DNA of 64,000 nt. Origin: Malus domestica. Lineage: Eukaryota; Streptophyta; Magnoliopsida; Rosales; Rosaceae. The stretch is from contig NC_091669.1 in assembly GCF_042453785.1 (NCBI RefSeq), forward strand, positions 10,924,501-10,988,500, read 5' to 3'. Under the pieces are notes generated by a model that saw only the letters and a program-made list of their open reading frames with translations, did not search any database and was not told the DNA's origin. Below, piece after piece: positions 1 through 64,000 of this stretch. A program made the position numbers and the translations under genes. Within the stretch, counting starts at the first letter, position 1, and every line of letters starts with the position of its first letter.

Positions 1-1006
1 AATAAAACGGAAAAGCGAGTTCATATCAAACTGATAGCTAGAGAGTACATGAAAAATAGGCAACACGCAAATAGTCTGCGAAAGGAACAAATAATAGTTA
101 TTAGCTATAATTAGGTAAAGGTCCGGCTAACCACTGTCCCATATGCTTGTATATGCACATTATCTTGTTGAATTTCTAACGTTTTACTTACAATACTGCT
201 TCATTTGTTATCTTGAATCACCGTCAGGTAGAGCCTGCAGTTGGAGCAGCATTGCTAGCATGGAATTTCTTCATGAATGAATCTCTGAAGGAAGCCTTCA
301 AGAGCTGACTGTTGTTGTTGTGTTACGTAGTCTACGAATTGTATAGTTGAAAGGATCATGACGAAGTGAAACAGAAACAAGCAGATCAAAATTGAAAAGG
401 AAAGCATCATCAATATATAAGAAAGTGACTACCAATTTTTAATCTGCATAGAATTAGGTATCTGATGTAACCTAGTGTTGCATGTAAAAGTATCATTGTT
501 AATAGTGAAGTAAAGAAAATGATTTCAAGTTCAATTATGTGCTTTTGCTAAAAGCGTTTTTAGTAGAAACACGTTGAAATGAATTTTTTACACAACACTT
601 GGCAGGTGCTTCTTTAGAAAACGCTTCTTTGGTCTAGAAAAACTTTTATTCACTTTCTGCCAAACATAGTCATAAACGCTTTTGGTAGTAAGAAAATACT
701 TTTGGCCCTTCCAGAAGCCTCGTACTTAACTTAACGATACGTTCAATATGATCAGCTAACAGGCAAGAAATAAACACTTGTCAGTAAACCAAATCTACTC
801 AACTTTCTCTTTCGAAGAAAATTGTAACGCACATGGCATGCATGAAAAACCTAACCCAGAGAAGAGGTAGGGAGTAGGGAGCATGCAAAGGATGCTCAAC
901 CTTCCCATATCAGAACAAGAAAAAGCACAAGTTCATTCCACAACGGCTTCTCATCTTCACCCCAAAAATCCCCTCATCTCTTTGGATCATATCTTCCATT
1001 GTCAAC
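1..1006. other. AT-rich upstream region, no gene seen
   Basis: I see no coding sequence or structured RNA here. Around 540-720 there are AAGCG/CGCTT-containing stretches in opposite orientations that could be the remains of a MITE, but no clear terminal repeat can be drawn. The last 200 bases form the proximal promoter of the lipid-transfer-protein gene that follows. Confidence 0.5.
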
Positions 1007-1014
1007 TATAAATA
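1007..1014 (+). promoter_or_regulatory. TATA box of the LTP gene
   Basis: The octamer TATAAATA lies 113 bases before the LTP start codon, inside the context CTATAAATACC that is common in plant promoters. Transcription would be expected to start about 30 bases downstream, giving a leader of roughly 80 bases. Confidence 0.7.
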
Positions 1015-1126
1015 CCCCTCAAACCCTACATATCATAACCTACATAACAATTTAAGCTCACGATTAGGGTAACTAAACACTCTAGCACTTCATTAATTGA
1101 TATTGAAAATCAAACGTACAAGAAAA

Positions 1127-1834
1127 ATGAAGCGCGTTGTTGTAGCGGCAGTGGCAGTGGTGTTGGCCATGTTGGTCTTGGTTGAACCGGGGCATGCCAC
1201 TGTCACTTGCCAACAAGCAGTGTCATCTCTGACTCCTTGCCTTCCATATCTCACCAGCGGCGCTGAAACCCCGCCTGCGGCGTGTTGCAGTGGGGTTTCG
1301 GGTCTGAAACTGCTCACTCAAACCACCGAAGATAGGCGTACAGCCTGCCAATGCCTTAAGGACGCGGCAAGTCAGAACCAAGGCATTAGGGAAGACGCTG
1401 CTGCTGGTCTCCCTGCGTCGTGTCAAGTTCAAATCAACGTTCCCATTTCTAGGAGCGTTGACTGCGACCAGTAAGTAAATTTACTATATATGTATTGTGT
1501 TGAGAAGTCTTCCCCTACAACTCTTGCATGCAATAATCCATCATGTGATTATGACGTGATGAGTCTAATTTGAGAAACAATTTATATACGGTGGTCTTAA
1601 GAAGATTTTTTTGTTTGTTTTGGCATTGATGGTTTATCCTGATACAAGTGATATTGGGCAAAAGAGGTTTGAACTTAGGATCTCGAGCATAAAGGAGAGA
1701 ATATCTTTAACTAACTGACTAAGCTACAAGCATCTTGATGTTATTGTTATTTGTGGCTTTTTGATTGCTTATATTTCAAAGTGTTCTTGCCTGTTTCTAA
1801 TGTTTTGTGCTTTTTTATGCACAGGATTGAGTAA
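1127..1834 (+). CDS. Type-1 non-specific lipid-transfer protein
   Basis: Small secreted protein of the nsLTP1 family, which binds acyl lipids in a hydrophobic tunnel and acts in the apoplast (cuticle, defence; Rosaceae members include fruit allergens). Exon 1 is 1127-1470 and exon 2 is 1825-1834. The 354-bp intron has a GTAAGT donor and a GCACAG acceptor and splits the Gln codon. The product is 117 aa. Residues 1-24 are a signal peptide ending GHA, leaving a mature protein of about 93 aa, normal for type 1. All eight cysteines are present in the order C, C, CC, CxC, C, C. A short terminal intron just before the stop is typical of the family. Start choice: ATG 1127 begins the hydrophobic signal peptide; in-frame extension upstream has no ATG. 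Without splicing translation stops right after Gln, losing two residues. A TATA box sits upstream. Confidence 0.92.
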
Positions 1835-1986
1835 AATGAAGTTTACAGATTGAGTTAAAATAAAGAGAGAGAAGCATGCATGCGTGGTTGAATATGGTCA
1901 AGATATGGTTCGCACTAGAGAGCCATTCTATACGTACTTGGTTTATTCAAACTACTACTTGTAATGTACGAGATAATATTGTATTT

Positions 1987-1997
1987 AATAAAATAAA
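1987..1997 (+). terminator. Polyadenylation signal of the LTP gene
   Basis: Two overlapping AATAAA hexamers occur about 155 bases after the spliced stop codon, in an AT-rich stretch. They fit a plant near-upstream polyadenylation element for the LTP transcript. Confidence 0.5.
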
Positions 1998-2145
1998 GAA
2001 ATCTTAGTTATCTGTTGCACATCTCTGTGTGTGTATATATTATATTTGAGGCCTTCTTGCAAAGTATAACCTATAAAAAACATCAAATGAAAATCAATGT
2101 GTTACTACTTCAATTACACTTTCGTTGGAACGTACTACTTGTAAG

Positions 2146-2243
2146 AAAGAAAATAGAGAAAAACTTAAGAAGACTTTAAAAGTGACTATAAAAAAAGAAA
2201 ATAGAGAAAAACTTAAAAAGACTTTAAAAGTGACTATAAAAAA
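2146..2243. repeat. Two-copy tandem repeat, about 50 bp unit
   Basis: A unit beginning AAAGAAAATAGAGAAAAACT and ending in GTGACTATAAA is present twice head to tail, with only one or two base changes and a small indel. It lies between the LTP gene and its decayed copy. No function is suggested. Confidence 0.75.
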
Positions 2244-2361
2244 AATATAGAATACTTAAAACTAACAAAAGTCATGCAATGCATAAACCATAAACCAGTC
2301 GAATGACATCGAACACATGTCAAACAAAACTACCGAAAAGCAGGTAACGCCCTTGGCAGAT

Positions 2362-3008
2362 AGTCATGCATGAAAAGCCTAACAGAGATAAATCAAGTAG
2401 CTACACAGCATGCAATGCATTTCATGGCCCGTTCACGGAATATTGCTATGGCGTGAAGGATTTTACATGGCTGACTCAAAACCACCGAAGACGGGCGTGA
2501 AACCTGCGAGTGCCTTAAGGAAATGGTAATTCGCTACTCAAGTCAAACATTAAGGAAGGCCTGTAATGTTCAACTAGGTCTTCGCATTTCCAAGAAATGC
2601 TAACTGCAATGAGTAAATAATCGTATTAACAACTCCCCCTCTCTCCCAATTGTTGTATATATAACCGTATGATCATGTGCTTAGAGTTAGAGCATACGTG
2701 ATATACGTTTCATTATACGATTAACAGGTAATCTATTTGATGCGAAAAACGATTATACATGACGGTTACAAGGAAGATAATTGTATGTAAGTTTTTTATC
2801 GCTAACGGTTTTTGTTTTTGCAGAGAGTTAATCAAAAGCAAGGCTACAGATTTAGTTCAAATAACTCAAGAAGCATGGGGTTCAATGTTTCTATATTCTC
2901 AATGGCCACACATAGCTATGGTTGAATGTGGTCAAGATATGGCTCTCACGATAGGGCCATGCTATACTTAGTTTATTCAAGATAATTATTCAAGAACCCT
3001 GTAATTCT
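2362..3008 (+). pseudogene. Decayed tandem copy of the LTP gene
   Basis: This stretch matches the intact LTP gene in order. Promoter-like sequence near 2362-2420 matches 835-890. Coding sequence at about 2466-2620 matches the middle and end of LTP exon 1, including the region of the CxC motif and the final cysteines. The 3' exon and untranslated region at 2822-3008 match 1825-1965. The signal peptide and first four cysteines are missing, the remaining frame is broken, and small indels are scattered throughout. The GAGTAAATAATCG after the last cysteine mirrors the donor region of the parent. It is a processed-looking order but retains the intron position, so it is a DNA-level tandem duplication, not a retrocopy. 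Confidence 0.8.
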
Positions 3009-4240
3009 CGCAACCTACACAATTTCTTATCATGATAAGATGCTAAATATTATATATGTTGTGAAGTGGTGCTAGATATGACAATCTTTACTCATCTTTG
3101 CGATTGACAAATAATTTTCGTACAAACATGAGTTTAATCAAGACCATGTTAAAGCGCTATAAACCAAACCAAGAACATAAAATTTGATAGTAAAATACAA
3201 GAAGTATTTCAAACATTAATTTGTGGCCGCTCGGATTGAATTGACAATTTAGATTCTAATTGCTTGATAGATGACACATTGAATTATGACCGGCAACCAT
3301 CACAACCTATTGATTATTTCAGCAAACCCTTTAAGGAAATTGCCTCTTGTGGGCACACATGGAGAAGTTCAACATAATTTAGAAGCATTTTTAACTCAAA
3401 CCATACACAAATTAAGGCCCCCTAATCAATATTTAAGGAAGTTGGATCAATGCATTATGGAGAAAACAATAGGAGATAAGAGACCTCCCTATAAACGTAA
3501 TTTGATTAATCCCATTTATTAAATTCATATGGACAACCAAATGATAACCTAATCATCTTTTCCCAAAATGAATTTTTTTATTCCGAAAAGCTAACATGAA
3601 AAAGATTGGCAATTTCCAAATGAGGAAAAAAGAGAAAAAAACTAATTGGTATGGGCAAGATGGGAATTGGATATGCTCCGGACCTTAATGTTCGAGCCTA
3701 AAGATCAATCCATCTAGATCGTTGGTTAGTGTAAAAAAAAAAAATTAGAGCTATTGGTTTGTGTGTGATGGCCAGCGAAATAAGTTAATGGAGACCGTCA
3801 AATTCAATTTGTGCTGCCCAAATATATTGATCCTAAGGTTTCAGACACTAAGGTTTAGAGCGAATCCAATTCCAGCAAGATGGATCTCTTTTTTGGTCAG
3901 TTAGTGTCGAAAACATGGACTAGTACACTAAGTGTCACAGCACAATTAGTTAAAAAAAAATTCAACCAATTATATTATGACACTTGATAAAAAATCATGT
4001 TGTAATATCAAAGATTTTATTTAAAAAAAAATTGTATTCTTCACAACTAATATCAAATTTAAAAGTGATATGGGCAAGATTGCAAAAAGGGGGAAAGTGC
4101 TAGGGTAAAATAGGGAACGTCTGGTTAGATTTTTGGTCCTTCTATTTTAATTTGCTTTTTCTGACAGCCATCCCTATGAACATTACATTACCCCACCAGC
4201 AATAATTACTACTGTATTAATTGATCGTAGACCAAACACG
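3009..4240. other. Intergenic region between LTP copies and ARF6
   Basis: No supported gene. A 78-codon open frame at 3286-3522 has an ATG but no recognisable domain, signal or homology. A probable MITE occupies 3662-3873. The end of the stretch is the ARF6 promoter; I could not identify a convincing TATA box. Confidence 0.5.
3662..3873. mobile_element. Probable MITE with short inverted arms
   Basis: The left end GGGAATTGGATATGCTC is answered about 200 bases later by the inverse of GGAATTGGATTCGCTC, and further inside both arms carry an inverted TTGATC(T/C)TTAG-type motif. Length and structure fit a small non-autonomous DNA transposon. I could not confirm a target-site duplication, so the superfamily is open. 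Confidence 0.45.
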
Positions 4241-4249
4241 CCCTCAACG

Positions 4250-4872
4250 AAGACCAATAAAGCTTTCTCTCTCTCTGTCTCCGACTTTCTCTCTCATCAG
4301 CAGCTTCACAAGCAGAGCTCAAGCTCTCTCAAGCTCAAACTTCACCTCTTTCGGCAGTCAAATCGGAGTTTCTGAAAATGTCGCTCTCGGCTCAGTGAGA
4401 GTTCCCCAATTCTCTGTTTTACTTCACTGTCTAAGTTACTGTTCAAAGTCTGAGATCTGGGTTGTCTAGGGTTTCTCTGGAGCATGCAAGAGTTGATAAA
4501 TTTCTGAGCTTTGGAGGTGACAGTTAGGGTTTAGGGTTGTAATTGGGGTTAATATGGAGGGTGTTTGTAGGGGGAAGAAGATCTGGGGCGTATATGGGTG
4601 AGAGGGGTTGTGTTTTATATTGGCACTGGCTTTGGATGAGATTTTCCTAAAAGGGTAGTTGATTTTTTCTGGTTTTTTGCTTGGGGGGGGGGGGTGGGGG
4701 GTGGGCATTTTTTTTACAGCATTTGGTGATATAAAGGTGAAGGTGCTCAGTATGGGTGCTACATATGTTTAAGAAATAAGGAGGGACTAGTATTTGAATC
4801 TTTTTTTAAGTTGGGTTTGAAGGGGGTTTCAGTAGGTGGTGAAAGGAGGTTGCTTTTTTGGATTTTCGAACA
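4250..4872 (+). promoter_or_regulatory. ARF6 5' leader with short uORFs
   Basis: A CT-rich stretch at 4262-4300, a usual feature of plant 5' leaders, begins a roughly 600-base leader before the ARF6 start. At least four ATG-started short frames lie in it: 4378-4398 (6 codons), 4554-4601 (15 codons), 4594-4650 (18 codons) and 4752-4772 (6 codons), none in frame with ARF6 without a stop. uORFs are known to restrain translation of several ARF mRNAs. The transcription start and any leader intron are not visible, so some uORFs may be spliced out. Confidence 0.5.
4683..4705 (+). promoter_or_regulatory. Long guanine run in the ARF6 leader
   Basis: Runs of 12, 6 and 3 guanines separated by single thymines lie about 170 bases before the ARF6 start codon on the coding strand. 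The pattern can form a G-quadruplex in DNA or RNA. Regulatory use is inference. Confidence 0.45.
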
Positions 4873-7800
4873 ATGAGGCTTTTGTCTTCGTCCTCGTCTC
4901 CGGGGTTTAATCATCAGCCTCAGGAAGGTATGCATTTTTTGTTCCTTATTTGGTTCTTTCACTTTTTGTCATCCGAAATTTAATACTCATCGAAGCGTTT
5001 GTTATTTCACTCTGAGCATTGTCCCGCTTGCTTTGATGCTATTTTTGTTTGGGGTCTGAAGTTACTGAGCGTACGTGTTAGGCAATTCTTATATGTGCAT
5101 GTCTTAATTAAAAGGTCATTGAACATGCCTACTCTATATTTGCTTTACTAGTGGCTGTGTCTATTTGTTTAGTTATTTCATGGTAAGGAAAGTGACACTT
5201 TATGCATAAATTACTTGTATGTTTGAGAAATTAAGTTTGGTGACTGAGCACACAACTTACCATTTTTCAATTATCTTAACTGCCCACAATGCTGGATGGA
5301 GTTCGAGGTGGAAACTTGTTATAAGATTGAATTGGTTTAGGATTATGAATCTATGGATGCTTATTTCATGCGTACTGACACAAGCATAGAAGCTATTGCA
5401 GAGGAGAAGAAATGTTTGAATTCTGAGCTATGGCATGCGTGTGCCGGGCCTCTGGTGTCTCTGCCTCTTCTTGGAAGTCGTGTAGTCTACTTTCCACAGG
5501 GCCACAGCGAGCAGGTAAGCAACCGCATCATTATCTCATTTATTGTTGAATGCAGATTTTTCTTTCTGATCGGTATTTGCAGAAAACAATTGTCTGGTTT
5601 GCAGTTTGTAGAATAGGGAAGTTTGTTGTTTGTTAATTTAAGGACTTATTCTTTTGGTACCATTGTCTTGTTTTTGTATCTCCTTGCATCTTGATTATTG
5701 AGAGCATATCTTAAAATGAATAATTATTCTTGTGATCTTGGAGTCTGGATACTAAAATTAGTATGTATTTTGATGTTGGCGTGCTGTGTAATCACAGGTG
5801 TATATTAATTTATAAAGGATGATTTGTTACTATAGAAAATAAATAAATAAATAAAGGATGAATTAGAGCTTATTTTTTCGTTACTTGTTTGTTTTGTTTT
5901 TGTTTGATATTGTGCATCATGTATATAGCTACAAATTTGTATATTAAGCATTTTATACAAATCATTACCTCAATTACTATAATGTAGTCCAGTACTTTTT
6001 AAGTACACTTGTTGCTCAAACAGCTGAATCTTCTAATAACCTTACAGGGTATCCTTTCCGCGTTGTTAATTCCTGGTATTTCTTATACAGGTTGCAGCAT
6101 CAACCCACAAGGAAGTGGATGCCCATATTCCCAATTACCCCAACTTGCCTCCGCAACTAATTTGTCAGCTACACAATGTGACAATGCACGTAAGTGTCAG
6201 CCTGTTTATGTGTTCTCTGTACAATTTCGTGGGACGCTCATTAAAATTTTAATTCTATGGTACAGGCAGATGTAGAGACGGATGAAGTATATGCTCAAAT
6301 GACCCTACAACCATTAAGTCCGGTACTGCATTAGGCTGGTTTTAAATTTTGATTTGTGAGTCAAGTAATTTTCATGTCCTGACATAAACTGTTTTGTAGC
6401 AAGAGCAAAAAGATGTATACCTACTGCCTGCAGAGTTGGGTGCTGCCAGCAAACAGCCAACCAACTATTTTTGTAAAACTTTGACTGCAAGTGATACTAG
6501 CACACATGGAGGATTCTCTGTTCCCCGCCGTGCAGCTGAAAAAGTTTTTCCCCCTCTTGTAGGTGTCCTTTTCTTTGACTCATTTGATCATTTGATCATC
6601 ACTCTTCTATTCTTTATTTTTTCTTCATAAACTTGGTTTCATTCATTTTATTTTACCGTTCCTCAGGATTATTCGCAGCAGCCCCCTGCTCAGGAACTAA
6701 TTGCAAGGGATCTTCATGATAATGAATGGAAATTCAGACACATATTTCGAGGTGAGTATCATTTTGTTCGGTATTCTGTTTTGTATCTGCTGTCGGTATC
6801 TTTTATCATTTTTTTCACATATCACTCTTCAAGTCTGTTGATCTATCTTAGATGCCAAAGTAACTGAGGGCAGTGGTACTTCACACACAATTCAGACACT
6901 TCGTGGTTCTAAATCTCAAAATGAAAATTTTGGGGAAATTTTTTATTTATTGGCATGAGTTATATCCAATATCCATGTCATGATTGTCTCATTAAAAACA
7001 TATGAAATGTCTTATTTACTTGAACTTGACTTTCTATACCTAGGTTTTTCTTGTTTTATTTCTTATTTTTCAATTTATACTCTGGTTTGACAAGAGGTCG
7101 CACTTGGTGCGATGGCAAGTGCCTTCGCCCATAAGCGGTAGGTCTCGGGTTCGAGACTTGGGAGCAGCCTCTCCATAAATGGGGGTAAGGCTAGCCGACA
7201 TTCACCTCTCCCAGACCCTGCGTAAAGTGGGAGCCTTGTGCACTGGGTACGACCTTTTTTATACTCTGGTTTGACAAAAAAAAAAATTTATACTGTCTGG
7301 AATTCTGAACATGTAATTCTAGGTTCTAATTGTGTTTTGCCATGTTGTTGTGCAGGCCAGCCCAAGAGGCATCTTCTCACGACAGGATGGAGTGTGTTCG
7401 TTAGTGCTAAACGACTTGTTGCTGGTGATTCGGTCCTCTTTATCTGGTAAGTTAAAACTGTTATTCTGTTATTGGAGGGTTGGTGGTAGTTGTATTTATT
7501 CCGTCAAGAATTGTTGTAATCATTTTTCTCTCACTAGCGTGTTGTCTTGAATCAGGAATGAAAAGAATCAGTTGCTCTTAGGTATTCGGCGAGCAAATCG
7601 TCCACAGACTGTCATGCCCTCGTCAGTTTTGTCAAGTGACAGCATGCACATTGGTCTTCTTGCTGCTGCAGCTCATGCAGCTGCAACAAATAGCCGCTTT
7701 ACTATATTTTATAATCCGAGGTGAGCATCTGCTTCTGATTGTAAATACTACTATTTACCTCTTATTCCTCAATTTTCTATTTTTTTTTACAACGCAGGGC

Positions 7801-10776
7801 AAGTCCATCTGAATTTGTGATACCCCTGGCCAAATATGTTAAAGCTGTCTATCACACTCGGGTTTCTGTGGGCATGCGATTTAGGATGCTGTTTGAGACA
7901 GAAGAGTCTAGTGTCCGTCGGTGTGTTATTTCTCCTCGTAGTTCAGTTTCATTATACAGTTTATGATTCACATTTAATTAAGTGGTTATTCATACTTGTA
8001 TTATACTATTAAGTGGGTTATTTACCTTTCTTATTTATTTTGTTTGTTCTTTTTCTTAAGATATATGGGTACAATAACTGGCATCAGTGACTTAGATTCT
8101 GTTCGCTGGCCAAATTCTCACTGGCGCTCTGTGAAGGTGTGTTGAGAGCATTTGGTGATTATGGTGCTCATTAGAATTCCAATATTTTGCTATTAAAAAT
8201 TTTACAATCTTTTGATTGAGGTGTGGCCAGTTTTTTAACTTTTTGAAACTTTGTAAGGTTTGTAAACGTGTTTTCTGCTAATGCAGGTTGGCTGGGATGA
8301 ATCCACTGCTGGGGAGAGGCAGCCAAGAGTATCATTGTGGGAGATTGAACCACTAACAACATTCCCAATGTATCCATCCCCATTCCCCCTCAGACTAAAG
8401 CGACCTTGGCCATCGGGTGTTCCCTCTTTCCACGGTATCTTTGGGTTTTTGCTTGAGGTATTGTCACAAATTCTACTGTTTCTTTTGCCCCTTAAAATAT
8501 TCAGTGGTATATTCATTTCAGGTCTCAAAGATGGTGATATGGGAATTAATTCTCCACTGATGTGGCTTCAAGGAGGGCTCGGAGACCAGGGGATGCAATC
8601 TTTGAACTTCCAGGGATTTGGAGTTTCTCCTTGGATGCAACCAAGGCTTGATGCGTCTATGGCAGGTCTACAACCCGATGTATACCAAGCAATGGCAGCC
8701 GCTGCACTTCAAGAAATGAGGGTAGTTGATTCTTCAAAAGGTTCTTCACAGTCTCTTCTGCCCTTCCAGCAATCTTCAAGTGTTTCTAATGGAGCTGCTG
8801 CTGTGCTTCAAAGACAGGTCTTGCCTCAGTCTCAAAATGCTTATCTTCAGAACTTTCAAGAAAACCAAGCTCCTGCTCAGGCTCAGGCTTTGCAACAGCA
8901 GTCACAGCGTTATCATCCCTATAGTGATCAGAGGCAACAGCAGCAGCAGCAGCAACAGCAACAACAGCAGTTGAATCAGCAGCAGCAACAGCAACAACAG
9001 CAGTTGAATCAGCATCAGCAGCACCAACATCAGCTTCAACAATCCCATCATCTGCACCAATTGTCTGTTCCGCAGCAGATCCCGAATGCTATGTCTGCTC
9101 TACCTAATTTTGCCTCAATCACTCAATCCCAGTCTGCATCTATACAGTCCATCTCTTCACAATCTCAGCAGCAGAGCTTTCCTGATCCTGTTGGAATTCC
9201 TATACCTTCATCTGATGTCCCCCCTATACATAGCATCTTAGGTTCGCTATCACAGGATGGAGCATCCCACTTACTTAACTTAAGTGGATCCAACTCAGCA
9301 ATTTCTTCTTCCTTGTTACCCAAGCAGATCACTGGTGAACCACAGCTATCATCTGGAGCTGCTCAATGTGTACTTCCCCCAGTGGAACAGTTGGGAACAC
9401 CACGGTCAAGTTTTTCTGAGCTCACTGCTTTGCCTCCATTTCCTGGTAGAGAATATTTCGCATTCCAAGGTGGTACTGATCCCCAAAGCAATCTTTTGTT
9501 TGGGGTGAACATTGATTCATCATCTCTCATGCTGCATAATGGGATTCCACCAAACCTGAGAAATATTGGCAATGGAAATGATTCATTGTCCCTGCCGTTT
9601 GTTGCTTCATATACCAGTGGCACAGGCAATGACTTTCCACTTAATTCCGATATGACTACATCAAGTTGCGTAGATGAATCAGGATTCTTGCAGTCTTCAG
9701 AAAATGTGGACCAAGTAAATCCAAGTCGAACCTTTGTGAAGGTAAGATGAGATAATTGTGATAGTTTATTTACATGTGTATTTATTCTTAACATGATGGT
9801 CAGATGTATGGACCATTGTCAGAGATTGTATTGGGCAATGCAAATGCATTGTGATCAGTGTTTGCTTTTTCAAAACTAGCACTTGTCATTGGTATCTCTT
9901 GTTTTTTCTTTAATTTTTTTTTAAATTTGTATTTTATTAAAATGGTGCAATTTGACAGGTTCACAAGTCAGGGTCCTTTGGGAGGTCACTGGATATTTCT
10001 AAATTCAGCAGCTATGATGAGCTGCGCAGTGAGCTCGCACGTATGTTTGGCCTTGAAGGTCAACTGGAGGACCGTCAGAGATCAGGCTGGCAGCTTGTAT
10101 TTGTTGACAGGGAGAATGATGTTCTTCTCCTTGGTGACGACCCTTGGCAGTAAGTCCCAAATTTTCATGATTTTGCTTATATTTGTCAATTAATGTACAC
10201 TCTTGGCTGTTTGCATAAGCAGTTCAGAAGGTTGAGCTTCCCATGAGTTTCAATCATTACCGATAGTTTGTGAAATGATTCATGCTGAATCACTGTGCGT
10301 AATTTTAGCGTTAAGTGGCTAATATTATGATCTTATGCTGTATGCCAATTTGTAGAGAGCAACAGTGATAAATTTAGACAACGCTCTGAGGTTCAAAGTG
10401 TCCTAGGACTAGCATCATCTAGTCTTTTGACTGTTTTCTCACCTTTTCGAGATTTTAAGTTCCTATTGTGGATGTCTGTTTCTCTGAGCCAAAGACAATT
10501 GGCTTCTGGAGTTTTGAAACTATTCTTGTCATGATTCACTGGAGGTATAATGATTCTTTATTTATTTTCAGGGAATTTGTGAACAATGTGTGGTATATCA
10601 AGATACTCTCGCCTATGGAAGTGCAACAAATGGGAAAGGAAGGCCTCAACCGTGTGGCTTCTATCCCAAACAATAAGCTTTCCAATGGTAGCAACACCTG
10701 CGATGACTATGCGAGTCGACAGAACTTGAGAAACCCAAGCAATGGGATTGCATCTTTGGGATCACTTGACTACTAA
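4873..10776 (+). CDS. ARF6: Auxin response factor 6 (class A activator ARF)
   Basis: Nuclear transcription factor that binds auxin response elements and activates auxin genes, known for flower maturation and growth. Fourteen exons: 4873-4927, 5402-5514, 6091-6189, 6266-6322, 6400-6558, 6667-6751, 7356-7446, 7556-7720, 7798-7920, 8061-8136, 8287-8434, 8522-9741, 9959-10149, 10572-10776. All junctions are GT-AG and phases agree, giving 2,787 nt and 928 aa, close to Arabidopsis ARF6. B3 DNA-binding domain about 130-230 ([20 protein letters not shown]), ARF auxin-response domain about 265-350, glutamine-rich activation region about 400-600, and C-terminal PB1 (domain III/IV) about 798-885, where it meets Aux/IAA repressors. 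The glutamine-rich middle and length favour ARF6 over ARF8. Start: ATG 4873 gives the family's MRL N-terminus. A miR167 site lies in exon 13. Intron 6 holds a SINE; intron 11 is open in frame. No coding damage seen. Confidence 0.95.
7094..7260 (+). mobile_element. Au-type SINE in ARF6 intron 6
   Basis: The sequence starts with GGTCGCACTTGGTGCGATGG, contains an RNA polymerase III B-box-like GGTTCGAGACT, and ends in GGGTACGACC plus a short T run. This is the plant Au SINE pattern, tRNA-derived and mobilised by LINE enzymes. It is flanked by a direct repeat ATACTCTGGTTTGACAA at 7077-7093 and 7261-7277, a near-perfect 17-bp target-site duplication. Orientation is the same as ARF6. It does not disturb splice sites. 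Confidence 0.9.
8435..8521 (+). other. ARF6 intron 11, 87 bp and open in frame
   Basis: The intron between exons 11 and 12 is 87 bases, a multiple of three, with no stop in the ARF6 frame. Retention would add 29 mostly hydrophobic residues between the DNA-binding half and the activation region without ending translation. Splice sites (GTATCT donor, TTTCAG acceptor) look usable, so normal splicing is expected. Confidence 0.7.
8935..9045 (+). repeat. CAG/CAA repeat coding polyglutamine in ARF6
   Basis: Mixed CAG and CAA codons encode two glutamine runs, each followed by Leu-Asn-Gln. A block of about 33 bases ending in AGCAGTTGAATCAGC appears twice in tandem, so the second run looks like a recent internal duplication. 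This is inside the glutamine-rich activation region, where length variation between alleles is plausible. Confidence 0.85.
10078..10098 (+). promoter_or_regulatory. miR167 target site in ARF6 exon 13
   Basis: The 21 bases GAGATCAGGCTGGCAGCTTG(T) are complementary to plant miR167 apart from mismatches at its 5' and 3' end positions and one central-side position, the same arrangement seen in ARF6 and ARF8 genes of other plants. It overlaps codons for RSGWQL in the PB1 domain. miR167-guided cleavage of ARF6/ARF8 mRNA is well established. Confidence 0.92.
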
Positions 10777-11181
10777 AGGCCAATGCTTTGCTAAAGAAGG
10801 AAAATTAAGAAAAGTGGCGGCGAATGATATGAGTGTTTAACTATGCTTAGTAGTGTTTTCGTAAAAGGATTGGTAGCATTCTTTTAGCTTTTATGTGGTC
10901 AGTGAGATGTAATGCTTAGGCAAAGTCTATTTGAAGCTGGCATGTCAGCTTATAATTACATACTGTAAATTATAGTAGGAAGGAACCTTGTTTCTGAAAC
11001 TACCGCAACAGCATGTCGAACAACACGTACCGTACGAGTTTGGTGTCCGATGGCACTTTCTATGCTCTCATGTCTTGTAATTTGTTATTAATTGGAGTCG
11101 AAAACATATCAAGAATCAGACCGATCAAGTTAATTTACTATATTGAAAATCTTGAGCCTTGAGGTAGGTTTCAGTAAGTTG
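10777..11181. other. ARF6 3' untranslated and downstream region
   Basis: Sequence directly after the ARF6 stop, AT-rich and conserved with 14930-15290 in the duplicated copy, which supports it being transcribed 3' untranslated sequence. No canonical AATAAA was noticed, as is common in plants. Confidence 0.55.
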
Positions 11182-11199
11182 TATATATATATATGTGTA

Positions 11200-11230
<31 letters not shown>
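11182..11230. repeat. TA/TG dinucleotide microsatellite
   Basis: A compound run of TA and TG dinucleotides about 49 bases long. The duplicated copy at about 15290 has only a short TATATATATTTT tract, so the repeat expanded in copy A or shrank in copy B. Confidence 0.9.
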
Positions 11231-11375
11231 CCGAAAGTAGTTGTATTGGTTCAACTCTAGGTCATTGAATTTGTGCTCTTTTGCTGACTGCATGCATGTA
11301 TTATCTAAAGATGTTGTTTGGCAGTTTATATGTGAGGATCCATCAATACTGCGTGTTCTGTTTTGATGTTACCAA

Positions 11376-11405
11376 CCTAACCCTAACCCTAACCCTAACC
11401 CTAAA
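11376..11405. repeat. Interstitial telomere-like CCCTAA repeats
   Basis: Five units of CCTAA/CCCTAA occur in tandem, the last one matching the plant heptamer CCCTAAA. Copy B of the duplication has only TTAACCCTAGCCTAG at the matching place, so the array is local expansion, not a chromosome end. Confidence 0.85.
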
Positions 11406-12425
11406 TGGGTCTCCTCTCTTTGTCCTTTTCCCGTATTGAGACTGGCCTTACTTGTGGAAGCTGATGACAAATAAAACCTAGCTATCCTTCCATGCATTTA
11501 AACCCCTTCGTGGATGAAATAAATTGAATTTTTGTTTCTTCATTAATTAATTAGGGTTTTTTCATTTGTTTTTTTCATGTCTGTCGACTTGCATCTTTCA
11601 CTACTTACCAACCCGGGCGCTATCAACAAGTAGAATCTACTAATAATACTTCTTTGGCCTATTTCTTTTGTTTTTAATTACCCTTAATACAGTATGCCGG
11701 ACCCGTGATTAGTATCAATTTTAATTTTCCTTTAATATAATTATGTTGTTTACTTCCTTTCTTTTAATTATTTCTTTCAATTCTGTCATCGTATCAGACC
11801 AAAATATGAATATAGTGGAGCAATCTACTGTCATGGTTTCTCCGTTTGAACTTTCACAGATTTATTCGGAATTCATATTTTTGTCAATGCATGTGTTTTA
11901 ATTCTATTTATTTATCATGCTGGAAATGGCCTTTGCCATATTAAATAAAAATATTTTGTGACCTCAAACAAATTACCCCCATTAATTAACTAGTCGATTG
12001 CACAATTTGAAACTCGCATAACCCTCGCATCCAGTGTAACACTTCTACAGATTTTTATCCCTACAGAAGCAATTGTACAAGAGAGAATTTGTAACTTAAT
12101 TTCCGATGTTCGTGAATAGGCGTTTCCATCATATAAAAGACACAAGTAAGGGTTCAGAAGGAGGAGAGAATCCATCAAGAAAGGGCCAAAAGAACAACAA
12201 GAAGCTAAAAAACACACGCACGAAAAACAAGGCAGTGACCACAATCACAAGAAGCTAAAGAACAAACCCGCACATCAGGAGGCAACTAATTGACCAGTCC
12301 TATGTTAGAGGTTGCGAGACAACCTTAACTCTCAGCAAGAAAGTTCCACATATACTTCATACTTGGCAAAAATAAAAAACTAAGAGAAAGAAAATAAGAT
12401 AGAAGACCCCGTTCATGAGTGCAAT
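11406..12425. other. Duplicated intergenic flank before the first WAKL fragment
   Basis: No gene. This AT-rich stretch is part of segmental copy A. Its last 300 bases (GGTTCAGAAGGAGGAGAGAA onward) match 22660-22931 and hold the likely promoter and leader of the WAKL fragment. Confidence 0.6.
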
Positions 12426-12887
12426 ATGCATTTGCTTCTTCGTTTGATCATTTCGTTGTTATGGCGCATATGCATAGTGGCAGCATCATCATCAGATAAA
12501 GTTTCACCGATAGCAGGGTCCGGTTGCGAAACTCATTGCGGAGATGTTAGCATCCCATACCCTTTTGGGATTGGACCTAGCAGCAATTGTTACTTGTACG
12601 ATTGGTTTGAAATAGACTGCAACAACTCTACCAGCGGGCCCAAGCTTTTATTGAAGAACACCAAGATAGAGGTGCTCGATATTTCAGTTGAAGGCACGCT
12701 TCGAGTTAAGTATCCTGTTATGTTCTTCAACAGAAAAATGGTTCCCCAATTGCCAAATTTTACAGGAAGCCCCTTCGTGTACTCTCATGAACGCAATAAA
12801 TTCACTGCAGTCAGTTGTGGCTTCTTTGCCTTGGTAAGGTCATACTGGGACCAGCGTGTTGTTGGTGGATGTATGTCAAATAATTAA
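12426..12887 (+). pseudogene. WAKL receptor gene, 5' fragment (copy A)
   Basis: Opens with a signal peptide (about residues 1-22) and a galacturonan-binding WAK domain containing [17 protein letters not shown] and the WFEIDC and GSPFVYS motifs, the extracellular wall-binding part of wall-associated kinases. The match to its sister at 22932 runs to GGCMS, then sequence changes abruptly at about 12879 to unrelated repeat DNA and a stop follows. EGF, transmembrane and kinase parts are absent. If made, the 153-aa product would be a secreted partial ectodomain. Lys and Arg substitutions relative to the sister copy suggest relaxed constraint. Confidence 0.82.
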
Positions 12888-13640
12888 CTAAGAATATGAT
12901 AAACACAAATTATTTGAAACAATCCCGATGACAGCGCCAATTTCTTGATAGAGATTTTTATTACTTGCAAAAGTAGGGATAAAAACACTTAAAAATACTT
13001 GTAAGAGTACAAAGTTATTGTAGTATAGCAGCTCAAGTAAGATCGTTCTCCATTGAATGAATAATTTATGCAAAACCAAAATCTTAGTTAATTATTTAAA
13101 AACAAGGATTGGAAAAAGTTGATTTTGAATTTAAAAATAATAAAAACGAATTTAATTAAAATGATTAAAGAAATTAACAAACAGAAGAAAACAAAAGAAA
13201 ATGTTTTGAAAACCAAATTGTACAAGCCTAGGGTTCAGCCATCCCCTTAATAATCTTATGTAGATTTACCAATTACTTATAAATTACACATGTAACTTTG
13301 AATGTTAGATTTTCCTAATGTATACTCTACTTGTGGCATTCAAGCTAGAACGTATATCAAACATGCAATTCGTCTGTGGCATTCAGATCAAATATAAACA
13401 TACATGACTCATTACGCTTTGTGAAAACCCTTTGAAAAACCATGCAACCCCTAAGACGTGGCATTCGTCCTAGGTGAACTTACAACTATCAATCACAAGA
13501 AGCAATACTCAATCCTCTAGTGGCATTCCGACCAAATTGCATCCGATTACTTATCTAAACATCCTAATGATAGTTAAGCATTAAGATATAAATGGCTTAG
13601 ACTTTGTGGTGGGATTGGTTGGAACTTTTGGAAAAATGTT
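12880..13640. mobile_element. Unclassified dispersed repeat, possibly retrotransposon part
   Basis: AT-rich non-coding sequence with the phrase GTGGCATTC repeated four times at 50-110 base spacing. The same order of motifs (AAATATAAACAT, CCCTAAGA, GCATCCGAT, CATCCTAATG) is found in reverse at 63700-64000, so this is a repeat family. It cuts off the WAKL fragment at 12879. I cannot assign a class. Confidence 0.55.
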
Positions 13641-13890
13641 CTGATTTTTAACGTTTTCTATGAATTACAACTTGAAGGTGAAAATTATCTTAGTAAAAAA
13701 GTCGGCCTTGTTTAACTAGGTTCAAGCCCTTAACCATTCGTGATACTCTTCCACTGGTTAGAGAATACACCCGAAGATGACGATCAACATAATGGTATCA
13801 TAACATGCATGTTTCAATATGAATGTGATTTCATCATCAGTGTGTACTTTCACATATTTCTGTAGACTCCCAATGGAAATGTGTATCACC

Positions 13891-14190
13891 TGTTGGGAGT
13901 AACAATTCCACGTTGAGGAATGAGATATTGCATGTACTTACAAGTAATTGGGCAACTCTCTTCTTGCCAATTAGTATTATATGGTGGGACCTCAACTTCT
14001 ACATGGTATCAGAGAGCAAGTTGTTATGTGTGTGAAGCCCAACAGCCACACTTCATCCGATTTATGTTGTTCATGTGCTAGGCTTGATAATTTGCCACAT
14101 GTGAGGAGGCGTGTTGGAGTATCAATCCTACATCAGGAAAGGAAGGAACCTTGCATGTGGTAATTGTACTCTTGCCCTTTGTTTCCTGTT
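13891..14190 (+). mobile_element. TRIM-like retrotransposon remnant
   Basis: Possible 5' LTR 13891-14003, starting TGTTGGGAGTAAC and ending TTCTACA, followed at once by TGGTATCAGAG, the initiator-methionine tRNA primer-binding site. A second TGTTGGAGTATC start at 14112 looks like the start of a truncated 3' LTR. The internal part of about 110 bases with paired CCACAC/GTGAGGAGGCG motifs resembles the intact TRIM at 48554. No coding capacity, as expected for TRIMs. Confidence 0.7.
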
Positions 14191-14192
14191 TA

Positions 14193-14510
14193 CTCACATC
14201 TTTCACTACCTACCAAACCCTACAAGCGCAAGCCAGTACAAGATTTTTATGTGACGAACAACATTCCAAAAAGATTATGTATCCAGCGCAAGTTTGTATG
14301 TGACGCTTTCCTAAAATTCCTCACTTTTTATACCAAAATATGATGAATTTATATGTGTCACATAAAATGTCGTAAGCTAATCCATGTTTTCTTGTAGTGA
14401 GCGTTATCAACAAGAACAATGTCCTGGGACCATTTTCTGTGATACAAAGTCTTTGCTTTTTTTGTTTACCCTTAATGCAAGATATCTGAATTGTGACTAG
14501 TAAGATTAAA
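14193..14510. repeat. Third partial copy of the ARF6 3' flank
   Basis: ACTCACATCTTTCACTACC and, after an interruption, GCGTTATCAACAAG and GTTTACCCTTAATGCA match 11580-11720 and 15705-15830. A roughly 180-bp piece ending TTTTCTTGTAGTG interrupts the match. So this flank exists three times in the window, and the duplication history is more than a single event. Confidence 0.6.
14218..14399. mobile_element. Probable mini-CACTA (MITE) insertion
   Basis: It ends TTTTCTTGTAGTG, the inverse of the CACTACAAGAAAA terminus of plant CACTA elements, and begins with a degenerate CCCTACAAG. It sits exactly where the third flank copy is interrupted. Internal GCGCAAG/TATGTGACG motifs repeat. Too short to code for anything. 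Confidence 0.55.
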
Positions 14511-14598
14511 TAATGTTTTCTCGTAAGTCCTATTCATGTTATAATTATATATAACCATGAAACTTTCTATATTGCGGTTAATTACATTTAAAAAAATG

Positions 14599-15903
14599 TA
14601 TTCTTGTCATGATTCACTGGAGGTACAATGATTCTTTGTTTATTTTCAGGGAGTGTGTGAACAATGTGTGGTATATCAAGATACTCTCGCCTGTGGAAGT
14701 GCAACAAATGGGAAAGGAAGGCCTCAACCGTGTGGCTTCTGTCCCAAACAATAAGCTTTCCAATGGTAGCAACACCTGCGATGACTACGTGAGTCGACAG
14801 AACTTGAGAAATTCAAGCAACGGGATTGTGCATCTTTGGGATAATTCGACTACTGAAGGCCAATATGCTTTCCTGAAAATTGAGAATATATTAAGAAAAT
14901 TGGCGGCGCCGGCTAATGATGAGTGTTGAACTGTGCTAGTAGTGTCTTCATAAAAGGATTTGTAGCATTCTTTACACTTTTATATGGCCAGTGAGATGTA
15001 CTGCTTAGGCAAAGTCTATTTGAAGCTTGCATGCAGCTTATAATTATATACTGTAAATTATAGTTGGAAGAACCTTGTTTCTGAAACTTCCGCCACAGCA
15101 TGTAGAACAACGCACGTACATTACGAGTTTGGTGTCCGAGTCCGTTGGCATTTTCTATGCTATCTTGTCTTGTCTTGTAATCTTGTCTTGTAATTTATTA
15201 ACAATTGAAGTCGAAAACCATGAATTTGACCGATCATGTTAATTTACTATATTGAGAATATGGAGCCTTGAGATAGGTTTGAGTAAGTTGTATATATATT
15301 TTTATAGCCGAAAGTAGTTTATTGGTTTAACTCTAGGTCATTGAATTTTTGCTCTTTTACTGGCTGCATGCATGTATTATCTATGTGAGGATCCATTCTT
15401 CTTTATCTTATCTGCAAATCTTAGTCTGACACATGCAAAAGTAATTTATCAAAAGATGACAAATAGTAGAGTTTCAGTACACGTTATTACGTGCAAGGCA
15501 TCGGTAATATACAATGAATAGCTCGGCAGCTCTGGTGGTACAGTTGTTTCAGTAAGAGCATCTCCAATCATGTTCTTGATTTTTAGTTAACCAACTTAAC
15601 CCTAGCCTAGATGGATGAATAAATTAAATTTTTATTTCTTCATTAATTAATTAATTAATTAGGGTTCTTCATTTGTTTATTTCGTGTCTTCCCGTCGACT
15701 TACATCTTTCACTACTCTACCAATACCTGCAAACCCAGACGCTCTCAACAAGAAGAATCTCTAGAAACTTGTTTGCCCTATTTCTTTTGTTTTTTAATTA
15801 CCCTCCCTAACTAAGCCGGACCCGTGATTAGTAGTAACATTAATTTAATTATGATGTTTACTTTCTTTCTTTCTTTCGATTCTTTCATCATCAGACCAAG
15901 ATT
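14599..15903. repeat. Segmental duplication, copy B, left part
   Basis: Matches 10521-11800 in order: end of ARF6 intron 13, exon 14, 3' flank, and the ATTAATTAGGGTTCTTCATTTG block. Homology stops near the CATCAGACCAAGATTC at 15890-15903 and resumes at about 22612, so roughly 6.7 kb was inserted into copy B afterwards. Confidence 0.85.
14650..14929 (+). pseudogene. Duplicate ARF6 terminal exon with intact acceptor
   Basis: The acceptor TTATTTTCAG at 14640-14649 is preserved, and the reading phase is the same as ARF6 exon 14 at 10572. It encodes the end of PB1 ([20 protein letters not shown]) with Phe-to-Cys as the second residue. A one-base insertion near 14829 shifts the frame and replaces the normal ASLGSLDY ending with a longer tail ending PANDEC, stop at 14929. 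There is no other ARF6 exon nearby, so alone it is a fragment; spliced from ARF6 exon 13 it would be an alternative last exon. Whether that happens is unknown. Confidence 0.85.
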
Positions 15904-16274
15904 CTTGTTTAATGATTCATGATTTGATTCTTCCTATTATCTTATGGAGTCATGTATATATTTTGGGGTGTGTTATTCACACATTTTTTTTTACTTCTCA
16001 CACACCTCTTGTTAATTTATGTCTGTTGATATTTTTCAATTCACCAGATCCGACGGTTAAAAACAAAAAAAATACAGAAAAAGTAAAAAAGGATGTGTGG
16101 ATATCACACCCCTACATTTTCCTCATGCTGTCTTCTCTTGGTGGTCGTTATGCGCAGCTACGTACTGCTGATCACCTAAGTTGCATTCACTTGCTGGCTA
16201 CTAGGCTGCAAAAAATTCTAAAAACGACAAGACACTAATGTTAATTTTCAAAGTTTGTGAAGAGAATGAGAAAT
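15904..16274. other. Unassigned sequence inserted in copy B
   Basis: No gene supported. A 108-codon open frame has no recognisable domain and is rich in Phe and Ser from AT-rich DNA. The motif TATGGATATCACACCCCTACATTTTCC hints at a repeat terminus, but no pair was found. Confidence 0.35.
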
Positions 16275-16463
16275 GGGTAATGCTAGAGAGATTAAATTTT
16301 TAGACAAAATTTGTAAACTAAATGATCTGTCACCAATAAGAATGAGCACGTTTATCAACGTATAAGTCATAATCTAATCATCAATTTTCATATCATTTAG
16401 TTTACAAAAGTACAATTTATTTTTTGTCACATTGTCTACAATTTTAATTCTCTAGCATTACCC
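16275..16463. mobile_element. Palindromic MITE, 189 bp
   Basis: GGGTAATGCTAGAGAGATTA at the left is the inverse of the right end TAATTCTCTAGCATTACCC, and the arms continue through TTTGTAAACTAAATGAT versus ATCATTTAGTTTACAAA. Nearly the whole element folds on itself. No adjacent clean target-site duplication could be fixed; GAAAT occurs near both sides. Confidence 0.85.
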
Positions 16464-16866
16464 ACAAGAAATTATAAGGTAGTATTGCATTACCACGTTA
16501 TCTGTGGTCCTTCCATTTAAAATTTGACATGTGTACTATTTTATCACAGCTGGATTAGAAATTTATTTTAAGAAATTAAAAAAAAATTAAATACCTGAAA
16601 GAAAAAAAACGCAAAGGCAGCGACCCTACCCCTCCTTTGCAGACAAGTCCCCATCCCAGTCCTCTGCCTCCACGGCTCCAACCCGACTTCAGGCCACTGG
16701 TGGCTATATCAGCTGCCTTCCTTATCTCTTCCCCTCTTTCCCTATACAAATTTCAACTAAGACTATTTCTTAAGAGAGTTTAGGATTCATCCAATATCAT
16801 GAACACATGTTCTTCTCTCACCGATTCTTCATAAACTACATTAAGCCGGTAAATTCACCCAATTAA

Positions 16867-17222
16867 TGTTAGTTGATTAAGGTCTAAACTGTATTTTCCT
16901 TACTTTAGCAAGTGTAAATAAATCAGTTAGTGATCAAGGGCTGAGATTAGATAATATTGTGCTAGGCTCAGATGTAAGCATGTGTCAAGATCTCATAGGG
17001 TCTTGTAATGAATGGTATGATGAGCTCATAGGCTCACGTAGCTTCTCTCTCCCTAGTAGTCATGTAACTGTTGAGGAAAGAATGAATATATGCAGTAGAG
17101 CATTTCTTTGGCTCTCACTGAGATATTTTGAGAACTCTCTCTGCCTCTTCACTTTCTCTCTAAACTTCTTCTTCCTATACACATTTCTAAACTACATCAC
17201 TGCATAACAGGAAAGTCCAACA
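16867..17222 (+). repeat. 5' LTR of the copia element
   Basis: Starts TGTTAGTTGATTAAGG and ends AAAGTCCAACA. Differs from the 3' LTR at about five positions in 356. It would hold the promoter of the element. Flanked on the left by ATTAA. Confidence 0.93.
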
Positions 17223-17235
17223 TGGTATTCAGAGC
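17223..17235 (+). other. Primer-binding site of the copia element
   Basis: TGGTATTCAGAGC directly follows the 5' LTR and matches the initiator-methionine tRNA 3' end used by plant copia elements, except for one extra T compared with the usual TGGTATCAGAGC. Confidence 0.8.
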
Positions 17236-17328
17236 CTAGGTTCGATTTCGGATTGGGCGTTGAATTCTGTGAAATTGTGTGAGAGAATCCAACGTGAAAT
17301 CTCTCAATTTCATTCCGATTCAAGCTAA

Positions 17329-18921
17329 ATGGCTGGATCTGGAAGCGGTGATTTACGAGCTCCCGTTTTTTATGGAACGGAGTTCGAGTTCTGGAAAGTG
17401 AGAATGGTCACCATTTTCAAATCGTATGGGATATGGAAATTGGTTGACAAAGGGATTGCTATTCCAGAATCGAAGAAGAAAGGAGAAAAGAAGAAAACAA
17501 AGAAGGAGAAAGACGAGGAAGATTCATCCTCATCGGATGATGATGAAGGAGATGATGACGAGTTGGATGCACACATGGAAGATCAGCTCATGAAAGATGC
17601 TAAGGCACTGGGCATTATTCAGAGTGCTGTCTCGAAGGAGATCTTCCCTCGGATTGTAAATCAAGAGACCTCAAAGGGTGCTTGGGATCTACTCCAGGAA
17701 GAGTTTCGCGGCGATGAACAGGCAAGATCTGTTAAACTTCAAAGTTTACGTCGTGAATTTGAGTATATGAGAATGAAGGAGAATGAATCTCTATCTGTCT
17801 ATCTTACTAGACTATTTGAATTAATTAATCAAATGAAATCTTATGGTGAGAACCTCACTCATCAAAGAGAAGTGCAAAAGGTTTTGATTAGTTTGTCCAG
17901 TAAATATGATCCAATCTGTGTTGTGATTGAAAGAACTTCTGATTTGAATACTGTGACTGTGCAAGAAGTGGTAGGATCTCTTAAGAGTTATGAGCTTAGA
18001 TTGAGTAGACATGTTGATGAAATTACAAGCACGGAGCATGCTTTCTCCACTATGGGTCTTGTACCTAAAGCACAGAATAGGCCACTCACACAGGGAAATC
18101 ACAGTAAGGGAAAGAAGAATTGGAAGTCTATGTCTAGGAAGTGGGAAAACAACACTCGACAGCCTGAGAGACAAGGTGAGATCACTGAGGGTGTTAAACA
18201 AAAGTGCAAGATCTGTGATAAGGCTCATCATGGAGAGTGTTGGTTCAAAGGAAAACCTAAGTGTCATAACTGCAACAGATTTGGACATGTAGTGAGAGAT
18301 TGTCACCAGCCAAAGAAAAATCATACTGCAAATTATTTGAATCATGTTCAAGATAATGCAATGATGTTCTATGCCTGTCATAAGGCCTCTGTGCAAGAAA
18401 ATAGTGGTGTTTGGTATCTGGACAATGGTTGCAGTAACCACATGACCAGTACTGAATCATTGCTGATCAACATTGACAGAAGTATAAGGTGTAAGGTGAA
18501 AATGGGCACATGGGAATTGGTTGACTCAGTTGGCAAAGGCATACTGATTGTGGAGACCAAAAGAGGCACTCGGTTCATACCAGAAGTAATGATTGTACCT
18601 GGTTTGGATGAAAATCTTCTCAGTGTAGGACAAATGGTTGAACATGGCTATTGGTTGTTGTTTGGTGATTTCATGGCCTGCATATTTGGAGATCGTGAAC
18701 TGCAAGATCATATAGTCACTGTGAAAATGAAGGGAAATAGATGCTTTCCACTAATGTTTAATCATGTGGATCATATTGTAGCAAATATTGTTACCACTGA
18801 AGGTAACACATGGAAATGGCACAGAAGATTTGGGCACCTAAACTATGACAGCCTGAGAATGCTACAAGAAAGGAGTATGGTGTATGGTCTGCCATATCTA
18901 AAGGAGTACAATCAGGTGTGA
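17329..18921 (+). pseudogene. Copia gag and protease region, frameshifted at its end
   Basis: Begins with the UBN2-type Gag (about residues 10-230), with an acidic/lysine-rich insert at 45-85. A CCHC zinc knuckle with the spacing C-x2-C-x4-H-x4-C lies around residue 310. The retropepsin region has WYLDNGCSNHM, where the usual D-S/T-G active-site triad reads D-N-G. A GAG-pre-integrase domain (WHRRFGHLNYDSL) follows. The frame ends at TGA 18919 because of a one-base shift; integrase continues in another frame at once. Encodes particle protein and processing protease in intact relatives; here broken. Confidence 0.88.
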
Positions 18922-20242
18922 AGGGTGTGCTACTGGAAAAGCTCACAGAGAGGCTTTTAGCAAAGAACAGAAATGGAGAGCAAAGTTGCCCTTAGAACTT
19001 GTACACACAGATGTGTGTGGACCCATGAGTGAGACACTTGGAGGTAGTAGGTATTTTCTTACCTTTATAGATGACAAGTCCAGAATGTGTTGGGTCTATT
19101 TTCTGAAGTGCAAATATGAGGTATTCAGAATTTTTAAAATGTTCAAGGCCATGACTGAATTACAAACTGGTTACAAACTGAAGAAACTCAGAAGTGACAG
19201 AGGAGGAGAGTACACATCTCTAGAATTTGAAATTTTTTGTGAAGATGTTGGTATTGAAAAGCAACTCACTGTTGCTTATTCTCCCCAGCAAAATGGTATT
19301 GCTGAGAGGAAGAATCGTACCATAGTAGAGATGGCAAGAACCATGCTCTATGAAAAAAAATTACCACTCAAGTTCTGGGGTGAAGCAGTTCACACTGCTG
19401 TCTACTTGCTTAACAGGTGTCCTACCAAAGCACTAGAGAACAAGACTCATTTTGAAGAATTCTGTGGTAGAAAACCAGGAGTAAAACACTTGAGAATCTT
19501 TGGTTCTGTTTGCTACACTCATGTGCCAACCCAGTTAAGACAGAAACTGGATGAAACTGGACAGAAATGTGTATTTGTTGGATATGGGACAAGAGAAAAG
19601 GGTTACAGGGTGTATGATTTGAAACACAACAAGATCATTGTCTCAAGGAGTGTTATTTTTGATGAAGATGCTGCTCTTAATTGGGAGAATATGGAAACTG
19701 TGCATTTCTCAGTACCTTTCTTAGAAGCTAATAAGGGTATAAGCATAACTGAGATAGAAAATGGTGTGTGTGAAGAAACGAATATTAGTTCCTCTGATTT
19801 ATCTTGCCCAAATACAAGAAGTGAGTATGTTTCCAGTGTACACAATGATGCTCCTAACACTGTGAATATGGAGAGTGAAATTCCACTCACAGAAACTTAT
19901 GACAACACACCAAAGAAGTGGAGAGATCTGAATGAAGTGTTTGCTCAGTGTAGACTCAGTGTCATTGAACCTGAGAACTACATTGAAGCTTCTCAAGATG
20001 AAGCTTGGAAGAAAGCAATGGATGAGGAGATTACTATGATTGAGAAGAATGACACTTGGAGATTGGTTGATAGGCCAAGTGACAAACCAATTGTTGGGGT
20101 AAAATGGATCTTCAAAACCAAATTGAATTTGGATGGCACTGTACAAAAACACAAGGCAAGATTAGTTGCCAAGGGTACACTCAAAAGCCCGGAATTGATT
20201 TTAATGAGACGTTTGCACCTGTGGCTAGATTGGACACTATAA
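18922..20242 (+). pseudogene. Copia integrase and start of reverse transcriptase
   Basis: The integrase core shows the D, D and E positions in LVHTDVCGPM, SDRGGEYTS region and YSPQQNGIAERKNRT, which in active copies insert the element cDNA. The first reverse-transcriptase segment ([20 protein letters not shown]) follows. A single-base loss near 20175 throws the frame off after VAKG, and a stop appears at 20242. The next RT segment continues in the neighbouring frame. Confidence 0.88.
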
Positions 20243-20793
20243 GAACACTAATTGCTTTGGCAGCACAGAAAGGGTGGAAACTGTACCAGTTAGATGTAAA
20301 GTCTGCTTTCCTGAATGGGATCCTTGAAGAGGAAGTGTATACAGATCAGCCAGATGGGTATATTGTCAAGGGAGAAGAACACAAAGTATATAAGTTAAAA
20401 AAGGCCTTGTACGGTCTAAAACAAGCTCCCAGAGCTTGGTACAGCAATATTGATACTCATTTGCTGCAGAGTGGATTTAAAAAAAGTCCAAGTGAGGCCA
20501 CCTTATATGTGAAACATGTGGATGGACAGGGAACTCTGATTGTCTCTATATATGTGGATGACATAGTTTATACTGGAAGCTGTTTAGAAATGATTGAAGA
20601 TTTCAAATGTGATATGATGAACAAGTATGAGATGTCCGACTTAGGCTTGTTGCATCATTTTTCTTGGAATTGGAGTAATCCAACAAGAATGGAGTATCTT
20701 TATTCACCAGAAAAAGTATGCACTGAGTTTACTAGACAAGTTTGGTTTGAAGAGCTGCAAATCTGTCTCAATACCCTTACCTCCCACGGATAA
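20104..20793 (+). pseudogene. Copia reverse transcriptase, middle segment
   Basis: Carries RT palm motifs: [23 protein letters not shown] and the catalytic SIYVDDIV. A one-base gain in a T run near 20660 shifts the frame after LGLLHHF, so the rest read here is not RT. Overlaps the previous segment only in the non-coding sense of frame. Confidence 0.88.
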
Positions 20794-21520
20794 GCTAAGG
20801 AAAGGTGATGGGAGTGAAGCTGCAGATGAAGAATTGTATAGGAAAATTGTCGGCAGCCTTCTATACTTAACTGCAACAAGGCCTGATATCTTGTACTCAG
20901 CGTGTGTACTTGCCAGGTACATGCACTGTCCTTCCATCAAACATCTTGGCACTGCAAGGAGGATCCTCAGATATGTGCAAGGAACTGTTGACTATGGAAT
21001 TAAGTATGAAAAGGGAAATGCAGCTCTACTCATAGGATTTTGTGACAGTGATTGGAGTGGAGATGAAGATGACATGAAGTCCACATCAGGGTATGCTTTC
21101 AGCTTTGGCAGTGGTGCATTTTCTTGGGCTTCTGTAAAGCAACAGAGTGTTGCACTCTCAACTGCTGAAGACGAGTATATGAATGCCTCAGAAGCCACCA
21201 CTCAAGCTACATGGCTGAGATTTGTGCTGCATGATTTTGGTGAAGAATTGATCGAACCAACTCCTTTGATGTGTGATAACACATCAGCAATTGCAATGTC
21301 AAAGAATCCGGTATTCCATCAGAGGTCTAAACATATCAAGAGGAAGTTTCATTTCATCAGAGATGCAATTCAGGAAGGAACAATTGACCTGCAATACTGC
21401 AAAAGTGAGGAGCAACTAGCTGACATTTTCACCAAAGCGCTTGCTAAAGACAGATTCTGTGCTTTGAGGGATAAGCTTGGGGTAATCTCAGTTAAGACCT
21501 TAGAAGGGAGTGTTACTTGA
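20747..21520 (+). pseudogene. Copia RT end and RNase H
   Basis: The RT connection (KIVGSLLYLTATRPDI, RILRYVQGT) leads into the RNase H domain with CDSDWSGDEDDMKSTSGY, CDNTSAIAM and SKHIKRKFHFIRD, and ends TKAL. This part is intact by itself but lies in a different frame from the upstream segment. Its last codons run to the edge of the 3' LTR. Confidence 0.88.
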
Positions 21521-21866
21521 TTAAGGTCTAAACTGTATTTTCCTTACTTTAGCAAGTGTAAATAAATCAGTTAGTGATCAAGGGCTGAGATTAGATAATA
21601 TTGTGCTAGGCTCAGATGTAAGCATGTGTCAAGATCTCATAGGGTCTTGTAATGAATGGTATGATGAGCTCATAGGCTCACGTAGCTTCTCTCTCCCTAG
21701 TAGTCATGTAAATGTTGAGGAAAGAATGAATATATGCAGTAGAGCATTTCTTTGGCTCTCACTGATATATTTTGAGAACTCTCTCTGCCTCTTCACTTTC
21801 TCTCTAAACTTCTTCTTCCTATACACATTTCTAAAACACATCACTGCATAACAGGAAAGTCCAACA
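21511..21866 (+). repeat. 3' LTR of the copia element
   Basis: Starts TGTTACTTGATTAAGG immediately after the purine tract and ends AAAGTCCAACA, followed by the ATTAA target copy. About 98.6 percent identical to the 5' LTR by eye. Confidence 0.93.
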
Positions 21867-22611
21867 ATTAAGTGTTTTCCTTATCAAAACGCACAAAAAG
21901 GTACTCACAAATCTGTAAGAGACGTTGTTTTACTAACATCGCTGCCACCAAAGGTACTCAGAAATTGTAGAAACGACACCACCAAGATGATTAATGGATT
22001 GGGATTTCGAATTCGTTGTTATATTCATCGGGTTTTCAAATTAGTACACCAATATGAGTATTGGGTTTTCAAATTAGTACACCAAGATGATTAATCCACA
22101 AAACCCTCAGTGGGTTTTCAATATAATTAATCCACACCACAGCCATGGCGTGGAGACGGAGGACTGGGACGGAGACTTGTCGGGAATGGAAGGTGGGATC
22201 GCTGGTGTTTTTTTTTTTTTAGTATTTAATTTTTTTTGAATTTTTGAATTTTCTAAAATAAATTAGATGTCCAACTGTGATAAAAATTATACATGTCAAA
22301 TTTTAAATGGAAGTACCACAAATAATGTGGTAGTACTGTACTACTTAATAATTTCTCATCTTAAACAAAATTGAGGATATACTATAAAACCAATTGGCTA
22401 TATGAGAAGTAGTCCAACTTACTTATAAACTCATACAAGGCCTCTTCTTCCATCAATATAGGATTCATTCTCAATAGCCACCCTCATATGTGGCGGATTT
22501 TAAAGTCAAACATGTGGACATGACAAACGAGAAGAAATTTAAAGTTTCATCGTAAAACCAATTGACAATATTATAATATAATCTTTTATAAGTCCATGCA
22601 AGATCTCTTCT

Positions 22612-23393
22612 TTCTGTTTGATTCATTCTCTTCATAGCCATCATATAAAGACATAAAAACGGCAACGGGTTCAGAAGGAGGAGAGAATCGAACAAGAAAG
22701 AGCCCAAAGAACAAGAAGCTAAAAAACAAACACGAAAAAACAAGCCAGTGACCACAATTACAGGAAGCTAAAGAACAAACCCGCACATCAGGAAGCAACT
22801 GATTGACCAGTCCAATTTTAGAGGTTGCGAGACATTCTCAGAAAGAAAGTTCCATATATACTACGTATTTAGCAAAAATAAGAAGCTAAGGGAAAGAGAA
22901 TAAGGGAGAAGACCACATTCATGATTGCAATATGCATTTGCTTCTTCGTGTGATCATAATTTCGTTGTTATGGCCCATCAGCATAGTGGCAGCATCATCA
23001 TCAGATAAAGTTACACCGGTATTAAAGTCTGACTGCGAATCTCATTGCGGAAATGTTAGCATCCCATACCCTTTTGGGATTGGACCTAGCATCAATTGTT
23101 ACTTGTACGATTGGTTTGAAATAGACTGCAAGAACTCTACCAGCGGTCCCAAGCCTTTTTTGAAGAACACCACGATAGAGGTGCTGGATATTTCAGTTGA
23201 AGGCACGCTTCGAGTTGAGCATCCTGTTAGGTTCTTCAACAGAACAATGGTTCCCCAATTGCCAAATTTTACAGGAAGCCCTTTCTTGTGCTCTGAGGAA
23301 CACAATCAATTCACTGCAGTCAGTTGTGGCTTGTTTGCCTTTGTAAAGTCATACCCGGACCAGCGTGTTGGTGGTGGATGTATGTCAACTTGT
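22612..23393. repeat. Segmental duplication, copy B, right part
   Basis: Resumes homology with copy A at TTCATAGCCATCATATAAA (copy A 12118) and continues through the WAKL leader and coding start to GGATGTATGTCAA. Beyond this point copy B keeps more WAKL sequence than copy A. Confidence 0.85.
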
Positions 23394-23504
23394 GATACGA
23401 GTGCTGGGCCTGAAGACAACTATGGATGTATTGGTATTAACTGTTGCCAGATTGCGCTTCCCAGGAATCTCAGTTTTTGCTCCTACGTACAGTTTTTGCT
23501 CTAG
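22932..23504 (+). pseudogene. WAKL receptor gene, 5' fragment (copy B)
   Basis: Sister of the fragment at 12426. Signal peptide (about 1-22), then the WAK galacturonan-binding domain ([34 protein letters not shown]) through the double-cysteine motif GINCCQ, which copy A has lost. It runs into foreign DNA after LPRNLSF; the short tail and stop at 23504 come from a CAGTTTTTGCTC repeat at the junction. No EGF, membrane span or kinase follows; an antisense LINE fragment begins instead. A 190-aa secreted protein is possible but unproven. Confidence 0.82.
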
Positions 23505-23509
23505 CATGC

Positions 23510-24830
23510 ATTCAATCCATGGGAGGAACGAAGAGATGGAATCAGTATTGAAACTCAACTTGGAAACAACCAAACAAAATAAACCAGACGTTTCGACGTT
23601 TTCTTTGGAGAACGGAATAACATAGACAGGGCAAAGATGCCAAAGTATTACAGCAAGCCTACCCTGAGGCAAGCAGTCAACACAAACTACTGGGAAAGAG
23701 TAGTGTAAGGAGGTACAGGGAATCACGACGCCGCATCTAATGCTAGAAGCGTCCCTCCTCACACTACCTAATCATCTAGGGGGGACAGGGAAGGCCGTCA
23801 TTACACAAAACATGTACCAGGGAAGATGGCGGTCTATCGACCCAAATTACATCACATACTTCCCTACAACGCTGCGACGTCAAAAGGTCTGCAGCCGAGT
23901 TGACCAATCTTGGAACCCAAGATCAGCGGCAATTTTGAAAAGACCTCCCCATCCTGTAGCAATTCACAAGAATGGGAAAAGCTTCCCAACTGCCCAACTT
24001 TGCCCTATCCCAAAGGTAAGAGATGGATTCGGAGGAGTCAGATTCAATGATTACAGAATTCCAGCCCTTAATAATCCCCAACTTACAATCATACAGGATA
24101 GCCAAAGCCTCTGCCATTGCTACACTAGTCGCCTTGACACCATATCTGCATGCCACCAAGAACCTCCCCTCGCCATCCCTCGCCACCACACCCGCAAACC
24201 CCATACTCCCCCCTGCCATCCAACTTGCATCCACATTTATTTTCACAAAGCCCTGACACGGAGGACACCAATGGGTGATATTCTCCGAGATAACAGAGGA
24301 GGGCAATGTCCGAATACCTGTAGAAGAAGTAGCCTCCTTGAAAGCATTAACCGAGTGGGAGGTGGCTGCCAATACCTGCCTTGGGTATATGGGTTTCTGG
24401 TTGAACAGGAAGTTGCACCCGGCTAACCATATCTGCCAGCGGGAAAAAGCAATATATGCTAACCACATACGCTTCTCTTCCTTCGAACCAATGACTGAAT
24501 TAAATGTTTCCTGCAGCCACATCGCCCATGTGGTAGTGTCCATCCTGATAATCTTAAGTTCATATTCCCCCCAAACCAAACCACTTCCACCCACGGGCAT
24601 TGTAGGAAGAAGTGTTCATTACAAGCACAAATACCCTCCTGCTTTTATGTCGGGTGGGTGGCCTCCCCTTTCTTCTTCTCCCTGTCATCCCTTCAGACAC
24701 CCCACAGCTTCCAGATCTGACCAACTGACAGGGGAAAGGTATATAGTACACTTAGGTAGCAGGGAGGAAGAACTGCGAGATTTAGGTAGACGGAGGCTTG
24801 CGGGTGGGCGTCACTGACGAGTTTTTTCAC
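23510..24830 (-). mobile_element. LINE (L1-type) 3' fragment, antisense
   Basis: On the minus strand a degenerate zinc-binding RVT segment (ICACNEHFFLQCPW, in a broken frame near 24600-24670) is followed by a 225-aa frame (24600-23923) and an RNase H-like domain, the C-terminal order of plant L1 LINEs. RNase H acidic positions appear in INVDASW, AMAEALAI and IIESDSS, and after an in-frame TGA at 23923 the last one in NSAAD. Endonuclease and reverse transcriptase are missing, a 5' truncation typical of LINEs. It truncates WAKL copy B. Confidence 0.82.
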
Positions 24831-25024
24831 GATTAAGAGGAAAATAGGAGGTTTTTTTAGTAGGTAAATTAGTAATTGTACCCAACTTTTGGTTATAATT
24901 ACCCTAAATTTATAAAAATGGCTATTATTCTATCTGGATCTAAATTTTGATTATTTTTCTAAATTTCCCAATCAAAATGACTACTAGCGTGGGCCCTGCA
25001 TAAGATTTTGGGTATTTTTTATGG

Positions 25025-25245
25025 AGGTAGATTGTCTGCCCTCTTGTTTGGGTGTCCTTCCTATCCACTCTTATTTGTGCGGTCACGGTTAAACCACGTC
25101 AACATTTTATATTCTTATTACTTTTTGTCTTATTATCCCAATAAAAAAAATTAATATAAAATGTTGACGTGACTTAACCGTGATCGTACAGGAGGGGATG
25201 AGAAGAGCACCCAAACAGGAGGGTAAACAATCTGCCTCTATTTTC
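25025..25245. mobile_element. Foldback MITE with TGACGTGG arms, upstream of a WAKL gene
   Basis: GATTGTCTGCCCTCTTGTTTGGGTG at the left is matched in inverse by CACCCAAACAGGAGGGTAAACAATC at the right. Inside, each arm has GTCACGGTTAA.CCACGTCAACATTTTATA in opposite orientation. The same core is present at 36240-36385, so this is a family. Confidence 0.85.
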
Positions 25246-26163
25246 TATTTGGGTCTTTTTAGGGTTCTGTTCTTGAGTATTTTTTTATTTGGACATCTTT
25301 TGGGTTTTGAATAGGGGTAAGCTTTTGTTATTAGAAATTTGGGGATTCTCCAAGTTGCGAGGAGCACCAACAATCGTGAAGAGGAGAGAGTGAGGAACTT
25401 GCCAGATCTTCTTTGTAAGGATCTCGATGATCTTTAAGCTCATCGTATATCGTGTGATAAAAAATTATTGTAAATTTTTTTATTTAAATTTGAATATAAA
25501 CAGTACCTAACGAAAACTGGATGCACGATGTATGATGAACGGATGTGATGGAAGATCTCTGGAATCCTCACAAAGAGAATCCGGTAAGGATCCTCTCTCA
25601 AGAAGAGAGGGCTATGCCCTTTTTTTACATATATTAATTTTGATATTTTAATAGAAAAGAAATTGAAATACAATAGTAATTTATTGTTAGTCTAGCTTCT
25701 TAGTCTGACACAATACCAAATGTTTCATTAAGTTAGTCATGCTTCATTAAGTTAGTTTGACTACACAATTTAGTATTGAAATCATTATGTACATTATACA
25801 CGCACATATCGTCCTCCATCTGTGCGATTAAAATTTTATTTTATTTTTTTGACTGAACGATAATGTTAGTAAGCTAAATCCTCTACCACGAGTGGTCCAG
25901 TCACGTGTTAAATCCTCTACCACCAGCCATGTCTGACGGCTTTATATCTACATTTCCAAGCAAATGACAAAAGAAGACTTGAAAAGAGGGATATTTGTAA
26001 GTCAATCACCGAGTGGCAAGTAAAGATCTGTTTGGGGGCCTTTTACTTTTAAGTGCCATCGTTTCATTAGTATTTTGCAAACTCTATAACACCTTTAGCA
26101 AGCTCCATGTGTTTCCTTTTTAGCACGAAGCAGAGGAAACTGGGGAAGAACCAGAAAAGAGGA
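25246..26163. other. Upstream region of WAKL gene 26164
   Basis: Non-coding. A probable second MITE lies at about 25355-25610: AGATCTTCTTTGTAAGGATC is answered in inverse by GGAATCCTCACAAAGAGAATCC. The repeated phrase AATCCTCTACCAC(G/C)AG at 25887 and 25913 is a short direct repeat. No clear TATA box chosen. Confidence 0.5.
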
Positions 26164-28780
26164 ATGCAATATAGTTTGCTAGTTCAAGTGGCACCGTTCA
26201 TTGTGTTGTTATGGTGTTTAAGCACAACAGCGTCGGGAACAGAAGCACCGACGGCAAAGCCTAACTGTTCAAGAGATTGCGGAGGTGTTAGCATACCATA
26301 CCCTTTCGGGATCGGACCTAACAGAGATTGTTACTTTGATGAAGGGTTTGAAATAAGCTGTAACAAGACAACCGGGTACGCGCCTGTCTTAAGACAAACC
26401 AGCCTTGAGGTACTGAATATTTCTATTGCCGATGGCACAATTCAGGTCAAAAACCCTGTCGCTTTCTTCTGTGGTGGGAAGAGCGGTCGTCAACCGGCTA
26501 ATTTGACGGGAACCCCTTTTGTATACTCCGAGAGACACAATAGATTCACTGCAGTGAGTTGTGGCTACCTTGCGATGGTGGGCTCAGATGAGTATCTTGT
26601 TGGTGGGTGCAGGTCAATTTGTGAGGGGACTAGTATAAACTATGGTAACTGTGAGGTTGGTATAAATTGTTGCCAGACTACCATTCCACCGCATCTCAGT
26701 GCTATCAGTACGGACATAATAAAAGATAATAGAGGAAGAGGAGATGATTGTAATAATGCTTATGCATTCCTTGTCGACAAAAACTGGTTTAGGAGCATTG
26801 CAAGTGTTTCCAATTTCAGTGTCAATGGGGATACAGAGAACGTTCCAGTGGTTCTACGGTGGAGCTTAAACTATGACAATACTTCTGCCAAATTATTTCA
26901 CAGATTCATCGGTAGAAATGAGTCAAGGGCAGACGATGATCCAATGCCCTGTTGCACAATTCTAAATGCCACTTCCTTGTACAACCGGTCAAGGCTTCTA
27001 TGCTCTTGCCCTCCGGGTTTCGAAGGAAACCCCTATCTTGGCCACCCTTGTTACGGTAAACCAACTCTCTACCATATCTTATAATTTTCAACCACATCCA
27101 CAAATTAGTTTACAGTATCTGTTTTTTTTTTGGGTCCCTGCATTGCAGACATTGATGAATGCACAGATCAGAAAATATGTCGGAATGGAGGAGCCTCATA
27201 TTGTATAAACTATCCCGGGGGTTACGCATGCTACATCGTGGGTGAAAAGACAAGGGTCAAGCCGATCCTTGTAGGTATGTATGTATCAGTCTTCTAATTG
27301 ATTCATATATGAAAGATGATCATAGTGTAAGGATAATAATGACATAGGCAAAAAGTATGCAGGAAAAAGTGGAGTCAAAGGTGGAATTTACTTATTGAAC
27401 ATGTAAAATTTACTCACAGAAGACCTACACGAATTGGATTTATAAAAGTTCCACATGTTAAAAGAACACTTTTTAAAATCAAAACAGAACTCAATCAAGT
27501 ACGTACTCAAGTGATGCAGTCATAGAGTAATCTATAAAACTTCAATTTAACGTTACGCAGGTCTTGGTGCGGGCGTGGGACTATTGTTACTGCTTATCAG
27601 CGCGTGGTGGATACACAAGGTCCTGAAGAAAAGGAAGAACATAAAACGCAAGCAAATTTTCTTCAAACGAAATGGTGGTTTATTATTAGAGCAACAATTA
27701 TCTTCAGGTGAAGTTAATGTGGAGAAAATCAAGTTGTTCAAGTCGAAGGAGTTGGAGAAGTCTACCGACAATTTCAACGTCGATAGAATTCTTGGGCATG
27801 GAGGCCAAGGTACTGTGTACAAAGGCATGTTGGCTGATGGTAAAATTGTTGCTGTAAAAAAGTCCACAATTATTGATGAAAGCCAACTTTCAGATTTCAT
27901 CAATGAGGTTGTAATTCTTTCACAAATCAACCACAGACATGTTGTTCAACTATTGGGTTGCTGCTTGGAGACTGAAGTTCCGCTTTTGGTTTATGAATTT
28001 ATTCCGAATGGAACACTTTCCCAGTATATCCATGAGCAGAATGAGGAGTTTCCACTTACATGGGAAATTCGCTTACGAATTGCCACAGAAATTGCAGGAG
28101 CCCTTTTCTATTTACACGCCTCAGCTGCCTTTCCCATTTATCACAGGGACATCAAGTCTACCAACATACTCTTGGATGCAAAATACAGAGCGAAAGTTGC
28201 CGATTTTGGAACTTCAAGATCAGTTGCCATTGACCAAACTCACCTTACCACACTTGTACATGGCACATTTGGATACTTGGACCCGGAATACTTCCAGTCA
28301 AGCCAATTTACGGATAAAAGTGATGTGTATAGCTTTGGAGTGGTCCTTGTTGAGCTATTAACAGGACAAAAACCAATTTCTTCTAACCGGTCACAAGAAC
28401 AAGGCAGAAGTCTTGCTAAATACTTCATTATTTCGATGCAGGAAGATCGTCTGTTCGACATTCTTGATGCTCAAGTTGTGAAGGGAGGGTCTAAAGCAGA
28501 TATCGCAATAGTTGCTAACCTTGCAAGGAGGTGCTTGAATTTAAGCGGACGAAAACGCCCTACAATGAGAGAGGTCATGGCAGAACTGGAAGGAGTTCAA
28601 ATGGCAGAAAAGGCTACTTCTCACGGTGGAAAGAATTACGAAGAGGTTGAATATCTGAGGACTGAATCAGTTGAGCCATGGGATGTTATTTCAAGCTCAA
28701 CTGACACAGGGCCTGCTGTGGATGGTGGTGCTTCATCACGAATGCATGAAATCCCTCTCTTACCTTTCAAGTCACTGTGA
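26164..28780 (+). CDS. Wall-associated receptor kinase-like protein (WAKL)
   Basis: Plasma-membrane receptor kinase predicted to sense pectin or wall signals. Exons 26164-27055, 27149-27274 and 27561-28780, all GT-AG, phase 1 junctions; 745 aa. Signal peptide about 1-27, WAK galacturonan-binding domain about 33-300 ([27 protein letters not shown]), a short calcium-binding-EGF-like exon 2 (DIDECTD...NYPGGYACY), membrane span about 342-358 ([11 protein letters not shown]), and a Ser/Thr kinase. Kinase: glycine loop GHGGQG 418-423, Lys 439, HRD 534-536 (RD type), DFG 554-556, all present. Start: ATG 26107 is in frame but would put 19 charged residues before the signal peptide, so ATG 26164 is preferred. 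First intact member of a plus-strand cluster. Confidence 0.93.
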
Positions 28781-29546
28781 ACAATAATTCTATATTTCTA
28801 AATTTTAAATATTGTAATGAATGTTCCAGTTTCATATATTTAGGTTTTTCATTTTTTTCTTGAAACTCTTCTGTCAGAGTGAATGAGACTACAGTTTGAA
28901 CCTTCGGATCCTTAGGCCACATATCAGTGATGCCTGGCTGATTAACTGGTGATTTTTTTTTTTCTCACACATGAATGGAAACAGAAAACTAATCTTAACA
29001 GATCAACAGTCAATTAGCTAATTGATCCTATAAGTCATACTCAACAAATACTTGTCCTCTAACCAATCTTCTACCTGGCCTGTTTTTGTTATATAAGCAA
29101 AAAATAAAAATAGTAAGCTCAAATAAAACTCTGGTTTTTTCCTTTCTTCATTCAAGCAATTGGGGAAGCGGAACTGAACTTGGGACCTCAAGTGCAGGAG
29201 TTGAATCATCTTAACCAACTGAACTACAAGTCCGTTACAGTTAAAGCTAAAACTTTGTTTCTTAATGTGGCTTGATAAGGCAATATGTGAAATGAGCTTT
29301 GTTGAAAGCTAAAGACAACATGTGTTTCACATTGTTGATCTTGATATTGTTGAAGGCTAAAGACAACATGAGATTTATACTCGCAACAAGACACCCCAAA
29401 CAAAACTTCTATGTTAAAGTTATAGAATTACCCTGTTCCTAACTAGCCTCTGATCGAACTAAATCCCCAGATTTTAGCATCAACATCTGAGAAAATGGTT
29501 ATATGGGATTAGATTTATATTTCACTGCCTGAAAACTTTATATTAC
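28781..29546. other. Intergenic, no gene
   Basis: AT-rich DNA between a WAKL gene and a kinase remnant. At 29150-29235 the phrase TTGGGACCTCAAGTGCAGG...CCAACTGAACTACAAG resembles terminal fragments of a dispersed repeat also hinted at in 1660-1740 and 47060-47110. Nothing codes. Confidence 0.45.
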
Positions 29547-29975
29547 ACAGGGACATCAAATCTTCCAACATACTTTTGGATGAAAATACAGAGCAAAAGT
29601 TGCTGATTTGGAACTTCAAGATCAATTTCTAGCGACCAAACTCATTTGACAGCACATGCTAATGGTACATTTGGTTACGTGGATCTCGCATATTTCCTAA
29701 ATTGATTTACGGAGAAAAGTGAAGTGTATAGCTTTGGAATCGTCCTTGTCGATCTCTTGACTGGACAAAAACCAATTCGAGCAATAACAAGGTCACGGCA
29801 AGGAGATGAAGATTACACAAGTCTTGTCACATATTTCACTACTTGGATGCAAGAAGATCGTCTATCTGACGTTGTAAGATGTTTGAATATGAATGGAAGA
29901 AATCGCCCTATAACGAGAGAAGTTACAACCGAGTTGGAGGCCATTCAAATGTCAGAAACAACTTGTTCAAAATGA
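29547..29975 (+). pseudogene. WAKL kinase-domain pseudogene
   Basis: Matches the C-terminal kinase half of the neighbouring WAKL genes from the [12 protein letters not shown] region to the end. Frameshifts hit the DFG region and the activation segment, a stop falls near 29705, and a stretch of about 60 bases that should follow RLSDV is deleted. An 83-codon remnant frame (29724-29975) still reads [16 protein letters not shown] and ends ELEAIQMSE. No ectodomain or membrane span upstream. Same strand and order as the cluster, so likely a dead tandem copy. Confidence 0.88.
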
Positions 29976-30631
29976 AACTTGAGCATTAAGGTGGTGTTGG
30001 TGAAGAGAACGTTATTGTATGTTTCATTTGCTATCATAGAAAATTACATATGCTCTTTTGGACTATAATCCTCTGACTATTTATTTATTTTACTTTGTAT
30101 CTACAAGGAAGTTAGGGCAAATCGACTGGTCAAGCATGGCAGGTAGATTTTAAAATGTATATGTGCATATTTCCACACAAACTACAAAAGTAAGTGCCCT
30201 ACTTGTATGCTTCTAAATTATTTTCAATCTAAAGTTCTGAGTGCGAGGAAGCGAATAAATGTCTTACATTAGAAGTTTACCAAATCTTGCATGAGTCCGG
30301 CTATTTCTTATGTTGTCAATTAATTTTATAGTGGAATATTAACTTACTTCATGGTATCAAAGCATAGGCCTACATTTGAAGCTCAACGGTCACACTTGCT
30401 TAACAACACCTAATTTATATTATCCACGTGTTAGACTTTAGGTTTGAACTTCGCAATAGGAAAGGTTCCATTGAGAAACTAACATCTTTCCCTTTGTGTT
30501 CCACTAAAATCTAACAGCGCATTACTCGGGCAATATGTTTGAAGATTTATTCCATGTCCAGAAACTACTGATGATGGTTTCGTGCATGCCATGGCGAAAC
30601 CTTAATGATCGACCAACTCATATATCATTAT
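29976..30631. other. Intergenic with TRIM-like remnant
   Basis: ATGGTATCAAAGCATAGGCC at 30352 followed by GTCACACTTGCTTAACAAC and CCACGTGTTAGAC resembles the primer-binding site and interior of the TRIMs at 13891 and 48554, but degraded. No coding sequence. Confidence 0.5.
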
Positions 30632-31274
30632 CACTACAAGAAAAATGAGCTTTGGGTGCAAAACGAATGACACAAATAAGAATTTTGTGTCTATTTAACC
30701 ACCCAAAGGTTGAAACAGTTCCCATTCCATAGAGGGCCCAATGTAAAAAAAAAAAAAAAGAAGATGCAAAACAATAATGGGCACGGAAATTGTGCCGAGT
30801 GGGATCAGATGACAACATTTTTACTGAAGATGGGCACAAAAAACATTTTGTGTCTATAAAAAAAATTTGTTAGCAACACTGTATGTGTTTTTTTTCGTTT
30901 GTCTTTACCTCTAGCACACCAAAAAATTAAATTTATAAAATTGTGGTAAATAATGGTATGGAGCTGTTTATTACTGTGTAATGTTTTAGCCTCAAAATAA
31001 GTTAGCAATAATGTTGTTCAAATTCATTTTTGGCGAGAATTGAATCTCAGACCTCTCACTTACAAATAAAGAAAAATACCACTAGACCGTAGTTCTAAGT
31101 GGTGTGTTTTAGATTTACAATGGATCATTTCCATCTGCAATGAATGTTTGTTAGATTCTTATCTTTTCAACTGTTTTTTAGATTGTTATCTTCCTACAGG
31201 TATGTTTTTGATACTTAGTGACACATAACCAAAAATTGTGTCCTTAGGATCATCGATCTATTCAACCATACAAA

Positions 31275-31518
31275 GGTGTAGTGGGTCTTCAGATAGACAA
31301 ATGACTTAATAATTATAAATTCCTTTTTATAACACTAATGTTAAAAATTGTGTCCAGTAAATATTAATAAATAATAAATCACTCTACTTTCCGTACAAAG
31401 GTGTAATGGGTCTTTAGATTGACAAATGACTTAATAATTATAAATTCCTTTTTATGACATTAATGTTAGAAATTGTGTCCAGTAAATATTAATAAATAAT
31501 AAATCACTCTACTTCCCA
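31275..31518. repeat. 126-bp tandem duplication inside the CACTA element
   Basis: The unit starting GTGTAGTGGGTCTTCAGAT (31275) is repeated from 31401 (GTGTAATGGGTCTTTAGAT) with a few base changes through AAATCACTCTACTT. Confidence 0.9.
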
Positions 31519-31794
31519 AATAGCAAAAGAATATGTTGGCACAATTATGGATTTGTGCCTTTATTCTAGTATAAAATGTCCGCACTCCTTTACTAATTTG
31601 TCTATGGAAAATTACAAGGTTGCTTCATACACTTGTGCTTCTTTTGAATTTGATCAAGTTCTGCATCATTGAGAATGGGGAACAGGCGACGTCGCAGAGT
31701 TAGAATTAGAATCGAATCTCCAGTATCACATTCGTTTATTGCTTCAAACATTACAACATCAAATTCCACTATGAATCCTCCAGCTCGATGTCCA

Positions 31795-32130
31795 TGACAA
31801 CATGTTAATGTCGGGCGCATACCTCATTCTATTGATAATCAGTACATTCTTACTACTGTTGTTGATGTTCACCTTGGCTACGCATTACCTTCCAGTAACG
31901 GATGCATACGTGCACCTCAAGGATGTGTGTTGCTAGCATGGGCATACCCGGGTAGGACAAAACAATACCCTATCAATTTGGTTTCTGTTGAAACAACAAC
32001 TGAAGAGTTTACTAGTGGGTTATCATACGACACATCCGCATATCTCAAAACTTGTAAGTATGATAACCCACTAGGTAAGTATCAAAAACATATCTCAAAA
32101 CTTGTATCAAAGCTCGAACCATCTTCATAA
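31795..32130 (+). pseudogene. Unidentified coding-like remnant in the CACTA element
   Basis: An open frame from about 31830 reads VVDVHLGYALPSSNG, GCVLLAWAYPGRTKQYPI and ends in a short direct repeat of TCTCAAAACTTGTA. The composition looks protein-like, but I do not recognise the family. It could be an old piece of the transposase gene or a captured host fragment. Confidence 0.35.
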
Positions 32131-32339
32131 CCATAATAAATCCATATCCATAAATCCACCATATTTGTAAATTCGTAATATAAATTATATTAAAAAACCA
32201 TAGAAACCAATATATGCAAAACCAATAATTCATTCTCTTTAATAAAACATAATTTTGATAAATAGTAATTATAGAAGTCTGGAAAACATAATATAAAGCA
32301 TATTCAATGCATGAAATATGTAATGCATGCTAGGTTAAT

Positions 32340-33464
32340 GATTTATAAAAAATATAGTTAAGAAGGGATCCACTCACTAGTTTTTCCATTGCCTGAAGTC
32401 GCTTGAACTATCGAGGATGTAATCATTTCCCACTAACACGCCTAAACACAAATAGGGACCTTTTAGTAAAGCTCTACTTAAACGTTATAATTTTGGAAAC
32501 GGATGGCGGATTCGGATTTGGCACGTCGAGGAACCTTGGGTTTTTCCTCCATGCACCGCCGTGTGTGGCGGTCGGCCACCCTAACTCGCCGGAAAATCCA
32601 ACAACTCTAAAAATTCTCAAATTTTACAGGAAGGAAGATCTCGATGAGAGGAACAAGTTTCATACCTGAGACTAAGGCCAATTTGGCCGGGAAAAGCCCC
32701 ATTTTCACTAGAACCAGTTAGAAACCCTAAAAATGGTGTTTCTTGATTCGTCCTCAAATCGACTATGACGCTCCAACCAATGATTGAGAATTGTTCTTGA
32801 GATCAAGCGAAGTTGTTTGCTTGTGGGGATCGATGGGATTGCATTCAGAAATGGCAAAATCGCCGCCTAGGAACTCACGGGGTTGCCATCGGAGCTGACG
32901 ACTTTGAACTCCATGAAATAGGGCTTATTTTCTTCGATTTTGGTGTGAAACCTGAAGAAGGAAGGCTGTGGAGTTGGTTCTAGGTGGTTAGGAGGAACCG
33001 GGTCAAGGGTGATCCGGTGCTTCTCCTCTCTCTCATTTCCCCTCCTTTCTCTCCTCTCTAATTGGTCACTTTCTCTCTTATATCTGATTAGGCTTCCCGC
33101 CCCTCCTTTCTCTCCTTTATCTCTTCTCCCAACCGTCCGTTTCTTCTTTCATTCAATTTGGGCCACGCACGTGGCTTTCCAGATTTTGCTCCAGAAATCT
33201 GGAGCTTTCTAGAAAATAATCAATTTACTAAAATGCCCCCAACTTTAAACGTTAATATCTCCTTCGTTATAACTCCAAATCACGTTCCGTTTACGCCCAC
33301 GCATTCATAGCAACGAGTACTATCCAAATACACCAAGAAAATGATTCTTATGTGACATACAAGACGGTCAAAAAAAGTCAACGTCTTTGCCTCGAAGGCA
33401 TTTTTCGTAATTTCACATTTTAAAATTATAAAAATCATAATTTTTTGAGACGGTTCGTTACACA
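32340..33464 (-). mobile_element. Antisense LTR fragment nested in the CACTA element
   Basis: Read on the minus strand from TGTGTAACGAACCGTCTC (33464) it matches the large LTR unit at 59221 onward: TATTTGGATAGTAC, TTTGGAGTTATAACGAA, AGGCTCCAGATTT and TCCCGGCCAAA.TGG with CAGGTATGAAA occur in the same order. The clear match covers about 32545-33464; the rest is less certain. It shows a retrotransposon landed in, or was picked up by, the CACTA element. Confidence 0.75.
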
Positions 33465-33827
33465 ACTTCCATTGCACATACTAGTTATTGTTTTCATGTA
33501 TTTTGGGGGAAAGATGCAAGTGTCTAGAAATGTTTGCGGAGGAGCAAAGAAAGGGTGAAGTGCAAAGCTTTCTCGAAAGATGCGATTGTCCATAAATGTT
33601 TGTTTTCAGTTGTTTTATTTATTTATTTTTTTTAACTGGTATAAAATTGTAAAGTTATAGTTTTGTTAATATATATTTTGATGGATGATTTTGAATATCT
33701 TTGTAAATTGTAATATTCTAGATGCTTGTGGGCTATTTTAATTTATGAAAAAAATTAATTTTTTTGTTTAGCCTCAATCTCAGTTTTTAGGCTATTTTGA
33801 ATTTTGAAAATTTTATAGTTTTTAATT

Positions 33828-33828
<1 letters not shown>

Positions 33829-33862
<34 letters not shown>
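33829..33862. repeat. TA microsatellite
   Basis: About 17 TA units inside the CACTA element near its right end. Confidence 0.95.
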
Positions 33863-33864
<2 letters not shown>

Positions 33865-34154
33865 TGCTGGGCAAAATGATAAAAATTGTGCAAAGGTTCA
33901 AACATAGATGGGTAAAGTCATCTGACAGCTTTGTCAGAACTGAGGCACAAAAACACTTTTATTTGTGCTTACCTTTTTTAGCACCAACACCATATTGTGC
34001 TCGATAATCAAAGGACACGCCCATAGAGGGCACAAATAATGTGTTAGTTGCTGCAGTGTTGCTATTGATCAATGGGCACCTATGTTGGTGCCCTTAGGTC
34101 TCATAGGGCACAAATAACTTTTTATGTGCAGTGCCCATATTTTTTGTAGTGTAT

Positions 34155-34842
34155 GAAAACATTATACACTTGGAAATGTACGTGGTGCTTCTTCACCGGG
34201 CCCCTTCAAAAGTTCAATTAAACGTCCTTGGTAAACCTGAGTGGTCATTAATTAGCACTTAATGTTATAACAAATTAACAATGCAACCCCGCTGACTTGA
34301 TCACCCAAGTCATAGATCATCTCATATTTAAGATAGAAAATACATTCACTGTAAAAATAGTATGCAGAAGGTCATCTTATAGTGGTCAAGTCCGGCTGCT
34401 GGCGGCTACTTAATTTTCATACTGTAATGTTTCCACACTAGGAACCATAACAGAAGTCCTGACCAACGAAACGAATAATTCCCTTCCTGGCCTAAATAAC
34501 CAGGGTCTTATGCACCGTGGAAGAGCTTTCCATTGTAATTGGAGGAAAATATTTGGCTCCTTCGGTCTTTTCATTCTTAACAATCACAGTTTGACATGTG
34601 TGCATAATTTTTCTATGTGTATTTGATGAGTACCTTTACTATGTGTCAAATTTTTATTTGCAAGAACGAGGAATGGCTATGTTCGTCTGAAATCAGTCTC
34701 GGCTACCGAGAATTTGGGGATCTTGGTTCTAGTGTGTGTGCGGGTGTGCCAACTTGCAGCTAAGGCTAAGCGAGTAAAGAGAAGTTCATGATTTTGACTG
34801 CGCTTTGGTTTTGATTTCTTTCTGTACGTTACAATACTCTAA
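34155..34842. other. Intergenic, no gene
   Basis: Non-coding sequence between two DNA transposons. No open frame with recognisable content, no repeat structure noticed. Confidence 0.45.
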
Positions 34843-35789
34843 GGGGGCGTTTGTTGCACCTCCTTAAGAGGGACTGGCTTGGACTGTCTTAAGCAAGACT
34901 ATAATCCCATGTTTGGTAAGTTGTTGGACTAACATAAGTGGGACTCGCCTCGACTACGAGTCCCACCGCACTTCACTAAAGCCGTTTATCTAATCCCAAG
35001 CTTTCGCTTGGTATTAACAGGGACTAGAAAGGAAATGAGGCCTACGTCCAATTCCCAATTTTTGCTTGCTAAACCCAGACACCCAGTCCCTCTGCGCTCC
35101 ACCTTCTTCTCCGGCGCCGTCACCATAGCCAGGCTATCACCGTAAGCCTAGGGAGGACGACGACTGCCGCTGCAGGAAAACTTCGATTGATTTGGCGGTG
35201 TGGGTTTAATTTTGAGCACCGACCATGGCGTCCTCCTCGAGGCCTCAAGCGCTCCGCTAGGAAGATGAGCCAGCAAGTTTGTTGCTTTCTTCTGCAAGAG
35301 CGATTGACGTCAATTTGCAAAAATTGACGACGCCTCTGTAAATTGAAAAAAAAAATTGGGATTTTTCTGTGTTTGATTTGAAGAGAAATAAATTAAAAGA
35401 AGAGAAGGTTTGAATTGAAGAGAAAGAAAATGAAATGAAGAGAAAGTATGGGTTTGATTTTTCTGAGTTTGATTTTTAATGGGAATGGGAGCAATCTGGC
35501 ATGCCAAGAACAGGAAACGTATGAAAGAAAGAAAGAAGAGAAGTAGAGAGACAGGGGAGAGAGGGAGTCAAATTAAAAAAGTGTGTATAATAATAATAAA
35601 TTATTAAAAAAATGAATTAAAAAATGACAGAAAAATATTTGATCTACAAAAATAATTGAGTCCGTGATTTAGTCCGACACTGCACCAAACGCTTCACTAA
35701 ATTAATCCAGCTTAGTCTAGTCTAAGCCAATCCAGCTTAGTCCTTGAAGCTAGTCTAGTCCGAGATAGTCCGGCGCAACAAACGCTCCC
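34843..35789. mobile_element. Harbinger-like non-autonomous element, 947 bp
   Basis: The left end GGGGGCGTTTGTTGC is the inverse of the right end GCAACAAACGCTCCC, and TAA flanks both sides (34840-34842, 35790-35792), the 3-bp target preference of PIF/Harbinger. Subterminal GACT/AGTC-rich repeats (TTAGTCTAGTC) occur at both ends. The GC-rich middle (35080-35260) differs in composition and may be captured sequence, but no protein is recognisable. Confidence 0.82.
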
Positions 35790-35792
35790 TAA

Positions 35793-36231
35793 TTGCAATA
35801 AAACAATATGCAAGAACGTAAATTGCAAAAAAATAAATTGTAAGAAAATAAATCACGAGAAAGTAAATTGCGATAAAAAATTATTATTCAAAGTGCGCGA
35901 AAATTATTTTTACTCTAAGTGAAGAAAAAAGAATTAAGCTAGGTGCTAAAAAATTATTTGCGGGAATAGGTTACATTTTGAATAATAAAAATAAGATAAA
36001 AGCACGCAGGGTGCAAAGAAACTAAAAAGATAAGTTGAATGGGTTGGTTGAGAGCATCCAATTCTTAATGTCTTCTCTTGATTTCCTCCTCATCTTTGAC
36101 TAACTTTCGTTACAAATTCAAAATATACTTGGCTTCTTTGTCTTCAATATTTTTGCAATCAATTTCCTCCTTGAATATCATGGCTGACTTGAGTAATTAT
36201 TACTCTATTCAAGGTGATGACATGCCATGTA
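35793..36231. other. AT-rich spacer with degenerate short repeats
   Basis: AAGAAAATAAATTGC-like units recur loosely from 35815 to 35890. No gene. Confidence 0.45.
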
Positions 36232-36455
36232 GAAGGTGTCAAATATGGACCCGGCTTCTCTTATTTTGTGCGGTTACGGTTAAGCCACGTCAACATTTTA
36301 TATTGATTTTTTTTATAGAGATAATAAGATAAAAAACAATAGTGATATAAAATGTTGACGTGGCTTAACCGTGACCGCACAAATAAAAGAGAATGAGAGT
36401 GTATGAGAACTTGGAGAGCAGAGAAGCCAGGTCCGTCAAATATGGGTCCAACCAG
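36232..36455. mobile_element. Foldback MITE, second member, upstream of a WAKL gene
   Basis: GGACCCGGCTTCTC at the left is the inverse of GAGAAGCCAGGTCC at the right, with the core TATAAAATGTTGACGTGGCT present in both orientations inside. Same core as the element at 25025. Direct repeat GTCAAATATGG at each outer edge may be the target duplication. It ends about 465 bases before the WAKL start at 36921. Confidence 0.85.
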
Positions 36456-36920
36456 GCTCATTCATGGGAAGGGAGCCAAGAAGTGCCCATAAATCTGCGG
36501 TGTTGCTTTACATTCTATTTCACTTTAGCCTCTGGGTCAGGGTGTGTTTGGTTTTTCTTGTTTTGAAATTAAATGAATAAGCTTTGATAACTTGTACGTA
36601 CTATTGTGGACATGAGCGACTTGACTGCAAAATTTATGGACGAACCTTCGAAAATACTTTTCTAAGGTAACAAGAACTATCTCTGCAGCTTCCTAACAGT
36701 GTTTTCTTTTAGCTTTATCATGGGTAGTTGAGAAGGTTTCATACTTGAAAATGATTGTTTGGTACTTTGATTGGATCCAATATTTTTGTTTTTAAGTATT
36801 ATCTAATTTAATTACACTCATTTGAAAAGTATAAGTTAGCTTCAAATTGGATACCACCCTTAAAATCCAAACTTCTTACAAGACAAAGAGGTGACTAAAG
36901 AGAGGAAGAAAGAAGCAAAA
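36456..36920. promoter_or_regulatory. Proximal upstream region of WAKL gene 36921
   Basis: No coding sequence. This 465-base AT-rich stretch is the likely promoter and leader; I cannot place a convincing TATA box or start site. Confidence 0.4.
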
Positions 36921-39407
36921 ATGGACACCGTCGGCCGGTTTCTACTTCATATTACTTTGTTCTTGTGGTCTATGACTGCGGTAGAAATAGCAGCAACATT
37001 AATAGCACCCGTATCAATGCCTGGTTGTCCATCGTATTGTGGTCAAGTCGATCAAATCCCGTATCCTTTTGGAATTGGAACCGGTTGTTACCTTGATGAT
37101 TGGTTCCAAATAATCTGCGACAACTCCACCAGCCCTCCAAAACCTTTCTTGAACTCTACCGGTCTAGAGGTGCTCGAAATCAATATTGAAGGCACACTAA
37201 AGGTGGCGAGCCCTGTTACCTTCTCCAATTGTAGTCACAAGCCATCAGGCCGCCAGACAGCAAACTTAGAGGGAAGCCCTTTTGTGTTCTCCCAGAAGAA
37301 CAGATTCACTTCAATGAGTTGCGGAGGAATTGGCTTGATGACATCCTTATCCGGATCAACAATTGGAGGCTGCTTGTCCATATGCGACGATACTAGTAAT
37401 GCTTTAAGAAATAACAGTTGCAGTGGGCTGAATTGCTGCCAGACCACCATTCCTTCATCTCTTAGCACCTTCCGTACTAGTTTCGGTGAAATAACAAATG
37501 CGGAGAGAGCAAAATTATGCAAGTATGCTTTCCTAGTAGACCAAGATTGGTTTACATCAGATTCAACTAATATTTCAGACATTGGTCACATGGACAATGT
37601 CCCTATAGTTCTGGAATGGAAGTTTTTTAGCAATACGACTTTCAATATAAATGGAACGACAAATTTGACAGATATTGATAAGAACATGGATTGCTCCGGT
37701 GATAATTGCTTCTGCTCAAAGGGCTTCCAAGGAAACCCCTATCTTCTTCATGGATGTGAAGGTAAAACCTTTAGCTACAATTGTCCTTAATTTGTATATA
37801 ATACATGCACAAATTGAATTTCTTTTTGACGTCTTCAATACGATAGATTTATTAGTATTTAAACCACTTTTTATGTGGCAATAAGAATAAGTCTTCAGGC
37901 ACAAGGATCCTTAGCTAAATGATCTCTTGCAATTAAATTTTAGATATCGATGAATGTGAGGATCCAGTCCACTTCAACAGATGCATTCCCGGCATTTGTA
38001 TTAATTATCCCGGGAGGTATCAGTGTGTATTCCCCGATCCACGACAGTCACGAGTTAAGCTGGCCATTATAGGTATATGCTCCTGAACTATCATAAACTA
38101 CGATATCATTTTATTATTGATGAACTAAATTTAAAAACTGAACCTGAAACGTTCTTGACAAAAGTTTTGTGTCCTTTCTTGTTTTATTGACCTACTCAGT
38201 TCCCATCAGTGTTCTTGGACTATTGTTTCTACTAGTTGGTGCATGGTGGCTGCGCAAAGTCATAAAGAAAAGAAAAAATACTAAACGCAAAGAGAAGTTT
38301 TTTAAGCAGAATGGTGGTCTATTGTTGAAACAACAATTATCTTCAGGTGAAGTCAATGTTGAGAAGATTAAGTTGTTCAATTCCAAGGAGTTAGAGAAAG
38401 CCACAGACAATTTTAGTGCAGACAGAATTCTTGGTCAGGGAGGCCAAGGTACTGTTTATAAAGGAATGCTGGCGGACGGAAGAATAGTTGCTGTCAAGAA
38501 ATCGAAAATAGTTGCTGGAGGTGAAGTTGGGCAGTTCATTAATGAAATTGTCATTCTTTCACAAATTTCCCACAGGAATGTGGTTAAACTATTGGGGTGT
38601 TGTTTAGAGACCGAAGTTCCCCTTTTGGTTTATGAATTCATACTCAATGGAACACTTTCTCAGTATATTCACCACCAAAATGAAGAGTTCCCCCTCACAT
38701 GGGAAATGAGGTTGCGAGTTTCCATCGAAGTTGCAGGAGCTCTTTCCTACTTACATTCAGCAGCTTCCTTTCCCATTTACCACCGCGACATCAAGTCTTC
38801 TAACATACTCTTGGATGAAAAATACAGAGCCAAAGTAGCAGACTTTGGGACTTCAAGATCAGTTGCCATTGATCAAACTCACCTTACAACACGAGTACAT
38901 GGAACATTTGGTTATCTGGACCCAGAGTACTTCCAATCTAGCAAATTTACAGAGAAGAGTGATGTTTATAGCTTTGGAGTGGTCCTTGCGGAGCTCTTGA
39001 CAGGAGAAAAACCAGTTTCAGTTTTGAGTTCGCAAGAAAGCAGAAGCCTAGCAACTTATTTTCTTCTTTCTATGGAGGAGAATCGTCTATTTGATATTCT
39101 TCATGCTCGAGTAATGAAGGAGGCTGGGAAAGACAAGATTATGGCAGTTGCTAACCTTGCACAGAGGTGCTTGAATTTGAATGGGAAGAAACGACCCACC
39201 ATGAAAGAAGTAGCAGCGGAGTTGGAGGCAATTCAATTGTCAGTTAAATTTTCTAATGTGCAACAAAAGTTTGCAGAAGTTCATTATGTTCGAAGTGAAA
39301 TAACCGAGCCCTGGGATGTTGTTTCTATATCAACAGCTTCTTGTATGGATAGTGGCACAGGCTCTTCATTGGATGTACAACCACTATTGTCCTTCAAGTC
39401 ATTCTGA
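36921..39407 (+). CDS. Wall-associated receptor kinase-like protein (WAKL)
   Basis: Second intact cluster member. Exons 36921-37761, 37944-38072 and 38200-39407 with GT-AG borders and phase 1 junctions as in its neighbours; 725 aa. Signal peptide about 1-25, WAK galacturonan-binding domain about 33-275 ([36 protein letters not shown]), EGF-like exon 2 ([17 protein letters not shown]...NYPGRYQC), membrane span about 328-341 ([13 protein letters not shown]), kinase with glycine loop GQGGQG 402-407, Lys 423, HRD 518-520 and DFG 538-540. Start: ATG 36921 directly begins the signal peptide; an in-frame GTG 30 bases upstream is not used. Kinase is very close to the other two intact genes, ectodomain less so. 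Confidence 0.93.
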
Positions 39408-40643
39408 GGAATAATTTCAACTTTCCATCCCCTTTCTTATATGAATCTTTCACATTGTAACATCTTTTTTGTTTCGAATATTTTGAGCTTGATTGTGCAG
39501 TATGGTAGTTTGGAGGTTAATTTAAGGTGCGGCAACTGGAAGTGGATAGCAATCCGTTGTGGCTTATGTCAACCTAGCTTGTTAATATATAATTCGTGTT
39601 CCCATAGTATCAGATGTGTTCTTCACTTTGAAACTGGTATGGGAGTGGCAGTAAGTTCAACCTCTCCTATTCTCTAGGTTGTTACTGCATAATGTTTCAC
39701 CCATGTCACCGGCCAAAACATCCCCTTTTTAGGTGAGAAAGCCCATCGGTGAAGCACAGAACAAACACAGAGAATGCTAGAACATCCTAGAACTGTGCGG
39801 TCCCCGCTGTCGCCGGAAATCTCCAACGCCACCATCACCACCATCACCTGCTGCCCAGCGAACCAACCAATCAAAACCCTGGTGATGAAGGAAACCATTA
39901 CACCAGCGCCCTGCAAACAACACCACAAAATCCACTCCCACAAAACCAAGGAACCCGATGGGAAAACACAACCCATCAGAGAGAGCACCAAGAAAGGCAA
40001 AGACGAGGAAGGAGGTGGTGCGAACACCCGAGCAAGAGCTCTACTCACCTTCCAATAAAGCCGCGACACACCGCGGTAAGAAGATGGGAGTGCAGATCGT
40101 GGTTGCTTGAGGGAGGGGGCGAAGTGGTCTGAGAAGGAGGGACGGAAACGAAGGGGGAAGAGACGGAGATGGAAGGAGCGAAAGGGAATCGGAATGTGGG
40201 GCTCAGATTGGGGAAATGGACAGGAAGAGGGGATGGAGAACAAGAGATCGGGAACAAAAGCAGGGAAAAACGCAGGTAGGAGAAAAGAAAAAGAAAAGGA
40301 AACAGGGGGTTGTATGGGTTTTAAAACCGGCTTGAGGAGATCCGCAAACGAAGAAAACTCAAACATATTGCAATTTTTGTATTTAATTTTACAAATGTAC
40401 AAATCAATTTTTGACGATTTCATCCTGATATCTGTTGGTTATTTTAAATATTTTAATAATATTTTATTTTAAAGATTCAAAACTTATTATTTGTTTTATT
40501 TTATTTATTTATAATATTTAAGAGTTGTGTTTTATTTGAAGAGGCATATTCCTTTTAAAAGGGTATGAGAAGTTCTTTAAATAAGAAACCTCATACAGAA
40601 AACATATACGCTTAAAAACTTTTCTGTCTCCCTCAATTCTCAC
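39408..40643. other. Intergenic, mixed composition, no recognised gene
   Basis: From 39690 to 40330 the base composition changes to GC-rich, purine-rich on the plus strand, with long open frames on both strands (for example 249 codons on the minus strand) that have low-complexity Ser, Phe, Arg content and no domain. This looks like a transposon or captured leader sequence, not a gene. From 40340 the DNA is AT-rich again. Confidence 0.4.
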
Positions 40644-40741
40644 ATCTCTGTCATTCTATTTACATTCCTACTTCATAATTCTTGGGCAATTGATCACTAC
40701 TTGGCAATCCCGTCTGCCGTTGACGTGCATATCGGATCAGA
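40644..40741 (+). repeat. Left arm of a 98-bp perfect inverted repeat
   Basis: Starts ATCTCTGTCATTCTATTTAC and ends TATCGGATCAGA. Its exact inverse is 40915-41012, so the pair can form a hairpin with a 173-base loop. It is probably a piece of the copia LTR or leader, present twice in opposite orientation. Confidence 0.95.
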
Positions 40742-40914
40742 TATCCTGTGAGGCTTTGGGTTGTATCTTGGAGTTGTAGGCACCGCCATAACCTGCACGT
40801 AGGGAGGCGTCTACGGCTTTAGATTGTGAAATATATTGCAGAAATATACCAATTATTTATATGATCAAATATATCAAATCAAATGTATAATCACTACCAA
40901 AGCCTAACAGGATG

Positions 40915-41012
40915 TCTGATCCGATATGCACGTCAACGGCAGACGGGATTGCCAAGTAGTGATCAATTGCCCAAGAATTATGAAGTAGGAATGTAAATAG
41001 AATGACAGAGAT
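40915..41012 (-). repeat. Right arm of a 98-bp perfect inverted repeat
   Basis: Inverse of 40644-40741. It directly abuts the RNase H end of the antisense copia fragment and adds about 30 foreign codons to its reading frame. Confidence 0.95.
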
Positions 41013-42553
41013 CCCCAAGATATAGCTGCTCCTCCCAATAAAAATACATAACCTGAAGTGGATTTCACTTCGGAGCTATCAGTGATCCAATTTGCATCAC
41101 TATACCCTTCTACTACATAAGGAAATCCTTTATAGTGTATAGAATAATCCATAGTTCCTCTTAGATACTTAAACACTCGCCTTAAAGCATTCCAGTGTTC
41201 TTTACTTGGATTATGAGTGTATCTACTTAGCCTTCCAACCGCATAAGCTATATCGGGTCTAGTTTTATTTGCTATATACATCAAAGACCCAATCATTTGA
41301 GAATACTCGAATTGACACACGGGTTCACCACTATTTTTAAGTAAGCACACATTTGGTTCATATGATGTCGATACAGGATTGCAATTGAAAAAATTGAACT
41401 TCTTAAGCATTTTCTCAATTGAACTAGCTTGGTTTATAATAAAACATGCTTGTGTTCTTTCTACTTTCATTCCCAAAATAATATTGGCTTCTCCTAGATC
41501 CTTCATATCAAATCTCTTTGATAGATAAGACTTTACATCTTTCACAATTTCCAGACTTGTTCCAAATAGTAATATATCATCAACGTAAAGACATAAAATA
41601 ACACACTGTCCATTGCATTCCTTATAGTAGACACACTTTTCATGCTCATTAATTTCAAAATCATATTCTAGAATGACTTTATCAAACTTCTCATGCCATT
41701 GCTTAGGAGCTTGCTTGAGTCCATATAGCGATTTAACCAACTTACACACTTTATGTTCTTGGCCTTTCACTATAAATCCTTCGGGTTGCTCCATGTAAAT
41801 TTCTTCATCTAAGTCTCCATTCAAAAATGCTGTTTTAACATCCATTTGATGTACTACTAAATTATGTATAGAAGCTAATGCTATGAGGATCCTAATTGTG
41901 GTAATCCTAGACACAGGAGAGTAAGTGTCAAAATAATCAATTCCTTTCTTTTGAGTGAATCCCTTGGCTACTAGCCTAGCTTTGTACTTGTCTATACTTC
42001 CATCAGGCTTCAGTTTCTTCCTAAATACCCACTTACAACCAATTGGTGTAGTACCGGGTGGTAAATCCGTTAACTCCCAAGTGTTGTTTTGTAAAATAGA
42101 CTCAACTTCACTATTTATAGCTTCTTTCCAAAATGGAGTATCGACGGAGATCATGGCTTCCTCATATGTTGTTGGATCACCTTCAATTAGAAAAGTATAA
42201 AAATCATCACCAAAGTTCTTCTCCACTCTAGGTCTCTTACTCCTTCTAAGTTCAGCTAGAGGTTCTTCTTCATTTGTAACTTGATGGCTAATACTTGTAG
42301 AGGCTTTGTCAGTACTAGTGCATGATCTATCTACCACATGCTTTTGCATTCTAGTCTTGAAAGGAAATATATCTTCAAAATATGTTGCATCCCTAGACTC
42401 CAATATAGTGTTATTCGAAATTTCATTTATTTCAGAGTTGATGACTAGAAATCTATTGGCACTACTATTATGAGCATAACCTAAGAGAACAGTATCCACA
42501 GTTTTAGGTCCTATCTTCTTTCTCTTAGGTTCTGGGATTGCAACTTTAGCCAA
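41013..42553 (-). pseudogene. Truncated copia pol fragment (RT and part of RNase H), antisense
   Basis: One open frame on the minus strand (42553 down to the inverted-repeat junction). Order: integrase C-terminal region (VLLGYAHNS), reverse transcriptase with [34 protein letters not shown] and catalytic CLYVDDIL, then the start of RNase H ([19 protein letters not shown]) ending at AAISWGSL. Gag, protease, most of integrase and the RNase H end are missing. No LTR pair is visible. The uninterrupted frame suggests a young truncation. Different family from the elements at 16867 and 54495. Confidence 0.9.
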
Positions 42554-42586
42554 ACAATATCAACCAAGTTGTATGTTAATTCTAAA

Positions 42587-42589
<3 letters not shown>

Positions 42590-42631
<42 letters not shown>
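42590..42631. repeat. TA microsatellite
   Basis: About 21 TA units at the 5' edge of the antisense copia fragment; the retrotransposon homology stops here. Confidence 0.95.
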
Positions 42632-42634
<3 letters not shown>

Positions 42635-43807
42635 CACTAGAAAGCAATTTTTCCAGACAAATCATTGAGCAGATATTGGTAATATTCTGTCTCTGTTTTT
42701 GGTTATATATGAAAACATAATTAAACTCCAGGTTTTAAAATTTGCTTCCTAGATTTGTTTTGCTTAATGAGCTAAAATTTTCTCCATAGACTGAAGGTTC
42801 ATCGCATCTGGAACATATTAGTAGTCAATCTTCATGGCGGAATCAAACATCATGCAAATCGGTGTTCAGAATTTTCAAATTTGAGTCTTTTACTATTTGA
42901 AGACGACTGCTATAGAATATACTAATTATGTATTAATTAGTCTTAAAGTTGCTCTGCGAAACATAACAAACGGGAAAAACAAGACCTGCACTTTTTACCT
43001 CTTCTTTTACATGTTTTTGGTTGCTCTTTCCGCGCACATATCCTATTTCCTCACTTACCATTTCAATAAAAATATTTATTTTTTATTTTTTATTTAGTAC
43101 ATTGATATTTTTACACTATGAGAGGGGAAAGTTCGGTTAAGCCGCACGATTGGCAACCTAAAATCTCTCACTCCCAAATGAAAAGGAATACCACAAGATC
43201 GTAATACTGAATGACATTTCAATAAAAATGTTATTGACAAGCTTATTGCATTGTAAAATGATATCGAAGGACCTGGTGGGCATAGAAACAATAGTACTCT
43301 CTTATACGAAACAAGGATGAGAGTTGACTTATCATTTTCTTTGTTTATTATTCCAAGGTTCACTACAAACGGTGTGAAACAATGTTCCCCTAATTTCTCT
43401 GGTAATTGTTGTATTTTCAAATTCAAAAATTCCAGTTTGACTCTTTAAAACTTGAGTTAACCCTTCTTTTTCGAAATTTTGTCTGTCAGCTTAGTTATGC
43501 AACTCTTGTATTTTTTTAATAGAGCTCCATTCTATGAAGTTTAGGTGAAAACTATCAGCGAAACCGGGTTGACTACTAGAACCATGTATGATAAATGAAC
43601 TTTGACTTAGCCTCCAAGGACTCAGGAAAGTTTCAAGAATACATGAATTAGTATGCTTCTGAAGACAATTCATCCTTGATTAATAGTATAGATTAATGCA
43701 AAAAACCAAAGAGCAGGAAGGGGGGAAAGAACTTTCTCTGAACACAATATATAAAGAGAGAAATATCTATATATGTACCTTGAAGAATTAGAAGAAGAAG
43801 CAGAATA
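42632..43807. other. Intergenic and promoter region of WAKL-like gene 43808
   Basis: AT-rich, no coding sequence. AATATATAAAGAGAGAAATA at 43746 contains TATATAAA about 55 bases before the start codon and may be the TATA box. Confidence 0.45.
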
Positions 43808-45447
43808 ATGGATTTTTTACAGTTTCTATTTCATATTACTCTATTATTTTTGTTTAAGAGTAGTGCAGTGCTAGCAGTACCATTATTAGCAAAGCCTAAT
43901 TGCCAATCACGTTGCGGAGACGTTGAAATCCCGCACCCTTTCGGAATTGGAGCAGGCTGTTACATTGACGACTGGTTTCAAATAACATGTGTCAACTCAA
44001 CCAAACCTTTCTTGAACAAGATCGATCTAGAGGTGCTGGAAATTTCTGTTAAAGGTACACTAAAGGTTGTAAACCCAATTACCTTCTCTTCCAACTGCAG
44101 TGCTAATAAGCCTATTCGCCAAGCGGCCAACTTGGAGGGAAGCCCTTTTGTGTTCTCCCAGAAGAACATATTCACTGCAATGGGTTGCGGCGTTATGGCC
44201 ATGATCACTTCAAACTCAAATGGCTCTACCGTTTCAGCCGGTTGCAAGTCCGAATGTGACAATATTTCAACAAATGTGAAAAAGAATGGAGTTTACTTCT
44301 GCCAGACCCCCATCCCTTGGTTTCTCTCTGCCTTCAATACTACTTTCCAGGTTTATGATGATTATACAAAAAGTACTAATTCATGCGGTTATGCATTTTT
44401 GGTAGACCATGACTGGTTTCAGTGGTTTCCCAACAATTCAACAAAAAATATTTCTACCATCAGTGACATGGACAATGTCCCTGTCATGCTAGACTGGAAC
44501 TTGTATCATTCGACGGTTGAGGTATTTGGAGTCATGGTAAAAGTAAATCCGATATCTTTGGGTTCCGAATCATCCTTCTATTGCCAAAGTCATAATGACA
44601 GCTCTTCAATACATGAATCCTCAATCAGGCTGGAATGTTTCTGCAATTGGGGCTATGAGGGAAATCCCTATCTCCCACAAGGATGTCAAGGTAAACAATT
44701 CTAATTTATAATTTTATAAATCAACAAATTCCATCCTTCTTTGTTTGTCTACCTTCTCTACTTTCCATTTTGATTTTAATGAGCAGGAAATTTACAACAT
44801 TATTAACTTTTCTTTTTCATTACAAAATATTGCAGACATAAATGAATGTGAGGCTGGGAACCATTGTACTGGAGGCTCCATATGTAAGAACCATGTTGGG
44901 TATTATGAATGCTACCCAACACATAGAAATTCTTGGCTTAAAGTGGTCTTTATAGGTATGCCCTTGTCTCCCCACACTACGATATGTAAAATATATTCTG
45001 CTTTCTTCTATAGTAACTTTTCTTCTTATGTACATAACACAAGGATTGTTTGTGCATGAAGTTAGTTCTTTATAGATCGATATTGTAATGATACTGTAGA
45101 AATATGTCGATAACATCGTTTTATAATTTGTTGTCAACGACGATATCGATGGCATTATCGACAACCAGTTTCCAGACTAATATGCATTGCCAATATTACA
45201 AATAGCTATCCCTTGACCTTTATAAAAAGAAATAAATATCTTCTTGACCTGGTTAATATTCTTATGTTACTCAGCTATATTTTCAGGTATCGGCATCGGT
45301 CTTGGGCTATTGTTTCTACTCGTTGGTGCTTGGTGGTTGTATAAAGTCGTTGGAATTAAACTCAAGGAGAAGTTTTCGCAACAAGATGGCAGTTTATTGA
45401 TGGAACTACAGCGTTTATCTTCTGGTGAAGCCAACTTGGATAATTAA
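43808..45447 (+). pseudogene. Kinase-less WAKL: ectodomain plus membrane span only
   Basis: Exons 43808-44690, 44836-44955 and 45287-45447, GT-AG, same phase as the intact genes; 387 aa. Signal peptide about 1-23, WAK galacturonan-binding domain (CQSRCGDVEIPHPFGIG, PYPF changed to PHPF; one of the CC pair is missing, reading YFCQTPIP), EGF-like exon 2 (DINECEAGNHCTGG), membrane span about 336-350 ([13 protein letters not shown]). The frame continues into the juxtamembrane to SSGEANLDN and stops at 45447, exactly where the others enter the kinase domain. No kinase remnant follows; low-complexity repeats do. All parts that remain are open, so a membrane-anchored receptor-like protein without kinase is possible; loss-of-function remnant is the simpler reading. 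Confidence 0.85.
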
Positions 45448-45729
45448 AAGGGGTTTTTGAACATTAATCCTTGCAAAAGATTAAAATTTAAAAAAAAAAA
45501 ACCTGGTGCTAGATTAAATATTCAATTTAATCCCTTGCGTGTACTTTTATCAAAATTTACATTCAATTTTTGTTATTTAATGTGTATTTTTATTTAATCT
45601 CTCCATATTAAATTTTAATTTTATTAATATGCACACATTTAGTTTTTTTTTTAATTAGAAATGAATGTAAATGAGAAAATATTAAAAAAAATTGTGATAC
45701 AAAAATATATAAATACATAAGTGTTCAGA
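45448..45729. other. AT-rich sequence replacing the WAKL kinase
   Basis: Very AT-rich DNA directly after the truncated WAKL gene. No kinase homology, no gene. Confidence 0.5.
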
Positions 45730-46140
45730 AATGATTGTGCCAAAATATATAAAATTAACTTTTTTGTACCGAAATATTTGTATCTACATGATTGTACCGA
45801 AATATATTATAATGAACCTAAATATACGTACCGAAATGTATTATATTGAATTAATGTACCTAAATGTCAATACCGAAGTGTATGTACCTAAATGTCAATA
45901 CCGAAATGTATGTACCTAAATGTCAATACCGAAAATGTATGTACCTAAATATCAATACCAAAATGTATGTACCTAAATGTATTTACCGAAATATAATAAT
46001 TGAATTAATGTACCTAAAAGTCGATACTCAAATGTGTGTACCAAAGTGTACGTAACGATATACATTATATTGACCGAAATGCATTATATTGAATGAATGT
46101 AACTACATGTTTGTACCAATGGATATACCAAAGTATTCAA
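45730..46140. repeat. Degenerate tandem array, 28-bp unit
   Basis: Unit ATGTATGTACCTAAATGTCAATACCGAA repeats with little change from 45850 to 45980 and as degenerate GTACC(T/G)AAAT blocks on both sides. Apparent open frames rich in Tyr, Asn and Lys are by-products of the repeat. Confidence 0.85.
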
Positions 46141-46343
46141 ATGTATTAATGTACCTAAATAAAGAACATACAAAATTGTTATCGGAATATATATTATAAA
46201 AAAATTAGTTGCCTAAATGTAGACATTACAATATATTATGATGAATGAAATAAAAATTAAATTTAAATGTAATTAATACATTAAAATAAAAATAAAAGGA
46301 TAAAATAAAACATCAAAATACAACTAATAAATGATATGATTAA

Positions 46344-46721
46344 GGCCCCGTTTGGGATTGAGGTGATTTTAAAAAAAGCCACTGTGAAAAAAAGCTGTGG
46401 GTCATTTTTGTGTTTGGTAAACTGAAAAAAAAGAGGCTTATTTTGGAAGCTGCTGTGAGAATAAGCTGAAAATCAAAGGAAAAGCTGAAGCTGCTATTTG
46501 CTGCTTTGAAAAAAAGCCAGTTTTTTCAAAGCACACGGAGCTACAGTGCTCCTTTAATGAAAAGACACACTATCATCCTGTTTTTTTTTTCCAAAAGCAC
46601 TTTCACAAAAAAATTTACCAAACACTCTACCGGCTTTATTTCACAGCCGCTTATTCTCACAGCACAGCCGCTTATTCTCACAGCAGCTTTTTTTCAAAGC
46701 ACAGCAATACCAAACCAGCCC
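46344..46721. mobile_element. Harbinger-like MITE, 378 bp
   Basis: Left end GGCCCCGTTTGGGATT is the imperfect inverse of the right end ATACCAAACCAGCCC. TAA flanks both sides (46341-46343, 46722-46724). Inside, GCTGCTGTGAGAATAAGC and its inverse GCTTATTCTCACAGCAGC occur in both arms. Confidence 0.82.
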
Positions 46722-47306
46722 TAAATGTGCTAGAGACTAAAATTGGATTTTAATCTTACATATGGTTATAATCTAAAACTCATCTTTTTTAGGGATTAAA
46801 ATGAAGTTTTCTATAATTAAGGGGTTAAAAATGTTCAAATTAGTTTACGAGTTAGAATGTATTATACATACAGAGTTTATAAAGGAATTGTTTGTTTGTC
46901 AAATGGAAGAATTAAAAAAGTCTAAAATAGTTTGTGGAGGCTAATTTAAGTTAGAAGCCAATGGAAACGAAATTTCATTTTCAATCCTCAATTTTTAATT
47001 CCATTTCGCTTGATAAAAGAAAACTGAATTTTTTTTTTTTTTTTTTTTTTTATACCAGCGGCATTGGGGAGGGGAATTCGAAGTTAAGACCTCGGATGCA
47101 AATATAAGCTAATACCAAATAAGAAGGGACCTTTGCCCACTCTTTTAAACACGGGGCTTGTCCACCGTAATCTTGGGTGTAGCTTGGCAAAGCCAACAAA
47201 ATTTGTGAATGCTTAGAAAGAACATCAAGTTTGGCTCCTCATTTCAACAGTTTTGTCATATTTTCTACCTTAAGAGTGAGATCATGTAATCTGATACTTT
47301 GGTAAG
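46722..47306. other. Intergenic with a T23 run
   Basis: No gene. A T run at about 47030-47052 could be the poly(A) tail of a reverse-strand retroposon, but no element body is recognised next to it. The stretch GGAATTCGAAGTTAAGACCTCGG following it resembles a dispersed-repeat end. Confidence 0.45.
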
Positions 47307-47879
47307 TAAATTATGGGTTAAAGTACAAAAAACTACCTCAATTATTGGTGTCACGACATTTTCATACTTATCTTTTTAAATTGACAATGTCATACCTCAT
47401 CTTACGAATTTGTGTCAATGTCGTACCTCCGTCAATTTTTCTGTTAATTTTTTTGTTAAGTGCTGACGTGGCTAGATACGGGGGCCACTCACTAATCCAA
47501 CTAGATTAAAATATAATATTTTAATAATTAAAAATTAAAAAAAAAATTATTAAATCTCTCTCTCATCTCTCTCTCTCTCCCCCCCATCTCTCTCGCCTCT
47601 CTCTTCTGTGCATCCCCAAAACCCCTTCCCACCCGACCCCCCTGACCCCTTCCCACCCGTCCCCCCCCAACCTTCCTACACCACCCTCTCTCTCTCTCTC
47701 CTCTCTCTAGACACCCACATGCATCCCTCAAACCCTTCCCACGAGTCCATCTTAACCTTCCTCCCCTCACCCTTTCTTCCCCTCGCTCCGTCTTCCCCAA
47801 ACTCAAAACCAGAACCACCCAACCCATATCATACCCTGCTCCAAACTCAAAACTAGAACCACCCAACCTAGATCCCACC

Positions 47880-48235
47880 CCGTTCCTGTCTTCTCTGTCT
47901 TCCCCGAACGGTTTAGACCACACCCAGATCCGACAATCCGTCAACCTGGTGTACATCGTCCCATCGTTCGACACTGCCAACGCATTCACGGCGTCCTTAT
48001 GCGCCTTGACCAACTCGACGCAACGGAGATCTGAGTCCAGCCAAATCTTCAAGCTCAACGCAGCGGAGATCCAAAGGCATTTCTTGTGGCCCGATGCGAC
48101 GTAGAAGAGGTTATGGTTGACGGGGAGGCAAATGATTAAGAGGGAGGGACGGCGGGGCGGGAGAGTGGTGAAGCAGAGGTGGGAGACGAAGAGGTCGAGG
48201 GGCTTTAAAGGGGAGAGTTTTTGGAGGGAGAGGTT
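47880..48235 (-). pseudogene. Captured fragment of a JINGUBANG-like WD40 gene
   Basis: On the minus strand the translation reads SLQKLSP, FVSHLCFTTL and ICLPVNHNLFYVASGH, the N-terminal pattern of plant JINGUBANG-like WD40 proteins, then joins LKIWLDSDLRCVELVKAHKDAVNALAVSNDG and WSKPFGED from a later WD40 repeat. The repeats that should lie between are missing, so the capture has an internal deletion. The first block and second block can be read across in one frame, ending in low-complexity sequence at the foldback arm. No promoter or start of its own is evident. Host gene function (calcium/pollen-related in the named family) cannot apply to this piece. Confidence 0.72.
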
Positions 48236-48553
48236 GCGCAGAGAAGATGGGAGCGGGGGGAAGAAAGGGTGAGGGGGAGGAAAGTTGGGGGGGGACGGAT
48301 GGGAAAGGTAGGAAGGTTTTGAGGATACAGATGGGTGTCCAGAGAGAAAGGGTAATGGAGGAAGGTTGGGGGGATGAGTGGGAAGGGGTTTTGGGGATGC
48401 AGAGAAGAGAGAGAGGCGAGAGAGATGGGGGAGAGAGAGGAGAGAGATTTAATTAAAAAAAATTAATTTTTTAATTTTTAATTATTAAAATATTATATTT
48501 TAATCCAGTTGGATTAGTGAGTGGCCCCCGTATCTAGCCACGTAGGCACTTAA

Positions 48554-49139
48554 TGATAGAATGGAGATATTGGTGTATAAGATGTTGCCACTTGTAATTA
48601 GATTAGAGAAGAAGTTAGTTAAGGAAGTTAGTTGTGTAAGTGTAAGACTATAAATACCTCAACACTGTATTACTTGGGAGTTAAAGAAAATATATCAGAG
48701 ATATTCATCTTCTCTCTAAGTTCTTTCTTTCTCTCTCTCTCTCTAAGTCTGTTACATTCTTATTCTTCCTTACTGTATAAGATTGATCATAGTTAACATG
48801 GTATCAGAGCCAGGTTGTCCTCGTGTGAAGCCAAACGGCCACACGCGCTCCACGTCACCCAGTTGTTGTCCACGTGTAGGCTTGAAAATCCGCCACACGT
48901 GCGGGGGCGTGTTGAGAGTTGTCCCACATTGGTGAGGGACAAGGTTTGCTATGTGCTTATATGGTCTTGGGCTACTCCTCATATTGCCAACTATAAATAC
49001 CTCAACACTGTATTACTTGGGAGTTAAAGAAAATATATCAGAGATATTCATCTTCTCTCTAAGTTCTTTCTCTCTCTCTCTCTCTAAGTCTGTTACATTC
49101 TTATTCTTCCTTACTGTATAAGATTGATCGTAGTTAACA
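48554..49139 (+). mobile_element. TRIM retrotransposon with unlike LTR starts
   Basis: 5' LTR 48554-48798 and 3' LTR 48910-49139 share the last about 150 bases (from CTATAAATACC to GTTAACA) almost exactly, but their first 80-95 bases are unrelated. TGGTATCAGAGCC after the 5' LTR is the primer-binding site. A perfect 5-bp target duplication CTTAA lies at 48549-48553 and 49140-49144. Internal part 111 bases, no coding capacity. It sits in the right arm of the foldback element. Confidence 0.9.
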
Positions 49140-49328
49140 CTTAACAGAAAGATTAATAGAAAAACATACAGAGGTATGACATTGACACAAATTCGTAAGA
49201 TGAAGTATGACATTGTCATTTTAAAAAGATGAGGTATGAAAGTGTCGTGACACCAATAATTGAGGTAGTTTTTTGTACTTTACCCTAAATTATGTGATTT
49301 AGAGAGCTCGAGCTATCTTTTTTCTTGG

Positions 49329-50558
49329 TTAAATAACATTTTACACCCTCAAGTACGAGATCAATTACAATTTCATACAACATCTTTAAAACATTTTAAT
49401 TTCATACATTTAGTTATTTTTTCTTTTCAGTTCATACATCCGTTAAAAAATCTGTTAAGTTAACCGTTAAGTGATGACATGGCAAATGTAGGATCCACAT
49501 TTGTAATGTAATGGCTGTCCATTTGCACTATGTGAATAAAAAATAATAATAAATGATTATTTAATAAAAATAATCTATATTATAATTAAAAGCTAAAAAA
49601 ATTTGAAAATGGAATGCTTAGCCCGATAACCCCATCTCTTCCTCCTACCAATGATGTAGCCGTCAATCACCCTCTTCCTCCTCTCCCTCTACCTCACCTC
49701 CCGCCACCACTCCCGGGCCTAGAAGGCCCAACCCAAGCCCGCCGCTGCCGTCCAGCTGGTTCCGCCAAACCACATCCACCACTGCGAGGTTCGATTTCTC
49801 CCCGAGTTCTTCGATTCTTGCTCGAACTCGACGGTTTTCGAGTGGAGCGGGTCGCCATGGCCTGCAGTAATTTCGCCCATTACACCCCTGTGCGATTCTG
49901 AAGCCGACGATATGAATCTTGGTGAGATGGCGGCATCGTCATCTTTAAATCTCACGAAGAAGAATGATATTTGCATCTGGGTTTTGCTGACGAGTTTTCA
50001 AGGAGGGTGAGAGTGAGAAATTGGGTGTGTGAGATTTGTTAAGAAATGGAAATTTCATGGTGCTAAATGCTAGAGGGATTGTGAGGTTTCAACCTGGGAG
50101 GGATTTGAAGGTGTTTCCATGGAAGATGGAGATGCAGAGAGAGGGGTAGCTGGAGAAAGAAGAAGGGAAGGTTACGTTTTTAATTTTTAATTTTTTTTTA
50201 TATTTAATTATCAAAAATTTTAACGAAAAGCTTCATTACTGTTTATTTTAACGAAAAATCACACATTTATACTAAAAAGCTAATTCTAATATTATTCATT
50301 TTACACTTTATTTTATCATTATCGTTAAAATTCAAAGTTTTTTAAGTATTTCCATTAGTTTTCTTTTAATTATTTTGGTTCACGGCATCAACAAAATATA
50401 TTAGTTTTATATTTGCTACGTCTTCAATTAACGGTTTGATTAACGAATTTATGAAATTGCAATAAAATGATAAATAATGCATGAAATTAAAATGTTTTAA
50501 AAATATTATATGAAATTACAATAGCACCAAACCTGAGGGAGGGGTAAAATATAATTTA
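49329..50558. mobile_element. Second foldback element with GC-rich captured-like core
   Basis: Left arm ATTACAATTTCATACAACATC with AAAACATTTTAATTTCATACA and TTTTACACCCTC is matched in inverse near 50390-50555 (GTAATTTCATAT, AAAACATTTTAATTTCATGC, TTTTACCCCTCC). The arms are about 170 bases. The core 49620-50160 is GC-rich with open frames on both strands, unlike the AT-rich arms, and resembles a captured piece of plant coding or leader sequence that I cannot identify. No target duplication resolved. Confidence 0.7.
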
Positions 50559-51046
50559 TCATTTTTTATTTGTTCTAATTTTTTAGAAGCAGGAAAGTAA
50601 TCACATTATCAAACAAATATTTGATTGATCCCTCCGATCCTTTTCACATACTCTGATGATTTTTCTTCAGTTTGACTGATATTTTTACGATTTGACTTTT
50701 GACTATATTTATTTGAGAAAAATCAACATTACTCATATTCTAATGCCGCCCTAATCTTCTCTTGTGTTATAGTGAACTCTTCAAAGTCAGACTTGAAATG
50801 GATTGGCAACAAAGAAAGAGCTGGTCTGGAATTCTAGAATGCTGGAGAATTTTATTAACTGCTTGGAATATTCCTTCAATCGTGGAAGGTGCAGAGAAAT
50901 CAGCAGGAAAGTGCTGAGGACCGAAGCACTTTTACTTTTATTTTGAACAAGGTTGAGAGTTGAGGATCATTTTCTGTGCAACCTAACTCAGAGCTTGCAA
51001 CTAGAAACCGCCAATATAGGTAAACAGAATACGAAAAATAACCAGA
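50559..51046. promoter_or_regulatory. Upstream region of WAKL gene 51047
   Basis: Non-coding, AT-rich. The promoter and leader of the next gene must lie here. Unlike the other two intact WAKL genes, it has no copy of the TGACGTGG foldback MITE. Confidence 0.4.
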
Positions 51047-52336
51047 ATGGTTGTCAAGTTGCTTAGTCATGTTATTCTGTTTACGCTTTTGCTGCGGTTA
51101 CTAGCAGTAGCATCATCACAGAAACCGCCCATAGCAAAGCCTAACTGTCAGTCTCATTGTGGAGACATTGAAATCCCGTATCCCTTTGGAATTGGGGCAG
51201 GTTGTTACATTGACGACGACTGGTTCCAAATAATCTGTGACAACTCTACTGGCAATCCCACTCCTTTCTTGAACCGTACTAATCTGGAGGTCCTCGAAAT
51301 TTCTGCTGAAGGAGGTACGCTAAAGGTCACAAACCCGATCACCTTCTCAAATTGCAGCAACAAGCCAATCAACCGCCAGACGGCCAACTTGGAGGGAAGC
51401 CCTTTTGCGTATTCCACCAAGAACGTGTTCACTGCAGTTGGTTGTGGTTTTATGGCCACGATCACCTCAAACTCAAATGGCTACTCCATTTCAAGTGGAT
51501 GCAAGTCCGAGTGTGACATTTCCATAAATAAGAGTAACGGTACCAGGCATAATGTATGCAACGGTGTGGACTGCTGCCAGACAGCCATCCCTTCATTTCT
51601 CTCTGCCTTCAATACTAGTTTCCAGCGTGATGACGATAAAACACGAAGTTCATGCAATTACGCATTCTTGGTAGACCGCAAATGGTTTCAGGGGTATGCC
51701 AACAATTTAACAAACATTTCTGCCATCAGCGACAGGGACAATATTCCTGTGGTGCTTGAATGGAACATGTTTCACTCCACAACTGAAGTGTTTGGGACCT
51801 TTTTGGAAGTAAATGCAACGGTATGGAGGGATGATCCAATCCGGCCTTCATGTGATAGCTACAATGACAACTCTTCCGTGTATGGATCCTCAAGGCTTGA
51901 ATGTACCTGCGGAGGGGGTTCGGAAGGAAATCCCTATCTTCTCGACGGATGTCAAGGTAAAACTCGAATACCATTTTCAATGTTTAAAGTTCTTTTCTTT
52001 GTGTTTGGAATGAGTTAGTAGGTGATTGATCATCACTTTAATTTTTTCAACACATTAATCCAGACATCAATGAATGTGAGGTTGGCAAGCATTCGTGTTC
52101 CGAACCCCTAGTATGTGTGAATCATCGTTCGGGTTACGGATGCTATTATCCTCCGAAGAGCAAATCTCCAGTCAAAGCCATCATTATAGGTATGTCCCTG
52201 CACTATACAGTATAATTTTCTGATTTAATAATGCATAATCTAGAATTAACAAAATGATTTGGAATTTTGAAGAGCAAAATAAGCAACCATATATATAACA
52301 AATCTCAGCAAAAGAAAAAAAAGGAAATGATCTTTG

Positions 52337-52369
<33 letters not shown>

Positions 52370-53593
52370 TCCTTTCTTATCTTCTTTAGTTATTCAGGTA
52401 TCGGCAGTGGTCTTGGATTCTTGTTACTGCTCCTTGGTGCCTGGTGGTTGCATAAACTCATAAAGAAAACAAAAGCCATTAAACGCAAGAAGAAGTTCTT
52501 TAAACAAAATGGTGGTATACTATTGGAGCAACAACTGGCGGCTGGTGAAGTAAATGTTGAGAAAATTAAGTTGTTCAATTCACAGGAGTTAGAGATGGCC
52601 ACAGACCATTTTAACATCGATAGAATTCTTGGCCAGGGAGGCCAAGGTACTGTTTACAAAGGAATGTTGACGGATGGAAGAATCGTTGCTGTAAAGAAGT
52701 CTAAATTAGTTGATGGAGGCGAAATTGCGCAGTTCATTAACGAAATTGTCATTCTTTCGCAAATTAACCATAGGAATGTGGTTAAACTGTTGGGTTGCTG
52801 TTTAGAGACAGAAGTACCTCTCTTGGTTTATGAATTCATACCGAAAGGGACTATCTACCAATATCTCCACAAAGAAAATGAGGAGTTTTTATTTACGTGG
52901 GAAATGCGCTTAAGGATTGCTGCTGAAGTTGCAGGAGCTCTTTCATACTTACATTCAGCAGCAGGTTTTCCAATTTACCACAGGGACATCAAGTCTACAA
53001 ACATACTCTTAGATGATAAATACAGAGCAAAAGTTGCAGATTTCGGGACTTCAAGATCGGTTTCCATTGACCAAACCCACCTCACCACAATAGTACATGG
53101 CACCTTCGGGTACTTGGACCCAGAGTACTTCCAATCAAGTCAGTTTACGGATAAGAGTGATGTGTATAGCTTTGGAGTTGTCCTTCTTGAGCTGTTGACT
53201 GGAGAAAAATCCGTTTCTCTAACAAGGTCACCAGAAATCAGAGGCCTAGTTACATATTTTAATTTTTCAATGGAAGAGAATCGTCTGTTTGATATTATTG
53301 ATGCTCGAGTTAAGGAGGAGGGTGTAAAAGAAGACATATTGTCAGTTGCTAACCTCGCAAACAGATGCTTGGATATGAGTGGAAAGAGACGGCCTACGAT
53401 GAAAGAAGTGGCAATGGAGTTGGAGAGGATTCAAAAATCAGTCAACGCTTCTAATAATCTGCAACAAAATTCCGATGAGGTCGAATATGTTAGAAATGAA
53501 GTAACTGGTCCTTGGGATGTTACATCGACAGGGTCGTGTTTGGCTGGAGGTACTACTCCGTCAAAAGATTCACTACCACTACTATCTTACTGA
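51047..53593 (+). CDS. Wall-associated receptor kinase-like protein (WAKL)
   Basis: Third intact cluster member. Exons 51047-51956, 52064-52189 and 52398-53593, GT-AG, phase 1 junctions; 743 aa. Signal peptide about 1-24, WAK galacturonan-binding domain ([36 protein letters not shown]), EGF-like exon 2 ([15 protein letters not shown]), membrane span about 349-362 ([12 protein letters not shown]), kinase with glycine loop GQGGQG 424-429, Lys 445, HRD 540-542, DFG 560-562, C-terminal tail ending LPLLSY. Ectodomain is closest to the kinase-less gene at 43808, which suggests those two are sister copies. A CA microsatellite lies in intron 2, 30 bases before exon 3. Confidence 0.93.
52339..52368. 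repeat. CA microsatellite in WAKL intron 2
   Basis: Fifteen CA units just upstream of the exon 3 acceptor at 52397. Length changes here could affect the polypyrimidine tract. Confidence 0.95.
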
Positions 53594-54489
53594 TCACGAC
53601 CAGCAATTGGTGGAAACTGGAGATTTCCCTGATCTTGTTTTCGAAGCAAGAATTTGTCTTGTATTTTTTTTTTTCTGGTTTTAATCAACTTGTTTAGTGG
53701 TGTCTGTATGCTCCGATTGTTCTTGATGTTTTATGTGCTAATAATTTTGATGTGTCCGACAGTTTTAGGTTTTCTGCCCAAACTGTTACTAGCAATCTGA
53801 AAAGTCATCTTGCATCTTTCGCGTATTTTCTGGTGTTTTTTTCTAGAGCAAGAGTGCAGAATGATGTTTTGGACTAGGAATAACGGCTCCCTGTTTAAAT
53901 AATCTAAATCCCAGTATGCTATTGTGTTGTCCACTTTTATGTGGTTTAGTTTTCTGTTTAAATTTCCACCACCAGTAATCAAAAGAAGGGTGACATTTGG
54001 CAGCCTATTTACTTTGGCTGTCAAATGTCAAAGGGCAGTTGGCTGAGAACTTTCACAGTCAAGCTTCAAAATTGGTCTGCTCCGAAATGTTTGAATCAAT
54101 TCTAGAAAATAAAGGAAAATTACACAACTTAAAAACTTTTAAAAAATAATAGGAAGATCAAAGTTTGGAAATTAAGGGAAAAAGAAGAAAAGTCTGGTAA
54201 AACTTCCTTAAGACAAATTATCTTATTGCCATGGTTGCTTTTGTGGGATTTAGTTTTTTTTTTGTCCCCCCACCCCCCGGTCTTTGTACTACCATTTTCT
54301 TCTTCATTAGTTTAATAAACGCAAGGGGCCCCTTTTATTTTAAAAAAAAATAATAATGTAACCGGATAATAAATGATACATTGCAGGAAGCATGGCAAAA
54401 CCCTAACCAAATCTTCAATATTTCTTCTTTGAGGATAATTCTGCACAAAATTCTCATATGGGCCAAAAGAAATATTTTCATATAAAGTT
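53594..54489. other. 3' flank of the last WAKL gene, no further gene
   Basis: AT-rich with poly-T and C runs (54262-54280). A 97-codon minus-strand frame has no recognisable domain. This ends the WAKL cluster in this window. Confidence 0.45.
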
Positions 54490-54494
54490 ATCCC

Positions 54495-54620
54495 TATTGT
54501 AGGCCTATTTGATTGAGCGATCTAGGATTAGAGAGAGAGAGGGGTGCGGCAAGCTTTAGGGAGAAGAGAGATTGATTTAATTGTGAGGTGTGTTTGATTT
54601 ACCCCATTATGCCTTTACTT
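54495..54620 (-). repeat. Truncated 3' LTR of the antisense copia
   Basis: Matches the first 126 bases (plus-strand order) of the LTR at 58365, including CGATCTAGGATTAGAGA and GCGGCAAGCTTTAGGG, then breaks after GCCTTTACTT. Confidence 0.88.
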
Positions 54621-55989
54621 CCCCCTAATGATGGGAAGACTATCTCATCAAAGTGACAATCCGTAAAACGTGCGGTAAAGAGATCTCCTGTCAAGGGTTC
54701 TAAGTAGCGAACAATTGATGGCGAATCATAACCGACATAGATTCCCATTTTTTCTCTGAGGACTCATTTTGGTATGTAGCGGCGGCGTTATTGGCACATA
54801 AATGGCGCACCCAAACACCCATAAATGCGAGACGTCATGCTCGTATCTAGTGACCAACTGTAACAGTGAATGTGGTTGGGTAGTGGTGGGCCTCAAGCGA
54901 ACCAACATAGCTGTGTACAATATTGCATAGCCCCAAGCAGATACCTGCAATTTGGTTCTCATAACCAAAGTCCTACCTATCAATTGAATGTGCTTTATGA
55001 AAGCTTCTGCCAGGCCGTTTTGGGTGTGAACATGGGGTACAGGATGTTCCACATTTATCCCTACTGACATGCAATAATCGTCAAAAGTCTGTGACGTAAA
55101 CTCTCCAGCATTATCCGGTCAAATCAACTTGATCGAATAATCAGGGTGGTGAGTCCTTAGCTTAATGATTTGAGCTAGGAGTTTAGCAAACGCGGCATTG
55201 CGTGTGGACAACAAGCAACCATCGTGTCGATGCATCAACCAACACCATAAAGTATCTAAATGGTCCGCAAGTTGGTTGGATTGGCCCACAAATGTCCCCT
55301 TCAATCCTATGAAGAAATTTATGGGGGTCGTGAATGATATTTGTATTGGAGAGTTGAGTATTCAACTTTCCTAAAGAACACGCTTTGCATGGTGGGAGTC
55401 CAACATAGGGATGTAACTTATGCTTGTGTGAAGATTTGAGAATACAACGCATCATGTCACGTCCAGGATGTCCCAAACGATCATGCCAAAGCAACAAAGT
55501 GTCTGGGAACTCAGGCATAGGATCGGCCACACTGTGGGCTTCTATGCCGCGAATGGTTGTGATGTACAACCCACTCGGCAAGCATTCCAACTTCTCGTGA
55601 ATATGCTTCTGGTCATATTCATACGAAGTGATACAAAGAAATTCAGAATCATGATCTTCAGTGGTTTCAAGATGATATTGATTATTTCGAATATCTCTAA
55701 AAAGCAGCAGCGTTCTTCCGGAACGTGGAGAATAGAGTGCCTCCTTAATGGTCAGAATTGTACCATTAGACAACATAATACGTTTATTTCCGTGTCCTTC
55801 AATCAGGTTGGATAAGCCTGAGAGAGTTGTTAAAGGAGCTTTCTTAGGTATGAAGTTAGTAAAATAGTGGTGTTCACGCAAGATGGTGTGCGTGGTTGCA
55901 CTATCTATCAGACAACTAACTTCCCCACTAGACATACCTAGAAATAAATTAATTGAATTGGTCACATGTATAGATATAAGTCCATTCAT
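54621..55989 (-). pseudogene. Copia protease, pre-integrase and integrase remnants
   Basis: Minus strand. A 268-aa frame (55989-55183) holds the protease region (CLIDSATTHTIL, D-S-A in place of the usual D-S-G triad), the GAG-pre-integrase domain (WHDRLGHPGRDMM, PPCKACSLGK) and the start of integrase (GDICGPIQP). After a frame break the integrase continues at 55070-54726 (HTQNGLAEAFIKH). It ends at FPSLG-type sequence, where the deletion into the LTR begins. Confidence 0.85.
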
Positions 55990-56039
55990 TCAATTAAGCA
56001 ATTCGAGAAAATAATATTCATTCAAATAACAATCCATAA

Positions 56040-57230
56040 TTCAAAACAAACCAAAACCAAACAAATTATTCCAAATACTTAGAAAAAGTATTCAAAATTA
56101 AACCATAAACCTAGCAAAATAGGGGGCTAGGGCCGGCCACTCCTAGTGGGTTCGGCCACTAGGGGTAAACACCCTAAATACATGTCTAATTTATTCATCC
56201 ATAGGTGATGACGCCTCCTGGAAATCCGATATCTCCATTGATGTAGTTGCATCTTCTGGATGATCCACATGTGCAAAGTTAGACTCACGACGGGAATGAT
56301 ACTTGGCAATAGCCTCAGAGGAAGCTCAGCATATACGTGACCAATGATCCTTTGATCCACAGTGATAGCATATGTCCAGTTCATTAGAAGCAGCCTGAAC
56401 TGGAGCTTTGCCCTTGTTCTTGAAGTTTGGGACCTTATAGGCGATTGTGGACGCTGCTGGGTCGCAATTCTTCCCTTAGGTGGGGCACTCTATTGACCTT
56501 GGGCTTGCTGCCCATTACCACGGCCACGACGATTCTTTTGTCATTTATGGCTGCTAGAATAGGTCGTATGCATTTCAGGCGCAGCGTTCGAGCCAGTGGG
56601 TCGAGCTTGATGATTCTTCATCAAAACCTGGTTCTGCTTTTCAGCGATAAGTAAAATAGAGATCAAATCCGAAAACTTGGTGAATTTATGTGCCCTATAT
56701 TATTGCTGCAGGATAATATTGGTGGCATGGAAGGTTGAATAGGTCTTCTCTAAGAGATCTGATTCAATTAGTTCCACTTTGCAGAATATCAACAGAGAAT
56801 GGATTCTACAAACTTCAGAGTTGTATTCATTCACAGACTTAAAGTCCTGGAAGCGAAGATGTTGTCAGTCGTGTCTTGCTTCAGGCAAGTATATGTGTTT
56901 CTGGTGATCGAAATGGTCAGCTAGAGTAAGCTAAAGGGTGCGTGGGTCCTCCTCAGTGAGATACTTAGTTTGCAATGCATCATGAATGTGTCTTCGGATG
57001 AAGATCATTGCAGTAGCCTTTTGAGCTTCGTCAATAGGTTTGTCGGCGATAAGTGTCTCGATGGTGGCTCTAATACCCTTTGCAGTGAGATGGAGCTTCA
57101 CGTCTGAAACCCACTTCAGATAGTTTCTTCCACAGACTTCTAGAGCGGAGAAATCAAAATTATTCAAGTTGGACATATCCCTAACACGGAGGGAGAAAAC
57201 GTGATGAGTCATATGGTAAGTCATGGACAT
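56040..57230 (-). pseudogene. Copia gag remnants with zinc knuckle
   Basis: Minus strand. The N-terminal Gag (57230-56931) reads SALEVCGRNYLKWVSDVKLHL, of the UBN2 type. Broken frames follow, and a CCHC knuckle with spacing C-x2-C-x4-H-x4-C is readable at about 56330-56375. Several stops separate the pieces. Confidence 0.8.
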
Positions 57231-58364
57231 ATATCAGGTTCTTTAGACATGTATTGGTTTAATTTATGCATGAAAGCTACGGGTTTCATATGGTATGTTT
57301 TGAATGAAAACTTCGAGTTTCAAAGGCACTAAATTTGAAACTACAGGTTCAATTTAGTTTTATGAACAATTGGTTCATAATGAGAGGTTCATGCAAGAAA
57401 CACAAAATGTAATATATTAACCAAGTGTAGTGGATTTGAGTTGTCTTCGGGAACTAAAGTGTGAGAGCTTCGTTACTACGAAAGTATGTGACGGTTCAAA
57501 GTATAAAAATACATTATTGAATTGTTAATGTCCAAAAGTGATTTTCAGGTCAATAATTTTGGATTCATTATCAGATTAATGTACTGCATGTCACTTTTAA
57601 TTAATTCAATAAATCGGGCCATACGGGTCGATTGTAGAAGCAAAATAATATTAACATATGGGTGAAATTATTGTAGAATGCTAAAATAAAAGTATTGGGT
57701 CGAAAAAATTGCCCCAAAAATACAATTGGGCTCGGGTTGTGTGCCTAGAGTAAAAAGGCATGGCCCAAAAACCTTGGGTGTGGGCTACAGGCCATGAGGG
57801 TGGGTGAGAAACCCCTAGCCGAAGCTAGGTTTCATATATCGGCCAAAGGGGGGCATGGTACAGGTCCAGCAAGGCTGACATGTTGGTTGTTGCGTGGGGA
57901 AGCCCAGCCGCAAGGCTGGAGTCATGCAGTTGATGCGGGCCAGGGCAACAAAGCCCAGCAACCAAAGAAAAAAAGGTTGCAGCGTGCGTATGGGAGGATA
58001 GCCCAGACAATTGGCCAGGTTGGATGGTTGCAGGCCAAAGTCAGTGTGCAGAGGTTCAGGGCTACAAGCCCTATCGAGGTAAAATCCAGGCCTAAGCCTG
58101 ATGGTTATTTGCACAATGATGGTGTGGTGCATGAAACAAATATATGAACATATACAATATCTATATCGAAAGGAAAATATAAACATAGAGGGGTTCATGC
58201 ATCATAAGGAATGTTTTCATGCTTCGTGGACGTTTCAAATATCTTCTTTTATTTTAAACGTACCTGATTAGCAGAAAACGAATAAGCTTTTGAATTTGGT
58301 GGATGATAGCCTCCTCCAACGATGCGTCAATTCCTTTGCTTCTGGCAAGAGCGTGCTGATAACG
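57231..58364 (-). other. Leader region of the antisense copia
   Basis: Between gag and the complete LTR. The LTR edge is followed on the minus strand by ACACGTTATCAGCACG, a conserved primer-binding-side motif in this copia group. The GC-rich 57760-58140 block has open frames by composition only. Confidence 0.6.
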
Positions 58365-58632
58365 TGTTGTGGGCCTATTTAATTGAACGATCTAGGATTA
58401 GAGAAAAAGAGGAGTGCGGCAAGCTTTAGGGAGAAGAGATATTGATTTAATTGTGATGTGTGTTTGATTCACCCCATTGTGCCTTTATTTATAGTAGTAG
58501 GAAGGGTAAAACATTTCTCTTTAGGATTACAACATTTAATAGGTAATCTAATCCTAAAAGGAATATAAGATACATTCCCAGATTCCCTAGGATTTACACA
58601 ATCACATTCCTATTCTAAATATGACTACAACA
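58365..58632 (-). repeat. Complete 5' LTR of the antisense copia
   Basis: 268 bp with inverted TGTTG/CAACA ends and the target duplication ATCCC outside. Confidence 0.88.
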
Positions 58633-58637
58633 ATCCC

Positions 58638-59215
58638 GATATATGAAATTTTTTTGTTATCACTACATGAAACTCAACCATGGTCCACGTACACTCCGAT
58701 GAGATGGTAACCTAACATGTTTGATAATTTAGAGCCTTGAGTGTTTGATATGGAATATATAGGTTATTTAATGATTTTGGGGTAAGGTTATAAAAGATGC
58801 TAGGTGCTAGTTAGGCGATGGGTTGGGGCCTAGAGTCCTACTTAATTGCATTGAGATAAATAAATTGCAAAACAAAATGACATATAAATTAAAATATTAT
58901 AACATATTGAAGATATAGAGAACAAGCATATAATGAGTGTTCATCCAAGTATTAACAAGTCTCTTATAATTTAATAAACAAACATAAAATCCAAAAGTTA
59001 AAGTCATCGATTTTCTGTCTAAATAAGAGTCATGACTTGGGGGTGCCTAGACAGGCCAGGGGAATGCCTAAGGAGGTCTAGACGCCATTTCTTAATTTTC
59101 AAATGCCTATGAATTATTCGGGACGGTGGCTAGCCGCCTAACACCTAAACGGGGCATAGGCGGCGCAAAGCGGGAGTTTTTAGAACAATGCTCTGAGAGA
59201 TTCAAAGAGCATGTG
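58638..59215. other. Non-coding with probable GCCTAGGCG-type repeat
   Basis: Blocks GATGCTAGGTGCTAGTTAGGCG (58797) and, later, GGTGCCTAGACAGGCC, GGTGGCTAGCCGCCTAACACC and GGGGCATAGGCGGCGC are locally palindromic and loosely inverse to each other. They suggest an old DNA element of 58790-59190. No gene. Confidence 0.4.
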
Positions 59216-61064
59216 AGTAGTGTGAAATCCCATCCTCGGATTTCACTGTTTTAAATTACTTATTTCATATTTTGTACTCTTATTCATAGTTTCGACGCGT
59301 TTTTATTTGTGGCATACAAATTTTTCAATAAGTAAAATGATGAAAACACATTCAATGAACTAAACGGAATTTTTACGAACGTATTTGAATCTTTCAAGAT
59401 TTTCTAGATTTATTTACATATTTGGATAGTACGTGTCGATATGAACGCGTGAGCGCAAGCATATTGTAATTTGGAGTTATAACGAAAGAGTTATTAATGA
59501 ATGAAGTTAAGGGCAAAATGGTCATTTGACCATAAATCTAGAAGGCTCCAGATTTTGTTGGAGCAATGCGATAGAGCCACATGTGTGGCTGTGATGGAAA
59601 TAAGAGAAGAGAAATTATGTATGGAACTGCCCAATCAAGAAGTAGAGAAATGAAAGAAAGGAGAACATGGAGGAACACCGAATCCTTAACTCGTTTTCGA
59701 CCAGCACGACCCGATGCCCAACCTGGACACCCTGTGTAATTTTCGACTCTGATTCTGGTATTTTCCTGGCAAATTGATTATCGCCACCACCTGCACTCTA
59801 CTCCATGACCCTCCCTCTACCAATTCCACCCCAAACCCAACGAGATTTTGACACATTTGATGGTGCACAAAACCCTTCGCCGGTGATCCACCGTTTCTGA
59901 AATGATCTCCGTCAACCACCACCACCCTCAGGTGTCTCTTGAGCCCAAAAACAAACCCTAAACAAGTTTGGGGGTGGCAGAGCTTTGAATTCGGCGAATC
60001 GAGGTTCACCCATTTTCGAGGTTTCCGACGGTTCGAGGGATTTTCTGGCTACTTCCCGGCCAAACTGGACTTTGTCCCAGGTATGAAAAATGTTTCCCTC
60101 ATTGAGTTGTACATTTCTGCAAAATTTGGTAAATTTTGGAGTCGGTCGGAATTTGTGGTTTCCGTTCACCGAAAACCGCCACCCGCGACGGCGCGTAAGG
60201 TGGCGCGTGGTTAGTGGGTTGATGCTGCCTTTTTAAGTTCAATTTGATGTCTTTATTTCAGATTTGATGTCCATTTGATGTGGCTCAATAGTTTGAACCT
60301 ATTGTTGAATATTACGTCACTTGATCATTTTATGATTTGACGATTTGACCGTTGGATCGTCACCCAACTTTAATATGTTATAGTACATAATATTTGAGGA
60401 CATTACAAACTAACGTATTGGGAATCTGACATACGGATCTTCCCGAATTGGATTTCTAAGTTTGTAAAATCAAACGTTGATGGCCACTTAATCTTAGCAA
60501 TTGGCGGAGATCCAACCGATGAATCGTAATGAAATTTTAGTAAGTTGTTCTAGAAGAGTAGTGAGACTCTTGGGAAGTTACAAATCAAAAATTTGATAGG
60601 CAGATGTTCCGTTTAGATTTCTAGGGTTATGGACCCTACTCTCGACCTTGATCGACGGTTGGTTTTTTAGTCAACTAGCCCGAGTTTTTCTAGCGTGTTG
60701 CTGATCTTAGAGTGTTGTTGAGATTCCATAGAGCTTATTGGGCTCAGCATGGTGACGTGTCTTCCTCGATTGATGTGCACCTCGATTTATGTACTGATGG
60801 CATCACATTGTGTTATGCTTGTTTATTTTATGTGATTTGACATATGTATTGAACTTGTTGTGGAGTGTGGTTGATTCGAGAACCCATTGTCATGGGGTTT
60901 GTTGCTTCAAGACTTGTTTCACATATCGTATCATTATTTCTCGTTTCATTGAGCCATTCTAATTATGTACCTTGTGCTTTGTTCCATTTCTTATTTCGTT
61001 GAGCTTTTGTATTTTGAGTACTTGATTCATGTCTTGTTCTTCAAGCGTCGCTATATTCCTTGGA

Positions 61065-61392
61065 CTTCCTCTCGGTTCCGTTGAGTGATCCGGAATTGGG
61101 TTTCCACTAGGGTTCCGTTGAGTGGTCTGGTTCCCTACTCCATTTGGATTCCATTGAGTGGTCTGGAATCTCTCGTGATCCGCGATTCCGTTGAGTGGTC
61201 CGGAATCGTATCCAGCTTGAATTTCATTGAGTGGTTCAATATGCATTTATACTCCGCGATTCGGTTGAGTGGTCTGGAATCGTATCCACGCGGATTCTGT
61301 TGAGAGGTCTGGAATCTCTTCTACTTCGCAATTCCATTGAGTGGTCCGGATGTTGATAGATTTCGTTGAATGGTCCGAAATCACATCATTTG
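61065..61392. repeat. Degenerate minisatellite, GTTGAGTGG(T)C unit
   Basis: About nine copies of ATTCCGTTGAGTGGTC(C/T)GGAATC at 30-45 base spacing. Most copies hold an internal inverted pair GATTCC...GGAATC, so each unit can form a small hairpin. Lies inside the large LTR. Confidence 0.88.
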
Positions 61393-61560
61393 ACTTGTTA
61401 GTTTCTTGAATTTGATCAGTTTCAGATATGTAGGTTTCGGCCGAAATGTGTCGCTCTAGCCCTGCATTTTGGTGTATGGTATGTGTTATTGATTAATGTG
61501 ATTGTGGAATGATGTTGGTTGTGATTGTTGTCATTATGATTAGACTCATTGACCAATATG

Positions 61561-62217
61561 TAGGGGTGGTTCGGTATAGGATACCATACCGAAACTAGTA
61601 TCCCGAATCCCAAACCAAATTTTCGGGAATCCCAAATTTTGGGAATCTCGAAATATTTTTGGGATTTCTGGACAAATTGGGAATCCCAAATTGAAATATG
61701 AAATTATGAATTGTTGTTCAAATATATAATTCAAGAACACATTCATGAATTAGGAATGTCATTTCATTCACACTACCATTTAATCTAAAACTGGCATGTC
61801 TGACTGTTTTTATCAGAGTCAAAATTAAAATTAATTAAACCATTTTTGCAAGCCTTCTGAAATCATCAGTCATGGTAGCAGCAATAATAAAATCCAAATC
61901 AATATCAAACAAAACATGAAAAATATGCAAGATGTAGGGCATTCCAGGTTGTGGAGCATGAATTAGAAACTACTAGCATCAATTATAAAAGAATAATATA
62001 TAAATATATATATATATAATTAATATTATATATTTTCGGTTTAGTATGGGATTCCCGAAATATCAAGAAGCCAATCTCGAATCCCGTACCGAAATTTCGG
62101 GATCGGTTCGGGATAGCAACTCGAAAATTTTGGGAATTTCGATTTGGGAAATTTTTGGTTTGGGATCGGGATTTTTTCGGTTCGGTTCGGGATTTTCAGG
62201 AATTTTTTCCACCCCTA
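61561..62217. mobile_element. Non-autonomous hAT element, 657 bp
   Basis: Starts TAGGGGTGG and ends CCACCCCTA, with a perfect 8-bp target duplication CCAATATG at 61553-61560 and 62218-62225, the hAT hallmark. Subterminal regions are packed with GGGATTCC/CGGGAT/TTTCGGG repeats in both orientations. No transposase. Inserted in the large LTR. Confidence 0.93.
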
Positions 62218-62555
62218 CCAATATGGCTAGAGATTTATGTTACGCTTCATCGAATGTTCCTCGTGATGTTGCATGCATGTTGTGTGGTATTATGTTGAGA
62301 CATAGTGATTTATGTGATGATTGTTCGAGTGTAGTGAAGGACAAACCACAAATGGCTTGATCCCTGTTTAGGGTACGTGGCAGTCTAACGAGGAGTTTAG
62401 ATGCAGCCATAAAGTATACGAAAATTACTACACAATTCGAATCTTGAGTTATGCTTTGTACATATCCCGGAGGCATGGTATGTTAGATATATGGGTATTT
62501 GGTAATGTAACGTGTCAATCCAGGATGTATGTCGGGATCGGGACGTGACAAGTAG

Positions 62556-63254
62556 AGAGCTTTTGGGATCATCTAGATGTTGTATTCGGTCCCATACCTA
62601 TGAAAGTTTATCTTATATTACCGGCCCCAAGTCCAGATAAAGAAGGATGTGGACTGTATCAGGTAGTCAACAGCCATAACTCATTTTTCACGTCGAACTC
62701 TTATGATCTAGATGTTATAGTCTGTTCATGTTATTTCCAAAAGTTATGGGATTGACTGATGATTCCTCCATTCTATCTTGAACAACTCTGATGAAATTTC
62801 TTTCTTTTTTATTTTGGCCAATATTTTAATTTGAATTTTAATTTGAATTTTAATTTATTCGTTAGGATACTTCAGCCTTTCACTATCAAGTATGACTACT
62901 ATACCAGATGATGCAGAAACAACATGAATTAGACAATAAAATAAGAAAATCTTGAAAATACTTTTATCCGTAATAATAATTTTACGGCCCTCCTAAAAAG
63001 AAGAAATCTGCATTGAAACCAGTGGTTATAGGTACACCTCTGTCCCCTCAGTTGGCCTGGAACAACTTTCAGTGGATTCAAAATGAGAAAAATTTGAACA
63101 GTTCACTAAAATTCTCAAGAGGTTATGATCACTCATATATTTCATGCATTTATACAATCAATTTCTAAAGTCTTTGTGATGTTTTTATGTTAAAATTGTG
63201 GCATTTTACCTTACCTTATGTTATTGTGCAGTTAAATGTGTTTTATGATCAATT
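62556..63254. other. Non-coding, no gene seen
   Basis: AT-rich sequence with the short tandem TTTTAATTTGAATTTTAATTTG at about 62826-62850. No recognised element ends. Confidence 0.4.
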
Positions 63255-63685
63255 TCAATTAAAAGGAAGAAAAGTGAAGACACGGACAAAGAAGCAGAGA
63301 GGATGGCAGGAAACAAAGTGGAAAAACAGCATGGAAGAATTCTGACAGAGTGGAGAGAGCATTAAGAGAGTGACGAAAAGAAAAAGAAACAAATAAAAAA
63401 GACAGACTGGCAGACAAAGAGGTGTGGAAAGAAAAGAAAAAAATAAACAAATAAAAAACAGAGAAGAGTGGAAAGAGAGTGGAGTGCACACTGACAAACA
63501 AAAATAAAATAGGCAGAAGGGAGAGAGCACTGAGGCAGTGCGGAAGGAATAAAAGAAGAAAGAGCAAGCGTGGAGAGAGGAGAGACACGGGCAGAGGGGA
63601 ATAAGTGGAGTGCGCAAACAGAGAGCAGGGCAGACCAGGAGAAAACGTGACTGGCAGGGAAAAGAGAGGAGAAAACATGAATACG
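63255..63685. repeat. Purine-rich tract, about 430 bp
   Basis: The plus strand is dominated by A and G (AAAGAAAAAGAAAC, AGAGAGTGGAG, GGAGAGAGC). This strong strand asymmetry creates long Phe/Ser/Leu/Cys frames on the minus strand that are compositional, not coding. Confidence 0.75.
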
Positions 63686-63699
63686 TAGTTTTAATTTTC

Positions 63700-64000
63700 A
63701 ATTGCTTAAGTGTTGTTATATGCTTGCTTTGATATTTTCAATCACTAAATTAAACTATCTATGTATCTTGATGCTTGAACACCATTAGGATGCTTAGAAA
63801 AGTTATCGGATGCAATTTTGAACGAATGTCACGTTAAAATTGGTTGTGCTTCTTATGATTGAGAATTATACTCTCCTAAGGTAAATATCATGCTCTTAGG
63901 GATTATATGGTTTAACAAAAGGATTTTCACCAAGATTAATGAATCACTCATGTTTATATTTAATCCAAATGTCATGGATAAGTTGCATGTAGTGGTATGC
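63700..64000 (-). mobile_element. Second copy of the dispersed repeat seen at 12880
   Basis: Read on the minus strand, it has the motifs AAATATAAACATGAGTGA, AATCCCTAAGAGC, AATCATAAGAAGCA, TTGCATCCGATAAC and GCATCCTAATGGTG in the same order as 13395-13590. It runs off the window end. Confidence 0.6.

Follow-up and report, generated by a model that had tools for sequence, protein, structure and literature searches.

Gene content of the locus

The analysed window, i.e., the whole stretch of 64,000 nucleotides, covers C9:10924501-10988500 of the apple genome (651,096,769 bases, 19 contigs; chromosomes 9 and 17 correspond to contigs C9 and C17, respectively). It contains a gene for an auxin response factor, presumably ARF6. 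The coding region lies at 4873..10776 on the forward strand and, as judged by GT donors, AG acceptors and the translation, is comprised of 14 exons encoding 928 residues and a stop codon. Among solved structures, the product is best matched by PB1 domains, namely those of ARF7 and ARF5. The last position of exon 13 is 10149, and this exon carries at 10078 a motif that we presume to be a miR167-like site. It is followed by the donor GT of intron 13 (10150..10151, forward strand, GTAAGT), and exon 14 (10572..10776, forward strand) encodes the end of PB1 and the C-terminal tail ending in GSLDY, with the stop codon TAA.

Apple chromosomes 9 and 17 have been reported as homoeologous (PMC6450873), and matches for all 14 of the 14 ARF6 exons are present in the chromosome 17 homeolog. 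In intron 6, the fragment 7010-7284 has no alignment to the homeolog's intron. Its part 7123-7260 matches another place on chromosome 17 at 95% and, by resemblance, is presumably a tRNA-derived SINE.

Upstream of ARF6, Pfam identifies a lipid-transfer-protein gene, accompanied by an apparent decayed relative (1127-1471 and 2438-2990), and self-comparison shows that 1885-1950 is similar to 2919-2980. Downstream, a cluster of WAK-type receptor genes occupies 26071-53590. In this cluster, Pfam finds heads of the GUB_WAK_bind or WAK type, along with kinase frames distinct from them, at about 26-29, 37-39, and 44 kb, and frames at 51-53.6 kb resemble members of the cluster in self-comparison.

A second copy of ARF6 exon 14

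A copy of exon 14 lies at 14650..14929 on the forward strand, preceded by the acceptor AG at 14648-14649 and open to a TGA codon at 14927-14929. In the alignment, 192 of 205 positions of the two exons are identical, and the copy has one 2-bp insertion. The adjoining tail of intron 13 has been copied as well, with 49 of 51 nt identical to the original and the acceptor AG retained.

The acceptor and the reading phase of the copy fit ARF6 exon 13. Joining exons 1-13 to 14650-14929 in silico yields an open product of 953 residues, in which the phenylalanine of the EFVNN motif is replaced by cysteine (codon 14654-14656) and the frame shifted by the insertion adds, after NGI, a new tail of 33 residues. 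The original prediction had described exon 14 as duplicated together with its acceptor and in the same phase, and both the alignment and the joined product agree with this; the exchange of Phe for Cys and the swapped C-terminal tail, which it had also named, are seen in the translation.

Evidence for a partial tandem duplication

The copied DNA extends far beyond the exon. By self-BLAST and alignment, the duplicated unit has a left part (10521..11805, forward strand) that comprises the terminal 51 nt of intron 13 together with exon 14, the 3' UTR, and intergenic DNA. The second copy of this part lies at 14599..15902, also on the forward strand. By self-BLAST and Pfam, the right part (12126..12879, forward strand) is the truncated head of a WAK-type gene with a frame from 12426 to 12884. 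Its second copy (22638..23388, forward strand) is a WAK-type gene head with a frame from 22932 to 23501. Both frames have the GUB_WAK_bind domain (PF13947), and the Pfam scan of the two gave no kinase match.

Three direct blocks recur in collinear order in self-BLAST: 10521-11307 at 14599-15383 (82%, E 0.0), 11511-11805 at 15612-15902 (75%), and 12126-12879 at 22638-23388 (88%). The fragment 11308-11510 aligns poorly. The E value of the first block rules out chance similarity of the exon 14 copy. The order of the blocks is ARF6 tail, intergenic DNA, WAK head, and they comprise both coding and non-coding DNA. Downstream of ARF6, there is also a short interstitial telomere-like run of CCCTAA-type units (11376-11405), of which the copy has only traces at about 15590-15615.

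The original prediction had placed the copy at 14599..14929. The open frame indeed ends at 14929, but this position is only that of the new stop codon, as the copied DNA reaches ∼15902 and the order resumes at 22638, neither of which the prediction had mentioned.

The left end of the unit (10521/14599) is sharp and lies inside intron 13. As in other partial tandem (segmental) duplications with a passenger exon, the blocks are direct and collinear, the left breakpoint is intronic, and the head of a neighbouring gene is included; the difference is that the right end is blurred here by repeats and mobile elements. This structure points to a tandem segmental duplication, with the exon 14 copy as its leading edge. 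The presence of only the 3' end of the gene would also be expected of a 5'-truncated retrocopy, that is, a processed copy of ARF6 mRNA. We rejected this possibility, which has next to no chance of being correct, since the copied DNA includes 51 nt of intron 13 as well as intergenic DNA, and the intron sequence, the DNA past the UTR, and the head of the neighbouring gene recur in order.

The left WAK head is cut off by a dispersed repeat at 12878..13590 (no strand assigned), found by a genome search with 12860-14610. The whole query gave 2946 first-look candidates, of which 40 were scored. Among these 40, the long matches lie within 12869-13592, most of them end within 2 nt of 13590, and seven begin at 12878-12879. 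The right copy is split by an LTR element (16867..21866, forward strand) with LTRs of 356 nt that have five differences and with a 5-bp target-site duplication, ATTAA. From a reading of its frames, the element is probably of the Copia type. It is enclosed by a pair of inverted-repeat arms detected by self-comparison, 16467..16674 (no strand assigned) and its partner 22149-22356 (78%), as if it had been inserted into an older inverted-repeat element.

The chromosome 17 homeolog and the age of the duplication

On chromosome 17, we found one match to exon 14 and no second copy, both in 40 kb of the locus and in a genome search with 14550-15000. This search returned five matches: the query itself, the original, the chromosome 17 exon, and two short ones that we assume to be ARF8-like tails. 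About 1.4 kb past the ARF6 stop codon, a frame of the WAK type begins in the chromosome 17 locus (positions 11584-12594 in the joined stretch). Within the cluster, it is similar to members located at 36.9 and 43.8 kb in the window, and it matches the two WAK heads over 83 and 66 nt only, at 73-74%. Hence the order of ARF6 followed by WAK is common to the two chromosomes, but by gene type only, since the chromosome 17 frame does not closely match the WAK heads.

Over 482 aligned columns of the flank, the original and the copy have 47 differences, the original and chromosome 17 have 77, and the copy and chromosome 17 have 83; the first two values differ with p 0.005. Changes are specific to the copy in 23 columns and to the original in 17, chromosome 17 differs from both in 53, and seven columns have three different letters. 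This places the duplication at a depth of ∼0.56 of the split between chromosomes 9 and 17. As the smallest number of flank differences is that between the original and the copy, the duplication looks younger than the split, barring gene conversion. For the same reason, a duplication predating the split is not favoured, although gene conversion could mimic this pattern.

While the structure of the locus, the block order, the relative age, and the lost features are seen in the sequence comparisons, we infer that both copied parts stem from one event, which probably arose as follows. After the split of chromosomes 9 and 17, a segment of chromosome 9 comprising the end of intron 13, exon 14, the 3' UTR, intergenic DNA, and the WAK head would have been tandemly duplicated. 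The acceptor would have survived in the exon copy because 51 nt of intron 13 came along. Subsequently, a conserved residue of PB1 would have been substituted in the copy and its tail frameshifted. Over this time, the left WAK head would have been truncated by repeated or mobile DNA, and the right unit split by the later, presumably Copia-type, element.

Conserved features lost in the copy

A search of this genome with the PB1 end (E up to 10) gave 20 protein matches, six of the exon-13 type and 14 covering the helix phenylalanine. Thirteen of these 14 PB1 ends, including the original, carry this residue, and only the copy has cysteine; several of the 14 are homeolog pairs and hence not independent, and some ARFs may be missed. 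In our reading, the lost residue is the PB1 alpha2 Phe. The second change concerns the C-terminus. All six intact ARF6/8-type tails found, a class of our own definition, end in GSL(D/E)Y, i.e., GSLDY or GSLEY, and other PB1 tails among the matches end differently. The copy has lost this end due to the 2-bp insertion, which is absent from both the original and chromosome 17. The copy has thus retained neither the conserved ARF PB1 phenylalanine nor the ARF6/8 tail. The product joined with the copy matches the Pfam domain AUX_IAA with 28.7 bits, compared to 34.5 bits for the original and the cut-off of 22.7 bits.

Substitutions and indels in the copy

The branch leading to the copy has seven substitutions at 256 sites of the intron tail and exon, compared to 21 at 388 sites of the flank (p 0.117). 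When indels are included (one and seven, respectively), p is 0.034. For the same regions, the original has 7 and 14 substitutions (p 0.65), and chromosome 17 has 13 and 27 (p 0.41). The ratio of the exon region to the flank in the copy, 0.51, is lower than that in the original (0.76) and on chromosome 17 (0.73). The comparison of the exon alone with the whole flank yields p 0.31 for the copy, 0.82 for the original, and 0.02 for chromosome 17. When the sites are divided post hoc, the copy has 2/185 changes in one part and 28/553 in the other (p 0.016).

Up to the insertion, the changes specific to the copy are a single clear replacement (F to C) and two silent ones, besides an ambiguous site (M, V or L). 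Over the exon, the original has three replacements of its own and an equal number of silent changes. If F to C is set aside, the copy up to the insertion is therefore more conservative than the original. The selection tests, which have low power, do not show it to be clearly relaxed; they are compatible with constraint or conversion in the past, and fall short of demonstrating function.

One explanation for this pattern is gene conversion from the original, which would maintain the similarity of the acceptor and of the beginning of the exon in a functionless copy. In the intron tail and the first 134 nt of the exon, the original and the copy indeed differ at 6 of 185 positions, compared to 56 of 553 in the rest, although this split is post hoc. 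On the other hand, the difference between the original and chromosome 17 is also lower in this region (14/185 vs. 84/553), as coding constraint would give, and the numbers are small. We consider conversion unlikely; it would be an addition compatible with the copied exon being a passenger of the duplication.

The open frame as such was rejected as proof of function. Among 20,000 simulated neutral copies, 62% retain both the AG and the open first 54 codons when only substitutions are allowed. With indels at the flank rate, of which 70% were assumed to shift the frame, the fraction retaining the AG and an unshifted open frame is 8%.

Possible use of the copied exon by ARF6

The distance from the exon 13 donor to the acceptor is 422 nt for the original and 4500 nt for the copy. 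The acceptor sequences are nearly the same, but the copy lies behind the original acceptor and the ARF6 3' end, and the regular exon 14, part of a receptor gene, and the dispersed repeat would all lie within a 4500-nt intron. As splicing is co-transcriptional, the first acceptor should win nearly always. Use of the copy is thus unlikely, since the transcript would have to pass ARF6's own acceptor and 3' end and to splice out an intron of this length. Most likely, ARF6 transcripts would be spliced at 10571 and end in their own 3' UTR, and lack of use is what we infer.

The copied exon is hence best explained as a passenger of a partial tandem duplication located in front of the receptor-gene cluster, and is probably used rarely or not at all; we assign this interpretation a probability of roughly 85%. 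Points against it are that the copy is not clearly relaxed, that few simulated copies with indels keep the AG and the frame, that the WAK frame of chromosome 17 corresponds by type only, and that the right end of the unit is blurred. The origin of the exon is ordinary. The original prediction had instead presented it as a ready-made alternative terminal exon, controlled by the choice of the poly(A) site. This is not supported, as the exon is part of a larger duplication, has lost the PB1 phenylalanine and the GSL(D/E)Y end, and lies 4500 nt away, behind the acceptor and the 3' end of ARF6.

A working alternative terminal exon would require that transcription pass the poly(A) site of ARF6 and that exon 13 be spliced to 14650, producing an altered PB1 and a new tail; the product would perhaps be less bound by Aux/IAA proteins. 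The intact acceptor, phase, and frame are consistent with this, as are the AUX_IAA match above the cut-off, the small number of changes in the first part of the copy, and the existence of ARF isoforms with altered C-termini (PMC12671496, PMC10095807). However, given the loss of the alpha2 phenylalanine and of the conserved tail and the content of the long intron, we regard such use as improbable. We give similarly little credence to a more specific version, in which the copy has, ever since it was duplicated, served as an alternative ending at a low level, joined by exon 13 upon failed termination. It would provide an ARF6 with a weakened PB1 (Cys for Phe, no GSLDY) that keeps the presumed miR167-like site and escapes some Aux/IAA binding. 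If this were true, it would be an ARF isoform derived from a duplicated terminal exon instead of intron retention. If used, the copy would also represent naturally occurring PB1 variation in an auxin-response regulator of a tree crop.

Several known ARF isoforms can be compared with such a product. MP11ir, a PB1-lacking isoform of Arabidopsis ARF5 (PMC12671496), arises by retention of the last intron (PMC10095807). The copy, if used, would also alter the PB1 of an ARF and thereby weaken its control by Aux/IAA proteins. MP11ir differs in that it results from a retained intron instead of a second terminal exon, and its transcript has been observed. Arabidopsis ARF8.4, elevated in flowers, is a splice variant of an ARF6 relative (PMC10095807) and likewise has an altered C-terminal end. 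Splice variants of ARFs exist also in tomato (PMC3888382). The passages on these variants describe intron retention, frame shifts, and changes of splice sites, with no mention of a duplicated terminal exon. Our literature search, covering the best matches by titles and abstract openings, gave no description of an alternative ending for ARF6 or an apple ARF, although one may still exist in print.

As a passenger, the copied exon clearly illustrates that partial duplication in tandem, next to a cluster of receptor genes, can leave behind a splice-competent last exon of the adjacent gene. Such copies may be wrongly joined by gene predictors.
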